Origin: Streptomyces sp. NBC_00425
GTDB lineage: Bacteria; Actinomycetota; Actinomycetes; Streptomycetales; Streptomycetaceae
NCBI RefSeq assembly: GCF_036030735.1
Contig: NZ_CP107928.1
Coordinates: 6,758,001-6,822,000, forward strand
Length of the DNA stretch: 64,000 nucleotides
Direction of reading: 5' to 3'
The notes under the pieces are model-generated. The model saw only the letters and a program-made list of their open reading frames with translations, was not told the origin of the DNA and ran no database searches. This document shows, one piece after another, positions 1 through 64,000 of the stretch (position 1 is its first letter; each line of letters starts with the position of its first letter). The position numbers and the translations under genes are program-made.

Positions 1-101
1 GCGCTCCGCCGTATGCCGGGAGCGCAGGCCGGGAGCGCTCGCCGTGGTGCGCACCGCCCGTCCCGCCGCCCCCACCGGCCGCCTCCACCGGCCGCCCGCC
101 G

Positions 102-1277
102 TCAGGACCGTGCCAGGGCCGCGGTGTGCACCGCCCGCGCCAGCCGGTCGTTCTCCGGCGCCGCACCGCCCGGGAAGGCGAACCGGCGGCGTGTGTAGCC
201 GTAGGCGAGCCCGCTGCGCGGGTCCGCGAAGGCCTGGCAGCCGCCCGCCCCGCTGTGCCCGAACGCGCCGACGCCGAGGAAGGGGTACCAGTTGTCGGCG
301 GTCGCCTGGAAGCCCAGCCCGTACGCCTTGTGCGAGCGTGCCACGACGTCGTAGCCCACCGAGTGCAGCTGCCCGAACTCCGCCGCCGTGTCCTCCTTCA
401 GCAGCGGCGCCTTCCCGTCGGTCTCGCTGATCGCCGCCGCGTACATGCCGGCCAGTCCGCGTGCCGACGCCACCCCGCCCACGGAGGCCGGCCCCCGGGA
501 CCGGATCAGCGGGTCGTTGGGCAGCAGTTCGAGGTCGGTCGGCTGGGCGCCGTGCCGGTTGAAGGCGACGGCGGCCAGGGTGTGCGGCCCGCCGGGCAGG
601 GCGTCCAGCAGCGCCCGCTGCTCGGCGGTCGGCGCCATCGGCTGCGCGGTGCGGAACCGCGGTTCGTGCGCGGCCGGCAGTCCCAGGAAGAAGTCCAGCC
701 CGTACGGGACGCGTACCCGCTCCGCGTACACCTCCTGCAGGGTGCGTCCGGTGGCCCGCCGGACGACCTCGCCGGTGAGCGCGCCGATGACCAGCGCGTG
801 GTAGCCGAAGGCGGTGCCCGGCCGCCAGAACGGCCGCTGGTCGGCCAGGCGTTCGGCGAGCTGCCGGTCGTCGGCCAGCTCCTGCGGAGAGAACCCGCCG
901 TCCGTGCCGACCACCCCCGCCCGGTGCGCGAGCAGCTCCCGCAGGGTCAGCGCCCCCTTGCCCTCGGCGGCGAACTCCGGCCAGTAGTAGGTGACTTTGC
1001 GGTCCAGCTCCAGGGTGCCCTCCTGGACCAGCAGAGCGACCACCAGATGGGCGGCGCCCTTGGTGGACGAGTAGACCCCGTAGAGGGAGTCGGGTCCGGC
1101 GCCGTCCGCGGACGCCCACAGGTCGACGACCCGCCGGCCGTGCACATACGCACACAACTGGCCTTCGTAGTCAGGCTGTTCCTCCGCCACGAACGCGGCG
1201 AACTCCTCCCGCACCGCTTCGAATCCTTCGGCGACGCTGCCGTGGATCTCCTTCGTCGTCCGAGTCAATCGAGTCAT
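102..1277 (-). CDS. Beta-lactamase-fold serine hydrolase / esterase (EstB-like)
   Basis: 391 aa. The N-terminal region carries the class C beta-lactamase/esterase nucleophile motif SSTK at residues 70-73 (Ser70, Lys73), and the C-terminal part has a GHSGAGG segment that plays the role of the KTG box. This is the pattern of the serine hydrolase family that contains EstB-type carboxylesterases and LACTB-like proteins, and there is no signal peptide, so a cytoplasmic esterase is more likely than an antibiotic-resistance beta-lactamase. The ATG is preceded on the minus strand by a clear GAGGAG ribosome-binding site. It is divergent from the EI24 gene, with 254 bases between them. Substrate is unknown. 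Confidence 0.88.
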   Translation of the reverse strand: MTRLTRTTKEIHGSVAEGFEAVREEFAAFVAEEQPDYEGQLCAYVHGRRVVDLWASADGAGPDSLYGVYSSTKGAAHLVVALLVQEGTLELDRKVTYYWPEFAAEGKGALTLRELLAHRAGVVGTDGGFSPQELADDRQLAERLADQRPFWRPGTAFGYHALVIGALTGEVVRRATGRTLQEVYAERVRVPYGLDFFLGLPAAHEPRFRTAQPMAPTAEQRALLDALPGGPHTLAAVAFNRHGAQPTDLELLPNDPLIRSRGPASVGGVASARGLAGMYAAAISETDGKAPLLKEDTAAEFGQLHSVGYDVVARSHKAYGLGFQATADNWYPFLGVGAFGHSGAGGCQAFADPRSGLAYGYTRRRFAFPGGAAPENDRLARAVHTAALARS

Positions 1278-1531
1278 CCGTTCTCCTCAACCAGCCCGCT
1301 GCTTGCCTGTGTCCTGGTGATCGACGCCTGTGCGACCTGCGGGAACTGCCCTTCGGACGATTCCGGACATGGGGTTCCGGGATCGTTGCTTCCGGAGATC
1401 GGTACGGCGGGGTGTGCCTGTTCGACTCAACTGCGGCAGGGGGGCGTTGGTGTCACCGATGCCCCGGATGGCCCATCGGGGCCCCCTCGGGCGCCCGGTT
1501 ATGAGGTGAGCATGGCCGATAGAGTTCGGTC

Positions 1532-2377
1532 ATGCGCGATCTCGGGGTGGGTTTCCGGTACCTGCTGAAGGGCCAGCGGTGGGTGGCCCGGCACGGCAGG
1601 CAGTACGGGTTCGGGCTGGTCCCCGGCCTGATCACGCTCGTCCTCTACCTCGCGGCCCTGGTGGCGCTCGCGGTGTGGGGCGAGGACTTCGTGGGGTGGG
1701 CGACGCCGTTCGCCGACGACTGGTCCAGCCCCTGGATCGGCCTTTTCCGCGGCCTCCTCACCGCCGTGCTGTTCGCTCTCGGCCTTCTCCTCGCCGTCCT
1801 GACCTTCACCGCCGTGACCCTGCTCATCGGGCAGCCCTTCTACGAGAGCCTCTCCGAGCGGGTCGACCGGGACGTCTCGCCCGACGGCACGGCCCCCGAG
1901 TCCGGGCTGCCGCTCTGGCGGGAACTGTGGATCTCCGCCCGGGACAGCCTGCGCGTCCTGGCCCGCGCGCTGGTGTGGGCGGTGCTGCTGTTCGCCCTCG
2001 GGTTCGTGCCGGTCGTCGGCCAGACGGTCGTGCCGGTGCTCGGGTTCTTCGTCACCGGCTTCTTCCTCACCGAGGAGCTCGCCGCCGTCGCCCTCCAGCG
2101 CCGCGACGTCGACCTGCGCGCCCGCCTCGCCCTGTTCCGCACCCGCAAGACGCTGATCTGGGGCTTCGGCACCCCCCTGGGGCTGGCCTTCCTGGTCCCG
2201 TTCGTCGCCGTGTTCCTGATGCCGGGCGCGGTCGCCGGGGCCACCCTGCTCGCCCGCGAACTGCTCGGCGAGGAGATCGCCGAGGGAGACGGGGCGGACG
2301 ACACGGACGCGGCGGACGACGGAGACGGCGCCGGCGCGTCCCACGCGTCCGGGCGGCCCGGCGCCACGAGCCGGTGA
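1532..2377 (+). CDS. EI24 domain membrane protein (CysZ/EI24 superfamily)
   Basis: 281 aa with four strongly hydrophobic blocks (about residues 28-50, 70-98, 145-190 and 210-245) and the family signature LLIGQPFYESLSERV after the second block. EI24-family proteins are polytopic inner-membrane proteins; the bacterial relative CysZ is a sulfate permease, but the actinobacterial members are uncharacterised, so transport is only an inference. The C terminus is an acidic tail rich in Asp, Glu and Gly, probably cytoplasmic. It is monocistronic, with the aldose epimerase converging from the other side across a 275-base gap in which I see no further gene. Confidence 0.85.
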   Translation: MRDLGVGFRYLLKGQRWVARHGRQYGFGLVPGLITLVLYLAALVALAVWGEDFVGWATPFADDWSSPWIGLFRGLLTAVLFALGLLLAVLTFTAVTLLIGQPFYESLSERVDRDVSPDGTAPESGLPLWRELWISARDSLRVLARALVWAVLLFALGFVPVVGQTVVPVLGFFVTGFFLTEELAAVALQRRDVDLRARLALFRTRKTLIWGFGTPLGLAFLVPFVAVFLMPGAVAGATLLARELLGEEIAEGDGADDTDAADDGDGAGASHASGRPGATSR

Positions 2378-2652
2378 CACCGCCGCTCCGAACGGCGACG
2401 AGGGAACGGCGCCCCGGCGGAGACGGTCGTCCCGTCGGCGTGGGGGGACGAGGCGGACGACCGGTGGTTCTTTGTGAAGGGTTCGTACGAAATCCAGGCG
2501 GGCCGCTCGAACCCCGACCGGAGGAACACCGCGCCGATTAACGTGTGATCAGGCGATCACCGCCCCCTTGAACAGCCCCGGTCCGGGACCTGACCCCTGG
2601 ACCGGGGCAATGCTTTTCTCCGGGCCCGGCCGACCCCTCGGCTTCCGCGGGC

Positions 2653-3630
2653 CTACCGGGCCGAGAAGCCGTACACCGTCTGCGACCGGTAGACCTCGCC
2701 CGGCCGCAGGACCGTGCTCGGGAACTCCGGGCGGTTCGGCGAGTCGGGGAAGTGCTGGGTCTCCAGCGCGACGCCCTGGCCGGGCATGAACGGCTCGCCG
2801 AGGTGGTCGGCGGTGTACAGCTGGAGCCCCGGCTCGGTCGTCGCCACCGTCAGCACCCGTCCGGACGCCGGGTCGTGCAGCTCGGCCACCTCCGCCGGCG
2901 CCTCCGTGACGCCCTTGTCGAGCACGAAGTTGTGGTCGTAGCCGGCGTCGACCTTGCGCGACGCGCGGAAGTCGAAGCGGGTGTCCGCGACCGGCGCGAG
3001 CTCCCCGGTCGGGATCAGGTCACCGTCCACCGGCGTGTAGCGGGAGGCGGCCAGCCGCAGCTCGTGCCCGCCGGCGCCGCCGCTGCCGGGACCGCCGAGG
3101 TTGAAGTAGCTGTGGTTGGTCAGGTTCACCGTCGTCGGCGCGTCCGTGACCGCCTCGTACACGAGGCGCAGCGCCCCCGACGCGTCGAGCGTGTACGTCG
3201 CCGACACCTCCAGTCGGCCCGGGAAGCCCTCCTCGCCGTGCGCGCTGACCCGGCTCAGCCGCAGCCCGTGCTCGACCGGCTCCACCTCCCACACCCGCTT
3301 GTCGAAGCCGCGGGCGCCGCCGTGCAGGGAGTTCGGCGCGTTGTTGGGCTCCAGGGCGTACGTCAGGCCGTCCAGCCGGAAGCGGGCGTGCGCGATCCGG
3401 TTGGCGTACCGCCCGACCAGCGCGCCGAGGTAGGGCTCGGGGTGGGTGAGATAGCCGTCCAGATCCGCGAACCCCAGGACCACGTCCGCCGGGAGGCCGT
3501 CACGGTCGGGGACCTCGACGGACTGCACGATCCCGCCGTAGGACAGGACCCGCACCCGGGTGCCCGCCCGCTCCAGGGTCCAGCGGTGCACCGCGGTGCC
3601 GTCGGAAAGTGTTCCGAAGTGTTCGCTCAT
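2653..3630 (-). CDS. galM: Aldose 1-epimerase (galactose mutarotase)
   Basis: 325 aa, the usual length for GalM. It interconverts alpha and beta anomers of aldohexoses in the cytoplasm. The family motifs are all present: NSLHGGARGFDKRVW near the first catalytic His, NLTNHSYFNLGG with the second His, and VALETQHFPDSPN holding the catalytic Glu. The open frame extends 283 codons upstream of the ATG chosen here, but that extension is low-complexity Gly/Arg antisense-type sequence and crosses the neighbouring gene, so the internal start MSEHFGTL is the real one. A MITE-like inverted-repeat element (3643-3731) lies immediately upstream and probably carries or displaces its promoter. Confidence 0.93.
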   Translation of the reverse strand: MSEHFGTLSDGTAVHRWTLERAGTRVRVLSYGGIVQSVEVPDRDGLPADVVLGFADLDGYLTHPEPYLGALVGRYANRIAHARFRLDGLTYALEPNNAPNSLHGGARGFDKRVWEVEPVEHGLRLSRVSAHGEEGFPGRLEVSATYTLDASGALRLVYEAVTDAPTTVNLTNHSYFNLGGPGSGGAGGHELRLAASRYTPVDGDLIPTGELAPVADTRFDFRASRKVDAGYDHNFVLDKGVTEAPAEVAELHDPASGRVLTVATTEPGLQLYTADHLGEPFMPGQGVALETQHFPDSPNRPEFPSTVLRPGEVYRSQTVYGFSAR

Positions 3631-3642
3631 GGGCGGAACTTT

Positions 3643-3731
3643 AGGGCCTGTCGTTCGGATCAGCTCGCAGGGCATCGGCGGGGCTTGACGATGCCCCCCG
3701 CGTCTGCGGGGTGATCCCAACGGCCGGCCCT
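3643..3731. repeat. MITE-like element with 20-bp imperfect terminal inverted repeats
   Basis: An 89-bp segment between two minus-strand genes. The left end AGGGCCTGTCGTTCGGATCA (3643-3662) and the reverse complement of the right end (3712-3731) match at 17 of 20 positions by eye. The interior holds two more hairpins, GGGCATCG/CGATGCCC and CCCCGC/GCGGGG. There is no transposase gene and I see no obvious target duplication. This is either a miniature insertion-sequence relic or an unusually structured 5' leader for galM. Confidence 0.6.
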
Positions 3732-3734
3732 GGG

Positions 3735-4625
3735 TCATGAGGTCTTCGCGGTGACCTTGCGATACGCCATCTCCGCGAGCCGCGCCTGCCCGTCCTTGCT
3801 CGGATGGAACCAGTCCCAGTGACTCAGCTGGTCCGTGCCGAACCGGAAGTCGTACACCGCTCCGCCGTCGAACCGGCACCGCGCGTCCTTCGCGCAGACC
3901 TCCTTCAGCACCGTGTTGTACGCCTCCACCCGCTTCTGGACCGTCGCCCGCCGCAGCGTCGCCGCCGAGTCCAGCGCGTCCGCGTCGCCCAGCATCGACG
4001 GGCAGAGGCCCAGCTTCCACACCTGCTTGCCCAGCGCGTTCGTCCGCCCCTGCGACCACAGCCGCTTGAGGTTCGGCACGCTCGCCACGTACACCTGCGC
4101 CTTGGGCAGCGCGCGCCGCAGCGTGCCGAGCGCCTCCTCGAACTGGGCGCGGAAGTCCGCCACCGAGGTCATCGCCGCCGTCGACTGCCGGCACGCGTCG
4201 TTCGCGCCCGCCATCACCGCCACCAGCTGCGGCTTCTCCGCCGCCGCCCGCACCATCTGGGCCGGCAGGTCCGCCATCCGCGCCCCGGTCTCGGCATGGT
4301 TCCAGCTGTGCGTGGCCGCCTTCGCCGCGCCCAGCAGGCGGACGGCGAGACTGTTCACCTCGGCGCTGCTGCCGGTCGCCCAGGACACCTCGGGGCAGTC
4401 CGCGAGGACGCCGCAGGCGTCGAAGCCGCGCGTGATCGAGTCGCCCACCGCCGCCACCGAGTCGGGGCTGGAGTCCCACAGCGACGTCGGCGACGGCTTC
4501 GCCTGCCGGGACCGGGTGCCCGACGCCCCCGCGTCGCCCCCCTGCGCGTCGCAGCCGGCCAGCCCCAGGACGGCCGCCGTCGTGCCCGCGAGCAGGGCCC
4601 GCGCGTGCCGGTTCCGCATCCGCAT
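3735..4625 (-). CDS. SGNH/GDSL-family hydrolase lipoprotein
   Basis: 296 aa from the ATG at 4625 (MRMRN...), which has an AGGGGAC ribosome-binding site; a 40-codon longer frame exists but lacks a plausible start context. Residues 1-25 form a lipoprotein signal with an LAGC lipobox (Cys25), so the protein is exported and tethered to the outer face of the membrane. The SGNH blocks are present: block I VGDSITRG (Ser63 nucleophile), block III GANDAC, and block V DWFHPS with the catalytic Asp and His. These enzymes hydrolyse esters or lipids; the substrate is not predictable. The stop codon sits 4 bases from the MITE-like element. Confidence 0.9.
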   Translation of the reverse strand: MRMRNRHARALLAGTTAAVLGLAGCDAQGGDAGASGTRSRQAKPSPTSLWDSSPDSVAAVGDSITRGFDACGVLADCPEVSWATGSSAEVNSLAVRLLGAAKAATHSWNHAETGARMADLPAQMVRAAAEKPQLVAVMAGANDACRQSTAAMTSVADFRAQFEEALGTLRRALPKAQVYVASVPNLKRLWSQGRTNALGKQVWKLGLCPSMLGDADALDSAATLRRATVQKRVEAYNTVLKEVCAKDARCRFDGGAVYDFRFGTDQLSHWDWFHPSKDGQARLAEMAYRKVTAKTS

Positions 4626-4905
4626 CCGCTGGTGTCCCCTCGACTTCGCCGACTCTGTCCGATCTCCGAACACGCTCTCCTCATGACAACGCACGGGAGT
4701 TCCCGGCGAATGACACCCACAAGAGGGAACGCTCCATGCCCGCACAGGCGTCCTGCCGAGTGAAAGGCGGACGTTTCACGGCACTGGGACCGACGGTACG
4801 TCACACTCCTTGCGCCGCCGCACGGTAGCCTCGCCATCAGCGCGGCTGCCTGCCACCGCCGCCCTGTCAGCCTGCAAGACTGTCCCGCTCTGCCCGGAGG
4901 TCCCG

Positions 4906-5400
4906 GTGACGACACGTGGAGTTCTGTACGTGCACTCCGCGCCGCGCGCGCTGTGCCCGCACGTCGAATGGGCCGTCGCCGGGGTGCTCGGCACACGCGT
5001 CAGCCTCGACTGGATCCGGCAGCCCGCCGCGCCCGGCACCTGGCGCTCGGAGTTCTCCTGGAAGGGCGAGGCCGGCACGGCCTCCAAGCTGGCCTCCGCG
5101 CTGCGCGGCTGGCAGATGCTGCGCTTCGAAGTCACCGCCGAGCCCTGTGCCACGGCCGAGGGCGAGCGCTACAGCTGTACCCCCGACCTGGGCATCTTTC
5201 ACGCCGTCACCGGCATCCACGGCGACATCCTGATCCCCGAGGACCGGCTGCGCGCCGCCCTGCTGCGCAGCCGGCGCGGCGAGACGGACCTCGAGGCCGA
5301 ACTCTCCAAGCTCCTCGGCAAACCGTGGGACGACGAGCTGGAGTCGTTCCGGCACGCGGGTGAGGGAGCCCCGGTGCGCTGGCTGCACCAGGTGGTGTGA
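4906..5400 (+). CDS. DUF3145 family protein
   Basis: 164 aa from a GTG start (VTTRGVLYVHSAP), preceded by CGGAGG at a five-base spacing; a longer upstream frame has no such site. The family is restricted to actinobacteria and its function is unknown. It is small, soluble, with no signal peptide. It converges on fabF and shares with it a strong bidirectional terminator at 5476-5508. Position beside the fatty acid synthase operon is a conserved Streptomyces arrangement as far as I recall, which hints at, but does not prove, a link with lipid metabolism. Confidence 0.9.
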   Translation: MTTRGVLYVHSAPRALCPHVEWAVAGVLGTRVSLDWIRQPAAPGTWRSEFSWKGEAGTASKLASALRGWQMLRFEVTAEPCATAEGERYSCTPDLGIFHAVTGIHGDILIPEDRLRAALLRSRRGETDLEAELSKLLGKPWDDELESFRHAGEGAPVRWLHQVV

Positions 5401-5475
5401 CCCGCCCCCTCTCCCGGGGGCCGCGTGAAACCGTGCGATCAGCCCCGCCGGAGCGCGGCCGGCCCTCCGACGCCG

Positions 5476-5508
5476 AGTGGCCCGAACCCCGTAGGGGTCC
5501 GGGCCACT
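5476..5508. terminator. Bidirectional terminator between DUF3145 and fabF
   Basis: A 15-bp stem with one mismatch: AGTGGCCCGAACCCC (5476-5490), a GTA loop, then GGGGTCCGGGCCACT (5494-5508). It lies between two convergent stop codons. There is no U-run, as is common for Streptomyces. Confidence 0.85.
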
Positions 5509-5526
5509 TCGCGTGGACGGCGCGGA

Positions 5527-6807
5527 TCAGACCGTCCGGAACGCCAGGACGACGTTGTGCCCGCCGAACCCGAACGAGTCGTTCAGGGCGGCGATACGGC
5601 CCTCGACGGGCAGCTTGCGCGCCTCGCCGCGCACGATGTCCGCGTTCGCCTCGGCCTCGGGGTCGAGGTTCTCGACGTTGATGGTGGGCGGGGCGATCCG
5701 GTTGTACAGCGCGAGGACCGTGGCGACGGACTCGACGCCGCCCGCGCCGCCCAGCAGGTGACCGGTCATGGACTTGGTCGCGGAGACCGCGAAGTGGTCC
5801 GCGTCGTCGCCGAAGACCTTGCGCAGCGCCTTCAGTTCGGCCACGTCACCGGCCGGCGTGGAGGTGGCGTGCGCGTTGACGTGCACGATCTCCGCCGGGT
5901 TCAGGTCGGTGTTGTCCAGCAGGTTCTGCAGGGCGTGCGCGATGCCGCGGCCCTCGGGCTCCGGCTGCACGATGTCGTGGCTGTCGGCCGAGATGCCCTG
6001 GCCTACGGCCTCGGCGTACACCCGGGCGCCGCGCGCGGCGGCGTGCTCCGCGGACTCCAGGACGATCACACCGGCGCCCTCGCCCATGACGAAGCCGTCG
6101 CGGGCGACGTCGTAGGGACGCGAGGCGGCCTGCGGGTTCTCGTTGTTCTTGGACATCGCCATCATGTTGCCGAACGCGGCGATGGGCAGCGGGTGGATCG
6201 CCGCCTCGGTGCCGCCGGCCACGACGACGTCGGCGCGGCCCGTGCGGATCATCTCGATGGCGTAGCCGATGGCCTCCGCGCCCGACGCGCACGCCGAGAC
6301 CGGCGTGTGCACGCCCGCGCGGGCGCCCACGAGCAGACCCACGTTGGCGGACGGGCTGTTCGGCATCAGCATGGGCACGGTGTGCGGGGAGACGCGGCGG
6401 ACGCCCTTCTCCTTCAGCACGTCGTACTGGTCGAGCAGGGTGGTCACGCCGCCGATGCCGGAGGCGATGACCGCGCCGAGCCGGTCGGGGTCGACCTTGC
6501 CGTCACTGCCGTCCTCACCGGCCTTGCCGGAGAACCCGGCGTCCTTCCAGGCTTCCTGGGCCGCGATCAGCGCGAACTGCGCCGAGCGGTCCAGCTTGCG
6601 GGCCTGCGGCCGCGGAATGACCTCGAGGGGCTCCACCGCGACCGGGGCCGCGATCTTGACGGCCTGATCGGCCGCCCACTCCTGGGACAGTGCCCTGACG
6701 CCGGACTTGCCGGCGACGAGGCCCTCCCAGGTAGAGGCTGCGTCGCCACCCAGCGGTGTGGTTGCGCCGATACCGGTGACGACCACGGTGCGATTGGTCG
6801 GGCTCAC
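5527..6807 (-). CDS. fabF: 3-oxoacyl-ACP synthase II (beta-ketoacyl-ACP synthase, FabF)
   Basis: 426 aa from the GTG at 6807 (VSPTNRTVVVTGIG), with GGAG nine bases upstream; an in-frame TTG five codons earlier overlaps that site and is unlikely. FabF elongates acyl-ACP by decarboxylative Claisen condensation with malonyl-ACP. The Cys-His-His catalytic triad is intact: Cys173 in SACASGAEA, His in VNAHATSTPAGD, and His in SMTGHLLGGAGG. It is the last gene of the minus-strand fabD-fabH-acpP-fabF operon, about 100 bases after acpP, and ends at a strong terminator. It supplies primary fatty acid synthesis rather than a polyketide pathway, since no other polyketide genes are nearby. Confidence 0.97.
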   Translation of the reverse strand: MSPTNRTVVVTGIGATTPLGGDAASTWEGLVAGKSGVRALSQEWAADQAVKIAAPVAVEPLEVIPRPQARKLDRSAQFALIAAQEAWKDAGFSGKAGEDGSDGKVDPDRLGAVIASGIGGVTTLLDQYDVLKEKGVRRVSPHTVPMLMPNSPSANVGLLVGARAGVHTPVSACASGAEAIGYAIEMIRTGRADVVVAGGTEAAIHPLPIAAFGNMMAMSKNNENPQAASRPYDVARDGFVMGEGAGVIVLESAEHAAARGARVYAEAVGQGISADSHDIVQPEPEGRGIAHALQNLLDNTDLNPAEIVHVNAHATSTPAGDVAELKALRKVFGDDADHFAVSATKSMTGHLLGGAGGVESVATVLALYNRIAPPTINVENLDPEAEANADIVRGEARKLPVEGRIAALNDSFGFGGHNVVLAFRTV

Positions 6808-6909
6808 GGATTCTTTCTCCAACGTTGCGAGGAGGACTGCCCCCGCCTCAGCGGGGAGAACGGCGCCACCGCCGGGTGGCGGGGCAGTTCAGCCCAGGTG
6901 ATCGGTAGA

Positions 6910-7158
6910 TCAGGCCTGGTGCTTGAGGATGTAGCTCGTCGCGTCGCCGACGGTCTTGAGGTTCTTGACGTCCTCGTCCGGGATCTTGACGTCGAAGCGC
7001 TCTTCGGCGGCGACGACGACCTCGACCATGGACAGCGAGTCGACGTCCAGGTCGTCGGTGAAGGACTTGTCCAGCTGGACGTCCTCAACCGGGATGCCGG
7101 CGATCTCGTTCACGATGTCGGCGAGACCGGCGACGATCTCTTCCTGAGTGGCGGCCAT
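6910..7158 (-). CDS. acpP: Acyl carrier protein
   Basis: 82 aa, acidic, four-helix ACP. Ser41 in DLDVDSLSM is the phosphopantetheine attachment site. It carries growing acyl chains between FabD, FabH and FabF. The ATG has an AAGGAGCGCC ribosome-binding site. It lies between fabH (81 bases upstream) and fabF (about 100 bases downstream); both gaps are long enough to allow extra translation control of this very abundant protein. Confidence 0.97.
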   Translation of the reverse strand: MAATQEEIVAGLADIVNEIAGIPVEDVQLDKSFTDDLDVDSLSMVEVVVAAEERFDVKIPDEDVKNLKTVGDATSYILKHQA

Positions 7159-7239
7159 GTGGCGCTCCTTCTTTGCTTTTCCAGAGGGTGTGGCTGGGGG
7201 TGTTTCCCGTCCCGGACCGGATGATCCGGCACGGAGTGC

Positions 7240-8271
7240 CTAGGGGAGGGTAACGACAGTGGCTGCGTAGACGAGACCCGCCCCGAATCCGATGACGAGC
7301 GCGGTGTCGCCGCTCTTCGCCTGACCGGTCGCCAGAAGCCGCTCCATCGCGAGCGGGATCGAGGCGGCCGAGGTGTTGCCGGTGGTGCGCACGTCACGGG
7401 CGACCGTGACGGTCTCCGGCAGCTTGAGAGTCTTCACCATCGAGTCGATGATCCGCTCGTTGGCCTGGTGCGGGATGAAGACGTCCAGTTCGTCGGCGGT
7501 GATGCCGGCGGCGTCCAGCGCCTCCTTGGCGACCTTCGCCATCTCGAACACGGCCCAGCGGAAGACCGCCTGGCCCTCCTGCGTGATCGCCGGGAACTTG
7601 ACGTTGCCCTTGCTGTCGAGCGGGAGCTTGGTGACGTCCCCGACGTGGAACTCGTTCCACGGCACGGTCTGCTTGATGGTCTCGGACTTGTCGCCCTCCG
7701 AGCCCCACACGGTCGGGCCGATGTGCGGTTCGTCGGACGGACCGACGACGACCGCGCCCGCGCCGTCGCCGAACAGGAAGGCCGTCGCACGGTCCTCCAG
7801 GTCGGTGAGGTCGGACAGCCGTTCCACGCCGATGACGAGCACGTACTCGGCGGAACCCTCCACCACCATGCCCTTGGCGAGGGTCAGGCCGTAGCCGAAG
7901 CCCGCACAGCCGGCCGAGATGTCGAACGCGGCGGCCTTGTTGGTGCCGAGCTTGTCGGCGATCTCGGTTGCCACGGCCGGGGTCTGCTTGAAGTGCGAGA
8001 CGGTCGAGACGACCACCGCGCCGATCTGCTCGGCGGTGATGCCGGCGTCGGCGATCGCCTTGCCGGACGCCTCGACCGACATGGCGGCGACGGTCTCCTC
8101 GTCGTTCGCCCAGTGCCGGGTCTCGATGCCGGAGCGCGAACGGATCCATTCGTCGGACGAGTCGATCGTCTCCAGGATCACCTCGTTGGGCACGACCCGG
8201 GTCGGCCGGTAGCCGCCGACGCCGAGGATGCGCGCGTACGGGGAGCCCTTACTGGGCTTGATCTTCGCCAT
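7240..8271 (-). CDS. fabH: 3-oxoacyl-ACP synthase III (FabH)
   Basis: 343 aa, full length. FabH starts fatty acid synthesis by condensing an acyl-CoA (in streptomycetes mostly branched-chain) with malonyl-ACP. The Cys-His-Asn triad is visible: Cys122 in ISAGCAGFGYG, His in FIPHQANERIID, and Asn in GNTSAASIPLAMERL. The start lies 10 bases after the fabD stop, so the two genes are closely coupled in the operon. The N-terminal sequence SKGSPYARILGVGGYRP is typical of the streptomycete enzyme that accepts branched primers, but primer specificity is inferred, not seen. Confidence 0.97.
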   Translation of the reverse strand: MAKIKPSKGSPYARILGVGGYRPTRVVPNEVILETIDSSDEWIRSRSGIETRHWANDEETVAAMSVEASGKAIADAGITAEQIGAVVVSTVSHFKQTPAVATEIADKLGTNKAAAFDISAGCAGFGYGLTLAKGMVVEGSAEYVLVIGVERLSDLTDLEDRATAFLFGDGAGAVVVGPSDEPHIGPTVWGSEGDKSETIKQTVPWNEFHVGDVTKLPLDSKGNVKFPAITQEGQAVFRWAVFEMAKVAKEALDAAGITADELDVFIPHQANERIIDSMVKTLKLPETVTVARDVRTTGNTSAASIPLAMERLLATGQAKSGDTALVIGFGAGLVYAATVVTLP

Positions 8272-8280
8272 CAGGGCTCC

Positions 8281-9198
8281 TCAGGCGACGCCGTGCTCGG
8301 CGATGAGCTCGCGAGCGGCGTCGAGATCGTCGGGGGTCTTCAGCGCCAGCGTCTTCACGCCCGGCAGGGCGCGCTTGGCGAGGCCGACCAGGGTGCCGCC
8401 GGGGGAGACCTCGATGAGCGCGGTCGCGCCGAGCTCCTTGAAGGTCTCCATGCACAGGTCCCAGCGGACCGGGTTGGCGACCTGGCCGACCAGCCGGTCC
8501 AGGATCTCGGCGCCGGTGGACACGGACCGCCCGTCCTTGTTGGAGACGTAACGGACCGTCGGGTCGGCCGGGGCGAGCTCCGCGGCAGCCTTGGCCAGGG
8601 ACTCGACGGCCGGCGCCATGTGGCGGGTGTGGAACGCGCCGGCGACCTTCAGCGGAACGACCTTGCGGACGCCCTCCGGCTTGTCCTCGTTCAGCGCGGC
8701 GAGCTGCTCCAGCGTGCCCGCGGCGACGATCTGGCCCGCGCCGTTGATGTTCGCCGGGGTCAGCCCCAGCTTCTCCAGGTGCGCGACGGAGACCTCGGGG
8801 TCGCCGCCGAGCAGCGCGGACATGCCGGTCTCGGTGATCGCGGCGGCGTCGGCCATGGCCAGGCCGCGCCTGCGGACCAGGCCCAGCGCGGCGGTGTCGT
8901 CGAGGACGCCCGCGAAGACGGCCGCGGTGATCTCGCCGACGCTGTGGCCCGCGACGGCGCCGGGCGTGATGTCGCCGAGCGCCGCGGCGGAGACGAGCCC
9001 GGCCGCCACGAGCAGCGGCTGGGCGATCGCGGTGTCGCGGATCTCGTCCGCGTCGGCGTTCGTGCCGTAGTGCACCAGGTCGAGATCGATGGCCGTCGAC
9101 AGGGCACGCAGACGGTCCTCGACACCGGGAAGGTCGAGCCAGGGAGTCAGGAAGCCGGGCGTCTGGGCGCCCTGGCCGGGAGCGACGAGTACGAGCAC
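8281..9198 (-). CDS. fabD: Malonyl-CoA:ACP malonyltransferase (FabD)
   Basis: 305 aa from the GTG at 9198 (VLVLVAPGQGAQTPGF); a second GTG two codons earlier (9204) is also possible. The longer upstream frame runs through the promoter and is rejected. FabD transfers malonyl from CoA to ACP. The nucleophile motif GHSVGE (Ser86) and the catalytic His in GAFHTRHM are present. It is the first gene of the fabDHPF operon. About 60 bases upstream is a TTTTGT-N9-ACAAAA inverted repeat that could be the FasR operator. Confidence 0.96.
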   Translation of the reverse strand: MLVLVAPGQGAQTPGFLTPWLDLPGVEDRLRALSTAIDLDLVHYGTNADADEIRDTAIAQPLLVAAGLVSAAALGDITPGAVAGHSVGEITAAVFAGVLDDTAALGLVRRRGLAMADAAAITETGMSALLGGDPEVSVAHLEKLGLTPANINGAGQIVAAGTLEQLAALNEDKPEGVRKVVPLKVAGAFHTRHMAPAVESLAKAAAELAPADPTVRYVSNKDGRSVSTGAEILDRLVGQVANPVRWDLCMETFKELGATALIEVSPGGTLVGLAKRALPGVKTLALKTPDDLDAARELIAEHGVA

Positions 9199-9264
9199 TC
9201 TCACACTCTCTCTTGGGGACGGCCGAAGCCGCCCGTGGGGACAGGGACGAAGAACGGCAGGGGG

Positions 9265-9285
9265 TTTTGTGGACCCCCGACAAAA
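9265..9285. promoter_or_regulatory. Inverted repeat upstream of fabD, candidate FasR operator
   Basis: TTTTGT (9265-9270), nine bases, ACAAAA (9280-9285): a perfect 6-bp inverted repeat in the 90-base gap between the fasR stop and the fabD start. It overlaps a second GGGGGT/ACCCCC repeat. FasR is known in S. coelicolor to bind and activate the fabD promoter; that this repeat is the bound site is my inference. Confidence 0.5.
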
Positions 9286-9287
9286 AG

Positions 9288-10493
9288 CTAGCTCTGAGGA
9301 TCTCCATCGACCAGACGCCCCAGGATCAGCGCGATCCGGAGCGTGAACGCGGAGCGTACATCCGAAGGCGACCACCCGGTGACGTCAGTCACACGTCGAA
9401 GCCGGTAGCGCACGGTGTTCGGATGCACGAAGAGCATCCGGGCGGCCCCTTCGAGACTGGACGCCTGTTCGAGATAGACGGAGAGCGTCTCCAGGAGCGC
9501 CGACCCCGCCTCCTCCAGCGGTCTGTAGATCTCCTCCACCAACTGCTCGCGCGCGCCGGGATCGCCGGCGATCGCGCGCTCCGGGAGGAGATCGTCCGCC
9601 AGGACCGGCCGGGGTGCGTCCTGCCAGGCGGAACACGCCTTGAGCCCGGCCGCGGCGGCCTGTGCGGACCGGGTCGCGGCGAGCAGGTCGGGCACGACGG
9701 GCCCGGCCACCACCGGGCCGGCGGCGAACGGCCCGATGAGGGACTTGGCGACGGCCAGCGGGTTGTCGCTGCCGCCGGCGATCACCACCAGCCGGGAGCC
9801 GAGGACCCCGGTGAGCACCTGGAGCTTGGAGTGCCGCGAGGCCCGCCGGATGGCCTCCACGGTCAGTTCCGAGTCGCCGTCCGGGGCGGTGCCGAGGACG
9901 ACGCACACGTGCTCCGGCGAGTTCCAGCCGAGCGCGGCGGCCCGGCTCACGGCCCCCTCGTCGGCCTCGCCGCTGAGGACGGCGTTCACGACGAGCGACT
10001 CGAGCCGGGCGTCCCAGGCGCCGCGGGCCTCGGCGGCCTGGGCGTAGACCTGTGCGGTGGCGAACGCGATCTCCCGGGCGTACACCAGCAGCGCCTCGCG
10101 CAGCACGTTCTCGTCACCGGGGGCCGCGACCTCGTCGATCGCGGACTCCATGACCTCGATGGTGGTGCGCACCATCTCCACCGTCTGGCGCAGCGTGATG
10201 GCCCGGGTCAGCTCGCGCGGCGCCGTGCCGAAGACATCCGTGGAGATGGCCTGCGGGGCGTCCGGATGCCGGAACCACTCGGTGAAGGCGGCGATGCCCG
10301 CCTGGGCGACCAGCCCGATCCAGGAACGGTTCTCCGGTGGCATCGCCCGGTACCACGGCAGTGTCTCGTCCATCCTCGCGATGGCCTGGGCGGCGAGGCT
10401 CCCGGAGGACTTCACCAGCCGCTTCAGCGTCGCGGGGTGGGAGTGGACGGCGTGCGCCGCGGGTTCGGGATGACTGGTTTCGGGTTCGGGCAC
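9288..10493 (-). CDS. fasR: PucR-type transcriptional activator of the fab operon (FasR)
   Basis: 401 aa from GTG 10493 (VPEPETSHPEP); an ATG six codons earlier (10511) cannot be excluded, as neither start has a good ribosome-binding site. The C-terminal helix-turn-helix of the PucR/CdaR family is clear (MLFVHPNTVRYRLRRV, near residue 370), with a variable sensory and GGDEF-like middle region before it. Directly upstream of fabD in the same orientation is the position of FasR, the activator of fabDHPF described in S. coelicolor. The N-terminal segment MDETLPWYRAMPPENRSW is characteristic. It probably senses acyl-CoA or another lipid precursor, but the ligand is not visible from sequence. Confidence 0.93.
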   Translation of the reverse strand: MPEPETSHPEPAAHAVHSHPATLKRLVKSSGSLAAQAIARMDETLPWYRAMPPENRSWIGLVAQAGIAAFTEWFRHPDAPQAISTDVFGTAPRELTRAITLRQTVEMVRTTIEVMESAIDEVAAPGDENVLREALLVYAREIAFATAQVYAQAAEARGAWDARLESLVVNAVLSGEADEGAVSRAAALGWNSPEHVCVVLGTAPDGDSELTVEAIRRASRHSKLQVLTGVLGSRLVVIAGGSDNPLAVAKSLIGPFAAGPVVAGPVVPDLLAATRSAQAAAAGLKACSAWQDAPRPVLADDLLPERAIAGDPGAREQLVEEIYRPLEEAGSALLETLSVYLEQASSLEGAARMLFVHPNTVRYRLRRVTDVTGWSPSDVRSAFTLRIALILGRLVDGDPQS

Positions 10494-10683
10494 GGGACAA
10501 GACTGCCTCATCGGGGCGGCGGCGTGTGCCGCCGGGTCGCAGGTGGGGACGTCCTGTCGCGGCCGGACGGTCCGCCCCCGACCCGCTTCCGGCCCGCTTC
10601 CGATCGGCTCCCGGACCTTTCCCCCGCGCGCCCGTCGCGGCCCGGCCCCTACGGCCCGCCGACGGGTCTACCGTGGTCGCGTG

Positions 10684-11376
10684 ATGGACGTACGGCGCGC
10701 CGACGAGCGCTTTCGGGGCGGGGACCGGTCGGCCGGGATCGACACCCGGCACGCCTTCTCCTTCGGCCCCCACTACGACCCCGACAACCTCCGCTTCGGC
10801 GCGCTGATCGCCTGCAACGAGGAACGCCTCGCGCCCGGCGCCGGCTTCGACGAGCATCCCCACAGCCACACCGAGATCGTGACCTGGGTGATCGAGGGGG
10901 AGCTGACCCACCGCGACTCGGCCGGCCACGAGACGCGGGTCCGCGCCGGAGACGTGCAGCGGCTCAGCTCCGCGGCCGGCGTACGCCACGTGGAACGCAA
11001 CGACGCCGACGTCCCGCTGGCCTTCGTGCAGATGTGGCTGGCCCCGCTGGTGGCCGGCGGCGACCCGTCCTACGACATCGTCCGCGGCATCGCCGACGCC
11101 ACCCCGTACGCCGTCCCCGAGTCCGGCGCGATGCTGCACGTGCGGCGCCTCGGCGCGGGGGAGCGGACGGCCGTCCCGGACGCGGAGCACGTCTACGTGC
11201 ACGTCGTGCGCGGCGAGGTGCGGCTGGACGGCGAGAAGCTGGGACCGGGCGACGCGGCCCGCGTCACGGACGCCGAGGACCTCGAGGCCGTGGGGCTGAG
11301 CAGCGCCGAGCTGCTGGTCTGGGAGATGGCCCGCCCGCCCGCGGCGACTACACCTCGGCCAGCACCGCGTCCGTGA
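10684..11376 (+). CDS. Pirin family bicupin protein
   Basis: 230 aa (MDVRRADERFRGG...; the in-frame GTG directly before the ATG could also be used). The N-terminal cupin has the metal ligands of pirins in EHPHSHTEIVTWVIEGEL, with a conserved GDVQRLSSAAGVRHVE stretch, and the C-terminal half forms the second cupin. Pirins are nuclear redox cofactors in eukaryotes and quercetinases or metabolic regulators in bacteria. A Streptomyces pirin (PirA) is reported to modulate beta-oxidation. This gene is divergent from fasR and near the fatty acid operon, which fits a lipid or redox role, but that is inference. Its 3' end overlaps the converging hydrolase by 29 bases. Confidence 0.9.
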   Translation: MDVRRADERFRGGDRSAGIDTRHAFSFGPHYDPDNLRFGALIACNEERLAPGAGFDEHPHSHTEIVTWVIEGELTHRDSAGHETRVRAGDVQRLSSAAGVRHVERNDADVPLAFVQMWLAPLVAGGDPSYDIVRGIADATPYAVPESGAMLHVRRLGAGERTAVPDAEHVYVHVVRGEVRLDGEKLGPGDAARVTDAEDLEAVGLSSAELLVWEMARPPAATTPRPAPRP

Positions 11377-12163
11377 ACGGCGGCCAGGCCTCGACGGCCC
11401 ACGGTCCGAAGGCGCGGTCGGTGAGCGCGACGGCCGCGACGCCCGCCTCGGGGTCCACCCACAGGAACGTGCCGGACTGGCCGAAGTGCCCGAACGTGCG
11501 CGGCGACGACGAACCACCCGTCCAGTGCGGCGACTTGGAGTCGCGGATCTCGAAGCCGAGCCCCCAGTCGTTGGGGTTCTGGTGCCCGTACCCCGGCAGG
11601 ACGCCCTTCGTCCCCGGGTACTGCACGGTCATCGCCGCCGCCACCGTCCGCGGATCCAGCAGCCGCGGCGACTGCAGCTCGGCCGCGAACCGCAGCAGGT
11701 CCGTGACGGTCGACACGCCGTCCTTGGCCGGCGAGCCCTCCAGGGAGGTCTGCGTCATCCCCAGCGGCTCCAGCACCGCCTGCCGCAGGTACTCCGCGAA
11801 CGGGATGTCCGCCGCCTTCGCGATGTGGTCGCCGAGCTGCTCGAAACCGGCGTTGGAGTACAGCCGCCGCTCACCCGGGGCCGCGGTCGTGCGGTGCTCG
11901 TCGAAGGCCAGCCCGGAGGTGTGCGCGAGCAGATGACGCACCGTGGAACCGGCCGGTCCCGCGGGCTCGTCCAGCTCCACCGCGCCCTCCTCGTACGCGA
12001 CGAGGGCGGCGTACGCGGTGAGCGGCTTGGTGACCGAGGCCAGCGGGAAGCGCCGGCCGACCGGGCCGTGGGTCCCGAGGACCGTGCCGTCGGCCCGGAC
12101 GACGCCTGCCGAGGCGGAGGGAACCGGCCAGTTGTCGATCAACGCGAGACTCTTCAGCGACAT
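11348..12163 (-). CDS. Beta-lactamase-fold serine hydrolase
   Basis: 271 aa. The three active-site boxes of class C beta-lactamases and DD-peptidases are present: SVTK (Ser43, Lys46), YSN in RRLYSNAGFEQ, and HFGQSG in place of KTG. There is no signal peptide, so it is probably a cytoplasmic esterase or amidase rather than a cell-wall enzyme. It overlaps the 3' end of pirin in the opposite direction and is followed upstream by the GNAT gene in the same orientation, only 33 bases away, so the two may be co-transcribed from the acetyltransferase promoter. Confidence 0.88.
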   Translation of the reverse strand: MSLKSLALIDNWPVPSASAGVVRADGTVLGTHGPVGRRFPLASVTKPLTAYAALVAYEEGAVELDEPAGPAGSTVRHLLAHTSGLAFDEHRTTAAPGERRLYSNAGFEQLGDHIAKAADIPFAEYLRQAVLEPLGMTQTSLEGSPAKDGVSTVTDLLRFAAELQSPRLLDPRTVAAAMTVQYPGTKGVLPGYGHQNPNDWGLGFEIRDSKSPHWTGGSSSPRTFGHFGQSGTFLWVDPEAGVAAVALTDRAFGPWAVEAWPPFTDAVLAEV

Positions 12164-12196
12164 GCCGACGAGCCTATGCCGTCCGCTCCGCGCGGC

Positions 12197-12703
12197 TCAC
12201 AGCAGCAGCTCCATCAAGGGGTCCGGCTTGGGGCGGAAGCCGAGCGACGCGTACAGCGGCGCGGCGTCGGCGGACGCGGTGAGGTGGACCTGTGCGGCTC
12301 CCCGCGCCCGGAACCACGCCAGCAGCTCGTCCATGCACGCGCGTGCGTACCCGCGTCGGCGGGCGTCCGGATCGGTGGCGACGGAGAAGACGAAGCCGAT
12401 GGTCCCGTGCGGGTTCAGGGACCGGCCGATCCGGTACTCGATGGTCCCCACGACCAGCGCGGCCAGCGCCCCGGGCCGCTCCGGGTGCTCCACGACGAAG
12501 GCCGCGAAGTCCCCGTCCGGATCGGCCAGTCGCGCCCGCAGCGTGGGCAGCGACTCGGCGTGCCAGTCCACGGACCCGCCGGCCGACCCGCCCGCCGGGC
12601 CCCCGGGGGACACGTCGCCCGGGGACACCGAGTCGATCATCACCTGGCGCAGCCGCAGCACTTCCGCGGCGTCCTCGGGCAGGGCACGGCGTACGAGACT
12701 CAT
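12197..12703 (-). CDS. GNAT family N-acetyltransferase
   Basis: 168 aa. The acetyl-CoA-binding motif A is clear (FSVATDPDARRRGYARACMDEL), followed by ASADAAPLYASLGFRPKPDP, the typical end of the fold. The acceptor substrate cannot be predicted. It is the first gene of a likely two-gene unit with the serine hydrolase downstream, and divergent from the merR gene. Confidence 0.88.
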   Translation of the reverse strand: MSLVRRALPEDAAEVLRLRQVMIDSVSPGDVSPGGPAGGSAGGSVDWHAESLPTLRARLADPDGDFAAFVVEHPERPGALAALVVGTIEYRIGRSLNPHGTIGFVFSVATDPDARRRGYARACMDELLAWFRARGAAQVHLTASADAAPLYASLGFRPKPDPLMELLL

Positions 12704-12761
12704 GCCCGCACGCTAACCGGCGCGATCTCACCGCGTCGCCCGGATTTCTTACCGGTTTCGC

Positions 12762-12799
12762 TTGCTTGGAGCGCACTCCAAGGCCATAGCGTGGTGGCC
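12762..12799 (+). promoter_or_regulatory. MerR-type promoter with operator in a 19-bp spacer; leaderless transcript
   Basis: A perfect inverted repeat CTTGGAG-N4-CTCCAAG (12765-12782) sits between a -35-like TTGCTT (12762-12767) and a TAGCGT -10 (12787-12792). The spacer is 19 bases, the over-long spacing typical of promoters that MerR-family activators untwist. A start about seven bases after the -10 falls at the ATG of the merR gene (12800), which lacks a ribosome-binding site, so the mRNA is probably leaderless. Confidence 0.8.
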
Positions 12800-13288
12800 A
12801 TGACGGTGTTGCAGACCACGCCCGTGACCATCGAGCAAACCCCGAGCCCCGCAGACGTCTGCTCCGCGCCACCCCCGCGGCACCCGCGCCCCGACGGACA
12901 GGACAGCTACACGATCAGCGAGGTCGTGGCCTTCACCGGGCTCACGGCCCACACCCTGCGCTGGTACGAGCGGATCGGGCTGATGTCCCACATCGACCGC
13001 TCGCACACCGGCCAGCGTCGCTACAGCAACCGCGACCTGGACTGGCTGGACCTCGTCGGCAAGCTGCGGCTGACCGGCATGCCGGTCGCCGACATGGTGC
13101 GGTACGCCGAGCTGGTGCGCGAGGGCGAGAGCACGTTCGGCGAGCGGCACGAGCTTCTCGAGGCGACCCGGCGGGACGTCCGGGCCCGGATCGCCGAACT
13201 CCAGGACACGCTGGCCGTGCTCGACCGGAAGATCATGTTCTACGCGGACGCCACCCGCGTCCCCGAAGGCGAAAGGACCGCCCGATGA
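12800..13288 (+). CDS. MerR family transcriptional regulator
   Basis: 162 aa. The N-terminal winged helix-turn-helix of the MerR family starts at about residue 37 (YTISEVVAFTGLTAHTLRWY), followed by the coiled dimerisation helix (about residues 120-150). There is no cysteine cluster at the C terminus, so it is not a metal sensor; the short effector region resembles regulators of aldo/keto reductases and drug-response genes. An inverted-repeat operator lies just upstream, consistent with autoregulation. Its stop overlaps the start of the aldo/keto reductase (ATGA), so the two are translationally coupled and the reductase is the obvious target. Confidence 0.92.
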   Translation: MTVLQTTPVTIEQTPSPADVCSAPPPRHPRPDGQDSYTISEVVAFTGLTAHTLRWYERIGLMSHIDRSHTGQRRYSNRDLDWLDLVGKLRLTGMPVADMVRYAELVREGESTFGERHELLEATRRDVRARIAELQDTLAVLDRKIMFYADATRVPEGERTAR

Positions 13289-14301
13289 CCGACCGCAGGA
13301 TACCGACGGCACCACTCGGCGAGCACGGCCCCGAGGTCGGCGTCCAGGGGCTCGGTTGCATGGGGATGAGCTTCGCGTACGGCCCCCGGGACGCCGACGC
13401 GTCCCGGGCCACCCTGGAGCGCGCCCTCGAACTCGGCGTCACGCTCTACGACACGGCGGACGCGTACGGCGCGGGCGAGAACGAGCGGTTCCTCTCCCCG
13501 TTCTTCAAGGCGCACCGCGACGAGGTCGTGATCGCGACGAAGTTCGCCCTGTCGATCCCGCCGGACGACCCGACCCGGCGCGTCATCCGCAACGACGCCC
13601 CCTACATCCGCGAGGCCGTCGAAGCGAGCCTGCGGCGCCTGGACGTCGACGTCATCGACCTCTACTACATGCACCGACGCGATGTGAGCGTGCCGATCGA
13701 GGACACCGTCGGCGTGATGGCCGAGCTGGTGCGCGAGGGCAAGGTGAAGCAGCTCGGTCTGAGCGAGGTGACCGCCGCCGAGCTGCGGACCGCGCACGGC
13801 GTGCACCCCATCGCCGCCGTCCAGTCGGAGTGGTCGCTGTTCAGCCGCGACATCGAGGCGCAGGTCGTGCCGGCGGCCCGCGAGCTCGGCGTGACGCTGG
13901 TGCCGTACTCGCCGCTCGGCCGGGGGTTCCTCACGGGCTCCTTCGCCGACGCCGCGAAGGACCTGACCGACGGCGACTTCCGCCGCCGCCAGCCCCGCTA
14001 CCAAGGTGCGAACGCGGCCGCCAACGCCGCGCTCCTGGAGCCGATCCGCGAGGTGGCCGAGGCCCACTTCGTGACACCGGCGCAGATCGCCCTGGCCTGG
14101 GTCCAGCAGCGGTCCCGGGTGCACGGCCTGCCGGTCGTCCCCATCCCGGGCACCTGCAGGCCGGGCCGGGTCGAGGAGAACACGGCGGCGACCGCCGTCG
14201 AGCTGACGGGGCGGGAACTGGAGCTGCTGGAGCCGATCGCGGGCAAGGTGGCCGGCGACCGCTACGCGGACATGTCGTTCGCGTCCGCCGGCCGCGAGTG
14301 A
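13285..14301 (+). CDS. Aldo/keto reductase
   Basis: 338 aa, (beta/alpha)8-barrel NADPH-dependent oxidoreductase. Catalytic residues are recognisable: Asp and Tyr in LYDTADAYGAGENE, Lys in VIATKF, and His in YYMHRRD. The C-terminal NADPH-binding segment is present (PIPGTCRPGRVEEN). It resembles YajO/AKR13-type enzymes that reduce small aldehydes and ketones. It is co-transcribed with merR through an ATGA overlap. The physiological substrate is unknown; a detoxification role fits the MerR context. It ends exactly where the converging DUF4429 gene ends. Confidence 0.93.
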   Translation: MTDRRIPTAPLGEHGPEVGVQGLGCMGMSFAYGPRDADASRATLERALELGVTLYDTADAYGAGENERFLSPFFKAHRDEVVIATKFALSIPPDDPTRRVIRNDAPYIREAVEASLRRLDVDVIDLYYMHRRDVSVPIEDTVGVMAELVREGKVKQLGLSEVTAAELRTAHGVHPIAAVQSEWSLFSRDIEAQVVPAARELGVTLVPYSPLGRGFLTGSFADAAKDLTDGDFRRRQPRYQGANAAANAALLEPIREVAEAHFVTPAQIALAWVQQRSRVHGLPVVPIPGTCRPGRVEENTAATAVELTGRELELLEPIAGKVAGDRYADMSFASAGRE

Positions 14302-15144
14302 TCACAGCTCCGACAGCAGCTCCGCCTTCTTCACGGAGAACTCCTCGTCGGTGACCAGTCCGGCGCGGTGCAGCTCCCCGAGGTGACGGATGCGTTCGGC
14401 GATGTCGGAGGGATCGCGACGGGGGACCGTGGCCGGCACCATGGCCGCGGGCCCCCGGTTGCGCACGGCCGCCAGGACCGCTGCCGCGAACGGCAGCGAC
14501 TCGTGGACCGGCCCGTAGCCGAGTCCGAAGACGACCGTCGCCGGGTCCTGGTCGGCCGGCTCCGTGGTGGGCTCGCCGCGCAGCAGCCGCAGATGCCCTT
14601 CGAACAGCTCCGGCGAGCGCCACTCCACCCCGGTCAGCTCGGACAGGGCGAAACTCTGGTCGCCGGCCTTCCACTTCGCCGACGACGCGCCCGTCCAGAA
14701 CCATCGGAAGCGCACCGTGCGCCCGTCGAACGAGGCCTTGCCGTCGTACGCCTTGAACGACAGCGGCCCCTCGGGGGCGTCCACCAGGAAGCGGTCCGCG
14801 GGACCGGACCCGGTCAGCCTCGCCCGCAGTTCGTCTGCGTAGTACTCGGCGAGCGTCTCCCGTTCGGCGGGCAGCACCAGCCGGTACGGATCGCACCCTT
14901 CCTTCAGCTGCCCCGCGGCCGCCTCCATCAGCGGATCGGCGCCGGGCCGCGGCTCCGCACGCAGCACGACCGTCCCCCGTCGTCCCGGGGTCAGCGTCAC
15001 CCGGGCGATGGCCGCCGTCGGAATCCGGCGCTCTCCCAGCGCCGACAGCAGCTTGGGCGTGCGCAGCCCTCGTTCGTGACGGATGAGGACGGAGTCGGAA
15101 TCGAACTCCCAGGCGGCATGAAATCCGGCCAGTACGTCACCCAT
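14302..15144 (-). CDS. DUF4429 protein with C-terminal SHOCT-like segment
   Basis: 280 aa from ATG 15144 (MGDVLAGFHAAWEF); an ATG three codons upstream (15153) is equally possible. Two DUF4429 pleckstrin-like repeats cover about residues 5-100 and 115-205, each with the pattern of a WxFxxDSVLIRH strand pair followed by basic residues. The last 30 residues (LGELHRAGLVTDEEFSVKKA) are a SHOCT motif, a short oligomerisation tail common in such proteins. Function is unknown; it is presumably a cytoplasmic, possibly membrane-associated scaffold. It abuts the aldo/keto reductase stop codon without any gap. Confidence 0.82.
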   Translation of the reverse strand: MGDVLAGFHAAWEFDSDSVLIRHERGLRTPKLLSALGERRIPTAAIARVTLTPGRRGTVVLRAEPRPGADPLMEAAAGQLKEGCDPYRLVLPAERETLAEYYADELRARLTGSGPADRFLVDAPEGPLSFKAYDGKASFDGRTVRFRWFWTGASSAKWKAGDQSFALSELTGVEWRSPELFEGHLRLLRGEPTTEPADQDPATVVFGLGYGPVHESLPFAAAVLAAVRNRGPAAMVPATVPRRDPSDIAERIRHLGELHRAGLVTDEEFSVKKAELLSEL

Positions 15145-15211
15145 GCGGCTCATCGTATGCGGGACACCCATTCTTCGTCCCCTCCCCGCGCGCACCGCAA
15201 TTCCTGCGTCT

Positions 15212-16429
15212 CTACGCGCGTCCGGCCTTCGGCGTGTCGGACAAATCCGTCGTGCAGTCGTCATCGTCGTGGGCGCACTCCACCGAGCCGTACGCGCCGG
15301 TGCCGATCTCGGCGAAATTGCGCAGGCTGTCGGTCCCCGGTTCGAAGTAGCCGCCGTGACCCTTGGCCTCCCGTGCCGACAGCACCCGCGCGCCGAACTC
15401 CCGCGCCATAGGGTCCTCGCCGTGCCCGAGGCCGCCGACCTCCAGGTGCGGCACGTCCTGGATCCAGTCGTCGGCGTCCCGCATCGCCCACACCCGGGCG
15501 TCGGTGCCCAGTTCGGCGGCGTTCTCCACGCGCATCCCGGGGCTGCCCGCCACCGCGATGTCGGTCACCCGCTCGGGCATCGTGTGTGCGGCGACCCCGC
15601 AGACCACGGAGCCGTAGCTGTGGCAGAACATCGCCACGGGCGCGCTGCCCGGCAGCGCGTCGACGAGGGCGTTGAGCCGGACGGCGCCGTTCACGGCGCG
15701 CATCGCGGTGGCCGAGTCGATGCCCAGTCCGTCGGGGGAGGTGTAGTCGGCCCAGGCGATCACGGCCGTGCGCGTCGAGGGGCTCGCCTCGCGCTCTTGC
15801 GCGTACAGCGCCTGGGCCATGCCGACCGGCGCCGAGTACTTGCGGTTGGTGCGCTGGAAGGTGAGCAGGTCGGTGTCGACGCCGGGGACGACGATCGAGA
15901 TCCGGTCCGCCTCGTCGAGGCCGCCGAACACCTCGGCGGCCCGGCCCGAGCCCTCCGGGTCGAAGGCGAGGATCTGCCGGCCGGGGGCGCTCAGCGCCTC
16001 GTAGCGGTGCATCCGGCGTTCGGCCAACTGCTGCCCGGCGGGCGAGAGTCGGCTGTCGTGCGTCCGGGTCCGCTCGATCGCCGCCTGCCGCAGCAGCGCG
16101 AGGCGGTTGGCGCGATAGCGCAGCCGGGTGGGGGCGCCGTTCATGTTGCCGACGGTGAGCGCGTACTCCTGCGTGAGCGCGGTGCGCTGCGCCGCGGTGA
16201 GCGAGGAGAAGAAGCGGGCGAGCCGCGCGGGGCCGGAGTCGAGGTCCGGCAGCGCACGGCCGGCGAGCCGGCCGTGCTCCCATGCGGAACGCGAGGTGTG
16301 CAGGGCGCTGGCGTCCCGTTGCTGGCGGACGGCGGTCCAACCGGTGGTCGCCAGCATCACGAACACCACGGCCAGAGTGGCGAGGGTGCGCCAGACGCCG
16401 AGTTGCGGGGAGGTGTCGAAGGAAGTCAC
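15212..16429 (-). CDS. DUF1023 alpha/beta hydrolase, membrane-anchored
   Basis: 405 aa. An N-terminal hydrophobic segment (about residues 15-35) anchors or exports the protein. The DUF1023 alpha/beta hydrolase domain occupies about residues 185-385, with the nucleophile elbow HSYGS inside VAMFCHSYGSVVCG. The family is common in actinobacteria and includes proteins annotated as alpha/beta hydrolase of unknown substrate. The region before it (residues 40-180) is helical. It runs in the same direction as the DUF4429 gene downstream with a 67-base gap. Confidence 0.88.
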   Translation of the reverse strand: MTSFDTSPQLGVWRTLATLAVVFVMLATTGWTAVRQQRDASALHTSRSAWEHGRLAGRALPDLDSGPARLARFFSSLTAAQRTALTQEYALTVGNMNGAPTRLRYRANRLALLRQAAIERTRTHDSRLSPAGQQLAERRMHRYEALSAPGRQILAFDPEGSGRAAEVFGGLDEADRISIVVPGVDTDLLTFQRTNRKYSAPVGMAQALYAQEREASPSTRTAVIAWADYTSPDGLGIDSATAMRAVNGAVRLNALVDALPGSAPVAMFCHSYGSVVCGVAAHTMPERVTDIAVAGSPGMRVENAAELGTDARVWAMRDADDWIQDVPHLEVGGLGHGEDPMAREFGARVLSAREAKGHGGYFEPGTDSLRNFAEIGTGAYGSVECAHDDDDCTTDLSDTPKAGRA

Positions 16430-16544
16430 TGAAAGGACACACTAGGAGAACGAGACGGTCTCGAGTGACCCAAGTGACCGGGATCACGTTTCGTTGGGCG
16501 TGGGAATGGTCATATAGACCCTCAGGCCTTGCGCCCGGGGGCGT

Positions 16545-17174
16545 TCAGGCCGTGCGCCAGTCCCCCAGCAGTGCGGGTCCCACCCCGTCGAGGTACTCCG
16601 CCGTCAGTGCGCGGATCCCCTCCAGGCTGAAGTCGTCGCCGGTGGACCACTGTCGCTCCGTCACCCGCATCACGCCGCTGAACACGGCGACCGCCAGCCG
16701 GGGCCGGGGATCGGCGTCCACGTCGAGCCCCTCGCGTTCGGCGATCACCCCGGCGAGGTCCTCCTCGACCTCCGTGGACCGCCGTAGATGCGCGGCGAGC
16801 AGCACCGGCGTCGACTCGATCACCCGGTACATGCGCAGGTACTGCTCCACCGGCGCGACCGACTCCACGACCTCGTTGATCGAGTGCCAGCCGTCCAGCA
16901 CGGCCTGCCGCAGCGCCTCCAACGGCGGTTCGTGCGGCGGGCGTTCGCGCACCGCCTCCACGAACCGGTCCACCGTCATCTCCACCAGGGCGAGCGCGGC
17001 CTCCTCCTTGCCGGCGAAGTACCGGAAGAAGGTGCGCTGCGAGACGTCGACCGCCTCGGCGATCTGGTCGACGGTCGTCTCGTCGTACCCCTGGGAGGTG
17101 AACAGCTCTACGGCGGTCCGCAGCAGCGCGTCCCGGGTGCGCTGTTTCTTGCGTTCGCGCAGTGTCGTCGCCAT
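16545..17174 (-). CDS. TetR family transcriptional regulator
   Basis: 209 aa. The N-terminal TetR helix-turn-helix is clear (TVDQIAEAVDVSQRTFFRYF, about residues 36-55), followed by a helical ligand-binding domain. It is divergent from the DHA2 exporter gene with a 66-base shared promoter region, the standard arrangement for a local repressor of an efflux pump whose ligand is the pumped compound. It has no ribosome-binding site and its predicted transcription start coincides with the ATG, so it is probably translated from a leaderless mRNA. Confidence 0.93.
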   Translation of the reverse strand: MATTLRERKKQRTRDALLRTAVELFTSQGYDETTVDQIAEAVDVSQRTFFRYFAGKEEAALALVEMTVDRFVEAVRERPPHEPPLEALRQAVLDGWHSINEVVESVAPVEQYLRMYRVIESTPVLLAAHLRRSTEVEEDLAGVIAEREGLDVDADPRPRLAVAVFSGVMRVTERQWSTGDDFSLEGIRALTAEYLDGVGPALLGDWRTA

Positions 17175-17240
17175 AAGTGTCAGTTACCGACTTGTGAACT
17201 CGTTTGTCAATTGTCAGTGGCTGTCACTAGCCTCGAACGC
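17175..17240. promoter_or_regulatory. Overlapping divergent promoters of tetR and the DHA2 exporter
   Basis: Rightward: TTGTCA (17204-17209), 18 bases, TAGCCT (17228-17233), with a start near the exporter ATG at 17241. Leftward: TTGACA (complement of 17205-17210), 18 bases, TAACTG (complement of 17181-17186), with a start near the tetR ATG at 17174. The two -35 boxes overlap on opposite strands. TGTCA pentamers occur four times in the region and are the likely repressor contacts. Confidence 0.75.
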
Positions 17241-18860
17241 ATGACCAGTCAGACCACCATCGACTCGACGGGTCCGGGAGGCAAGGCGCCGACGGACCGG
17301 TCGGACGGACCGCCCGCCAAGGGGCTGCGCGGCCACCCGTGGCTCACCCTCGTCACCGTCGCCGTCGGCGTCATGATGGTGGCCCTCGACGGCACCATCG
17401 TGGCCATCGCCAACCCGGCCATCGCCAGTGACCTGGGCGCCACGTTCGCCGAGGTGCAGTGGATCACCAACGCCTACTTCCTCGCCCTCGCGGTCTCCCT
17501 GATCACCGCGGGCAAGCTCGGCGACCGCTTCGGCCACCGCCAGACGTTCCTGATAGGCGTGGTCGGCTTCGCCGCCGCCTCCGGCGCGATCGGCCTGTCC
17601 GGCAGCATCGGCGCGGTCGTCGCCTTCCGGGCGCTCCAAGGCGTGTTCGGCGCCCTGCTCATGCCGGCCGCGCTCGGCCTGCTGCGCGCGACCTTCCCGG
17701 CCGAGAAGCTCAACATGGCCATCGGCCTGTGGGGCATGGTCATCGGCGCCTCCACCGCCGGCGGTCCGATCCTCGGCGGCGTCCTCGTCGAGCACGTCAA
17801 CTGGCAGTCGGTGTTCTTCATCAACGTGCCGGTCGGCGCCCTCGCCCTGGTGCTGGGCGTGCTGATCCTGCTCGACCACCGCGCGGAGAACGCCCCGCGA
17901 TCCTTCGACGTCCCCGGCATCGCCCTGCTCTCCGGCGCGATGTTCTGCCTCGTCTGGGCCCTGATCAAGGCTCCGGCCTGGGGCTGGGGCGACGGGAGGA
18001 CATGGGCGTTCGTGCTCGGTTCCGCCGTGCTCTTCGCGGCCTTCGCCGTGTGGGAGTCGAAGGTGCGGGAGCCGCTGATCCCGCTGGCGCTGTTCCGGTC
18101 GGTCCCGCTGTCGGCGGGCGTGGTCCTCATGGTGCTGATGGCGATCGCCTTCATGGGCGGTCTGTTCTTCGTGACGTTCTACCTCCAGAACGTGCACGGC
18201 ATGAGCCCCATCGACGCGGGCCTGCACCTGCTTCCGCTGACCGGCATGATGATCGTCGGCTCCCCGGTCGCGGGCGTGCTGATCACCAAGCTCGGCCCGC
18301 GCATCCCGCTGGCCGGCGGCATGGCGGCCACCGCGATCGCCATGTACGGCATGTCCACGCTGGAGACGGACACCGGCAGCGGTGTCATGTCCGTGTGGTT
18401 CGCGCTGCTGGGCTTCGGCCTGGCCCCCGTCATGGTCGGCGCGACCGAGGTCATCGTCGGCAACGCCCCGATGGAGCTGTCGGGCGTGGCGGGCGGTCTC
18501 CAGCAGGCCGCCATGCAGATCGGCGGCAGCCTCGGCACGGCCGTGCTGGGCGCCGTGATGGCCTCCAAGGTGGACGGCGACCTGCCGGCCAACTGGAAGG
18601 ACGCGGGCCTGCCCGAGCTCACCCCCGCGCAGCTGGAGCAGGCCTCGGAGGCGGTCCAGGTCGGCGTGGCGCCGGTGGCCAAGGGCACCCCCGAGGCGGT
18701 CGCCGCGAAGATCGCGGACGTCGCCCACGACACGTTCATCTCCGGTATGAGCCTGGCCTCGCTGGTCGCGGCCGGGGTGGCGGTCGTCGCCGTCTTCGTC
18801 GCGCTGCTCACCAAGCGCGGCGAGAACGCGGAGGCGGGCGCGGGCGTCGGTCACATCTGA
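17241..18860 (+). CDS. DHA2 family MFS multidrug exporter
   Basis: 539 aa with about 14 predicted membrane helices, the DHA2 (EmrB/QacA) topology. MFS signatures are visible: the antiporter-type ALDGTIVAIANPAI in helix 1, GKLGDRFGHRQ in the loop 2-3 motif A, and GPILGGVLVEHVNWQSVFFI in helix 5 motif C. It is expected to export drugs or secondary metabolites in exchange for protons. The longer upstream frame passes through the tetR gene and is rejected; the ATG at 17241 matches the predicted leaderless transcript. It is controlled by the divergent TetR protein. Confidence 0.94.
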   Translation: MTSQTTIDSTGPGGKAPTDRSDGPPAKGLRGHPWLTLVTVAVGVMMVALDGTIVAIANPAIASDLGATFAEVQWITNAYFLALAVSLITAGKLGDRFGHRQTFLIGVVGFAAASGAIGLSGSIGAVVAFRALQGVFGALLMPAALGLLRATFPAEKLNMAIGLWGMVIGASTAGGPILGGVLVEHVNWQSVFFINVPVGALALVLGVLILLDHRAENAPRSFDVPGIALLSGAMFCLVWALIKAPAWGWGDGRTWAFVLGSAVLFAAFAVWESKVREPLIPLALFRSVPLSAGVVLMVLMAIAFMGGLFFVTFYLQNVHGMSPIDAGLHLLPLTGMMIVGSPVAGVLITKLGPRIPLAGGMAATAIAMYGMSTLETDTGSGVMSVWFALLGFGLAPVMVGATEVIVGNAPMELSGVAGGLQQAAMQIGGSLGTAVLGAVMASKVDGDLPANWKDAGLPELTPAQLEQASEAVQVGVAPVAKGTPEAVAAKIADVAHDTFISGMSLASLVAAGVAVVAVFVALLTKRGENAEAGAGVGHI

Positions 18861-18980
18861 CGGGATTTCGGCGACTTTTCCCCTATCAGGGTGACAGCGC
18901 TAAAGGCTTCTCGCCTTCGGCACGCGTCACAGGTCACAGTGGGTCAAGCCCTCCGGATGGCAGGGCCTGCCAGGGCTGTG

Positions 18981-19007
18981 GCGCGCTGTCGGAGGGGGAC
19001 AGCGCGC
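18981..19007. terminator. Hairpin downstream of the DHA2 exporter
   Basis: A perfect 10-bp stem GCGCGCTGTC (18981-18990) / GACAGCGCGC (18998-19007) with a seven-base G-rich loop. It lies about 120 bases after the exporter stop and 85 bases before the DUF4190 start, so it is probably the exporter terminator. An operator role for the next gene is possible. Confidence 0.55.
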
Positions 19008-19093
19008 CGACCGCCCGGCGGCCGCAGGGCATGGACCGCGTTTCACGGGTTACCCGATTCATCGAAACATCCCCGGAATCCAGGGAGTTGACG

Positions 19094-19435
19094 ATGGCCG
19101 GATTCGGAAACGGCGCCCGCAGGTACCCCCGCTCGCCTGGCCGCACCAGGTCAGGATGGGGGTCCCCCCGGTCGAGCGAAGCCGAGACTGGGGGAGGGCC
19201 GGACAGTGCGACGCTCGGCATCATCGGCCTCGTCTGCGCGGTCGCCGGATTCTTCGCGCTGGGGATCGTCCTCGGCCCCGCGGCGATCGTCTGCGGCTGG
19301 CTGGCCATGGGCCGCAGCTGGGCGGGCCCCCGCCCGGTACCGGCCCTGGTCGCGGTCGTCCTCGGCGCGATCGACACCCTGCTGGCCCTCGTCTGGCTGG
19401 CGGGAGCTGCGGGCACGGGCAACGGGCTGCTCTGA
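19094..19435 (+). CDS. DUF4190 small membrane protein
   Basis: 113 aa with two hydrophobic segments, about residues 41-66 (LGIIGLVCAVAGFFALGIVL) and 82-108. This is the DUF4190 pattern, a widespread bacterial two-helix membrane family of unknown function. GGGAG lies seven bases before the ATG. Residues 21-35 are encoded by a copy of a dispersed Streptomyces inverted repeat (19154-19196) inserted in frame, so the cytoplasmic N-terminal tail here is unusually long. The insertion could also mean that the gene is only weakly expressed. Confidence 0.75.
   Translation: MAGFGNGARRYPRSPGRTRSGWGSPRSSEAETGGGPDSATLGIIGLVCAVAGFFALGIVLGPAAIVCGWLAMGRSWAGPRPVPALVAVVLGAIDTLLALVWLAGAAGTGNGLL
19154..19196. 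repeat. Dispersed Streptomyces inverted-repeat element, in frame within the DUF4190 gene
   Basis: The segment runs from GGATGGGGGTCCCCCC through GGTCGAGCGAAGCCGAGA to CTGGGGGAG. I recognise this block as a frequent intergenic repeat of Streptomyces chromosomes; its ends are complementary G and C runs and its centre holds a TCGAGCGAAGCCGA core. Here it lies inside a coding region and encodes the residues GSPRSSEAETGGG. Confidence 0.7.
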
Positions 19436-19585
19436 CCCCGGCCTGCGGCCCGGCCCGATTCCCGGCCCCGCGCCGATCTCCGGCCCGCCCCGGCCTGCGG
19501 TCCCTGCCCTGCGACCGTCGAGCGGTCGCCGTGGCGACCGTCTCCGGGGCGGCTCCCGGCCGACGGGGCGGCTTTCGGCTCCGGG

Positions 19586-20371
19586 CTAGTGGGGCGGGTG
19601 GCCGGCGGTCAGGGGCGGGGCCTTCCGGGCGCCGTCCCGCAGTGCCGCGACCTCGCTCCGCAGCGCCCTCACCTCCTCCGTCAACGCCAGGATAGCCTCC
19701 GTCTGCGCGCGTTCCTCGACGTCGTCCTTCTCGAAGCGCTCGATGAACCACGCGGCGATGTTCGCGGTGACCACACCCAGCAGAGCGATCCCGGAGAGCA
19801 TCAGTCCGACGGCGATGATCCGCCCCAGGCCGGTGGTCGGCGAGTGGTCGCCGTATCCCACGGTCGTCATCGTGGTGAACGACCACCACAGCGCGTCACC
19901 CAGTGTCCGGATGTTCCCGCCCGGCGACTCGCGCTCGACCGACAGCACCGCGAGCGATCCGAACATCAGCAGTCCGACGACCGCGCCCACGACATAGGTC
20001 GTCATCCGGATCTGCGAGGCCATCCGGGCCCGCCGGCCCACCAGCAGCAGCGTCGAGACCAGCCGCAGCAGCCGCAACGGCTGGAGCAGCGGCAGCACGA
20101 CCGCGCACAGGTCCAGCCAGTGCGTGCGGACGAACCGCCGTCGCCCGGTCGTCAGCGCCAGCCGGATCAGATAGTCCGCGGCGAACGTCCCCCACACCGT
20201 CCACTCCACCGCGGTGCACACCACCGTCGTCGAGCGGCCGGCCGAGGTGTCCACGATCGGCACCGCGTAGGCGACGGCGTACATCACGGCGAGGGCCAGC
20301 AAGGGCCGTTGCGTCCACTGCTCCCACCGGTCCTGCCGGTCCCACCGGGGCTGCGCCGTTCCTTCGTGCAT
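19586..20371 (-). CDS. Potassium channel family protein (voltage-sensor-like, TVGYGD filter)
   Basis: 261 aa from ATG 20371. The selectivity filter TVGYGD is at residues 170-175, between two pore helices. Upstream there are further membrane segments (about 22-42, 50-75, 86-112), the last of which contains repeated Arg residues (PLRLLRLV...GRRARM) like an S4 voltage sensor. The topology therefore resembles a Kv-type 6-TM subunit rather than a KcsA-type 2-TM channel. The C terminus is a Glu-rich coiled coil (about residues 213-250) suited to tetramer assembly. It lies downstream of aceE in the same direction but is separated by a terminator. Confidence 0.9.
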   Translation of the reverse strand: MHEGTAQPRWDRQDRWEQWTQRPLLALAVMYAVAYAVPIVDTSAGRSTTVVCTAVEWTVWGTFAADYLIRLALTTGRRRFVRTHWLDLCAVVLPLLQPLRLLRLVSTLLLVGRRARMASQIRMTTYVVGAVVGLLMFGSLAVLSVERESPGGNIRTLGDALWWSFTTMTTVGYGDHSPTTGLGRIIAVGLMLSGIALLGVVTANIAAWFIERFEKDDVEERAQTEAILALTEEVRALRSEVAALRDGARKAPPLTAGHPPH

Positions 20372-20408
20372 GGTCGCATCGTAAAGAACGGGTAAGGGCG
20401 GTGAAGCC

Positions 20409-20446
20409 CGAAGGGCGGTGGAGCCCGAAGACTCCACCGCCCTTCG
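20409..20446. terminator. Terminator of aceE
   Basis: A perfect 15-bp stem CGAAGGGCGGTGGAG (20409-20423) / CTCCACCGCCCTTCG (20432-20446) with an eight-base loop. It lies about 80 bases after the aceE stop on the minus strand. The left arm partially duplicates a neighbouring GGGCGGTGAAGCCCGAA. Confidence 0.85.
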
Positions 20447-20455
20447 TCCGCTCAC

Positions 20456-20519
20456 GTCGTGCTCAGGTCGTGCTCACGTCGTGCTCGGGTCGTGCTCGAC
20501 GTCGTGCTCGGGTCGTGCG
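20456..20519. repeat. Tandem 11-bp repeat between the aceE stop and its terminator
   Basis: Five consecutive units of GTCGTGCTC plus two or three variable bases (20456, 20467, 20478, 20489 and 20501), then a truncated sixth. Four units are 11 bases long and one is 12. It is non-coding and begins directly after the aceE stop codon at 20524 on the minus strand. Confidence 0.85.
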
Positions 20520-20523
20520 GGGG

Positions 20524-23271
20524 CTACGCGTCGCCCCCGGCGGCCCCCGGATCCGCCGCGGAGACGTCCAGCAGCTGGTACCGGTCGATGGCCTGCTTCA
20601 GCAGCGACCGGTCGACCTTGCCCTCCCGTGCCAGCTCGGTCAGCACCGCCACCACCACCGACTCGGCGTCGATGTGGAAGAAGCGGCGCGCCGCCCCGCG
20701 GGTGTCGGCGAAGCCGAAGCCGTCCGCGCCCAGCGACTGGTAGGTGCCCGGCACCCAGCGGGCGATCTGGTCCGGCACCGACCGCATCCAGTCCGAGACG
20801 GCCACGAACGGCCCTTCGGCCCCGGAGAGCTTGCGCGTCACGTACGGCACCTGCTGCTCCTCCTCGGGGTGCAGCAGGTTGTGCCGCTCGACCTCGACGG
20901 CTTCGCGCCGCAGCTCGTTCCATGAGGTCGCGGACCAGACGTCGGCCTTGACGTTCCAGTCCTCGGCGAGGATCTTCTGCGCCTGGACCGCCCACGGGAC
21001 GGCCACCCCGGACGCGATGATCTGCGCCGGGATCGACCCCGAGGTGCCCTCGCTGAAGCGGTGGATGCCCTTGAGGATGCCCTCGGCGTCCACGTTCGCC
21101 GGCTCGGCGGGGTGCTGGATGGGCTCGTTGTAGACGGTGAGGTAGTAGAAGACGTCCTCGCCGTGCGGGTGCTCGGCCGAGCTGCCGTACATCCGGCGGA
21201 GCCCGTCCTGCACGATGTGCGCGATCTCGAAACCGTAGGCCGGGTCGTAGGCGACGCAGCCCGGGTTGGTCGAGGCGAGCAGCTGCGAGTGGCCGTCCGC
21301 GTGCTGGAGTCCCTCACCGGTCAGGGTCGTACGCCCGGCGGTCGCCCCCAGGACGAAACCGCGCGCCAACTGGTCCGCCATCTGCCAGAACTGGTCGCCG
21401 GTGCGCTGGAAACCGAACATCGAGTAGAAGACGTAGACCGGGATGAGCGGCTCGCCGTGTGTGGCGTAGGCCGATCCCGCCGCGATCAGGGAGGCCGTGC
21501 AGCCCGCCTCGGAGATGCCGTCGTGCAGCATCTGACCCGTCGGCGACTCCTTGTACGCCAGCAGCAGCTCGCGGTCGACCGACTCGTACTGCTGGCCGAG
21601 CGGGTTGTAGATCTTCGCACTCGGGAAGAACGAGTCCATGCCGAAGGTGCGGTACTCGTCCGGCGCGATCAGCACGAACCGCTTGCCGAGCTCCTTGTCC
21701 CGCATGAGGTCCTTGAGGAGCCGCACAAAGGCCATGGTCGTCGCGATGGACTGCTGACCCGAGCCCTTCTTCACGCTCGCGTACGTCTTGTCGTCCGGCA
21801 GCGCGAGCGGCTTCGAGCGCACCACGCGGGTCGGGACGTAGCCGCCGCAGCTCTTGCGGCGGTCGTGCATGTACTGGATCTCCTCCGAGTTCCGGCCGGG
21901 GTGGAAGTACGGCGGCACGCCGCCTTCCAGCTCCTTGTCGGAGATCGGCAGGTGCAGCCGGTCGCGGAAGCCCTTCAGGTCGGCGACCGTCAGCTTCTTC
22001 ATCTGGTGCGTGGCGTTGCGGCCCTCGAAGTTCGGGCCCAGCGTCCAGCCCTTGACCGTCTTGGCGAGGATGACCGTCGGCTGACCGGTGTGCTCCACGG
22101 CCGCCTTGAACGCCGCGTAGATCTTCCGGTGGTCGTGACCGCCGCGGCCCAGGTGCAGGATCTGGTCGTCGGTCATGCCCTCGACCATCGCGCGCAGCCG
22201 GTGGTCGTCGCCGAAGAAGTGGTCCCGGATGTAGGAGCCGGACTCGGTGGCGTACGTCTGGAACTGACCGTCCGGCGTGGTGTTCATCCGGTTGACGAGG
22301 GTGCCGTCGCGGTCCTGGGCGAGCAGCGGGTCCCACGACCGGTCCCAGATCAGCTTGATCACGTTCCAGCCGGCGCCCCGGAAGACCGACTCCAGCTCCT
22401 GGATGACCTTGCCGTTGCCGCGCACCGGCCCGTCGAGCCGCTGGAGGTTGCAGTTGACCACGAAGGTCAGGTTGTCCAGGCCCTCACGTGCGGCGATCGT
22501 CAGCTGGCCGAGCGACTCCGGCTCGTCCATCTCGCCGTCCCCGAGGAACGCCCACACGCGCGACTTCGACGTGTCGGCGATCCCGCGCGCGTGCATGTAG
22601 CGGTTCATCCGCGCCTGGTAGATCGCGCCGATCGGGCCGAGGCCCATCGACACCGTCGGGAACTCCCAGAAGTCTGGCATCAGACGCGGGTGCGGATACG
22701 AGGACAGCCCGTGCGGCGCCTTCGACTTCTCCTGGCGGAAACCGTCGAGGTTGTCCTCGCTGAGCCGGTCGAGCAGGAACGCGCGCGCGTAGATGCCCGG
22801 CGAGGCGTGGCCCTGGAAGAAGACCTGGTCGCCGCCGTCGCCCTCGTCCTTGCCGCGGAAGAAGTGGTTGAAGCCGACGTCGTAGAGGGACGCCGAGGAG
22901 GCGAAGGTGGCGATGTGGCCGCCCACGCCGATGCCCGGCCGCTGGGCTCTGGACACCATCACGGCCGCGTTCCAGCGGGTCGCGTTGAGGATCTTGCGCT
23001 CGATCTCCTCGTTGCCCGGGAAGAACGGCTCGGCCCTGGTGGGGATGGTGTTGACGTAGTCCGTGCTGCGCATCTCGGGCACGGCCACGCGCTTCTCGCG
23101 CGCTCGCTCGATCAGGCGCAGCATGAGATAGCGGGCCCGCTCCCGGCCGCGCTCGTCGATCGCGGCGTCGAGGGAGTCGAGCCACTCCTGGGTTTCCTCG
23201 GGATCGAAGTCAGGAACCTGACTCGGAAGGCCGCCAATGATGATCGGGTTGCGATCGGATCCGGAAGCCAC
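20524..23271 (-). CDS. aceE: Pyruvate dehydrogenase E1 component, homodimeric type
   Basis: 915 aa, the full length of the single-chain (AceE) E1 of gamma-proteobacterial and actinobacterial type. It decarboxylates pyruvate with thiamine diphosphate and transfers acetyl to the E2 lipoyl domain, feeding acetyl-CoA to the cycle and to fatty acid synthesis. The thiamine diphosphate motif begins at [14 protein letters not shown] and ends with VVNCN (about residues 240-275). Transketolase-like middle and C-terminal domains are complete. The start is a GTG with AAGGAA four bases upstream. It is monocistronic, with a long 450-base upstream region shared with the divergent DUF3052 gene. Confidence 0.96.
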
Positions 23272-23721
23272 GCTGTTCCTTACCTGTCAGAGGGGCTGTG
23301 TGGGGCTGGGTGGGGTTTTATGGGTCTCGCTCGGGGTCTCCCGGGCGTCACGCGGATGGCTCCGCCTGGCTCCCGGGCGCCTGCACCGCCCCATCGTCTA
23401 CCTAGGCGCCGCAAACGTCATCTCTACCCCTAGGTAACAGCAGCCCGTTCGCATCTCGTACCCTTGGATGGTTCTCAAATGCGCAAACAGGGCAGATAGG
23501 TGTGGTGTACGTCACCATTCGTCCGCATCGTGTGCCTGGGGTTGCGTCGAGACGGCCAGGATCGTCACCGTTTCGGCGGTCCGAACCGCCGGGTACTTGC
23601 GCGATCCGTCCCGTCCGTGTGGACTACGGCCAATGCCTCGCGCACGCGCGTGGCTGAGATTCCCCCCAGCCCTGGACGGGTCCGGGGGAACCCCATCCGA
23701 ATCAAGATCAGGAGGCAACCC
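23272..23721. other. 450-base intergenic region between aceE and the DUF3052 gene
   Basis: I see no credible gene here. It holds the divergent promoters. An inverted pair TACCTAGG (23399-23406) / CCTAGGTA (23429-23436) lies about 130 bases upstream of aceE and could be a regulator site; CCTAGG is rare in this kind of DNA. For the plus strand, TTCTCA (23472-23477), 17 bases, GATAGG (23495-23500) is a possible promoter, which would give a leader of about 215 bases. Confidence 0.5.
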
Positions 23722-24159
23722 GTGAGCGCGACCGCGGACCACGCGGAGGAGCGGACCAGCCCTGCCGTCAGGCTGGGTTTCCAGCCCGAGCAGGTGGTCC
23801 AGGAGATCGGCTACGACGACGACGTCGACCAGGAGCTCCGCGAGTCCATCGAGGAAGTCATCGGCAGCGATCTGGTGGACGAGGACTACGACGACGTCGC
23901 CGACGCCGTGGTGCTCTGGTTCCGCGACGATGACGGAGACCTGACGGATGCGCTGGTGGACGCCACCACGTACATCGAGGAAGGCGGGTCGATCCTCCTC
24001 CTGACGCCGAAGACCGGCCGTACGGGATACGTGGAGCCGAGCGACATCTCCGAAGCCGCGACGACTGCGGGTCTGTCGGCCAGCAAGAGCGTCAGCGTCG
24101 GCAAGGACTGGAGCGGCAGCCGGCTGGTGACGCCCAAGGCGGCCAAGTCCAAGAAGTGA
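23722..24159 (+). CDS. DUF3052 family protein
   Basis: 145 aa from GTG 23722 (VSATADHAEERTSP), with a textbook AGGAGG eight bases upstream. The family is actinobacterial and small, acidic (an EIGYDDDVDQEL cluster and many Asp/Glu), with a basic lysine-rich tail (PKAAKSKK). In Streptomyces and Mycobacterium it is found beside aceE and the AhpE-type peroxiredoxin, as here. No catalytic motif is visible and its function is unknown. It ends at a 10-11-bp hairpin terminator at 24169-24202. Confidence 0.9.
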   Translation: MSATADHAEERTSPAVRLGFQPEQVVQEIGYDDDVDQELRESIEEVIGSDLVDEDYDDVADAVVLWFRDDDGDLTDALVDATTYIEEGGSILLLTPKTGRTGYVEPSDISEAATTAGLSASKSVSVGKDWSGSRLVTPKAAKSKK

Positions 24160-24168
24160 TGTGACGTG

Positions 24169-24202
24169 CGGACGGGCCGGGCTCACGCCTTCGGCCCGTC
24201 CG
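24169..24202. terminator. Hairpin terminator after the DUF3052 gene
   Basis: An 11-bp perfect stem CGGACGGGCCG (24169-24179) / CGGCCCGTCCG (24192-24202) with a 12-base loop, starting 10 bases after the stop codon. Confidence 0.8.
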
Positions 24203-24272
24203 TCGGCTTTCGGCGGCCGCTGCGTAGGGTGGGTCTCACCCAGACAGCCCCACCCGAAGGGACATCCAGGCG

Positions 24273-24731
24273 ATGGCGATCCAGGTCGGCGACAAGGCCC
24301 CCGACTTCGAGCTCAAGGACAACCACGGCCGGGCCGTGAGGCTCTCCGACTTCCGGGGCGACAAGAACGTCGTCCTGCTCTTCTACCCCTTCGCCTTCAC
24401 CGGTGTGTGCACCGGGGAACTGTGCGAGGTGCGCGACCACCTGCCGCAGTTCGCCGACCGCGACACCCAGGTGCTCGCCGTGTCCAACGACTCGATCCAC
24501 ACCCTGCGCGTCTTCGCCGAGCAGGAGGGCCTGGAGTACCCGCTGCTGAGCGACTTCTGGCCGCACGGCGAGGTGTCCCGTGCCTACGGCGTCTTCGCCG
24601 AGGACAAGGGCTGCGCGGTGCGCGGCACCTTCGTCATCGACAAGGAGGGCGTCGTGCGCTGGACGGTCGTCAACGCCCTGCCGGACGCCCGCGACCTCGG
24701 CGAGTACGTCAAGGCGCTCGACACCCTGTGA
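24273..24731 (+). CDS. Peroxiredoxin (AhpE/Bcp type)
   Basis: 152 aa thioredoxin-fold peroxidase. The peroxidatic Cys46 sits in [14 protein letters not shown], with the conserved Pro39 and Thr43; a second Cys51 is only five residues later and may act as resolving cysteine or not at all. It reduces hydroperoxides in the cytoplasm. The length and the [13 protein letters not shown] sequence match the one-cysteine AhpE group of actinobacteria. The start has GAAGGGA nine bases upstream. It is separated from the upstream DUF3052 gene by a terminator, so it probably has its own promoter. Confidence 0.93.
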
Positions 24732-24808
24732 TTCTTCGGCCCCAGGGCCTGCGTGCTTCGGGAACCCGTCACTAGGATCGACACGTTGATCCGATATCCG
24801 ACGCATCA

Positions 24809-24820
24809 CGGGGCTCCCCG
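24809..24820 (+). promoter_or_regulatory. G/C hairpin in the terD leader
   Basis: CGGGGCTCCCCG, a perfect 5-bp inverted repeat 24 bases before the GTG of the first terD gene. Comparable GGGGG/CCCCC palindromes occur just before the second terD gene (25487-25512) and before the DUF475 gene (26289-26300). Confidence 0.4.
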
Positions 24821-24844
24821 CCCCAGAAACCAATGGAGGAGTTC

Positions 24845-25420
24845 GTGGGAGTCAGCCTCAGCAAGGGCGGCAACGTATCGCTGACCAAGGAGGCCCCGGG
24901 CCTGACCGCGGTCATCGTCGGTCTGGGGTGGGACGTCCGCACCACGACCGGCACCGACTTCGACCTGGACGCCAGTGCGCTGCTGGTGAACAACGCCGGC
25001 AAGGTCGCCAGCGACGCCAACTTCGTCTTCTTCAACAACCTGAAGAGCCCCGACGGCTCGGTCGAGCACACCGGTGACAACACCACCGGTGAGGGCGAGG
25101 GCGACGACGAGGCGATCAAGGTCAACCTCGCCACGGTCCCGGCCGACGTCGACAAGATCGTCTTCCCGGTGTCGATCTACGACGCGGAGAACCGCCAGCA
25201 GTCCTTCGGCCAGGTCCGCAACGCGTTCATCCGCGTCGTGAACCAGGCCGGCGGCGCCGAGATCGCCCGCTACGACCTCAGCGAGGACGCGAGCACGGAG
25301 ACCGCGATGGTCTTCGGCGAGCTGTACCGGCACGGCGCGGAGTGGAAGTTCCGTGCCATCGGCCAGGGGTACGCCTCGGGTCTGCGCGGCATCGCGCAGG
25401 ACTTCGGCGTCAACGTCTGA
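24845..25420 (+). CDS. terD: TerD family stress protein
   Basis: 191 aa from GTG 24845 ([15 protein letters not shown]), with GGAGGAG directly upstream. It is a canonical single-domain TerD: the two calcium-binding acidic clusters are intact, [10 protein letters not shown] (about residues 38-47) and [17 protein letters not shown] (about 77-93). TerD proteins are cytoplasmic, bind calcium, and underlie tellurite, oxidative and phage-stress phenotypes by an unclear mechanism. It is the first of four Ter-superfamily genes in a row here and is about 75-80% identical by eye to the next. Transcription of the cluster probably starts just upstream. Confidence 0.95.
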
Positions 25421-25455
25421 GACACCCGCACAACCCGAGTCACCCGATCGTCCGA

Positions 25456-25492
25456 CCCCAGGCGCCGCACCGTTCGCGGGCGGCGCCTGGGG
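25456..25492. terminator. Hairpin between the two terD genes
   Basis: A perfect 13-bp stem CCCCAGGCGCCGC (25456-25468) / GCGGCGCCTGGGG (25480-25492), 36 bases after the first terD stop. It separates the transcripts or moderates read-through. Confidence 0.85.
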
Positions 25493-25563
25493 GTCCCCCT
25501 TTGGGGGGAGTGCAGGACAACCGAAGAGACTGCCTGAGCACGACCTAGGGGAGGACCAGCAAT

Positions 25564-26139
25564 ATGGGCGTCACGCTCGCCAAGGGGGGCAACGTCTCCC
25601 TGTCCAAGGCCGCGCCGAACCTCACTCAGGTGATGGTCGGACTCGGCTGGGACGCGCGCTCCACCACCGGAGCCGCCTTCGACCTGGACGCCAGCGCCCT
25701 GCTGTGCACCGGCGGGCGGGTCATGGGGGACGAGTGGTTCGTCTTCTACAACCAGCTCCAGAGCCCGGACGGCTCGGTGGAGCACACCGGCGACAACCTG
25801 ACCGGCGAGGGCGAGGGCGACGACGAGTCGCTGATCGTGAACCTCCTCAAGGTGCCGCCGCAGTGCGACAAGATCGTCTTCCCGGTCTCCATCCACATGG
25901 CCGATGAGCGGGGCCAGACCTTCGGTCAGGTCTCCAACGCGTTCATCCGCGTCGTCAACCAGGCCGACGGCCAGGAGCTCGCCCGATACGACCTCAGCGA
26001 GGACGCCGGCACGGAGACCGCGATGATCTTCGGCGAGCTGTACCGGTACCAGGGCGAATGGAAGTTCAGGGCCGTGGGACAGGGGTACGCGTCGGGTCTG
26101 CGGGGCATCGCGCTCGACTTCGGGGTGAACGTCTCCTAG
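25564..26139 (+). CDS. terD: TerD family stress protein
   Basis: 191 aa, exactly the same length as the preceding TerD and clearly a paralogue ([15 protein letters not shown]). Both acidic calcium-binding stretches are present: [10 protein letters not shown] and [15 protein letters not shown]. It differs from its neighbour mainly between residues 50 and 70, the exposed part between the two binding loops. The ribosome-binding site is GGGGAGGACC upstream of the ATG. Together with the first terD gene it probably forms mixed oligomers, an inference from the family. It is followed by the DUF475 membrane protein. Confidence 0.95.
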
Positions 26140-26320
26140 GTCCCGTATGCCGCACGGAGGCCGGCTACCGATCGGTACGGGGCCCGCCCGCCCCATACGG
26201 AGCAGTCGACCCTTAGACTTCGCAGCTGGAAGTCAACGTTTCGTAAAGCCGAGTACGGCGCGGGGGAAACCCGCCCTCAGATCCGTCTGGGGGGACCCCC
26301 AACACAGGATTGGGTAGCCA

Positions 26321-27469
26321 GTGCTTCTGAAAACTTTCGGCTGGTCGTTCGCGATCACCGCGCTCGGCCTCGTCGCAGCGGCCTTCTACGGGGGGTGGGA
26401 GGCGCTCGGCATCGTGGCGATCCTCTGCATCCTGGAGATCTCGCTGTCGTTCGACAACGCGGTGGTCAACGCCGGGATCCTGAAGAAGATGAGTGCCTTC
26501 TGGCAGAAGATCTTCCTCACCGTCGGCGTGCTGATCGCGGTCTTCGGCATGCGGCTGGTCTTCCCCGTCGTCATCGTCGCCATCAGCGCCAAGATCGGTC
26601 CGATCGACGCGGTCGACCTCGCGCTCAACGACAAGGACCAGTACCAGCAGCTCGTCACCGACGCCCACCCGTCGATCGCCGCGTTCGGTGGCATGTTCCT
26701 GCTGATGATCTTCCTGGACTTCATCTTCGAGGACCGGGACATCCAGTGGCTGCGCTGGATCGAGCGCCCGCTCGCCAAGCTCGGCAAGGTCGACATGCTG
26801 TCGGTCTGCATCGCGCTGATCGTCCTGCTGATCACGTCCTTCACCTTCGCCACCCACGCCCACCAGCACGGCGGGGCGCACGTCGACAAGGCGGAGACGG
26901 TCCTGATCTCCGGCATCGCCGGCCTGATCACGTACATGGTCGTCGGCGGTCTCTCCGGCTACTTCGAGGACAAGCTCGAGGAAGAGGAGGAGCGGGAGCA
27001 CGAGGAGGAGGAAGAGGCCGCGCGCACCGGCAAGAAGCGTTCGCCGGTCGTCCTCGCCGGCCAGGCAGCGTTCTTCATGTTCCTCTACCTCGAGGTCCTG
27101 GACGCGTCCTTCTCCTTCGACGGCGTGATCGGCGCCTTCGCCATCACCAACGACATCGTCCTGATGGCCCTCGGCCTCGGCGTCGGCGCCATGTACGTCC
27201 GGTCCCTCACCGTGTACCTGGTCCGCCAGGGCACCCTCGACGACTACGTCTACCTGGAGCACGGCGCCCACTACGCGATCGGCGCTCTCGCCGTGATCCT
27301 CATGGTCACCATCCAGTACCAGATCAACGAGGTCATCACCGGCCTCGTCGGCGTGGTCCTGATCGCCTGGTCGTTCTGGTCCTCCGTGCGCCGCAACAAG
27401 GCGCTGGCAGCGGCAGAGGGAAAAGCCCAGGGCTCGGACGAGAAGACTGAGGTCTCGTCCGGGGTGTGA
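26321..27469 (+). CDS. DUF475 integral membrane protein (TerC-like role)
   Basis: 382 aa, starting with GTG (MLLKTFGWSF). Eight or nine membrane helices alternate with two acidic intracellular features: EISLSFDNAVVNAGIL near residue 45 and VLDASFSFDGVIGAFAI near residue 258, each with the ExSxxxDNA-type pattern also seen in TerC, suggesting a metal-transporting membrane core. A cytoplasmic loop (about residues 222-240) is almost entirely Glu and Arg. DUF475 proteins are the usual membrane partner of TerD in actinobacteria and are thought to act together with it in metal homeostasis or stress sensing. The leader has competing hairpins (26289-26314). Confidence 0.88.
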   Translation: MLLKTFGWSFAITALGLVAAAFYGGWEALGIVAILCILEISLSFDNAVVNAGILKKMSAFWQKIFLTVGVLIAVFGMRLVFPVVIVAISAKIGPIDAVDLALNDKDQYQQLVTDAHPSIAAFGGMFLLMIFLDFIFEDRDIQWLRWIERPLAKLGKVDMLSVCIALIVLLITSFTFATHAHQHGGAHVDKAETVLISGIAGLITYMVVGGLSGYFEDKLEEEEEREHEEEEEAARTGKKRSPVVLAGQAAFFMFLYLEVLDASFSFDGVIGAFAITNDIVLMALGLGVGAMYVRSLTVYLVRQGTLDDYVYLEHGAHYAIGALAVILMVTIQYQINEVITGLVGVVLIAWSFWSSVRRNKALAAAEGKAQGSDEKTEVSSGV

Positions 27470-27498
27470 TCACCTTCTGCGGGAGGAACGCTCTGAGC

Positions 27499-27546
27499 GG
27501 GGCGGCCGGTGAGGAAACTGTCCTCCACGGCCGCCCCGCCGGTTTT
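27499..27546 (+). terminator. Terminator after the DUF475 gene
   Basis: Stem GGGGCGGCCG (27499-27508) / CGGCCGCCCC (27528-27537), with an inner GAGGA/TCCTC stem and a TTTT run at 27543-27546. This is one of the few hairpins here with a U tract. Confidence 0.88.
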
Positions 27547-27570
27547 CATCATGGGACGTGGGGGCGGGGA

Positions 27571-28308
27571 ATGGGCATCTTCGACGGGCTCCTGGGCAGC
27601 CGCGCGACCGACTTCGACTCGGGCAACGCGGCCACGAACGCGATAGAGCTGACCAAACGGCACAGCCAGGTCTCCCTCACCAAGCAGGGGGCCGCCACCG
27701 GCAACCTGCGCGTCAACCTGGCCTGGCGGATGCGGACGTCCGACATCGGCGGCCCCCAGCGGGAGAGCCTGCTGCGCCACCCCTTCAAGGCGCTGCGGCC
27801 GCCGGAGGTCGTCGGGCACAGCCAGAGCATGGTCAACGTCGACCTCGACCTCGGCTGTCTGTACGAGCTGGCCGACGGGACGAAGGGCGTCGTGCAGCCG
27901 CTCGGCGGACTGCTCGGGGACGTGAACGCGGCGCCGTACGTCAAGCTCAGCGGCGACGACCGGTTCGGGTCGGCGTCCGGCGAGACGATGTACGTCAACC
28001 TCGACCACCGCGACGAGATCAAGCGGCTGCTCGTCTTCGTGTACATCTACGACCAGACGCCGGCCTTCGACCGCACCCACGCGATCGTCACGCTGTACCC
28101 GAGCAACGGGCCGCGGATCGAGATCGGCCTCGACGAGCGGCACCCCCAGGCCCGCTCCTGCGCGGTGGTGATGATCGAGAACGTCAAGGGCGAGCTGATG
28201 GTGCGACGCGAGGTGCGGTTCGTCTACGGCTTCCAGGCGGAGCTGGACCGGCTGTACGGGTGGGGGCTGCAGTGGGGGCGCGGCTACAAGACCAAGGCCG
28301 AGCGGTAG
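27571..28308 (+). CDS. TerA/TerD-superfamily tellurium resistance protein
   Basis: 245 aa from ATG 27571 (MGIFDGLLGSRATDF), with GGGGCGGGGA just upstream; the longer frame begins inside the terminator. The Ter fold is recognisable (KQGAATGNLRVNLAW, MVNVDLDLGCLYELADG, FGSASGETMYVNLDHRDEIKRLL), but the acidic calcium motif has changed from DLDASALL to DLDLGCLYEL and the second loop lacks the GEGEGDDE run. That fits the TerA-like branch, which may be a partner of TerD rather than a calcium binder. It is separated from DUF475 by a terminator. Confidence 0.85.
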   Translation: MGIFDGLLGSRATDFDSGNAATNAIELTKRHSQVSLTKQGAATGNLRVNLAWRMRTSDIGGPQRESLLRHPFKALRPPEVVGHSQSMVNVDLDLGCLYELADGTKGVVQPLGGLLGDVNAAPYVKLSGDDRFGSASGETMYVNLDHRDEIKRLLVFVYIYDQTPAFDRTHAIVTLYPSNGPRIEIGLDERHPQARSCAVVMIENVKGELMVRREVRFVYGFQAELDRLYGWGLQWGRGYKTKAER

Positions 28309-28373
28309 GGGACGGCCCCCGGGGGACCACCCGGAGCCTTCGGCCGCTCGGCCTCCTCGGCGACCTGGGCGCC

Positions 28374-28409
28374 CTCGGCGTCCTCGGCGTCCTCGGCGTC
28401 CTCAGCGTC
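28374..28409. repeat. 9-bp minisatellite at the 3' end of the minus-strand terD gene
   Basis: Four units: CTCGGCGTC at 28374, 28383 and 28392, then CTCAGCGTC at 28401, preceded by two degenerate copies. The last unit contains the stop codon of the minus-strand TerD protein (28402-28404). A copy change would not alter the frame but could add residues if the stop were lost. Confidence 0.85.
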
Positions 28410-29148
28410 CGACGAACTGCGGTCCCTGCGGCGGCAGCCGGAACGAGCCGTCCGGGTAGCCGTAGCCGTAGGTCGGCAGGCTGGCCGGGTAGCCGTAGGC
28501 GGGCGGCTGCGGGGAAACGGCCGACGTGGGCCGCTCCGGCGGCAGCGGCTGCGACAGGCCGGCCGTCTGCGGAGCCGGCGTGGCGGCCTCCGGGGCGTCG
28601 GCCTCCTCGGACTCGTCGACCGAGATGCCGAAGTCGGTGGCCAGCCCCTTGAGGCCGTTGGAGTAGCCCTCGCCCAGCGCGCGGAACTTCCAGCCGTCGC
28701 CGCGCCGGTACAGCTCGCCGCAGATCAGGGCCGTCTCCTGGCCCGTCTCGGGGCGGATGTCGAAGGTGGCCAGCGGCTCGCCGTCGGTCGTCGCGTCGTA
28801 CAGCGCGATGGTGAGGGAACGTACGTGGTCGAACGTGACGCCGTCCGCCGAAGCGGTCAGGAGAATACGGCCGACGCCGGACTCGACACCGGACAGATCG
28901 GTCTGGATCGTGTCGGTGAGGCCCTCGGCGACCCGCTTCTTGCCGAGCCGCCACACCTTCCCGGAGGGGTGCCGGGGCTGGTTGTAGAAGACGAAGTCCT
29001 CGTCGGAGCGCACACGGCCGTCGAGACCGAGGAGCAGCGCGGAGGCATCGACGTCCGGGACCCCCTGCCCGGGGGTCCAGCGCAGCACGGCGCGCACCGT
29101 GGTGGCTTTCAGCGGGACGTTCGACCCCTTCAGCATCGCGTGCGTCAT
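28402..29148 (-). CDS. TerD family protein with a Pro/Tyr-rich C-terminal tail
   Basis: 248 aa. Residues 1-175 are a TerD domain ([60 protein letters not shown]). The first calcium loop is conserved, but the second acidic loop is replaced by [11 protein letters not shown], so only one site may bind metal. Residues 180-248 form an extended tail rich in Pro, Tyr and Gly ([19 protein letters not shown]), which could mediate phase separation or membrane recruitment. It is divergent from the C-C lyase operon, over a shared 175-base promoter region, and is oriented opposite to the other ter genes. Confidence 0.9.
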
Positions 29149-29323
29149 GCGGTCATCCTGCCTTCTCGGGCCTGCTCACGACAACGCGGGGTACTCGGCG
29201 ACCTACATGGCCGAGTTACCTGAAATTCATGCCCTGGGGGAACCTGGGACATGGATACCTACGTACTATTACCGGCCACCTCTTGCCGAATCCATGCCAT
29301 ACCTTGCACCACGGGGGAGATTC

Positions 29324-30490
29324 ATGCGTCATTTCGGGCACCTCGCCCCTGAGGTGCGACAGCGCCTGTTCCACCGGGAGCCGTGCGTCTTCGACCCGGA
29401 CTCGCCGGCCAGGCTGCTCTCCGCGGCCCTGGGCGCCACGCTCTACAGCCCGGCCACCCGGCCCCGGCTGGCGGACGACGTCGTCAAGCAGACCGGGCGC
29501 GGCGTGGTGTCGATGGTGCTGTGCCTGGAGGACTCCATCGGCGACGAGGACGTCGCGGCCGGCGAGGAGAACCTCGTCCGGCAGTTCGCCGACCTCGCGG
29601 ACCGGTCGGGCGTGGAGCTCCCCCTGCTCTTCATCCGGGTGCGCACGCCCGAGCAGATCCCCGACCTGGTCCGGCGTCTCGGCGGCACCGCGCGGCTGCT
29701 CAGCGGATTCGTGTTCCCGAAGTTCACCGAGGAGCGGGGCATCCCCTTCCTCGAGGCGCTGGCCGGTGCGGAGGCGGCGAGCGGGCGACGCCTGTTCGGC
29801 ATGCCCGTGCTGGAGACGCCGGAGCTGATGTACCGCGAGTCGCGGGTGGACGCCCTGGAGGGCATCGCCCGCGCCGTCGACAAGTACCGCAGCCGGGTCC
29901 TCGCTCTGCGCCTCGGCGTGACCGACTTCTGCTCCGCGTACGGACTGCGCCGGGCGCCCGACATGACGGCCTACGACGTCCAGATCGTCGCCTCCGTGAT
30001 CGCCGACGTGGTGAACATGCTGGGGCGGGCCGACGGCAGCGGGTTCACGGTGACCGGGCCGGTGTGGGAGTACTTCAGGGTCCCCGAGCGCATGTTCAAG
30101 CCGATGCTGCGGCACAGCCCCTTCCTGGAGGGGCAGGCCGTGGAGCTGCGCGAGAGACTGATCGAGCACGCGATGGACGGTCTGCTGCGCGAGATCTCCC
30201 TCGACCAGGCCAACGGCCTGCTGGGCAAGACCTGCATCCACCCCTCGCACGTGCCGGCCGTGCACGCGCTGTCCGTGGTCAGTCACGAGGAGTACAGCGA
30301 CGCGGCGGACATCCTGCGGCCGGAACGCGGCGGTGGGGGTGTACTGCGGTCGCAGTACACGAACAAGATGAACGAGGTGAAGCCGCACCGCGCCTGGGCC
30401 GAGCGCACCATGCTGCGCGCGGAGGTCTTCGGCGTCGCGCACGAGGACGTCAGCTTCGTCGACCTGCTCGCAGCCGGCATCCCCGGCTGA
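29324..30490 (+). CDS. Ter-linked TIM-barrel C-C bond lyase (HpcH/HpaI, citrate lyase beta-like)
   Basis: 388 aa from ATG 29324 (MRHFGHLAPEVRQRLF), with GGGGGAGA upstream. The barrel carries the family motifs: a CLEDSIGDEDV metal-ligand region (about residues 66-76), LLFIRVRTPEQ, FVFPKFTEE, and ETPELMYRE, typical of citrate-lyase-beta-like aldolases. In actinobacteria this particular clade is encoded next to TerD and the PRTase genes that follow. It was predicted by Anantharaman, Iyer and Aravind to help make a nucleoside-like stress metabolite. The substrate is unknown. It is the first gene of a three-gene operon. Confidence 0.88.
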   Translation: MRHFGHLAPEVRQRLFHREPCVFDPDSPARLLSAALGATLYSPATRPRLADDVVKQTGRGVVSMVLCLEDSIGDEDVAAGEENLVRQFADLADRSGVELPLLFIRVRTPEQIPDLVRRLGGTARLLSGFVFPKFTEERGIPFLEALAGAEAASGRRLFGMPVLETPELMYRESRVDALEGIARAVDKYRSRVLALRLGVTDFCSAYGLRRAPDMTAYDVQIVASVIADVVNMLGRADGSGFTVTGPVWEYFRVPERMFKPMLRHSPFLEGQAVELRERLIEHAMDGLLREISLDQANGLLGKTCIHPSHVPAVHALSVVSHEEYSDAADILRPERGGGGVLRSQYTNKMNEVKPHRAWAERTMLRAEVFGVAHEDVSFVDLLAAGIPG

Positions 30491-30514
30491 ACACACCTCA
30501 CGATCTAGGGACGC

Positions 30515-33034
30515 ATGAGAAACGCAGTGAACAACGGGGTCTGGTCCGGGACCTGGGTCGCCGAGCGGCTCGGACTGGAACTGGTGGGCGACGACGCGCT
30601 GCCGCAGATGCTGGGGCTGGCCCTGCGCCGCAACCCCAAGCGGGCGCATCTGCTCGTCTCCCACGTCCTCGGCAAGCACGTCCCGCAGTCCCCGGCGGTC
30701 GTCCACGGACACGGCCTCGCTCTCGGCCGCCGCGTGCGGGAGCTGCTCGGCCCCGAGGAGGCGGCGAAGGCGGTCGTCCTCGGCTACGCGGAGACGGCCA
30801 CCGGACTCGGCCACTGCGTCGCCGACGGCGTCGGCGTCGCCGCGTACCTGCACTCCACCCGGCGTCCGGTCCCGGGCGTCGCGACGGCGGGCGGCTTCGA
30901 GGAGTCCCACTCCCACGCCACCTCCCACCTGCTCCTGCCGGAGGACCCGACGCTGCTGGTCGGCGACGGTCCGCTGGTGCTGGTGGACGATGAGTTCTCC
31001 ACCGGCAACACGGTGCTGAACACGATCCGGGACCTGCACGGGCGCTATCCGCGGGACCGGTACGTCGTCGTCGCCCTCGTCGACATGCGCTCGGCGGCCG
31101 ACGCGGGCCGCCTCGACGACTTCGCCCGCGAGATCGGCGCCCGGGTGGACCTGGTCGCCACCGCCTCGGGCACGGTCCGACTCCCGGAGGGGGTGCTGGA
31201 GAAGGGACAGGCCCTGGTCGCCCGGCACGAGACCGGGACTGGGACCGCCGCGAACGGTGAGCGGTCGGCCGTCTCGGAGGCGCACCCGGCAGACGACCGC
31301 ACCGGGCAGACGCGCGCCCGCGGCCACCTCGCCCGCGTGGACCTGCACTGGCCGCGCGGCCTGCCGGACGGCGGCCGGCACGGGTTCACCCCGGCACACC
31401 GGGAACGGCTGGAGGCCGCCCTCCCCGCCATGACGGCCCGCCTGGCCGAGGCGATACCCGGCGACGCCCGGAGCGTCCTCGTCCTCGGCTTCGAGGAGCT
31501 GATGTACACCCCGCTGCGGCTGGCGCGGGAGCTGGCCGAGGCCGTGCCCGCAGAGGTGCGCTACTCGACCACCACCCGCTCGCCGGTCCTCGCGGTCGAC
31601 GACCCCGGCTACGCGATACGCAGCCGGATCGTTTTCCCCGCCCACGACGAGCCCGCCGACGGCCCCGGCGAGCGCTATGCCTATAACGTCGCAGGCGGCG
31701 GCTTCGACGCCGTCGTCGCCGTCGTGGACTCGGTGGCGGACACCCCGCCGCTGCACGCCCCGGACGGTCTACTGTCCCGCCTCGCCGCGCACACCCCGCA
31801 CGTCGTCCTCGCGGTCGTCCCCTCGTACGTCCCCGAGCCGCTGTACGCAGCCGCACTGCCCGAAAAGAGACCCTTGATGCTGCCCGAGCCCCTTCGCGGC
31901 CCCGCCTTCTCGTCGTACGCGCCCGAGGAGGTCGGCTGGCTGCTCCAGGACCTCTCGGACGTGACGCTGGAGGCGCCGACCGAGGAGCGGGAGGAGGCCA
32001 TCCAGAGCGGCGGCGCGCACTACGCCGAGTCGCTGCCCGTCGAGTACCAGCCCAGCGAGCACTACCAGGAGCTCTTCCACGCGGCGCTGGAGACCTCGGC
32101 GGCGCGGATCGCACAGGCCGTGGGCGTGGTCACGGAGACCGTGATCGCCGAACGGTCCCCGCGGCCCGTCCTCGTCTCGCTGGCCCGCGCCGGTACCCCG
32201 GTCGGCGTGCTGATGCGCCGCTGGGCGCAGTTCCGGCACGGTCTCGACCTGCCGCACTACGCGGTGTCGATCGTGCGCGGCCGGGGCATCGACGCCAACG
32301 CGCTGCGCTGGCTCGCGGCCCACCACGACCCGCGGGACGTCGTGTTCGTCGACGGCTGGACCGGAAAGGGCGCGATCACCCGGGAACTGGCCGCGGCGAT
32401 CGAGGAGTTCGAGGCGGGCGGCGGTGCGGCCGGCTTCGACCCGGAGATCGCGGTGCTGGCCGACCCGGGCTCCTGCGTGCGGACGTACGGCACCCGGGAG
32501 GACTTCCTCATCCCGTCCGCCTGCCTCAACTCGACCGTCTCGGGGCTGATCTCACGGACCGTCCTGCGCGCCGACCTGGTCGGGCCGGACGACTTCCACG
32601 GCGCGAAGTTCTACCGCGAACTCGCCGGCGTGGACGTCTCGACGGACTTCCTGGACGCCGTGGCCGCCCGTTTCCCCGAGGTCGCGGACGCCGTCGGCGG
32701 CGCGGTGAAGGAGCTGCTCGCCGGTGACCGCACGCCGAGCTGGGAAGGCTGGGCGGCGGTCGAGCGGATCAGCGAGGAGTACGGCATCCACGACGTGAAC
32801 CTGGTCAAGCCGGGCGTCGGCGAGACCACCCGGGTGCTGCTGCGCCGGGTGCCGTGGAAGATCCTTGCGCGGGCCGGGGCGGGCGCCGACCTGGACCACG
32901 TACGGCTGCTCGCCGGACAGCGAGGGGTGCCCGTCGAGGAGGTCGGCGACCTGCCCTACACCTGCGTGGGGCTGATCCACCCGCAGTTCACCCGCGGCGC
33001 GACCGGCGCCGACGGCAAGGCGGTGACGGTCTGA
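30515..33034 (+). CDS. Fused phosphoribosyltransferase-TRSP-phosphoribosyltransferase (StiP-like)-PELOTA protein
   Basis: 839 aa, four domains in one chain. Residues about 8-225 are a PRTase_2-type phosphoribosyltransferase, with the PRPP loop LVLVDDEFSTGNT at 154-166. About 275-500 is the TRSP domain (VLVLGFEELMYTPLRLA). About 510-735 is a second PRTase (PRTase_1/StiP type; VSLARAGTPVGVL and VVFVDGWTGKGAI). The last 90 residues (WEGWAAVERISEEYGIHDVN) match the PELOTA_1 RNA-binding-like domain. These modules are often split over two or more genes in Ter-linked clusters. The ATG follows the lyase stop by 24 bases and the gene overlaps the HAD gene by one base, so the operon is tightly coupled. 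Product unknown. Confidence 0.82.
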   Translation: MRNAVNNGVWSGTWVAERLGLELVGDDALPQMLGLALRRNPKRAHLLVSHVLGKHVPQSPAVVHGHGLALGRRVRELLGPEEAAKAVVLGYAETATGLGHCVADGVGVAAYLHSTRRPVPGVATAGGFEESHSHATSHLLLPEDPTLLVGDGPLVLVDDEFSTGNTVLNTIRDLHGRYPRDRYVVVALVDMRSAADAGRLDDFAREIGARVDLVATASGTVRLPEGVLEKGQALVARHETGTGTAANGERSAVSEAHPADDRTGQTRARGHLARVDLHWPRGLPDGGRHGFTPAHRERLEAALPAMTARLAEAIPGDARSVLVLGFEELMYTPLRLARELAEAVPAEVRYSTTTRSPVLAVDDPGYAIRSRIVFPAHDEPADGPGERYAYNVAGGGFDAVVAVVDSVADTPPLHAPDGLLSRLAAHTPHVVLAVVPSYVPEPLYAAALPEKRPLMLPEPLRGPAFSSYAPEEVGWLLQDLSDVTLEAPTEEREEAIQSGGAHYAESLPVEYQPSEHYQELFHAALETSAARIAQAVGVVTETVIAERSPRPVLVSLARAGTPVGVLMRRWAQFRHGLDLPHYAVSIVRGRGIDANALRWLAAHHDPRDVVFVDGWTGKGAITRELAAAIEEFEAGGGAAGFDPEIAVLADPGSCVRTYGTREDFLIPSACLNSTVSGLISRTVLRADLVGPDDFHGAKFYRELAGVDVSTDFLDAVAARFPEVADAVGGAVKELLAGDRTPSWEGWAAVERISEEYGIHDVNLVKPGVGETTRVLLRRVPWKILARAGAGADLDHVRLLAGQRGVPVEEVGDLPYTCVGLIHPQFTRGATGADGKAVTV

Positions 33035-33852
33035 TGCCGGTTCTGGTGGCGAGCGACCTCGACCGTACGCTCATCTACTCGGCGGCCGCCCTGGCGCTGA
33101 CCATGCCGGACGCGCGGGCGCCGCGGCTGCTGTGCGTGGAGGTGCACGAGGCGAGACCGCTGTCGTTCATGACCGAGACGGCGGCGCAGCTGCTCACCGA
33201 CCTCGGGGACGCGGCGCTGTTCATGCCGACGACCACCCGGACGCGCAAGCAGTACCAGCGCATCAACCTCCCCGGGCCTCCGCCGAAGTACGCGGTCTGC
33301 GCCAACGGCGGCCATCTCCTCGTCGACGGGGCGACCGACCACGACTGGCACGCACGCGTGCTCGCGCGGCTGGCCGACGAGTGCGCGCCGCTCGCGGAGG
33401 TGCAGGAGTACCTGGCGAAGACGGCGGACCCGCTCTGGCTGCGCAAGCAGCGGGTCGCCGAGGACCTGTTCGCCTACCTCGTCGTGGAGCGCGAGCTGCT
33501 GCCCGAGGAGTGGGTGAAGGAGCTGGCGGCCTGGGCGGAGAACCGCGGCTGGACCGTGTCGCTCCAGGGCCGGAAGATCTACGCCGTGCCGAAGCCGCTC
33601 ACCAAGAGCGCGGCCGTACGTGAGGTGGCCCGCCGTACCGGCGCCGAGCTGACGCTCGCGGCGGGCGACTCGCTGCTCGACGCCGACCTGCTGCTGGCCG
33701 CGGACCGCGGCTGGCGTCCGGGCCACGGCGAGCTGGCCGACGCGGCCTGGGCGGCCCCGCAGATCACCGCCCTGCCGGAGCGTGGTGTGCTGGCCGGGGA
33801 GCGCATTCTGCGGGAGTTCCTCAGGGACTGCCGCGGAACCCGGCCCGCGTAA
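33034..33852 (+). CDS. HAD superfamily phosphatase of the Ter-linked operon
   Basis: 272 aa. HAD motif I is at the very N terminus, SDLDRTLIYS (residues 7-16, catalytic DxDxT), and motif IV-like acidic residues occur in LAAGDSLLDADLLLAAD. The ATG overlaps the stop of the PRTase fusion (TGATG), and GGCGGTGAC precedes it, so translation is coupled. The predicted role is the dephosphorylation step that finishes the nucleoside-like metabolite made by this operon, an inference from operon logic. The operon ends here, about 50 bases before the converging FmdB gene. Confidence 0.88.
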   Translation: MPVLVASDLDRTLIYSAAALALTMPDARAPRLLCVEVHEARPLSFMTETAAQLLTDLGDAALFMPTTTRTRKQYQRINLPGPPPKYAVCANGGHLLVDGATDHDWHARVLARLADECAPLAEVQEYLAKTADPLWLRKQRVAEDLFAYLVVERELLPEEWVKELAAWAENRGWTVSLQGRKIYAVPKPLTKSAAVREVARRTGAELTLAAGDSLLDADLLLAADRGWRPGHGELADAAWAAPQITALPERGVLAGERILREFLRDCRGTRPA

Positions 33853-33903
33853 AGGACTGCCGCGAAGGAAGCCCGCGGAAAGGGTTTCCCTCGGTAACAG
33901 CGT

Positions 33904-34122
33904 TCAGGAGCAGCAGCCCCCGCCGCAGCAACCGCCCCCGCCCCCGCCGCCCGCTTGTGGCGCGGGGGCGGACTTCGTTCCGCCGACGGCCACCGTGGAC
34001 AGAAGTTTGACCGTATCGTCGTGCCCGGCGGGGCAGTCCGCGGGGTCGGCGGACTGTGCCATCGGGCGGCTCAGTTCGAAGGTGTCGCCGCAGGTCCGGC
34101 AGCGGTATTCGTAGCGAGGCAT
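33904..34122 (-). CDS. FmdB family zinc-ribbon protein with Cys/Gly-rich tail
   Basis: 72 aa. The N terminus is a zinc ribbon (MPRYEYRCRTCGDTFELSRP; Cys8 and Cys11, with a second pair near CPAGHDD that has only one cysteine plus a histidine). The C terminus is almost pure Gly and Cys (GGGGGGGCCGGGCCS), an unusual tail with four cysteines that could hold a second metal. FmdB-type proteins act as putative regulators or accessory factors. It is divergent from the PBP gene and convergent with the Ter operon. Confidence 0.88.
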   Translation of the reverse strand: MPRYEYRCRTCGDTFELSRPMAQSADPADCPAGHDDTVKLLSTVAVGGTKSAPAPQAGGGGGGGCCGGGCCS

Positions 34123-34359
34123 GCGGTCAGACTAAGCCCCTATGCTCGGAGAAGGTGTCAGCAGTTTTCGCTCTGTTCACTTCTGTCACTTTCTTATGTG
34201 GAGAACTTGCGAAGAGCGCTGGTAATTTGAGAGCGCCGCGCTGAACCCCGAGGTCGAAGGGTTCACTGTTTGCGGCCGCGTCAACGGCAACCATGTCAGG
34301 CCCTCGTAAGTCTGTACGTCTGCCTGCGAGCAATACGGAGTGCGGGAGGGAGACGGGTC
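34123..34359. promoter_or_regulatory. Divergent promoter region of the FmdB and PBP genes
   Basis: 237 bases, less GC-rich than its surroundings over 34150-34235. It contains a tandem TCACTTCTGTCACTTTC. No gene is visible. Low GC and repeated TCACTT suggest regulator binding, but I cannot assign a factor. Confidence 0.4.
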
Positions 34360-36585
34360 GTGACCCAGGCGGGGCAGGGGGAGGAGCCCCAAGAGCCGGA
34401 TGCCACCATGCAGTTGAAGGTGCCGCCCGCTTTCCAGGCGGACGAGACCATGCAGCTGCGCGTGTCGGACATACCGGTTGAGCCGGAAATATCCCAGGGG
34501 GATGCCGACGGCGAGACGCGTTCGTCGAAGAATCGGCGCAAAGCCCCCCGGCCTCCCGTGCATGTCCGCATATCTGCCGCTCTGGGCCCTCGGCTCGCCC
34601 CGCTCCTCGCCGTGCTGGCGCCGTATGTGTCTCGTGTCACTCCGTACGTCCGCAAACTGCGCCCGCAGTACCCGAGGCCCGGCCGTGACGACTGGCGGCG
34701 CTGGATACCCTCCTGGCGGCAGTGGCTCGGCGGGGTCCTCACCTCCATAGGCCTGAGCACCATGTTCCTGGTCGTCGCCTACGCCGCCACCGACATCCCG
34801 GACAACCTCAACACCTATGCCACACAGCAGGACAACGTGTACTTCTGGGCCGACGGGACGCCGATGGCCCGCACCGGCTGGGTGCAGCGGCAGGCGATGC
34901 CGCTGAAGGACATCCCCGAGGACGTCCGCTGGGCCGTGCTCTCCGCCGAGAACGCGAGCTTCTACAGCGACCCCGGCATCTCCTTCAAGGGCCTCAGCCG
35001 GGCCCTGTTCCGCACCATCGGTCAGGGCGACACGCAGGGTGGCTCCACGATCACCCAGCAGTACGTGAAGAACGTCTACCTGAACCAGAACCAGACGATC
35101 AGCCGCAAGTTCACCGAGGCGATGATCTCCCTCAAGCTCGACAACCAGATGAGCAAGGACGACATCCTCGAGGGCTACCTCAACACCAGCTGGTTCGGCC
35201 GCGGCACCTACGGCGTCCAGCGCGCCGCCCAGGCCTACTACGGCAAGGACGCCAGCGAGCTCAACGCCAGCGAGGGCGCGTTCCTCGCCTCGCTCCTCAG
35301 GGGCGCCGGCCTGTACGACCCGACCCTCAACCCCGCCAACCGCGCCCGGGCCGTCGATCGCTGGTCGTGGACCCTGGACCGGATGGTCGAGATCGGCAAG
35401 CTGTCGAAGGCCGAGCGCGCCACCTACACGAAGTTCCCCGAGCCGCTCAAGGCCAACCCGCTGTACGACACCGGCGAGCAGAGCGACTACCTGGTGGAAC
35501 TCGCCTCCCAGTACGCCAAGAAGGCCGGGAACATCTCCGACAAGGACTTCGACCTCGGCGGCTACCAGATCTACACGACCTTCGACAAGAAGCGCGAGGC
35601 GCAGCTCACCGAGGCCGTCACCAAGGCCCGCGGCAAGGCCCTCAAGGACGACCCGAAGAACGCGAAGGCCGCCCACTACGGGGCCTCCTCGGTGGCCACC
35701 GACGGACGGATCCTCGCCGTGTACGGCGGCCCCGACCACCGTACGCAGGGCTACAACGAGTCCAACGCCACCACCGTCCCGGCCGGCAGTGCCTTCCTGC
35801 CGTTCGTCTACGCGGCCGGGCTCGAGCACGGCGTCCACAAGACCCGCGACGGGGCCACCACGCCCGTCACCGGGGACTCGCTGTACGACGGCAACGACAA
35901 GGTGCCGGTGAAGACGCCCGAAGGCCCCTACTGGGACCGCAGCGGCAAACAGGTGGCCGCGAGGAACGACGGGGGCAGGTCCTACGGGCAGATCTCCCTG
36001 CGCCGGGCGCTGGAGCTGTCCGTGAACACGCCGTTCATGCAGCTCGGCATGGACACCGGCCTGGACCTGGTGCGCTCCACCGCCGAGAAGTCCGGGCTGC
36101 TGCCCTCCAGCTTCGGGGCGCAGGTGCCGGCCCTGACCATGGGCAGCGCCACGCCCAGCGCGATCCGTATGGCCAGCGGTTACGCCACCTTCACCGCGGA
36201 CGGCAAGCACACCGAGCCGTACTCGGTGCGGCTGATCACCAAGAACGGCACCAAGGTCGTCCTGGACACCCCGACCGCCGACCGGGCGATCAGCCCGCGC
36301 GTGGCCAGGGAGGTCAGCTCCGCGCTGGCCGACTCCTTCCGCACGGCCCACCCCGGCGACACGCCCGCCACGCCCTCCCGGGTGGCCGGGAAGGCGGGCA
36401 CCACCCAGGGCGACACCGCCGCCTGGTTCGTCGGCTCGGCCAAGTCGGTGTCCACGGCGGTCGTCGTCTACCGCATCGACCTCACCAAGAGCCTCGAACC
36501 GCTTCCTCTGAAAGGCATCGCAGGCACGACCCAGAAGAGCGTCCCGTACGGCATCTGGTCAGGTGCCATGAGCCCGCTCGGCTGA
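34360..36585 (+). CDS. Class A penicillin-binding protein with a degenerate transpeptidase active site
   Basis: 741 aa from GTG 34360, with GGAGGGAG upstream. Residues 1-120 are cytoplasmic and contain two TMQL repeats (16-19 and 30-33) followed by Pro/Arg-rich sequence. A membrane helix spans about 122-143. The GT51 glycosyltransferase domain (about 155-330) is intact: Glu197 in SAENASFYSD, QGGSTITQQYVKN, and RKFTEAMISLKLD. In the transpeptidase domain (about 400-720) the SxxK motif reads S477-A-F-L480, so the catalytic Lys is missing, and the KTG box is KAGTT (678-682). SVN (554-556) is kept. It can probably polymerise glycan but not crosslink it. It starts a cluster of envelope genes. Confidence 0.88.
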   Translation: MTQAGQGEEPQEPDATMQLKVPPAFQADETMQLRVSDIPVEPEISQGDADGETRSSKNRRKAPRPPVHVRISAALGPRLAPLLAVLAPYVSRVTPYVRKLRPQYPRPGRDDWRRWIPSWRQWLGGVLTSIGLSTMFLVVAYAATDIPDNLNTYATQQDNVYFWADGTPMARTGWVQRQAMPLKDIPEDVRWAVLSAENASFYSDPGISFKGLSRALFRTIGQGDTQGGSTITQQYVKNVYLNQNQTISRKFTEAMISLKLDNQMSKDDILEGYLNTSWFGRGTYGVQRAAQAYYGKDASELNASEGAFLASLLRGAGLYDPTLNPANRARAVDRWSWTLDRMVEIGKLSKAERATYTKFPEPLKANPLYDTGEQSDYLVELASQYAKKAGNISDKDFDLGGYQIYTTFDKKREAQLTEAVTKARGKALKDDPKNAKAAHYGASSVATDGRILAVYGGPDHRTQGYNESNATTVPAGSAFLPFVYAAGLEHGVHKTRDGATTPVTGDSLYDGNDKVPVKTPEGPYWDRSGKQVAARNDGGRSYGQISLRRALELSVNTPFMQLGMDTGLDLVRSTAEKSGLLPSSFGAQVPALTMGSATPSAIRMASGYATFTADGKHTEPYSVRLITKNGTKVVLDTPTADRAISPRVAREVSSALADSFRTAHPGDTPATPSRVAGKAGTTQGDTAAWFVGSAKSVSTAVVVYRIDLTKSLEPLPLKGIAGTTQKSVPYGIWSGAMSPLG

Positions 36586-36633
36586 CCACCGCGCAGGCGC
36601 CCGCGTCCCCAGAATCCGGAGAATGAGCCGCAC

Positions 36634-37920
36634 ATGAAGTCACCGTCGGGCCGCCGCCGCAAGGCCCCGGCAACAACGCGCCGCCCCGCTGCCACGCACC
36701 CGGGGTTCCTGACGCTGGCGGCGCTGCTCGTCGTCGCGTCCCTGGTGGCCGGCTACCTGGTGCTCAACCGCACCGCGAACACCGAGCCGACCGCGTCGTC
36801 GGGGGACAGCAAGAAGGCGTCGGCGGGGGCCACCGAGGAGCCGGCGTGGGACGGCAAGACGCATGTCCTGGGGGACGGATCCACCTCGTACACCGGTCCG
36901 CAGAAGGGTGAGCTGAAGGCGGTCCCGCTCAAGCCGGGGGAGAAGCCGCCCCAGTTCGTGGTCTTCTCCTGGGACGGCGCGCTCATGGGCGACGACGGCC
37001 TCTTCGAGCACTACCGGAAGATGGCCGAGCAGTACAACGCGCACATGACCTTCTTCCTCACCGGCATCTACCTGCTGCCCAAGAGCAAGAAGGACCTGTA
37101 CTCCCCGCCGCAGCACCCCAAGGGCTCCGCGGCGATCAGCTTCCCCACCGACGAACACATCCGCACCACGCTGGAGCAGCTCGGCGAGGCGTGGAAGGAG
37201 GGGAACGAGATCGGCACCCACTTCAACGGCCACTTCTGCGGCGCCAAGGGCGGCAAGGACTGGAGCGTCGAGGAGTGGAAGAGCGAGATCGACCAGTTCT
37301 ACGAGTTCGTCGAGAACTGGAAGACCAACACCGGCTACAAGGACATCGCCCCGCTGCCCTTCGACTTCAAGAAGGCGGTCGTCGGCGGCCGGGCGCCCTG
37401 TCTCGAGGGTCAGGCGAACCTGCTGAAGGCCGCGAAGAGTTACGGCTGGCGTTACGACGCGTCCTCCGCCGGCGACTTCCAGATCTGGCCGACGAAGAAG
37501 AACGGCATCTGGGACTTTCCGCTGCAGATGCTCCCGTACGAGGGCGGTAAGTACCAGGGCCTGTCCATGGACTTCAACTTCCTGTACAACCAGTCCAAGG
37601 GGGAGGTCGAGGGCAACCCGGCCGAGTACCCGCAGTGGGAACAGGAGACCGCCGACTCCTATATGGCGGGCTTCAACCGCGTGTACTACGGCAGCAGGGC
37701 CCCGCTCTTCATCGGCAACCACTTCGAGGAGTGGAACGGCGGCATCTACATGAAGGCCGTCGACCAGATCATCGAGAACGTGTGCACCAAGAAGGACGTC
37801 AAGTGCGTGTCCTTCAAGGAGCTCGCCGACTGGATGGACGTCCAGACGCCCGCCACGCTGGAGCGGCTGCGCACGCTGGATCCCGCGCAGAGCCCGGACT
37901 GGTCCACGGTCGTCAAGTGA
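36634..37920 (+). CDS. Membrane-anchored NodB-fold polysaccharide deacetylase-like protein, catalytic Asp replaced
   Basis: 428 aa. An N-terminal helix (about residues 23-44) anchors it in the membrane with the rest outside. The NodB fold is indicated by FVVFSWDGALMGDD (109-122) and EIGTHFNGHF (192-201). The metal ligands are kept: Asp114, His196 and His200. The residue that should be the catalytic base is Trp113 instead of Asp (usual TFDDG, here FSWDG), so deacetylase activity is doubtful. It lies 48 bases after the PBP gene and has its own GGAG site, so they are probably co-transcribed. It may bind glycan rather than modify it. Confidence 0.78.
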   Translation: MKSPSGRRRKAPATTRRPAATHPGFLTLAALLVVASLVAGYLVLNRTANTEPTASSGDSKKASAGATEEPAWDGKTHVLGDGSTSYTGPQKGELKAVPLKPGEKPPQFVVFSWDGALMGDDGLFEHYRKMAEQYNAHMTFFLTGIYLLPKSKKDLYSPPQHPKGSAAISFPTDEHIRTTLEQLGEAWKEGNEIGTHFNGHFCGAKGGKDWSVEEWKSEIDQFYEFVENWKTNTGYKDIAPLPFDFKKAVVGGRAPCLEGQANLLKAAKSYGWRYDASSAGDFQIWPTKKNGIWDFPLQMLPYEGGKYQGLSMDFNFLYNQSKGEVEGNPAEYPQWEQETADSYMAGFNRVYYGSRAPLFIGNHFEEWNGGIYMKAVDQIIENVCTKKDVKCVSFKELADWMDVQTPATLERLRTLDPAQSPDWSTVVK

Positions 37921-38043
37921 CCGCCGGGGGACGGCGGGTGAAGTAACCAAACCTCAACCGCAACCCCCTTCACAACAGCCACACACCCCGTGCAAGGATG
38001 CCCTCCTCGGCATCCCATCGCCGGGGCAAGAGGGGAAACATCA

Positions 38044-39216
38044 GTGAAGTCAAGGAAATTGAAGGCGACACGCCGCCGCGTCGCGATACTCGGGGCCGCC
38101 GCCACCTCGGTCGTCGCCGGAGTGGCGCTGCTGCCCAACTGGTCCGCGGGCGCCGCGGTCGTCGACGACCCCACGGTCGACGCCAGGACGAAGGCCACTT
38201 TCCAGAAGCTGGCCGACGCGGTCTTCACCGACCGTACCGACGCGCTGGTCACCGGCGCGCAGGGCGACCGGTCGAAGCCGCTGACCAACGGTTTCTCGGG
38301 CGACGTCAAGCTGAGCTCCGGCACGGCCCGCACGGAGGACGCCGCGCTCTCCACGCTCGGCCGGCGCAAGGACACGCTGGCGAAGGCCGGCGAGAAGTAC
38401 AGCAAGGCCGCCACCACCGTCACCCTGAACGCCACGCGCGTGACGGGCCGCACGGCCAAGGCCGCGGTCACCGAGACCACGACCCTGACCTACGCCCAGA
38501 CGCGCGGCAACGCCCCGAAGACCACCGGGTTCCAGGCCAGGCACGAGCTGACGTTCAAGGCCGACCAGCAGGGCAACTGGCAGCTCACCACCATCCGGGA
38601 CACCGACCAGGGTGGCCTCGCGGTGAACACGCTCTCCAAGCCGACGCCGACGGTGAAGGTGACGACGGCGGACGACACCATGCCGAACGCCAAGCGCGCG
38701 GCGACCACGTGGAACCCGCCCGCCGTGCCGAAGACGGGCACCGCGTACGACTACAAGGCGATGGCCGCCTACGCCGAGAAGTACGTGTACTCGTACAACA
38801 AGGACTACCCGGACTTCAACAACCACACCGCGGGCGGCGACTGCACCAACTTCGTCAGCCAGTCCCTCAAGGCCGGCGGCTGGAAGCACGTCCCGGGTTA
38901 CGTGTACGACTACACCAAGTGGTTCGGCAACGCCGACATCCAGTCCGACTCGTTCGTCGGCGTCAACGAGTGGTCCTGGTTCGCCCAGAACTCCAAGCGG
39001 ACCACCCCGCTGGCCAACGTCTACCAGCTCGAGGTCGGCGACGTCCTCCAGATGGACTTCGACCGCGACGGGTCCAAGGACCACACGATGATCGTCACGG
39101 CCAAGAGCAACGGCATGCCGTACCTGACGTACCACTCGAACAACACCCTGCGTAAGTCGTTGGCGAGCATCATCATGCAGAACCCGAACTCGTACTACTA
39201 CGCCTACCGCACCTGA
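38044..39216 (+). CDS. Secreted Amidase_6 domain protein (putative amidase / peptidoglycan hydrolase)
   Basis: 390 aa from GTG 38044, with GAGGGGAAA upstream. Residues 1-36 form a signal peptide (a basic n-region KSRKLKATRRR, then a hydrophobic stretch, then AGAA). The C-terminal Amidase_6 domain (about 236-390) carries the catalytic Cys in GGDCTNFVSQSLKAGG and the His in DHTMIVTAKSNG. The central region (about 40-230) is Lys/Thr-rich without a known fold. Such proteins cleave peptidoglycan-like amide bonds outside the cell. The preceding gap has a short CCGCC/GGCGG hairpin and an AT-richer stretch typical of a promoter. Confidence 0.85.
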   Translation: MKSRKLKATRRRVAILGAAATSVVAGVALLPNWSAGAAVVDDPTVDARTKATFQKLADAVFTDRTDALVTGAQGDRSKPLTNGFSGDVKLSSGTARTEDAALSTLGRRKDTLAKAGEKYSKAATTVTLNATRVTGRTAKAAVTETTTLTYAQTRGNAPKTTGFQARHELTFKADQQGNWQLTTIRDTDQGGLAVNTLSKPTPTVKVTTADDTMPNAKRAATTWNPPAVPKTGTAYDYKAMAAYAEKYVYSYNKDYPDFNNHTAGGDCTNFVSQSLKAGGWKHVPGYVYDYTKWFGNADIQSDSFVGVNEWSWFAQNSKRTTPLANVYQLEVGDVLQMDFDRDGSKDHTMIVTAKSNGMPYLTYHSNNTLRKSLASIIMQNPNSYYYAYRT

Positions 39217-39755
39217 TCGGGGCTCACCGCTCCTGATCCGGCCGGCCCGTCACTCCCCTCGGGGTGGCGGGCCCGCCAGTACGGGTTGTCGTGCGGCAGG
39301 GCGGACCCCACCCTGCCGTACATCCCGAACACCATCAGCAGGATGCCGATCACAAAGCTGAGCATGCAGTTCTGGATCTCGAAGGCCAGGAAGTTGTAGT
39401 CCGTCTCCAGCAGGGCCATGTTCAGGAACCCGCTGAGGATGAACAGCACCCCGAAGACCATGTTCAGCGTGGACGCGACGTTCCCGCCGATCACCATGCC
39501 CGCGACGAGCAGCAGCCCGACCGCGACCGACAGCCAGCTCAGCGCGCCGTTGGTGTTGAGGCTCCACACCTGGTCCCCGCCGGTGTCCAAGAAGCCGATC
39601 CGGTCGATGATCCCGAAGACGCCGAAGACGATCAGACCCAGGCCCATCAGCCCGGCGCCGATCCGGTAGACCAGGTTCAGCCGGTGGTCGACGGGCAGAT
39701 GGTCGTCGATCCTGATCCGCCGTTTCGAGCCGGAACGCAGTGCGTGCGTCGCCAT
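39204..39755 (-). CDS. DUF4383 membrane protein
   Basis: 183 aa from ATG 39755, preceded by GGGAGGCGGAG. Four hydrophobic segments (about residues 31-50, 73-94, 101-120, 127-147) with the family sequence NLVYRIGAGLMGLGLIVFG at the start. DUF4383 is a small polytopic membrane family, common in actinobacteria and of unknown function. It converges with the amidase gene and overlaps it by 13 bases, so the terminators must lie within the coding regions. Confidence 0.88.
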   Translation of the reverse strand: MATHALRSGSKRRIRIDDHLPVDHRLNLVYRIGAGLMGLGLIVFGVFGIIDRIGFLDTGGDQVWSLNTNGALSWLSVAVGLLLVAGMVIGGNVASTLNMVFGVLFILSGFLNMALLETDYNFLAFEIQNCMLSFVIGILLMVFGMYGRVGSALPHDNPYWRARHPEGSDGPAGSGAVSPDQVR

Positions 39756-39864
39756 CTCCGCCTCCCGATAGGTGAGACATGCCGACAGAAGGACGTCACG
39801 TGCCCGGAATGTCCGCACGTGCCCTCGTCATCCAATATCCGCCCGTCGAGCGGCAGGGGCAATG

Positions 39865-41247
39865 TCAGTGCCCGGTGCCGCGCTCCTCGCGGATCCGGGC
39901 CACCGTGCCGGCGACCGCCCGCCGGACGGCCTCCGTCTCGGTGAGGAAGTGCCAGTAGTCGGGGTGCCGGCCCTCGAGCGCGGCGATCGCCCGCTCCAGC
40001 CGGGCCACCGACTCGTCCAGCGGACGCGCGTGCCGGGGGTCGGGCGTGTTGCGCCCCGCCATGGCCAGCCGCTGGGCGTCCCGGATCGCGAACCGGGTCC
40101 GGTCGATCTCCGTCTGCGGATCCTTCTGCACCGCGTTCAGCCTGTTCAGCCGGTCGCCGGCGGCCGACACCGCCTCGTCCGTGGTGTTCAGCAGCGCCCG
40201 CACCGTGGACAGCAGCGCGGTGGCGTCCGGCCAGCGCTGCGCGTCCCGTGCGGTCTGCGCCTCGGCCAGCTTCGCCTCGGCCTGCCGGACGTTCTCACCG
40301 GCCTGGTCGGGAACGTGCTGAAGGTCCTGCCAGCAGGCCGCCGTGAACCGCCGGCGCAGCTCGCTGAGCACTGGATCCACCTGTCCGGAGCGCGTCGTGA
40401 GCGCCTGCGCCCGGGTGCGCAGCGAGACCAGCCGGTGGTCGATCTCGGCGGCCCGCTCCGGCAGCCGGCCGGCCTCCGCGCGGACCGCCTCCGCCTCCCG
40501 TGCGACCCGTTCGGCGCGCTCCAGCGTCTGCGGCAGCCCGTGCCGGCCCGCACCCTGGTTCAGCATCGTCAGTTCCGGCGCGAGCGCCGCCAGGCGGGCC
40601 GCCAGATCGTCCGCCCGCAGGCCGCTCCCGCGGGCCGCGTCCAGCGCGCCGGAGGCGGCCAGCAGCGCCTGCCGGGCCCGCTCCACGGCCGGCGCGAGCC
40701 GGGCCAGCTGCGTCTCGGCCTTGCCGAGCAGCGGGCCCAGTCCGGCGGCGAACCGGTCCAGCTCCTGCTTGACGCGGCCCAGTTCCTCCTTGGCGCGGGT
40801 CAGCTGCCGGGACGCCTGGGCGGCCGCCGACGCCTCCAGGTCGTCCCGGTCGAGATCGTGGGCGTCCACCGCCTCGATGTACTGGTGGCTGGCCTCGTCG
40901 ATGCGCCTGCCGACGGCCTCGAAGTCGGAGACCGCGCGTCGGGCGGCCGGCGAGTCGTCCACCGCTTTGATGGTCTCGATCGAGATCCGCAGATCCCGCT
41001 GGGCGCTGTCCAGTTCGTAGAACGCGGCGGCCGCCGCGTCCTTCGCGGCCTGGGCCTCGGCGCGCTGCTCCTCCGACCGTCCGCCGAACCAGCGCCGGGT
41101 GCCGCCGCCGGCGAACGCGGCGGGCAGCGCCAGCGCGGCTGCCAGGGGGAGGGCGACGAGGATCAGGGAGTCCCTGAGCGCGGCGAGCGCGGGACGCTCC
41201 GCGCGCGACGGCGACGGCGAGTACGGCCGTACTGGTGTCGCCGTCAC
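39865..41247 (-). CDS. Membrane-anchored coiled-coil protein of unknown function
   Basis: 460 aa. One hydrophobic helix (about residues 27-47: LILVALPLAAALALPAAFAG) is followed by 400 residues that are almost completely alpha-helical, rich in Ala, Arg, Glu and Gln, with heptad-like spacing (LTRAKEELGRVKQELDRF). No catalytic motif is visible. The layout suggests a scaffold or tether that extends from the membrane, and I cannot say on which side. It is separated from the DUF4383 gene by 109 bases in the same orientation and may be co-transcribed with it. Confidence 0.75.
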   Translation of the reverse strand: MTATPVRPYSPSPSRAERPALAALRDSLILVALPLAAALALPAAFAGGGTRRWFGGRSEEQRAEAQAAKDAAAAAFYELDSAQRDLRISIETIKAVDDSPAARRAVSDFEAVGRRIDEASHQYIEAVDAHDLDRDDLEASAAAQASRQLTRAKEELGRVKQELDRFAAGLGPLLGKAETQLARLAPAVERARQALLAASGALDAARGSGLRADDLAARLAALAPELTMLNQGAGRHGLPQTLERAERVAREAEAVRAEAGRLPERAAEIDHRLVSLRTRAQALTTRSGQVDPVLSELRRRFTAACWQDLQHVPDQAGENVRQAEAKLAEAQTARDAQRWPDATALLSTVRALLNTTDEAVSAAGDRLNRLNAVQKDPQTEIDRTRFAIRDAQRLAMAGRNTPDPRHARPLDESVARLERAIAALEGRHPDYWHFLTETEAVRRAVAGTVARIREERGTGH

Positions 41248-41321
41248 ATCCCTCTCCCGTGCTGTGATCCGCCCTGCCCGGTGTCATTCTCCCACCGGTT
41301 AAGGACGAACACACGGGCCGG

Positions 41322-42095
41322 TTAGTTCGCGTTCCGGACGGTGACTTTGCCGTCGGCGGTGCGTGCGCTCACCACATGGGCGCTGGACTCGTCGCGCGGC
41401 ACGGACACGTCCACCCCGCCGTCGTCCGTCTCGGTCGTCACCCGGTACGCGGCCGCGGGCAGCGCGATGGTCACCGAGCCGTCGTCGCTGACGGACTCCA
41501 CCCGGTCCGGGACGGTGCTGAGGGTGAGGCGCACCGAGCCGTCCTGGGTGTGCGTGGTCACCGAGCGGGCGGCGACCTCGGCGCGGACCGAACCGTCGTC
41601 CGTGCGCAGGTCCAGCGGTCCCGTGGAGTCGGTGACGTGCACGGAGCCGTCCTCGGCGTGCACGCTCAGCGCGTCCCGGAAGCCGTGCGCCCGGACGCTG
41701 CCGTCGTCGTCCTCGACCTTCACGGCGATCCCGCGGGGCACCTCGATGCGGTGCTTGGCCGCGCAGTCGGCGACCACGCCGGAGCAGTGCATCCGCAGCG
41801 TCAGCCGGTCGTCCTTCATCGACCAGGTCACCTTCGGTTTCCCGCCGACGACGACCGAGCCCTCGAACCAGCGGGTGACGTCGACCTTGCCGGCCTCGGC
41901 GTCCTGCGACGCGACGATCTCGAGCGCCGAGTCGTCGGAGTCGATCGTGAGGGTGCCGCCCGAGATGCCGAACGTCCGGTGGTCGGGATGGTCGTCGTCC
42001 GCGGCGGAGGCGCCGCAGGCGGTCGCGCCTGCCGCGAGGGCCACGACGGCCCCGGCGACGAGGACCGAGCGGGCGAAACGGGTGGTACGGACCAT
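41322..42095 (-). CDS. DUF4097-like beta-helix lipoprotein
   Basis: 257 aa. The signal sequence ends in GATACG with the lipid-anchored Cys27. From about residue 115 the protein repeats a DGSV turn (DDDGSVRAHG, AEDGSVHVTD, TDDGSVRAEV, TQDGSVRLTL, SDDGSVTIAL, TDDGGVDVSV) every 18-22 residues. That is the short right-handed beta-helix pattern of DUF4097. The family is often linked to envelope stress, but no function is proven. It lies upstream of the tRNA gene in the opposite direction. Confidence 0.88.
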   Translation of the reverse strand: MVRTTRFARSVLVAGAVVALAAGATACGASAADDDHPDHRTFGISGGTLTIDSDDSALEIVASQDAEAGKVDVTRWFEGSVVVGGKPKVTWSMKDDRLTLRMHCSGVVADCAAKHRIEVPRGIAVKVEDDDGSVRAHGFRDALSVHAEDGSVHVTDSTGPLDLRTDDGSVRAEVAARSVTTHTQDGSVRLTLSTVPDRVESVSDDGSVTIALPAAAYRVTTETDDGGVDVSVPRDESSAHVVSARTADGKVTVRNAN

Positions 42096-42253
42096 GGCGA
42101 TCTCCCCCTGGGCTGCTTGACGATGCGCTTACGACGGTAGGCAGCCGCGGGCCCCCGGACGATCCGGCACACTCCCGGATCAGGGGTGGGGGTAACCCCC
42201 GATACGGGTTTGCGGGGCACGTGCCCCGGCCATGTAGGCTGTCGACTCGTCCT

Positions 42254-42328
<75 letters not shown>

Positions 42329-42361
42329 AGGACGAGGCCCCGCTCCTCGGGGCGTCGCCAC

Positions 42362-42392
42362 CGAAGGCCCTCCGTTTCCCGGGGGGCCTTCG
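42362..42392 (+). terminator. Terminator of the tRNA-Val gene
   Basis: Stem CGAAGGCCCTCC (42362-42373) / GGGGGGCCTTCG (42381-42392), 12 pairs including one G-T, with a seven-base loop. Confidence 0.85.
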
Positions 42393-42402
42393 TCGTGTCC
42401 GC

Positions 42403-42756
42403 TCAGGCCTGTCCGGCGGCGGGGTCGGGGGGTGGGTCGGGGGTGTGCTTGAGGGTCATGCGGGCCTCGACGCGGTCCGCCGCGGCGACCTCCGCCCAGA
42501 AGCGGTGGCAGGTCACGAACACCGCGAGCTCGTGCTCGCGCCGCCGTAGTTTCTCCACCTCTTCCTGCTCGTCCGCCGTCCAGCCGGGCGAGGCGGGCCG
42601 CTCGGCCTTGCGCCAGCCGCCGGTGTCGCTGTAGCCGTCCAAGGGCTCCACCGACCAGGGAAGCCGCTTCAGCAGGGCCGACAGCTCGGCCCGGACCTGA
42701 TGCAGCTCCTCCTGACCGGCGCGCAGGTCGCTGGGAAAGTCATAGGTCGTAGCCAC
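42403..42756 (-). CDS. Small hypothetical protein beside the tRNA gene
   Basis: 117 aa, mainly helical with a charged middle (WTADEQEEVEKLRRREHELAVF). Proteins of this type (MATTYDFPSDLRAGQEELHQ) recur in Streptomyces and I have no function for them. It is on the minus strand, ending 74 bases from the tRNA, a place where integrated elements often leave remnants, but nothing mobile is recognisable. The ATG lies in front of a short region upstream of a serine hydrolase gene that ends at 42829. Confidence 0.7.
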   Translation of the reverse strand: MATTYDFPSDLRAGQEELHQVRAELSALLKRLPWSVEPLDGYSDTGGWRKAERPASPGWTADEQEEVEKLRRREHELAVFVTCHRFWAEVAAADRVEARMTLKHTPDPPPDPAAGQA

Positions 42757-42828
42757 GCGGCAATGGTACGCCTGTTCGATTTTGAGTAGCGAGTTCCTTC
42801 AGGGTGTTTGCGTGAACGAGTGTTCGAA

Positions 42829-43779
42829 TTAGTCCTGTCGACGGTCGTCCTGTCCGAGCAGCGCGACGCCCAGCTCGTCCGTCTCCTCCGGTTCCGCGTT
42901 CAGACGGTGGACGACCACCCAGCGCCCGTCGTCCTCGGCCCCGGCGAACAGCGACGCCAGACGCGTCGCCCCGTTGTGCCAGACCAGCGAGCCCGTCCGT
43001 ATCCAGGACGGCGCCGGGTCGCCCAGCCGGCGCTCCACGAGAAGCCGGACGACCAGGTCGGCCACGGCGCGGGGAGTCGCCCACAGGCCTCCCGCCGGCA
43101 GGATCGCGCCGTCCATCGTCCAGGGCCGGCGGGACCCGCCGAACAGCCCCGGGGCCTGCAGACACCGCTCGGGGGCGGGGCGTGCCGTCATCTCCGCGAT
43201 GTCCAGCGGGCGCAGCACGTACGCCGTCGCAAGTTCCTCGTAGGTCGTCCCGGCCGCGGCGCTGAGGGCCGCGCCGAGGATCGCGTAGCCGAAGTTGGAG
43301 TACTCCTCGCCGCTCCCCGGCGGACCCACGGCGAGTGTGTCCAGCCGGGGCAGGAGCGCGTGCAGCGCCGGGAGGTCGAACGCGGCGTACGGATCCCGGT
43401 CCGGCAGGGGGCCCGGCGGCAGCCGGGGGAGGCCGGAGGTGTGCCGGGCGAGGTGGAGCAGCGTGATCCCGGTGGCGGGGGCCGCGGGCAGCCACCGCTC
43501 CAGCGGATCGTCGAGGGCGAGGACGCCCGCCGCGGCCATCCGGGTCAGCGCCGTGCCGGTGACGACCTTGGTCAGTGAGGCGATCGGCACGAAGCGGTCG
43601 ACGGCGTGACCGTCGCCGAGGCGCGGCGGACCGTCGTGGGTGAGCACACAGGTCGGGACGCGGCGGCGTACGAGCGACGTCGCCCGTGACACGACGCCGA
43701 GGGCGGGAACGGGCATGAATTCTCTTCCGTCGGTCGCGAACGGGGCGATGGCGGGGCCGAGTTCGCCCGGGGACGTCAT
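42829..43779 (-). CDS. Beta-lactamase-fold serine hydrolase
   Basis: 316 aa. The nucleophile box SLTK (ASLTKVVTG) lies near residue 69, and YSN is in EEYSNFGYAILGA. The third box is not clear (possibly WHNGA). Without a signal peptide it is a cytoplasmic esterase or amidase of the LACTB/EstB group rather than a wall enzyme; this is the third such gene in the window. Neighbours are the divergent GNAT gene (63 bases away) and the small hypothetical gene. Function is unknown. Confidence 0.86.
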   Translation of the reverse strand: MTSPGELGPAIAPFATDGREFMPVPALGVVSRATSLVRRRVPTCVLTHDGPPRLGDGHAVDRFVPIASLTKVVTGTALTRMAAAGVLALDDPLERWLPAAPATGITLLHLARHTSGLPRLPPGPLPDRDPYAAFDLPALHALLPRLDTLAVGPPGSGEEYSNFGYAILGAALSAAAGTTYEELATAYVLRPLDIAEMTARPAPERCLQAPGLFGGSRRPWTMDGAILPAGGLWATPRAVADLVVRLLVERRLGDPAPSWIRTGSLVWHNGATRLASLFAGAEDDGRWVVVHRLNAEPEETDELGVALLGQDDRRQD

Positions 43780-43841
43780 GATCGTACGTCCGGCTTCGCC
43801 GTCCGCCGGCCGTGTCGTACCCCGGTCCTAGGATGACGGCC

Positions 43842-44384
43842 ATGGACGACACGCGGGCGGAACCGGTACGGCTGGAGCCCTGGTCGCAGGGCGACCTCTG
43901 GCTGCTGCGGAGGACCAACAGCGCGGAGATGACCGGCCACCTGGGCGGGCCGGAGAGCGAGGAGCAGCTCGCCGACCGGCACCGGAGGTACCTCGAACTG
44001 CCCGCCGGGCGCATGTACCGGGTCGTGTCGGCGGCAGGCGGCGAGACCGTCGGCTCGATCGGCTACTGGGCGCGCGAGTGGCAGGGCGAAGCGGTGTGGG
44101 AGACGGGCTGGGCGATTCTTCCCGAGTTCCAGGGCAGAGGGCTAGCCGCCCAGGCCGCCCGGGCCCTGGTGGACGCCGTGCGGCGGGCCGACGGCGGCCG
44201 CCCGGCCCTGCACGCCTATCCCTCCGCGGACCATGCCGCGTCCAACGGGGTCTGCCGCAGGGCCGGGTTCACGCTGCTCGGGGAGGTCGAGTTCGAGTAC
44301 CCGAAGGGGAACCGGATCACGTCCAACGACTGGTACGTCGATCTTCGCCGCCCCGCTCCTACCGGGGGTCGCCGGGCCGGATGA
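43842..44384 (+). CDS. GNAT family N-acetyltransferase
   Basis: 180 aa from ATG 43842 (an ATG three codons earlier is possible; AGGA fits the later one). The acetyl-CoA fold is shown by VWETGWAILPEFQGRGLAAQ (motif A, QGRGLA) and by ASNGVCRRAGFTLLGEVEFE near the end. Acceptor unknown. The 3' end overlaps the converging ketopantoate-reductase-family gene by 26 bases. Confidence 0.88.
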   Translation: MDDTRAEPVRLEPWSQGDLWLLRRTNSAEMTGHLGGPESEEQLADRHRRYLELPAGRMYRVVSAAGGETVGSIGYWAREWQGEAVWETGWAILPEFQGRGLAAQAARALVDAVRRADGGRPALHAYPSADHAASNGVCRRAGFTLLGEVEFEYPKGNRITSNDWYVDLRRPAPTGGRRAG

Positions 44385-45309
44385 CGTCCGGTCGGGCGGC
44401 GGCCGCCGTGTGCGCGTCCGTCAACTCCTCCACCAGGCGCGCCGTCACCGGCGTCGGCACCCTGTGCCGCTCGGCCGCGCGCAGCAACGCCCCGCCGATC
44501 GCGTCGAGTTCGAGAGGCCGGCCGGCTTCGGCGTCGCGCTGCATGGAGGACTTCATGGCGGGGGCGAAGGCGTCGTAGCGTGCGAGGGCCGCGGCCGGGT
44601 CCACGGGCGCGCCGCAGGCGGTGCTGACGGCGGCGGTCTCCTCGACCAGCGCGGCGAGCTCCTCGCGATGCCGGGTGCGCACCTCGCCCAGGGGCAGTCC
44701 GTGGCGGGTGGTGAGCAGGGCGAAGGGCGCGAGGAACGACATCTTCGCCCACAGGGCGGCGGTCTCGTCCGGCAGGACGCGGACCGTCGGACCGGCCGCC
44801 GTCAGCGTCCGCGCGAGCGCGTCGAGGCGTGGACGCGGCACGGCGTCGCCGGTCAGGTCGATCTCCGCGAACGAGCTCCCGTGCTCGATCACGCCCGGGG
44901 CGACCCGGGTGGACTCGACGCGGATGACGGCGGGGGCGACCCCGTCCGGACGGTGGTGCGCGCGCAGGGCGGCCGGGTGCTCGACGCCGTTCAGCAACGG
45001 CACGAGCAGGGTGCCGTCGCCCAGCGCCGGGGCGGGGACGCGGGCCAGGGCCGCGTCGAGCGCCGTGTGCTTGACGGCGATCAGGACCGCGTCGACCGGG
45101 GCGCGCAGCTCGGTGTCCGCTTCGACGGGGGCGGTGAACTCGCCGAACGTGGCGCTGTGGACGCGGATGCCCTGCGTGCGGAGGACCTTCGCGGTGTTCT
45201 CGCCGGCCAGACACGTCACCCGGAGCCCGGCGCGGGACAGCAGGGCGGCGAGCAGTCCGCCCACCCCGCCGGGGCCGAGGACGGCGACGGTGCGTACGTC
45301 ATGAGGCAT
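44359..45309 (-). CDS. Ketopantoate reductase family oxidoreductase (ApbA/PanE type)
   Basis: 316 aa from ATG 45309 (MPHDVRTVAVLGPGGVGGLL); the longer frame includes a neighbouring gene on the other strand and is rejected. The N-terminal Rossmann motif is GPGGVGGLLAALL. The family sequences VKHTALDAAL, LLNGVEHPAALR and the C-terminal EAGRPLELDAIGGALLR, which holds substrate residues, are present. It could be the NADPH-dependent 2-dehydropantoate 2-reductase of pantothenate synthesis or a paralogue with another small-molecule substrate; no pantothenate genes are nearby to decide. Confidence 0.85.
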   Translation of the reverse strand: MPHDVRTVAVLGPGGVGGLLAALLSRAGLRVTCLAGENTAKVLRTQGIRVHSATFGEFTAPVEADTELRAPVDAVLIAVKHTALDAALARVPAPALGDGTLLVPLLNGVEHPAALRAHHRPDGVAPAVIRVESTRVAPGVIEHGSSFAEIDLTGDAVPRPRLDALARTLTAAGPTVRVLPDETAALWAKMSFLAPFALLTTRHGLPLGEVRTRHREELAALVEETAAVSTACGAPVDPAAALARYDAFAPAMKSSMQRDAEAGRPLELDAIGGALLRAAERHRVPTPVTARLVEELTDAHTAAAARPDVIRPGDPR

Positions 45310-45406
45310 GGTGCTGTCGTTCCTCTCGTCGGTCGGCCCCGCGGGAACGGTGGCCGCCACAGAGATGATCGTGGCACAGGAGGGGGAGGCGGGGCAGACT
45401 GTGAGC

Positions 45407-45646
45407 ATGTGCCGGAGTATCAAGACGTTGCGTCCGCCCGCGTTGCCCGAGGAGGCGACCGAGGACGAGGTGCGCGCAGCAGCCCTGCAGTACGTCCGCA
45501 AGGTGTCCGGTTTCCGGGCCCCGGCCGAGCACAACCGGGAGGTGTTCGAGCGGGCGGTGGAGGCCGTCGCCGCGGCCACGGCGGAACTCCTGGACGGCCT
45601 CGAGGTACGCGGCGCGTCCCGCGGCGCCGCCGCCGCGCGGGCGTAG
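45407..45646 (+). CDS. DUF2277 family protein
   Basis: 79 aa from ATG 45407, recognised from MCRSIKTLRPPALPEEATED at its N terminus, the family signature. The rest is helical and basic. The longer frame starts inside the divergent reductase gene and is not used. DUF2277 proteins are small and of unknown function. It is followed by a 130-base region with repeated GCGG and CGGG tracts and the converging DedA gene. Confidence 0.88.
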   Translation: MCRSIKTLRPPALPEEATEDEVRAAALQYVRKVSGFRAPAEHNREVFERAVEAVAAATAELLDGLEVRGASRGAAAARA

Positions 45647-45778
45647 CCGGGCCCCGGAGCGCCGACCACCCCGTCGCCCAGGCCGTCGGGCCCCGGCCGG
45701 GACGGCCCGCGCCGCGCCGGCCTGCGCGATGCGGGCTTGCGCGGTGCGGGAGTGCGCGGCGCCGGTCTGCGTGGTCCG

Positions 45779-46390
45779 TTACGCCGGCTGGCGGCGCATG
45801 ACGAAGGCGGCGGCGGCGCCCGCGCCGAACAGGGCGAGGACCGACACCCCCGTCGCCAGCCAGGTCGTGCCGAGCCAGTGGGCGCCGTAGTAGCCGAGGG
45901 CCGCGCTGTAGCCCGCCCAGGACAGGCCGGCCAGCGCGGACCACGGGAGGAACTCGCGCGGGCGGCGGTGCGCGGCGCCCGCGATCAGCGAGACGACGGA
46001 GCGGCCGGCCGGGGCGAACCGGGCCAGCACCACCAGCGCGCCGCCGCCCCGGGCCAGTGCCGCGCCGAGACGTTCCTGCGCGGTGGTCAGCCGGCGGGAG
46101 CGGGAGATCGCCCGGTCCAGTCGCTCGCCGCCGCGCCAGGCGAGCCGGTAGGCCACCAGGTCGCCCAGCACCGAGGCGGTCGTCGCGGACAGGATCAGGA
46201 CCATGATGTCCGGCACGTCGTGCGGGACCTGTCCGGTCGCCGCGCCCGAGCCCGCCGCGGCGGCCGTGGCCGCCGTGATGACGAGCACCCCGCTGGGCAG
46301 CACCGGCAGGAATACGTCGAGGAGGACCGACAGGCCGACCACCGCGTAGATCCAGGGGCTGCCGAGCAACGCCCCCACACTCTCCAACAC
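45779..46390 (-). CDS. DedA family membrane protein
   Basis: 203 aa from GTG 46390 (VLESVGALLGSPWIYAVVG), with GGGGAG six bases upstream. The DedA (SNARE-associated) signature F-[FA]-[GA]RF...R is represented by LARFAPAGRSVVSLIAG, and re-entrant loop regions follow. DedA proteins are undecaprenyl-phosphate or lipid transporters; in actinobacteria they support envelope homeostasis. The N-terminal conserved acidic residue falls in SVLLDVFLPVLPSG. It is downstream of doxX, from which it is separated by a terminator. Confidence 0.9.
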   Translation of the reverse strand: MLESVGALLGSPWIYAVVGLSVLLDVFLPVLPSGVLVITAATAAAAGSGAATGQVPHDVPDIMVLILSATTASVLGDLVAYRLAWRGGERLDRAISRSRRLTTAQERLGAALARGGGALVVLARFAPAGRSVVSLIAGAAHRRPREFLPWSALAGLSWAGYSAALGYYGAHWLGTTWLATGVSVLALFGAGAAAAFVMRRQPA

Positions 46391-46550
46391 CGCGAACTCC
46401 CCGTGTCTCCCCCGTGACGACCGACCGTGCCGCTGTGTCGCGGGGGAGCGGCAGATGCGGCCAATGACAGCCATACAGCGTACGCCGGGGGTGTGACAGC
46501 GGATTCACGGGGGGCTCGTGTGTTCGGCACAGCACGTTCACCCGCGGGAT

Positions 46551-46593
46551 GCACATGACCGCCCGGCGGACGTGCGGCCGGGCGGTCGTGTGC
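46551..46593. terminator. Terminator downstream of doxX
   Basis: Stem GCACATGACCGCCCGG (46551-46566) / CCGGGCGGTCGTGTGC (46578-46593): 16 pairs including one G-T, with an 11-base loop. Confidence 0.88.
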
Positions 46594-46630
46594 GGGGCGG
46601 TGTGCCCTGGTTCGTGTCGGGCCGGTCGGG

Positions 46631-47080
46631 TCAGACGGAGACCGTGGCCTGCTGGGTCGAGGGCTCCCGCTTCGTGGCGGTGCGGCCCGCGACCAGGCGG
46701 TCCAGGCCCAGGGCGCCGGAACCGGTGAACACCAGCAGCAGGAAGGCCCAGCAGAACATCGCCGACGCCTCGCCGCCGTTCTCCATCGGCCACAGGGCGT
46801 TGGGCTGGTGCACCTTGAAGTACGCGTACGCCATGGAGCCCGAGGCGAGTAAGGCGGCGGGCCGGGTGCCGAATCCGACCAGCACCAGACTGCCGCAGAC
46901 GAGCTGGATCACGGCCGCGTACCAGCCGGGCCAGGCGCCGGCGTCGACGGTGCGGCCGGCGGCCTCGGCGCCGAGGACGCCGAACAACGAGGCCGCGCCG
47001 TGGCAGGTGAAGAGCAGGCCGACGACGATGCGGTAGAGGCCGACCGCGTACGGCTGAGCGGTGTCGAGACGAGCGGACAT
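46631..47080 (-). CDS. DoxX family membrane protein
   Basis: 149 aa from ATG 47080 (MSARLDTAQPYAVGLYR), with AGGAG about 11 bases upstream. Four hydrophobic helices are interrupted by the DoxX signature VGLLFTCHGAASLFG and WPGWYAAVIQLVCGSLVLVGFGTR. DoxX proteins are quinone-linked or redox membrane components, and MarR/OhrR-type regulators often control them. The upstream region contains the 29-G homopolymer and a perfect 13-base palindrome (47227-47239). The longer frame, in which the G tract would encode a run of Pro, is rejected. Confidence 0.9.
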   Translation of the reverse strand: MSARLDTAQPYAVGLYRIVVGLLFTCHGAASLFGVLGAEAAGRTVDAGAWPGWYAAVIQLVCGSLVLVGFGTRPAALLASGSMAYAYFKVHQPNALWPMENGGEASAMFCWAFLLLVFTGSGALGLDRLVAGRTATKREPSTQQATVSV

Positions 47081-47336
47081 GGTGGGGGGTGCTCCTTCGG
47101 TGTCGGGCGGGCCGGCCCCGAAAGGGGAGTGGACCGGACCCGTCGTCGGGGGGGGGGGGGGGGGGGGGGGGGGGGGCGGCGGTACCGAACGAGCCGTCAA
47201 CGCTAGGGGGAGCCCATGGATGCTTGCAAGTTCAACTTGAGCCATCACTGACGCATAAGAGGGCAACCACCTTACGGATTACCCTTTTTGACGGGTAATC
47301 AGACGCCTGTCCGTCATGGGTCGTGGGTCGCTCTCC
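47081..47336. promoter_or_regulatory. Upstream region of doxX with a G tract and two palindromes
   Basis: 256 bases without a gene. It holds the G tract (47148-47176), CAAGTTCAACTTG (47227-47239, a perfect 13-base palindrome of the kind bound by MarR-family regulators), and GATTACCC (47277-47284) / GGGTAATC (47293-47300), a perfect inverted repeat with an eight-base loop. The last could be an operator or the phoD terminator. Confidence 0.55.
47148..47176. repeat. 29-nt homopolymeric G tract
   Basis: Positions 47148-47176 are all G on the plus strand (all C on the strand from which doxX is transcribed). It lies 68-96 bases upstream of the doxX ATG. It can form G-quadruplex and slippage structures. 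The exact length may vary between cells and may be affected by sequencing error. Confidence 0.9.
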
Positions 47337-49034
47337 TCAGGTGAGGTCCGATTCCTCCACCGTGGCGAGCGCCCCGTCCTTCTGCGCCTGCTCCAGCCGC
47401 AACCGAGCGGAACGGCCGCGCAGGGTCAGCGACATGAGCTGGTTGCCGAACCACGGCCCGCCCTTCTTGCGCCAGCTGACGGGAAGCTGCGGGCAGCGGC
47501 CGTGCCGGCGCAGACGCCTGCCGAGCGCGCGGGCCACGGCGCTCCAGCCGAAGCGGAAACCCACCCGGATCGACAGGGGGACGGAGTTGTGGACGGGTGA
47601 GCAGGTGAGCTGCAGCACCCGGGCGTCCGGCCCGGGCGCGTCACGCCAGCGCGCCTCGGCCACGTAGGCGTGGTGCACGTCCCCGGAGAGCACCAGCACA
47701 CTCGCCGGCGCGTCCGCTCCCGCCCCCGTGTCGGCGATCAGCTCCGCCAGCTCGGCGAAGGACTCGGGGAAGGCCGCCCAGTGCTCCAGGTCCGCGCCGC
47801 GCCGCAGCCTCTCCCCGAAACGGGCCCAGCGCGCACCGCGCTCGCCCCGGCACAGGGCTGCGTCCCACTCCTCGGCGTCGTGCACCAGATGCGGCAGCAG
47901 CCAGGGCAGCGAGGAGCCGACGAGGAGGTGGTCGTAGGAGCCGGGACGGTCGAGGACCTGGGCGCGCAGCCACTCCCGCTCGCCCTCGTCGAGCATGGCG
48001 CGCCGGTCCTCGTCGAGGACCCGCGCCGCCCGGCTGTCGACGATCAGCAGCCGTACCCGCCCGAAGTCGCGCCGGTAGCTCCACCGCACGGACGCCGGGT
48101 CGTTGTCCGCCCGGTCGGCGAAGGCGCGCAGCACGTCGGTGCCGTCGGGCGCGTCGCGTACGGCCGCGTAGAGCGGGTCGGCGGCCAGCTCGGCCGGGGA
48201 CAGGTTCCCGAGGTGCTGGTGCACCCAGTACGACATCAGCCCGCTCAGCACCCGCTCGCGCCACCAGGCGGTGGCCCGCATGTCGGCGAGCCACGCCGCG
48301 GAGGTGTTCCAGTCGTCGATCACGTCGTGGTCGTCGAAGACCATGCACGTCGGCACGGTGGACAGCAGCCAGCGCACGCCGGGGTCGCGCCAGGACTCGT
48401 AGTAGAGCCAGGTGTACTCCTCGTAGTCCGCGACCTCGGCGCCCGGCGGATCGGTCAGGCCGCGGCGGGCCTCGATCCGCTTCCGGGTCGCGTCGGACAC
48501 CTCGTCGGCGTACACCTGGTCGCCCAACAGCAGCAGGACGTCCGGGCGTTCGGCGGTCGGGTCGGCGGCGAGGCGCGCCGCGAGGCCGTCCAGGGCGTCG
48601 GGGCCGACCGGGTCGTTCCCGCCGGCCGGGGGCGCCGCCCAGCGGCACGAGCCGAACGCCACCCGGACGGCGTCGCCGCCCCGCGCGCCGCCGCCCGCGT
48701 CCCCGTTCCCCTCGTCGTCCCCGTCCCCGTCATCGCTCCCGTCGCGTTCGGCGGCGGGGGAGTGGATCTCGGAGGGCGGGAAGGGGGAGTCGGGCGGCGG
48801 CCACACGCGTGACCCGTCGAGGAAGACCTCGTAGGCCGTCGAGGTGCCCGCCGTCAGACCGGTCACCTCGACCAGCGCGTAGTGGTGGCCCGCCACCTGG
48901 AAGGTGCGGGCGGCGCCGCCCGCACCGTCGGCGCAGCGCACCTCGGCGGCGCACGGACGGCTCGTCTCGACCCATACGGTCGCGGACGAGCCGTCGGCGT
49001 ATCTCAGCAGTGGTCCCAGCCGCAGTCCGGCCAC
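47337..49034 (-). CDS. PhoD-like alkaline phosphatase / phosphodiesterase without signal peptide
   Basis: 565 aa from GTG 49034 (MAGLRLGPLLRYADGS), with GGAGG upstream. An N-terminal fibronectin-like PhoD_N region (about residues 1-80) precedes the metallophosphatase domain. Metal ligands are seen in VLLLLGDQVYADEV, VFDDHDVIDDWN and VLSGDVHHAYVAE. Unlike the classical secreted PhoD enzymes there is no Tat signal, so this member is probably intracellular. A run of Asp and Gly (DDGDGDDEGNGD) interrupts the N-terminal part near residue 100. The substrate (phosphomonoester, phosphodiester or teichoic acid-like) is unknown. Confidence 0.85.
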   Translation of the reverse strand: MAGLRLGPLLRYADGSSATVWVETSRPCAAEVRCADGAGGAARTFQVAGHHYALVEVTGLTAGTSTAYEVFLDGSRVWPPPDSPFPPSEIHSPAAERDGSDDGDGDDEGNGDAGGGARGGDAVRVAFGSCRWAAPPAGGNDPVGPDALDGLAARLAADPTAERPDVLLLLGDQVYADEVSDATRKRIEARRGLTDPPGAEVADYEEYTWLYYESWRDPGVRWLLSTVPTCMVFDDHDVIDDWNTSAAWLADMRATAWWRERVLSGLMSYWVHQHLGNLSPAELAADPLYAAVRDAPDGTDVLRAFADRADNDPASVRWSYRRDFGRVRLLIVDSRAARVLDEDRRAMLDEGEREWLRAQVLDRPGSYDHLLVGSSLPWLLPHLVHDAEEWDAALCRGERGARWARFGERLRRGADLEHWAAFPESFAELAELIADTGAGADAPASVLVLSGDVHHAYVAEARWRDAPGPDARVLQLTCSPVHNSVPLSIRVGFRFGWSAVARALGRRLRRHGRCPQLPVSWRKKGGPWFGNQLMSLTLRGRSARLRLEQAQKDGALATVEESDLT

Positions 49035-49112
49035 GTGATCGCCCTCCTCCGTCGCACCGTACGGTACGGAACGACGAGGGTCCTGGGGGAGTGCCGGGCG
49101 GCCACGGACCGG

Positions 49113-49757
49113 TCAGCAGCCGGCGAGGTAGCTCGTCAGCGCGCTCTTCTCGGCGGAGTCCACCGAGAGGTCGTAGTAGTACTTCACCTGCACCCAGGCG
49201 CGGACGTAGGTGCAGCGGTACGAGGTGACCGACGGCATCCACTCGGCCGGGTCCTGGTCGCTCTTGGACTGGTTCACGTTGTCCGTGACGGCGATGAGCT
49301 GCGGCCGGGTCACGTCGTTGGCGAAGGACTGGCGCCGGGCGGTGGTCCAGGCGCTCGCCCCGGAGTCCCATGCCTCGGCGAGCGGGACCAGGTGGTCGAT
49401 GTCGAGGTCGGAGGCGGCGGTCCAGGTGGCGCCGTCGTAGGGGGAGTACCAGCTGCCGCTGGTGGCGGTGCAGGCGGAGTTGGTGACGACGTTCGTGCCG
49501 TCCCGCTTGAGGATGTACTCACGGGTGTTGCAGGTGCCGCTGATGGTGATCCAGGTGGGGAACAGGTCGCGGTCGTAGCCGGTGCGGTCCTCGGCCTTCA
49601 CGGTGAGCGAGGCGAGGTAGGTGCGCGCGGTGGCGGCGGAGACCGGGGTGGGGAGGGCGGCGGAGGCGGTCGGGGACTGGAACAGCCCGACCGAGGCTAT
49701 GAGGGCGGTGAGGACGGCCGTTGCGCTCAGGCGTCCACGCGCGTAGAACTTCGACAT
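49113..49757 (-). CDS. Secreted HNH (DUF1524/GmrSD C-terminal-type) nuclease
   Basis: 214 aa from ATG 49757 (MSKFYARGRLSATAVLTALI), with GGAG at good spacing. A Sec signal peptide ends near SPTASAA (residue 34). The nuclease motif is DIDHLVPLAEAWDSGAS (His-containing first strand) and then TDNVNQSKSDQDPAEW, the DUF1524-like HNH arrangement. Streptomycetes release such nucleases, probably to use environmental DNA or during autolysis. Four cysteines in the mature part (CNTREY, CTATSG, CTYVRAW and the C-terminal C) suggest two disulfides. Confidence 0.9.
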   Translation of the reverse strand: MSKFYARGRLSATAVLTALIASVGLFQSPTASAALPTPVSAATARTYLASLTVKAEDRTGYDRDLFPTWITISGTCNTREYILKRDGTNVVTNSACTATSGSWYSPYDGATWTAASDLDIDHLVPLAEAWDSGASAWTTARRQSFANDVTRPQLIAVTDNVNQSKSDQDPAEWMPSVTSYRCTYVRAWVQVKYYYDLSVDSAEKSALTSYLAGC

Positions 49758-49904
49758 GCGAACTCCGTTGGGGAGGCGGGGTGTTGCAGCACGGGCGTGG
49801 GAATGCTCGCGCCGCCGCGTTGCGGGGAGATGTGCGTTCGATGAGAAGCTAGTGACGAGTGCATGACACGACAAGGTCTGCGGCGGAACGATCTCGTAGA
49901 CTGG

Positions 49905-50060
49905 ACGGCGCAGAAGGGGAGTAGCTCTTCGCCGGACCGTCGACATACTGCTCAGCTCGTCTGAGCCGGCGCCCGGAGGCGAGTCCGTGATGGCGGACCG
50001 CCAGCGAGACCTTCGGCAAGCAGTGCCCATCCGTGCCGCACGGCACGGATGACGTGTGCT
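49905..50060 (+). ncRNA. yybP-ykoY manganese riboswitch
   Basis: The stretch AGAAGGGGAGTAGC (49912-49925) matches the diagnostic AAGGGGAGTAG of the yybP-ykoY family, and GCGAGACCTTCGG (50004-50016) matches its second conserved block. A 10-bp hairpin CATCCGTGCC/GGCACGGATG (50028-50037/50042-50051) follows and may be the expression platform. It lies upstream of a TMEM165/GDT1 transporter, the usual target of this Mn2+-sensing RNA. The exact borders are approximate; the leader extends about 80 more bases to the start codon. Confidence 0.88.
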
Positions 50061-50141
50061 GCCGTGCCGAGGCGTCTTCGTGAGGATCTTCGCAAGGACT
50101 GCAGCACTCTCGGCGGGGCGGCCCCGACCGATAGAGGAACC

Positions 50142-50723
50142 TTGATCAGCATCACCGTGACGGCGCTCGTCTTCGGCGTCGTCTTCCTGGCCGAGCTGCC
50201 GGACAAGACCGCCCTGGCCGGACTCGTCCTCGGCACCCGCTACCGCGCCTCGTACGTGTTCGCCGGCATCGCCGCCGCCTTCGCCCTGCATGTCACGCTC
50301 GCCGTCGCGGCCGGCAGCGTGCTCACCCTGCTGCCGCAGCAGATCGTGCACGCGGTGACCGGCGTCCTCTTCCTCGGCGGCGCGGCCGTGCTGCTGCTGA
50401 AGAAGGACGAGGACGACGAGGAGGTCCGGCGGCCGGAGGATCAGTCCTTCTGGAAGGTCGCCGGCGCGGGCTTCATGCTGATCCTCGTCGCCGAGTTCGG
50501 CGACCTCACCCAGATCATGACGGCCAACCTGGCCGCCCGCTACGACGACCCGCTCTCCGTGGGCCTGGGGGCGGTGCTCGCGCTGTGGGCGGTGGCCGGC
50601 CTCGGCATCGTCGGCGGGAAGGCCCTGATGAAGCGGGTGCCGCTGACGCTGATCACCCGGATCGCGGCCCTGCTGATGCTGCTGCTGGGCGTGTGGAGCC
50701 TCTGGGAGGCGATCACCGGCTGA
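50142..50723 (+). CDS. TMEM165/GDT1 family manganese/calcium exporter
   Basis: 193 aa from the TTG at 50142, with GAGGAAC upstream; the longer frame begins inside the riboswitch. There are six or seven hydrophobic helices and the two characteristic acidic motifs: AELPDKT near residue 18 and AEFGDLTQ near residue 122. In this family both E-x-G/P-D-x-T/S motifs form the cation pathway. The yybP-ykoY riboswitch in front of it implies induction by excess Mn2+. An acidic-basic loop (LLKKDEDDEEVRRPED) separates the halves. Confidence 0.92.
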   Translation: MISITVTALVFGVVFLAELPDKTALAGLVLGTRYRASYVFAGIAAAFALHVTLAVAAGSVLTLLPQQIVHAVTGVLFLGGAAVLLLKKDEDDEEVRRPEDQSFWKVAGAGFMLILVAEFGDLTQIMTANLAARYDDPLSVGLGAVLALWAVAGLGIVGGKALMKRVPLTLITRIAALLMLLLGVWSLWEAITG

Positions 50724-50894
50724 GCCGAGCCGGGCCGAGTCGAGCCGAGCTGAGCGGCGGCGGGTGTGCCCGGCCCCCTGGGCGAGGTGGCGCCGGGGGG
50801 CGATTGTTTTGTACCGTGGGGGAACAAAGTGGCTCCCGCTCGTTTTCCCTGACCGGCGGGCGGGGCCGCCTTGTCCTTACGTCTGGAGCTGCCG

Positions 50895-51569
50895 ATGCCG
50901 GTCCTCACCGCCCATGCCCTCCTGCTCGACATGGACGGCACCCTCGTGAACTCCGACGCCGTCGTGGAACGGATCTGGCGGCGCTGGGCCGACGCGCACG
51001 GACTCGACGGCGACGAGGTCATGAAAGTCGTCCACGGCCGGCAGGGGCACGCCTCGATGGCCGTGCTGCTGCCCGGCCGGCCCATGCGTCTGAACCTCGA
51101 GGACAACGCGCGGATGCTCGCGGCGGAGACCGCCGACCTGGACGGCGTCGTCCCGGTGCCCGGCGCGCCCGAGTTCCTCGCCTCCCTGCGCGGCGTCCCG
51201 CACGCCCTGGTCACCTCGGCGGACGTCCCGCTGTCGACGGCCCGGATGGCCGCGGCGGGGCTGGAGCTCCCCGAGGTGCGGGTGACCGCCGAGTCGGTGG
51301 GCGCGAGCAAGCCGGACCCCGAAGGCTTCCTGAAGGGCGCGGCGGAGCTCGGTGTCGACCCGGCGCAGTGCGTCGTCTTCGAGGACTCCGGGGCGGGCAT
51401 CGCGGCGGGGCGCGCCGCCGGGATGCGGGTCGTCGGCGTCGGGCCGCGAGCGGCGGCGCACGGGCCGGACGCGGTCGTACGGGATCTCCGCGAGGTGCGG
51501 GTGGAGGCCGCGGGGGACGCGGGAAGCGCGGGCGGCGTGAGGTCGGCGGTGCGCATCCGGATCGGCTGA
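50895..51569 (+). CDS. HAD family hydrolase (beta-phosphoglucomutase-like)
   Basis: 224 aa from ATG 50895, with GGAG eight bases before. HAD motifs: LLLDMDGTLVNSD (nucleophile Asp), VTSADVPLST, SKPDPEGFLKGAAEL (Lys) and VVFEDSGAGIAAG (acidic motif IV). The cap insertion matches the PGMB-like phosphatases that remove phosphate from sugars or other small molecules. The promoter region contains a GCGATTGTTTTGTACCGTGG stretch with a candidate -10 TACCGT. It is not obviously co-transcribed with the exporter upstream. Confidence 0.9.
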   Translation: MPVLTAHALLLDMDGTLVNSDAVVERIWRRWADAHGLDGDEVMKVVHGRQGHASMAVLLPGRPMRLNLEDNARMLAAETADLDGVVPVPGAPEFLASLRGVPHALVTSADVPLSTARMAAAGLELPEVRVTAESVGASKPDPEGFLKGAAELGVDPAQCVVFEDSGAGIAAGRAAGMRVVGVGPRAAAHGPDAVVRDLREVRVEAAGDAGSAGGVRSAVRIRIG

Positions 51570-51609
51570 GTCCCTTCTCCGCCCCGAGCGGTGGCTACGG
51601 CTCCGGCGG

Positions 51610-52716
51610 CTAGGGCTCCTTCGTCTCCGATTCCAGGCGGGCCCGGGTCGCCGGGCCGTACACGCCCAGGCCGTCCTCCGTCGTTCCCCGGGACCACTGG
51701 TAGTTGCGCAGGGCGTCCTCGACCTCGCCGCCGAAAGAGCCGTCGGTCTCGCCGTTGTAGAAGAACGCCGCCTTCAGGCGTAGTTGCAGTTCGGTCACCT
51801 CGGGGCCCTGGTCGCCGCGCCGGAGGGAGACGACGCCGACGGAACCGTTCTGGGCCGCGTCGGCCCCCTTGTCGGGGCCCGAGGCGCGGGAGGCGTCGGC
51901 GGACGCAAGTGCCGGGCTCGCCTCGGCCGACGGGGACGCGGACGGCGAGGCGCTCTCCGGTGTCGCGGACGGCGACGGGCGCTCGCTCTCGCGAGGCGGC
52001 GGGGCCTCGAAAGAGGCGGAAGGGGACGCGGAACGGCTCGCCGACGGCGACGCGGAGGCCGTGCTGACGCTCGGGACGGGCACGGCGGCCCGCACGTCCT
52101 CGGGGGCGGCGCTCTCGCGGGCCGGCTTCTCGTAGGAGAACAGCCCGGCGGCGAACCCGGCCGCCGTCACCACGGCGACGACGGCGCCGGTCGTCGCGAC
52201 CAGCAGGACCCGGCGGCGGCGCGTACGGGGGCGCGCTTCCTCGTCGTCCGGGTGGGTCGCGCCGGTGTACGCCGTCTCGAACAGCCGTAGATCGGTCGTG
52301 CTGGGGTCGGAGCCCGGGGGTGTGAGCGGAGTGGGCAGCGCCGCCGCGGCGTCCGGCGGCGGACCGACCGGGTTCACGCGGCGCAGGGGCATGGTCGCGT
52401 CGGCCGGAACCGCCGCCATCGGCATCGTCACGTCGGTCGGACGGGGCACGTGGGTCGCACCGGTCGTGCGCGGGGCGTTCGTCACGTTCGTGCCGTCCGG
52501 TTCCGCTTCGTCGAGTTCCACGTATGGCCGTATGCGCAACGGATCGAAGTCCTCCGCGGCGGCCGCCTCCGCCGTGCGCGTGTCCCGCAGGGCGTCGGAG
52601 GCCCGCCGGGCGCAGGCGCAGGACGGGGTGTTGTCGGGCGCGCGGAGCGCTCCGCACTCCGGGCACGGCAGTCCCGACCGTCCCGGCCGCCTCTGTCGCC
52701 CCGTCGGATCGATCAC
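51610..52716 (-). CDS. Peptidoglycan-binding membrane protein with cytoplasmic zinc-ribbon-like head
   Basis: 368 aa from GTG 52716, with GGGGAGGG upstream; a 17-codon longer frame exists. Residues about 17-35 hold CPECG...CAC, a possible metal knuckle. The linker after it contains two TM(P/Q)-type motifs (DVTMPM and DATMPL) reminiscent of Ser/Thr-kinase targets. A membrane helix at about residues 170-195 is followed by a long Ser/Ala/Pro extracellular linker, then a PG_binding_1 domain (about 300-365: LRRGDQGPEVTELQLRLKAA). It therefore links the cytoplasm to the cell wall. Function is unknown. It is divergent from the MFS-wHTH gene. Confidence 0.8.
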   Translation of the reverse strand: MIDPTGRQRRPGRSGLPCPECGALRAPDNTPSCACARRASDALRDTRTAEAAAAEDFDPLRIRPYVELDEAEPDGTNVTNAPRTTGATHVPRPTDVTMPMAAVPADATMPLRRVNPVGPPPDAAAALPTPLTPPGSDPSTTDLRLFETAYTGATHPDDEEARPRTRRRRVLLVATTGAVVAVVTAAGFAAGLFSYEKPARESAAPEDVRAAVPVPSVSTASASPSASRSASPSASFEAPPPRESERPSPSATPESASPSASPSAEASPALASADASRASGPDKGADAAQNGSVGVVSLRRGDQGPEVTELQLRLKAAFFYNGETDGSFGGEVEDALRNYQWSRGTTEDGLGVYGPATRARLESETKEP

Positions 52717-52835
52717 GTGTTCGGCCCTCCCCTTCCAAACTCCAGAGATTATGCAGATCCTCCACACAACCGGTCGTCCACGGCCCCCGGAACATCGAAT
52801 TCCGTTGGGACTCGGGAGGACTCAAGAGGCCATAA

Positions 52836-55524
<2,689 letters not shown>

Positions 55525-55743
55525 GCGGACATTGTCGGGTGGCGTTCCTGCCTCTCCGCAAGCGAATTGACCCGGCCCGGGCAGGGGACCGGACCGGCTG
55601 TCGGAGGTCCGCTCGGAAGGCCGTGGGGCCCGCGCCGAGCCCGTTCCCGGCCCGCTCCCCGGTCCCGCGTCGTTTGGGAGGGGCCGTCCGGGCAACCCGG
55701 TTCTGGAACCGGCCCGTGGGGCCGACACACCGGAAGGCAAGGC

Positions 55744-56454
55744 ATGTCCACAGGAGTGATCATCGCTCTGATCGTGGTCGTGGCGGCCGTAGTCGCCGTC
55801 GCGGCCGTCCTGGCCGTGCGGGCCCGCGGCTCGCACGGCGGACGCAGCCTGAAGCACCGCTTCGGGCCCGAGTACGACCGGGCGGTGGCCCGGCACGACG
55901 GAGACGTCAAGGCCGCGGAGCGGGAGCTCGACGCTCTCGTGGAGCGGCACGGCGGGCTGCGCGAGCGTCCGCTGGAGGCCGCCGAACGCGAGCGCTTCGA
56001 GGCTCGTTGGACGACCGCCCAGGAGCGGTTCGTCGACTCGCCCCGGGAAGCGGTCGCCGAGGCGGACCGGCTGATCGCGGAGGTCGCCGGCGCCCGGGGC
56101 TTCCCGGACGCAGGCCAGTACGAGGAGCAGCTCGCCGCGCTCTCCGTCCACCACGCGCACCGCGTCGACGGCTACCGCCGCGTCCACCGCGTCGCCCGGT
56201 CCACCGCGGGCGTCGACGGCACGCGTCACCCGGACTCGGCCGACGTCCCGGGGACGGCCGGCGGGCACGCGCCCGGCACCGAGGACATGCGGACCGCGAT
56301 GGTCGAGGCACGCGCCCTCTTCGACGACCTGATCGGCCCGGCCCGCCACCACACCGGCCACGACCGCGCGGCACAGCCCGCGACCCGGGAGCGCTCCGGC
56401 TCCGGCCACCACCTGCCGCGGGGCTTCCACCGCCACCAGACCAAGGAGGGCTGA
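55744..56454 (+). CDS. Membrane-anchored protein with an actinobacterial FVD-PR-AV-EAD domain
   Basis: 236 aa from ATG 55744, with GGAAGGC upstream. Residues 2-27 form a very hydrophobic N-terminal helix (VIIALIVVVAAVVAVAAV). The middle has FVDSPREAVAEADRLIAEVA (about residues 99-118), which is nearly repeated in the following gene (FVDGPRDAVVEADEVLEELA). The C-terminal third is Arg/His-rich and poorly structured. Function is unknown; the shared domain suggests hetero-oligomers. It precedes the next gene by only five bases, a likely co-translated pair. Confidence 0.72.
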   Translation: MSTGVIIALIVVVAAVVAVAAVLAVRARGSHGGRSLKHRFGPEYDRAVARHDGDVKAAERELDALVERHGGLRERPLEAAERERFEARWTTAQERFVDSPREAVAEADRLIAEVAGARGFPDAGQYEEQLAALSVHHAHRVDGYRRVHRVARSTAGVDGTRHPDSADVPGTAGGHAPGTEDMRTAMVEARALFDDLIGPARHHTGHDRAAQPATRERSGSGHHLPRGFHRHQTKEG

Positions 56455-56459
56455 CCGTC

Positions 56460-57332
56460 ATGCCGGACATCACACCGAGCACGGGCACCGGTCCGGAGAA
56501 CCGTGAACCGGCCGACGACCGCCGGTCCGCCGCCCGCCGCGGCGACACCCTGCCGAGCTCCGAGACGGTCCCGCCGGGCGCGACGAACCGGCTCGACGGA
56601 GCCGTGCCCCCGAACGAGACGGCCCTGCCGGGCGGGACGGGTCGGCTGCCGGGGAGGACGACGGAGGACCGTGAGGACCGCGGTCAGCCGCCGACGGCCC
56701 CTGCCACACCCCACACGACAGCACCCCCCGCCTCGCCCAGCACCCCCGCCTCGCCCGGCACCCCCGCCTCGCCGGGCGTCACCAGCGCGCCGGGTACCGC
56801 CGGCACCGCCGGCGCGTCCGGCGCGGCAGCGGGTGCGGCGGCGGGTGCGGCCGTGGAGCCGAAGCCGCTCCGCCCCGAGCCCGGTACGTCCGCGAACGGC
56901 GCGGGCGGAGCGAGCGTCACCCGCGGTGCGGGGACCGGCGGCACGGGCATCGGCGGGTCGGCGGCCGAGGCCGGTGAGCGGACGGCCGCCCCCGGTCACG
57001 GCGACGGCCCCACCGTGTCGTCCCTTCTCCCGGACGAGGAGTGCGACCGGATCGCCACGCGTCTGCGGCACGCGGTCGTCGGGTTCGTCGACGGCCCCCG
57101 GGACGCCGTGGTGGAGGCCGACGAGGTGCTGGAGGAGCTCGCCGGACGCCTCACCGAGGCCGTGGACCGCCGCCGCCGTACCCTGCGCGGCTCCTGGCAG
57201 CAGGAGGGCGGCGGAAAGGCGGGCGGCGGCAAGGAGCGCGGGCCGGCGGCCGCCACGGCCGTCGACACCGAGCAGCTGAGGCTTGCCCTGCGGGACTACC
57301 GCGAACTCACGGAGCGGCTGCTGCACCTCTGA
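56460..57332 (+). CDS. Soluble partner protein with long disordered N terminus and FVD-PR-AV-EAD domain
   Basis: 290 aa from ATG 56460, with AAGGAGGG upstream. The first 180 residues are Pro/Gly/Thr/Ala-rich and likely disordered (SPSTPASPGTPASPG). From about 190 the same domain as in the upstream gene appears (RLRHAVVGFVDGPRDAVVEA), then LRGSWQQEGGG and the closing RLALRDYRELTERLLHL, which pairs as a helix. There is no signal peptide or membrane helix. The coding sequence appears real from its codon bias at third positions. Function is unknown. Confidence 0.7.
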   Translation: MPDITPSTGTGPENREPADDRRSAARRGDTLPSSETVPPGATNRLDGAVPPNETALPGGTGRLPGRTTEDREDRGQPPTAPATPHTTAPPASPSTPASPGTPASPGVTSAPGTAGTAGASGAAAGAAAGAAVEPKPLRPEPGTSANGAGGASVTRGAGTGGTGIGGSAAEAGERTAAPGHGDGPTVSSLLPDEECDRIATRLRHAVVGFVDGPRDAVVEADEVLEELAGRLTEAVDRRRRTLRGSWQQEGGGKAGGGKERGPAAATAVDTEQLRLALRDYRELTERLLHL

Positions 57333-57362
57333 CCGCTCCTCCGCAGCGTCCTCCGCCGCCGC

Positions 57363-57788
57363 TCAGTCCTGCGGCGCGTCCCCGGCCGCCGCCCGGCGCT
57401 CCCGCCATTCCTGTACGACCGCTTCGACGTCGTACGGTTTCATGCCCAGCGGGGGGCCGGGCGGCGGCTTGAACATCATGTCGCGCAGTTTCACGTTGAC
57501 GTCCGTGACGATCTTCCGGACGAGGCGTTCCGACGGCGCCGCGTACGCCGCCGCGAGCGCGTCCTCCGCCTCCTTGCGCAGAGCGAGGGTCGGCGGCAGC
57601 ACGGAGAGGCCCTCGCGGGCCATCTTCCGTTTGATCCACCACAGTTCGTCGTACGAGGTGTCGGTGACGGCCGGCAACGGCTTTCCCGCGCCCGGCAGTC
57701 GGTCGAACTCGCCGCGTCGCTCGGCGTCGCGGATCTGCTTGTCGACCCAGGACTCGAACGGGACACCCGGTGGCTTTCGCTCGGTCAT
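57363..57788 (-). CDS. DUF1992 protein (DnaJ homologue subfamily C member 28-like)
   Basis: 141 aa. The DUF1992 signature is clear: SWVDKQIRDAERRGEFDRLP, GAGKPLP, and YDELWWIKRKMAREGLS. The same domain is found in eukaryotic DNAJC28, without the J domain. Its function is unknown, though it is conserved in bacteria. It converges with the FVD-domain gene across a 30-base gap and is divergent from the FHA-like gene. Confidence 0.92.
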   Translation of the reverse strand: MTERKPPGVPFESWVDKQIRDAERRGEFDRLPGAGKPLPAVTDTSYDELWWIKRKMAREGLSVLPPTLALRKEAEDALAAAYAAPSERLVRKIVTDVNVKLRDMMFKPPPGPPLGMKPYDVEAVVQEWRERRAAAGDAPQD

Positions 57789-57905
57789 GCGTCCATTGTG
57801 CCGGACGTGGTGGGCCCGGGCGATTTATCATGCGGCGGCTGTACACGCACACTTAGGACACAGGACGCCGACAGGCATGCCGAAGACATCTCAAGGGGAG
57901 CGCAC

Positions 57906-58298
57906 GTGCTCGAACTGACCATGGCCACCGTCTCCGGGACGGAAGAGGGCGCCACGGCCGGCATGCTGATGGCCGACTCGCCGAGCGACCCTGGCGCCGT
58001 GCTGCGGGTGGGCCGGGACAGGTCCCTGTGCCGTCTCGCGACCCCCGACGACTGGCTGTTCGTCTCCAGGGTGCACCTGGAGTTCCTGTGCGGCCCCGAC
58101 GGCACCTGGCAGGTGTCGTGGCTGCGCGGCTCGCAGGACGAGCCCTCCTCCGAGGTGCGGCTCCTGGTCGGCCCGCACACCCAGCCCCTCGCGTACGGCG
58201 GGACCGTGCCGCTGGGCCGCGGCGGCTCCGGTGAGATCGTCGTCCTCGACCGCACCGGTCCGCGCAGCGTCAACGTGGGCTTCTACCACGAGGGTTGA
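57906..58298 (+). CDS. FHA-like domain protein
   Basis: 130 aa from GTG 57906, with AAGGGGAG upstream. Features of an FHA phosphothreonine-binding fold: VLRVGRDRSLCRLA (GR motif), DDWLFVSRVHLEF (SR-x-H motif) and later strands ending in GEIVVLDRTGP. Short stand-alone FHA-type proteins may recognise kinase-phosphorylated partners, but no kinase gene is in the window. Function is unknown. It is followed by a 10-bp hairpin terminator. Confidence 0.72.
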   Translation: MLELTMATVSGTEEGATAGMLMADSPSDPGAVLRVGRDRSLCRLATPDDWLFVSRVHLEFLCGPDGTWQVSWLRGSQDEPSSEVRLLVGPHTQPLAYGGTVPLGRGGSGEIVVLDRTGPRSVNVGFYHEG

Positions 58299-58299
58299 G

Positions 58300-58333
58300 C
58301 CCTCCGCCGGTCCGCTGGAAGGACGGCGGAGGG
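58300..58333. terminator. Bidirectional terminator between the FHA-like and O-methyltransferase genes
   Basis: Perfect 10-bp stem CCCTCCGCCG (58300-58309) / CGGCGGAGGG (58324-58333) with a 14-base loop, between two convergent genes. Confidence 0.85.
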
Positions 58334-58347
58334 GGGGGCGCGGCAGG

Positions 58348-59019
58348 CTACGCCAGGACGCGCGCCAGCGCGAAGCCGTCGTACCCCTTGGCCCCCACCG
58401 TCTGGATCGCCGTGCCGCTCAGCCTCGGATGCGAGCCGATCAGCTCGATCGCGCCGCGGCTGCCGCGCACGTCCTCGGCGTCGCTGTCCGCGTCGGCTAC
58501 CCGGCCGCCGCGGACGACGTTGTCGACGACGATCAGACTGCCCGCGCTCGTGAGTCTCAGCGCCCACTCCAGATAGTGCACGTTGTTGGCCTTGTCGGCG
58601 TCGATGAAGACCAGGTCGAACGGGGGCGGGTTCTCGTCCGCCAGCCGCGGCAGCAACTCCAGCGCCGCGCCGACCCGCACCTCGACCGCCTTGTCGAGGC
58701 CCGCGCGGGCGATGTTGCGGACGGCGACCTCCGCATGCTGGGGGTCGTACTCCAGGGAGATCAGCCGGCCGTCGGCGGGCAGTGCGCGGGCCAGCCAGAT
58801 CGTGCTGTAACCGCCGAGTGTGCCGATCTCCAGGATCTGCCGGGCCCCCTGCACCTCGGCCAGGAGCTGCAGAAGTTTGCCCTGGTTCGCCGTCACACTG
58901 ATGTGCGGCAGCCCGGCGGCGTCGCTGTCCCGCAGCGCGGCCGCCATCACCTCGTCGTCGGGGGCGAGACGGCCGGTGAAGTAGGCGTCCACGGCGTCCC
59001 AGACCTGCGACTCGCTCAT
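58348..59019 (-). CDS. Class I SAM-dependent O-methyltransferase
   Basis: 223 aa from ATG 59019, with GAGAGG upstream. The SAM motif ILEIGTLGGYSTIWLARAL and the metal/substrate residues FIDADKANNVHY and DNVVRGGRV match the catechol/caffeoyl-CoA type O-methyltransferase family. It likely methylates a hydroxyl of a small aromatic molecule. A TTGACA (complement of 59094-59099), 17-bp, TAACCA promoter on the minus strand drives it. It is convergent with the FHA-like gene, so it forms its own transcript. Confidence 0.93.
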   Translation of the reverse strand: MSESQVWDAVDAYFTGRLAPDDEVMAAALRDSDAAGLPHISVTANQGKLLQLLAEVQGARQILEIGTLGGYSTIWLARALPADGRLISLEYDPQHAEVAVRNIARAGLDKAVEVRVGAALELLPRLADENPPPFDLVFIDADKANNVHYLEWALRLTSAGSLIVVDNVVRGGRVADADSDAEDVRGSRGAIELIGSHPRLSGTAIQTVGAKGYDGFALARVLA

Positions 59020-59070
59020 GCGCTCAGCCTCTCGTGTGCCTGACATGCCGGGTGGCATGCCGGTGACAAA

Positions 59071-59099
59071 TGGTTAGACGCGCTAATAAGCCGTGTCAA
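59071..59099 (-). promoter_or_regulatory. Predicted promoter of the O-methyltransferase gene
   Basis: On the minus strand TTGACA (complement of 59094-59099) and TAACCA (complement of 59071-59076) are 17 bases apart. The start would lie about 45 bases before the methyltransferase ATG. Two ATGCCGG copies lie in the transcribed leader. Confidence 0.6.
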
Positions 59100-59601
59100 C
59101 GACGCCCGCCGCGGACGACGTCCTTCCGCCCGCGCCGCACGGCTCCACGCGGCTGAATTCACCCTTTCGGAGCAGGGGGAGCGGCCGACTGTCCGAGGGG
59201 CTGCCCCGGGGACTGTACGAGGTGCCGCCCGAGGCATCGCCCGCGGTGCCGCCTCGGGTGCTGCCCGCGTGCGGTCGTGGCGCGAGGCGGCGGAAGTGCC
59301 GCTGTAAACACACCACCCCCCGCATCACCCCAGCACTCTCCGTAGCCCCCACACCCCATGGGGTGCCACGAAGGTGCGGCGTGAGGCCCCTTTCTCGTTC
59401 GCGCGGCGATCCGGATCCCGCGCCTCGCGGAGGCGACCGGTCCGCTGGACGCACTATCCTCTACCGGGCAAAAGGAGAGAAATCGTCGGATGAAGAGGGG
59501 GCCGACGTCTTCGTGTGTGTGGGGGGAGACGTGCGCCTCAGGAGAGGCGCCGGACGATCCCGCGCAGCGCGCGTGGACGAACGGGCGGGAGGCCACAGAG
59601 C
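59100..59601. other. Long non-coding stretch upstream of the GT87-PAP2 gene
   Basis: About 500 bases with no gene that I can support. The strand-symmetric frames here are mostly Arg/Pro/Ser shadows. An AAGGAGAG is found at 59472-59479, then an ATG at 59490 in another frame (MKRGPTSSCVW), possibly a short leader peptide of at most 40 codons before it becomes indistinguishable from a shadow. The promoter of the next gene probably lies in 59440-59480. Confidence 0.4.
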
Positions 59602-61812
59602 GTGGCGAATGCGGAACACAGCGGGCGGACGTCGGATCGCTTCGCACCGGCGGCCGGCAGCACCGACCCGGCCGGGGCGCGGCTGCGCGCGGCCCGCCTC
59701 GGCCTCTGGCTGGTGGCGGCCCTCCTCGCCGTACGCCAGGTGGCCGTCGTCCTCGGCACCCCGCGCGGACAACGGCTGACGGACCTGGAGGCCTGGGTCG
59801 GACCCGACGGCGTGCTGCACGTCAACGGCTCGCTCTACGGCTCCACGCGCTTCACCGGCACCCCCTTCGGCGGTCTGGTCCTCAAACCCCTCACCCGGGC
59901 GGCCGAACAGGCCCTCGGCTGGGGCTGGACCTTCGGCACGCTGCTGCTGGTCGCCGCCCTCGGCGTGATCGCCGCCCGCAACCTGCCCCGGCCGCTCGGC
60001 AGACGGACCTCGCTGCTCGCCGCACCGGTCGCGACCAGCCTGCTCATGCTGTCGCTGCCCGTGCGCAACGCGTTCTGGCTAGGCCAGACCAGCATCATCC
60101 CGGCCCTGCTCGTCGTCCTCGGCTGCTTCGTCGCACGAGACCGGCGGGCCACCGGCGCCCTCATCGGCGTGGCCGCCGCCCTCCAGCCCGCGATCCTGCT
60201 CTTCGCCGCCCTGCTCTGGTTCACCGGCCGCCGCCGCGCCGCGGCCGCCTCCGGGGCCGTCTTCGCCGGCGTCACGCTGCTCACCTGGGCGGCCATGCCG
60301 CACGACTCGTACGTCTACTGGGTGCACCACATGGCGGGCACCGGCCTCGGCGGCGAGGCGGACGGCCTCGGCAACCAGTCCCTGCACGGCGCACTGCTGC
60401 GTCTCGGCCTCTCCGGACCGCTCGAGATCGGCCTGTTCCTGTCGCTCGGCGCGGCCGTGGCCGTCCTCGGCCTGCGCCGGGCGGTCCGCTACGCACGCGA
60501 CGGCCAGCTGCTCCTCGCGGTCGCCGTGACCGGCTGTGCGGCGATCGCCGTCTCGCCCGCCACCTGGCAGCACCAGCTGCTGTGGGTGCTGCCGGCGGTG
60601 GTCGGCAGGGTCGGCAGACGCGCCTGCGACCGCCATGTCTGGCCGGTGGCGGTCATCATGGTCATGACGCTCCCCGGGGACATGCTGCTGCCCCACACGG
60701 CGGCCCTGCACCCGCTGCGCGACAACGCGGTGCTGCTGGCCGCGGTCGCCGCCGCCACGGTCGTCCCGTTCCTGCCGCGGACGTCTCCCTGCTACCGGGC
60801 GCCGATTCCGGCGGAGCACGTCCCGCCGGTCCCCGCGCGCTGGGCGCACGTGCCGCTGCTGCCGTTCCTCAGACGCCTCCCGACCCGCCCCAACCTACTG
60901 CTGGAGCTGCTGCTGATCCGTGTCACGTACGCGGCCTACCAGCAGGTCCGGCTGGCGGCGACCGGCGGCACGAACTCGGGCGGCCGGGCGCGCGCGGAGA
61001 CGCACGCACAGCAGATCCTCGACATCGAGCGGTTCCTGCACCTCGACGTGGAGCGCACGGTCAACCACTGGGTGACGGGCGTCGACCGGCTGCGCGACTT
61101 CTTCGACTTCTACTACACGTCCTTCCACTTCGCCGTCCCGCTGACGGTCCTCGCGGTGCTGTACGTGCGCCGTCCGGCCGACTACCGCTGGGCCCGCGCG
61201 TCCCTCGGCTTCGCGACCCTGCTGGCCCTGGTCGGCTTCTGGCTCTACCCGCTGGCCCCGCCCCGCCTGATGCCCGGCCTCGGCGTCATCGACACGGTGC
61301 ACGGCGTCCAGGACTTCTCCAAGCCGGACTACGGCACCCTCACCGCGCTGACCAACCAGTACGCGGCGATGCCGTCCCTGCACTTCGGCTGGTCCCTGTG
61401 GTGCGGGCTGGTCATCGCGATCGTCGCCCGCAGACGGTGGGTGAAGGCCCTCGGCCTGCTGCACCCGCTCCTCACCGTCGCGTCCATCGTGGCCACCGGC
61501 AACCACTGGGTGCTGGACGCGGCCGGTGGCGCGGCGGTGGTGCTGGCCGGGTTCGGCCTGTCCTACCTGCTGATGGGCCCCCGCGCGCAGTCCGTGACGG
61601 CGGCGGGGGCGAAGGCGAGGTCGGCAGCGGGGGCAGCGCCGGCGGGGGCAGCGGCGGCGTGGCCGGCGGGGTGGCCGGCGGCTACGTCGGCTGCGGCTAC
61701 CACGGCGGCGGAGGCGGAGGTCGGGTCAAGGGTTGACGCGGAGGCGGCGGCGAGGGGGAGGAGGGCGGCCGAGCCGGTGCCGGCCTCCCGGAAGGATCCG
61801 GCGCCGAGGTGA
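59602..61812 (+). CDS. GT87-like mannosyltransferase fused to a PAP2-type phosphatase
   Basis: 736 aa from GTG 59602 (VANAEHSGRTSDRFAP), chosen by similarity to known streptomycete starts; the site GGGAGG is 12 bases away. Residues 25-425 are polytopic with the DUF2029/GT87 pattern (LHVNGSLYGSTRFTGTPFGG, SATWQHQLLW). Residues 440-690 form a second membrane domain of the PAP2/inositolphosphotransferase type: FWLYPLAPPR, AAMPSLHFGWSL (near 590) and GNHWVLDAAGG (near 635), with His residues as in PAP2. It probably works on polyprenyl- or inositol-linked glycolipids of the envelope. The Ala-rich tail is disordered. Confidence 0.86.
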   Translation: MANAEHSGRTSDRFAPAAGSTDPAGARLRAARLGLWLVAALLAVRQVAVVLGTPRGQRLTDLEAWVGPDGVLHVNGSLYGSTRFTGTPFGGLVLKPLTRAAEQALGWGWTFGTLLLVAALGVIAARNLPRPLGRRTSLLAAPVATSLLMLSLPVRNAFWLGQTSIIPALLVVLGCFVARDRRATGALIGVAAALQPAILLFAALLWFTGRRRAAAASGAVFAGVTLLTWAAMPHDSYVYWVHHMAGTGLGGEADGLGNQSLHGALLRLGLSGPLEIGLFLSLGAAVAVLGLRRAVRYARDGQLLLAVAVTGCAAIAVSPATWQHQLLWVLPAVVGRVGRRACDRHVWPVAVIMVMTLPGDMLLPHTAALHPLRDNAVLLAAVAAATVVPFLPRTSPCYRAPIPAEHVPPVPARWAHVPLLPFLRRLPTRPNLLLELLLIRVTYAAYQQVRLAATGGTNSGGRARAETHAQQILDIERFLHLDVERTVNHWVTGVDRLRDFFDFYYTSFHFAVPLTVLAVLYVRRPADYRWARASLGFATLLALVGFWLYPLAPPRLMPGLGVIDTVHGVQDFSKPDYGTLTALTNQYAAMPSLHFGWSLWCGLVIAIVARRRWVKALGLLHPLLTVASIVATGNHWVLDAAGGAAVVLAGFGLSYLLMGPRAQSVTAAGAKARSAAGAAPAGAAAAWPAGWPAATSAAATTAAEAEVGSRVDAEAAARGRRAAEPVPASRKDPAPR

Positions 61813-63969
61813 TCACCCCGCCGCGTCCCCCTCCCCGAGGGCCAGCCGTTCCTGGAGACGGGCGTGGCGGAACTGGTAGACGGGGCCCGTCGCCCGCAGC
61901 AGGTTGCGGCGGCGGGCGTCCTCCAGGAAGTGCACCAGTCGTACCGGTGTGCCCTCCTCGTAGTGGAGCTGCACGGCCGTGAGGGTGGTGGCGACGGCGA
62001 GGTTGCCGGCGAGGCCACAGGTGGCGCCGGTCCACACCAGGGCCGTCACCCCGAACATCACTCCCTGCAGGGGGGACTGGGCCCAGGCCACGATCGGGCC
62101 GACGTACAGCGCGAGGGCGAGGCCGGTGAGCAGCCCCAGGAAGAGGCGCAGCCCGAGGTGATGGCGCCACACGTCACGCGGTCCCACCGACCGGGTGTCG
62201 AGCACCGAGGGCCGGGAGTGGTTCTCGCGCACCGGGTCGTAGTGGCTGCCCGTTCCCAAGGAGAGGAACGGGGCGCCGGAGACGATCTCGTACCCGCGTC
62301 CGGTGACCAGCACCTCGCTGAAGCCGAGCGGCAGCGTGACCAGATACCACAGCCACCACGGCGGAGCGTCGTCGATCAGCGGCACGACGGGCACGACGAG
62401 ACAGAGCAGGGTGGCGACGAACAGCCACTGCCCGACGCCGGAGCCGACCGTCCTGCGGGTGAAGATGTCGCGCCATCCCGCGCTCGACAGCGGCTGCGGG
62501 ACGTCGAACCGGGCGAGACGCCGGGCGATCGCGTGCCCGCCGGCGACCGCCCCGAGAGCGCCGACGACGGTTGTCAGGGGTGTCGGGCTGACGTTCCAGG
62601 CCATGATCGCACCGGGCGTGCCGCACACCACCGCGGAGACGATCCACACGGCGATCGTCCGGGGCCGCCGGCTCGTCCAGCCGGGAACATGCCACCAGCG
62701 CAGATCACGCGTGCCCTCCTCGGTGAGGCGGGCCGCGATGTGCCGGAGCGTGCGCTCGGCTGTCCTCGCGGAGTAGCGGGGACGGGGGTGCCCGGGACGC
62801 CGTGTGTAGGCGGCGGCCACCGCATGGTCGAGGAGATGGTTCTCCACGGCGCGAGCGGTGGGGAAGCGGGCGGTGTCGAGGAGTTCGTCGACGGGGTCGT
62901 CGTCGCCGTACACGTCGCGCAGCAGGGCGATGGCGAGCGGCCCGGCGAGCGCGGCGGCGAGCGGGTCGGCGAGGGGGGCGGTGAGCGGGTCGGCGAGCGG
63001 GCCCGCGGAGACGGGGCCGGGACCGGTCTCCGACAGAAGCCGCCCGGTGAGCGCCCGCCAGGCGGGCGAGGGAGCGGCAGGCAGCCGGTCGAGCAGGTAC
63101 CCGGCGGCGTCGGCCGGCCGCACGGGCTGGATCTCCAGCGCGAGGGCGCCGCCCAGCCGCGCCTTCTTCGCGGTGAGCACGGCCTCCTTCGCCCGGGACA
63201 CCAGCACCAGCCGGAAGGGCGCCGTCTCCAGCGCGCTGACCATGGCCCCGCGCAGTCTGCCGGTGACCTCGTCGAGTCCGTCCAGGAAGAGGGCGACGCG
63301 TCCCTGTTCGAGGAGCCGCCGGGCGCGGGCCCGGCCGCCCCGCCCGTGGAACAGGGTGTACTGACGGCTGAGCCGGTCCGCGGCCCAGTCGACGGCCTTC
63401 TCCCCGGCGGGGTCCCATCCGTCGAGGGACAGCAGAACGGGGACGGGGACGCGGGCGCGGTCGGCGGCCGAGGGCAGCGCCGCCCGGTGCGCGAGGGCGT
63501 CCAGCAGCAGAAGGACGGCGGCGGCGGTCTTGCCGGCGGCCGGCGGCCCGAGGAGCAGCAGCCGTCCCGAGGCCAGGCCGCCGTAGACGGCGTGCAGTTC
63601 GGTGAGCCCGCCGCCGGCGCGGAGCCCGGCGCGGGTGGTCGGCGCGATGCCGGGCAGGGGACCGAACCGCGTTCGGGCCGCCCCCTCTCCGGTGGCCGCC
63701 ACGACCCGTCCCACGGCCTTGCGCTCACTCACCCGCCACCGCACGGGCAACGGTGAGGGATCTGTCAGCCGCCGCAGCGCGGCCTCCTCCGTCCACTGCG
63801 CGCCGACCACGCGAGCGAGTTCGTCGGCGGCGGTGTCGAGGACGTCCCCGGCGGTGAGGACGGCGTGATGATGGATGACCTGGACGTTGTGGTCGCCTGC
63901 CTGGAAGGCGGCGGGCCCGTGGAAGACGTTGCCGGAGACCTCGGGCCCGCTGCCGCCGGGTTCGGTCAT
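61813..63969 (-). CDS. Membrane NACHT (STAND) NTPase with N-terminal RHIM/PP-like motif
   Basis: 718 aa, complete from ATG 63969 to the stop at 61813. Residues 13-31 read GNVFHGPAAFQAGDHNVQV, a short amphipathic beta segment of the kind seen at the ends of NLR-like proteins. A helical segment (40-80, PSPLPVRWR) follows, then the NACHT NTPase: Walker A GPPAAGKT (141-148), Walker B VALFLDGLDE (225-234) and a later VLVSRAKEA sensor. After about residue 430 there are at least six membrane helices. This fits a signal-transducing ATPase in a defence or cell-death system. The adjacent upstream gene lies outside the window. Confidence 0.86.
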   Translation of the reverse strand: MTEPGGSGPEVSGNVFHGPAAFQAGDHNVQVIHHHAVLTAGDVLDTAADELARVVGAQWTEEAALRRLTDPSPLPVRWRVSERKAVGRVVAATGEGAARTRFGPLPGIAPTTRAGLRAGGGLTELHAVYGGLASGRLLLLGPPAAGKTAAAVLLLLDALAHRAALPSAADRARVPVPVLLSLDGWDPAGEKAVDWAADRLSRQYTLFHGRGGRARARRLLEQGRVALFLDGLDEVTGRLRGAMVSALETAPFRLVLVSRAKEAVLTAKKARLGGALALEIQPVRPADAAGYLLDRLPAAPSPAWRALTGRLLSETGPGPVSAGPLADPLTAPLADPLAAALAGPLAIALLRDVYGDDDPVDELLDTARFPTARAVENHLLDHAVAAAYTRRPGHPRPRYSARTAERTLRHIAARLTEEGTRDLRWWHVPGWTSRRPRTIAVWIVSAVVCGTPGAIMAWNVSPTPLTTVVGALGAVAGGHAIARRLARFDVPQPLSSAGWRDIFTRRTVGSGVGQWLFVATLLCLVVPVVPLIDDAPPWWLWYLVTLPLGFSEVLVTGRGYEIVSGAPFLSLGTGSHYDPVRENHSRPSVLDTRSVGPRDVWRHHLGLRLFLGLLTGLALALYVGPIVAWAQSPLQGVMFGVTALVWTGATCGLAGNLAVATTLTAVQLHYEEGTPVRLVHFLEDARRRNLLRATGPVYQFRHARLQERLALGEGDAAG

Positions 63970-64000
63970 CTCCCCGGCCCGAAGTGGTTCTCCTGCCGGT

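Follow-up and report, generated by a model that had tools for sequence, protein, structure and literature searches.

Two adjacent genes at the edge of a 64,000-nucleotide stretch of the Streptomyces sp. NBC_00425 chromosome (the window; G000:C1:6758001-6822000 of a 9.8-Mb single-contig genome) probably form a two-gene amyloid-signalling system of the BASS3 kind, in which a membrane-anchored receptor would act via stacked motifs on a small partner protein. We favour a BASS3-type pair because the two proteins share a short motif, because motif and partner gene occur together, because the motif matches a published BASS3 peptide and because two glutamines are spaced as in another published motif. 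In addition, the paired motifs co-vary between loci, and the receptor has a predicted NLR-type fold with predicted inserted transmembrane (TM) helices. The features are the following, in window coordinates.

61813..63969, minus strand: receptor gene, a NACHT-type STAND NTPase bearing a RHIM-like motif at its N terminus and an insertion of six predicted TM helices (ATG start, 718 aa)
63880..63933, minus strand: RHIM/BASS3-like motif, receptor residues 13-30, GNVFHGPAAFQAGDHNVQ (homologue alignment, BASS3 peptide comparison, motif scan)
63526..63549, minus strand: Walker A, residues 141-148, GPPAAGKT (G141, G146 and K147 invariant in 61 aligned sequences)
63268..63294, minus strand: Walker B region, residues 226-234, ALFLDGLDE (D230, D233 and E234 invariant in 61 aligned sequences)
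62011..62670, minus strand: six predicted TM helices, residues 434-653, before the terminal winged helix (structure model and hydropathy)
61822..61938, minus strand: terminal winged-helix elements, residues 678-716, containing the conserved GPVYQFRHARLQERL (alignment and model)
63966..64000, minus strand: 3' end of the partner gene, which runs on beyond the window to window-equivalent 64406 (genome 6822406); 146 aa, five-helix bundle and C-terminal motif GNTFHGPTAVQTGDHNRQENHF

Predicted transmembrane helices interrupt an NLR-type receptor

A sequence-only reading of this DNA had placed a NACHT protein at 61813-63969, with an intact NTPase and a C terminus in the membrane. An ORF of 718 codons with an ATG start is indeed at that position, on the minus strand, and the invariance of the key Walker A and B residues bears out the intact NTPase, but the C terminus has to be described differently, since a conserved winged-helix tail comes after the six predicted TM helices (434-460, 464-489, 505-528, 538-556, 597-630 and 633-653 in the model). 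The best 19-residue hydropathy values of these helices are 1.95, 1.36, 2.28, 1.22, 2.16 and 1.48, so that the second and the fourth are weak. According to the model, the receptor is thus an unusual, membrane-integrated variant, in which six predicted TM helices interrupt an NLR-like NACHT module ahead of its terminal winged helix.

Alignment and model both give the arrangement of nucleotide-binding and winged-helix domains, with an intact P-loop NTPase, that characterizes STAND NTPases of the NLR/NACHT type. When the receptor model was searched with Foldseek, AAA+ proteins ranked at the top and no row fell below E 0.001; the NLR reading therefore comes from a second alignment of the Foldseek candidates and not from the Foldseek ranking; in all but one of its first 20 NLR rows, the aligned part of the model extends at least to residue 714. 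The Pfam NACHT model PF05729 did not match the receptor itself at E 0.01, and among 61 relatives it matched just 2. Pfam, NCBIfam and PADLOC gave nothing above cut-off for either protein, and a PDB sequence search gave no match for the motif; with the receptor or its profile as query, the matches were weak, none better than E 0.79. Among the Pfam matches of the receptor and its relatives, there was no repeat sensor (LRR, WD40, TPR) as found in canonical tripartite NLRs, and predicted TM helices stand instead, which would leave sensing to the membrane module or to the NTPase part.

Compared with animal NLRs (NLRP3, NLRC4, NOD2), the receptor has neither a death-fold N terminus nor LRRs, and has an inserted TM module. 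In KAP NTPases, according to the title of a paper cited in PMC8195603, membrane segments likewise interrupt a P-loop NTPase module, but the insertion in our receptor comes after the NTPase core and ahead of the terminal winged helix, and no KAP model was among its Pfam matches; the KAP domain was absent at E up to 10, in a search where HMMER filters drop most matches above 0.1. A TM-inserted NACHT, or this motif in bNACHT proteins, was not described in the titles and abstracts searched or in the available text of PMC8195603 and PMC7159879, a comparison outside which Dyrka et al. 2020 itself lies. The receptor is the sole match in its own genome at E up to 0.01, and its relatives, like those of the partner, are mostly Streptomyces among the matches listed.

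Receptor and partner share a BASS3-like motif

Receptor residues 18-31 (GPAAFQAGDHNVQV) had been singled out in the sequence-only reading as an N-terminal RHIM-like motif, and they do stand at the N terminus, within a conserved block that is longer, spanning about residues 11-30. In 47 anchored homologues, counted from the core G, columns -14 to +5 form a conserved island between linkers that vary in length and sequence, and the linker ahead of the motif places the anchor G anywhere from 0-based index 14 to 86 across homologues. The Q-x-G anchor is present in 47 of 51 close homologues, the other four having FTTG in place of FQxG (three) or QQFG (one). Conservation is concentrated on the Q and G (both 100% of the 47), with F at 96% and N at 81%, otherwise S, so that Q-x-G-x-x-[N/S] is kept among homologues, where poor conservation of the Q-x-G-x-x-N core would have spoken against the motif.

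The same reading had predicted that an effector with the same motif would be encoded just past position 64000, and such a gene is there. It occupies genome positions 6821966-6822406 (window-equivalent 63966-64406, minus strand) directly upstream of the receptor gene, and its stop overlaps the receptor start by 4 nt as ATGA (63966-63969); the ATG start was chosen for agreement with homologues, the frame staying open further upstream. The partner ends in ...GAVTGNTFHGPTAVQTGDHNRQENHFGPGR, and the two motifs have 13 identities in 21 positions and a Smith-Waterman score of 83, compared with 53 for the best of 20,000 double shuffles. Instead of one of the suggested effector types (TIR, peptidase, patatin), the partner is a small helical protein: its AlphaFold2 model has helices at 2-21, 26-38, 42-61, 64-87 and 91-108, with block means of pLDDT of 84-98 over residues 1-110, and then a disordered tail that bears the motif. 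A structural search with this model gave no convincing fold match, so that likeness to MLKL or HeLo is drawn only by analogy with the literature. We call the partner family "Bell" here, a label for which likeness to the published Bell domain is not part of the basis.

To place the motif in a class, we compared it with published motifs, cited here from the available parts of their sources. A Frankia BASS3 effector peptide (PMC8086366, Table 2), whose infrared spectra were called typical of aggregates, aligned without gaps to the partner motif with 8 of 21 residues identical and VQxGDxNxQxNxF in common, which none of 100,000 shuffles equalled; with the receptor motif, 6 of 21 residues were identical and 33 of 100,000 shuffles did as well. 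The nearly invariant Q131 and Q138 of the partner family are spaced by 7, as are Q113 and Q120 of a Streptomyces atratus BASS3 motif that loses foci in Q113P and Q120P mutants (PMC9815663). The BASS3 assignment made earlier is thus supported by the Frankia alignment, the class being assigned from one published peptide and the glutamine spacing. Resemblance to RHIM holds for the Q-x-G core, which is common to RIPK1 and RIPK3, but only partly for the strict core G-(I,V)-Q-(I,V)-G (PMC7885112), the corresponding residues being A-V-Q-T-G in the effector and A-F-Q-A-G in the receptor; since that core is matched only in part, "RHIM-like" is right and "RHIM" is wrong. Furthermore, the kinase of RIPK1/RIPK3 is absent here.

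As far as PMC7889193, PMC8086366 and PMC9815663 relate them, the BASS3/Bell-NLR signalosomes (Dyrka et al. 2020) found in multicellular bacteria show the same adjacency of an NLR-type gene and a small effector gene, the same placement of the motif (receptor N terminus, effector C terminus), a BASS3-type core, a helical effector and an actinobacterial host; our pair departs from them in its receptor, where six TM helices are predicted to be inserted and a repeat sensor is absent. The fungal NWD2/HET-S and HELLP systems (PP motif; PMC7889193, PMC7885112, in part) likewise combine an NLR with an adjoining membrane-targeting effector through a common short amyloid motif, but their effector sequence is another one, NWD2 has WD repeats, and the PP core G-phi-Q-phi-G is only partly matched here.

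We see it as improbable that the shared motif is instead a non-amyloid docking tag, making a short beta-strand or disordered contact, with the helical partner as an adaptor or regulator rather than a killer. The motif is indeed disordered in the models of both proteins (block means of pLDDT 37-61), the amyloid nature of these two proteins is argued by analogy, and the N-terminal helix of the partner is only mildly hydrophobic, the best 19-residue hydropathy in that protein being 1.15. What weighs against a docking tag is the likeness to a peptide with aggregate-type infrared spectra (PMC8086366), the two-glutamine spacing of a foci-forming motif (PMC9815663) and the concentration of conservation on Q, G and N/S, which fits ladder-forming motifs.

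The motif occurs where the partner gene does, and the pair is sporadic in the genus

For co-occurrence, the receptor family was scanned in genome contigs (best 80 of 212 relatives, giving 79 distinct loci), using a partner profile made from the helical part only, with the motif left out. The partner gene lay beside the receptor in 13 of 13 motif-bearing loci and in 0 of the 66 others. Two motif copies, partner then receptor, were found in 12 of these 13 loci, L104 showing one in a plus-strand scan; the partner copy is degenerate in L078, and frames are broken in L081, L088 and L104. In the other 66 loci, the motif scan gave just two stray matches, far from the receptor. The earlier reading had held that the lack of a shared motif in neighbouring genes would speak against the pair, and the neighbours do share it.

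Within the genus, a close receptor (E up to 1e-70) was found in 13 of 392 genomes, a sample that overlaps in part with the 79 loci (G032/L085, G149/L084, G391/L088). Eleven of these have an upstream Bell gene with a matching motif; in G391 the Bell gene is upstream with broken frames, and in G149 a small TM protein is encoded upstream, both it and the receptor carrying a TG-A-A motif of another class. The Bell family is wider than the receptor, with matches at E 1e-6 or better in 79 of 246 genomes of the genus, and the neighbours with a similar motif, among the 10 scanned beside other Bell genes, include NB-ARC/WD40, STAND/TPR and ricin-lectin proteins. At L179 and L188, Bell adjoins motif-bearing ricin-type beta-trefoil lectin proteins in which no NTPase domain was matched. 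Five Bell proteins of ~273 aa (P0084, P0092, P0093, P0096, P0098) have the motif internally, followed by an extra domain of ~130 aa; P0098 had no Pfam match above cut-off. The source genome itself has a second Bell copy (G000:C1:286570-287049; L010:6571-7008, minus strand), in which a TAG stop closes the helical part and the motif EVSGNTCNGPAAFQIGGEQHVHF stands in frame behind it; transposase-like ORFs were seen nearby by eye, a second receptor match is absent from this genome at E up to 0.01, and this copy is probably a relic.

A GT87-PAP2 gene lies convergent to the pair, and 49 of 61 genomes searched for this gene contain it. In 30 fetched GT87-PAP2 loci with 1.5 kb of flank, the receptor was present in 2 and a thiolase gene in 3, so that the site beside this gene varies. 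A complete pair also occurs in Streptomyces sp. S501, on a plasmid of 288 kb that is mobilizable; its two genes, annotated as coding for hypothetical proteins, overlap by 4 nt and lie ~6 kb from a Cas3'' gene. In 72,556 plasmid records, relatives of the receptor turned up in 2 and relatives of the partner in 21. In our genome, a polymorphic-toxin-like remnant (L009:12460-13074, plus strand; genome 6824459-6825073), made of a pretoxin HINT piece below the Pfam cut-off and then a DUF5615/PIN-like domain, lies ~2 kb past the effector gene.

These distributions bear on whether the pair could be a membrane switch that serves house-keeping or development in Streptomyces and not a defence or death system, which we judge slightly less probable still than a docking tag. 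Such a switch would suit the chromosomal location here, the closest relatives among the matches listed (mostly Streptomyces) and the absence of a PADLOC defence profile match, but it sits poorly with the sporadic presence in the genus, the rarity of the receptor beside GT87-PAP2, the mobilizable plasmid with its Cas3'' gene, and the TIR domains that some receptor relatives have at the same N-terminal position.

The same receptor body carries other N termini

Of 172 receptor homologues found, the 120 listed were sorted by N terminus: BASS3-like in 72, a TG-A-A motif in 8 (7 by pattern, P0178 by eye), a VVQAxSI motif in 4, a TIR domain in 10 (9 with precomputed Pfam TIR_2, 1 truncated and called by eye), a cyclase-like domain in 4 (by eye) and an N-terminal TM segment in 11, with 7 short or other N termini and 4 fragments. 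By pattern and hydropathy, the 66 non-motif loci (of the 79 from the best 80 of 212 relatives) comprise 50 with N-terminal TM helices, 2 with TG-A-A, 2 cyclase-like, 3 with a second RHIM-like motif, 6 others and 3 unaligned at the N terminus. By these N-terminal types, one sensor body is combined with enzymes in cis or tags in trans. The cyclase-like domain (EDRGDxV; labelled by eye) is at the N terminus of P0219, P0222, P0223, P0238, L090 and L091; P0219, the one scanned, had no Pfam match there.

At L083 and L084 (L020/L178 being the same record as L084), a TG-A-A receptor stands with an upstream small TM protein that has TG-A-A motifs. The match scored 50 at L084 against 39 for the best of 300 shuffles, and 33 against 41 at L083 with the segment tried. 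Judged by sequence, TG-A-A is a second class of trans tag on the same receptor body. Of the three receptors with the second RHIM-like motif (L130, L093, L133), a resembling C-terminal motif in a partner was found in L130 only, and none at the L093 and L133 loci. In L130 (Pseudonocardia acaciae), a small protein encoded at 8528-8884 (plus strand) has a C terminus, VNQVHSSVTGKLVQARDIHGNITL, that resembles the RHIM-like N terminus of the receptor; the match is not significant (36 against 40 for the best of 300 shuffles), and the order is reversed, the partner being downstream.

Paired motifs co-vary

Pair statistics were computed on 29 receptor-partner pairs, 18 from loci and 11 protein pairs. 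L078 (degenerate partner) and L081, L088/L172 and L104 (broken frames) were dropped beforehand, as were two repeats (L177, same record as L085; G084, motif strings identical to those of L082); of 15 protein pairs matched by eye, four were dropped, three as duplicates of used loci and one without an N terminus. A tree of 31 rows restored L078 and L081. With both body distances controlled, partner-motif distance tracked receptor-motif distance (partial Mantel r 0.45, p 0.0004, 29 pairs). Leaving out the VLNG pairs gave r 0.39, the 21 non-redundant pairs gave 0.48, and subsets ranged over 0.39-0.49. The BLOSUM score was 60.5 for cognate and 47.6 for non-cognate motif pairs.

The strongest single position was the Asn of Q-x-G-x-x-N, which was N/N or S/S in 20 of the 21 non-redundant pairs, compared with 11.4 expected by shuffling. 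On the tree, where this position changed 4-5 times, the two residues agreed in 30 of the 31 pairs. Simulated independent evolution of the two characters gave p 0.00002-0.0017 depending on the rate, uncorrected for choosing 1 of 20 positions, and a sign test at this position was not significant, 0.05 being unreachable with 3-5 independent contrasts. Speaking against any general rule, Bell pairs with other receptors matched at this position in only about 4 of 10 cases (by eye). Since N and Q ladders have been described as stabilising the RIPK1-RIPK3 amyloid (PMC7885112, available text), a matched N/S position is what templating would predict. Motif class also switches in both partners together (VLNG/VLNG, VQYG/VQYG). 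Chance resemblance or common low-complexity sequence between neighbouring ORFs, conceivable for a short motif rich in G, N, Q and H, was rejected as next to impossible given these joint switches, a score reached by 0 of 20,000 shuffles, co-occurrence of 13/13 against 0/66, and the motif scan.

Discussion

Since receptor and partner carry the same short amyloid-like tag, the sensor probably turns the partner on via stacking of the tags. In the BASS model, as the available text of PMC7889193 presents it, receptor oligomerisation leads to motif stacking, partner templating and membrane attack. By analogy, the receptor would be held in the cytoplasmic membrane by the six predicted TM helices interrupting its NLR-like NTPase module, with its N-terminal motif unstructured and inactive at rest. 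A membrane-associated trigger, possibly envelope damage induced by a phage, would displace the winged helix with respect to the nucleotide-binding domain; oligomerisation of the receptor would then bring N-terminal motifs together. From the clustered motifs, a short cross-beta stack of RHIM-like type could arise and act as template for the motif of the same class that ends the partner; clustering of the partner would insert its N-terminal helix into the membrane, and the cell would be stopped or killed, giving the pair a role in defence.

More tentatively, and in a form that we regard as possible but somewhat doubtful, the six-helix membrane module in the activation hinge may let the state of the membrane gate the NTPase, with an interchangeable N-terminal plug (TIR or cyclase-like in cis, at least two amyloid-like tags in trans) whose trans tags would be matched residue for residue through an Asn/Ser ladder. 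If tags are privately matched to their own partner, one lineage could operate several amyloid channels free of cross-talk.

This compact chromosomal example, with one receptor gene in the genome, makes receptor sensing and partner specificity testable, and the co-varying positions name exact point mutants for studying how short RHIM-like motifs keep partners specific. More broadly, the range of N termini among receptor relatives (TIR, cyclase-like or amyloid tag) suggests that a single type of sensor can exchange one output for another, be it an amyloid tag or a fused enzyme.
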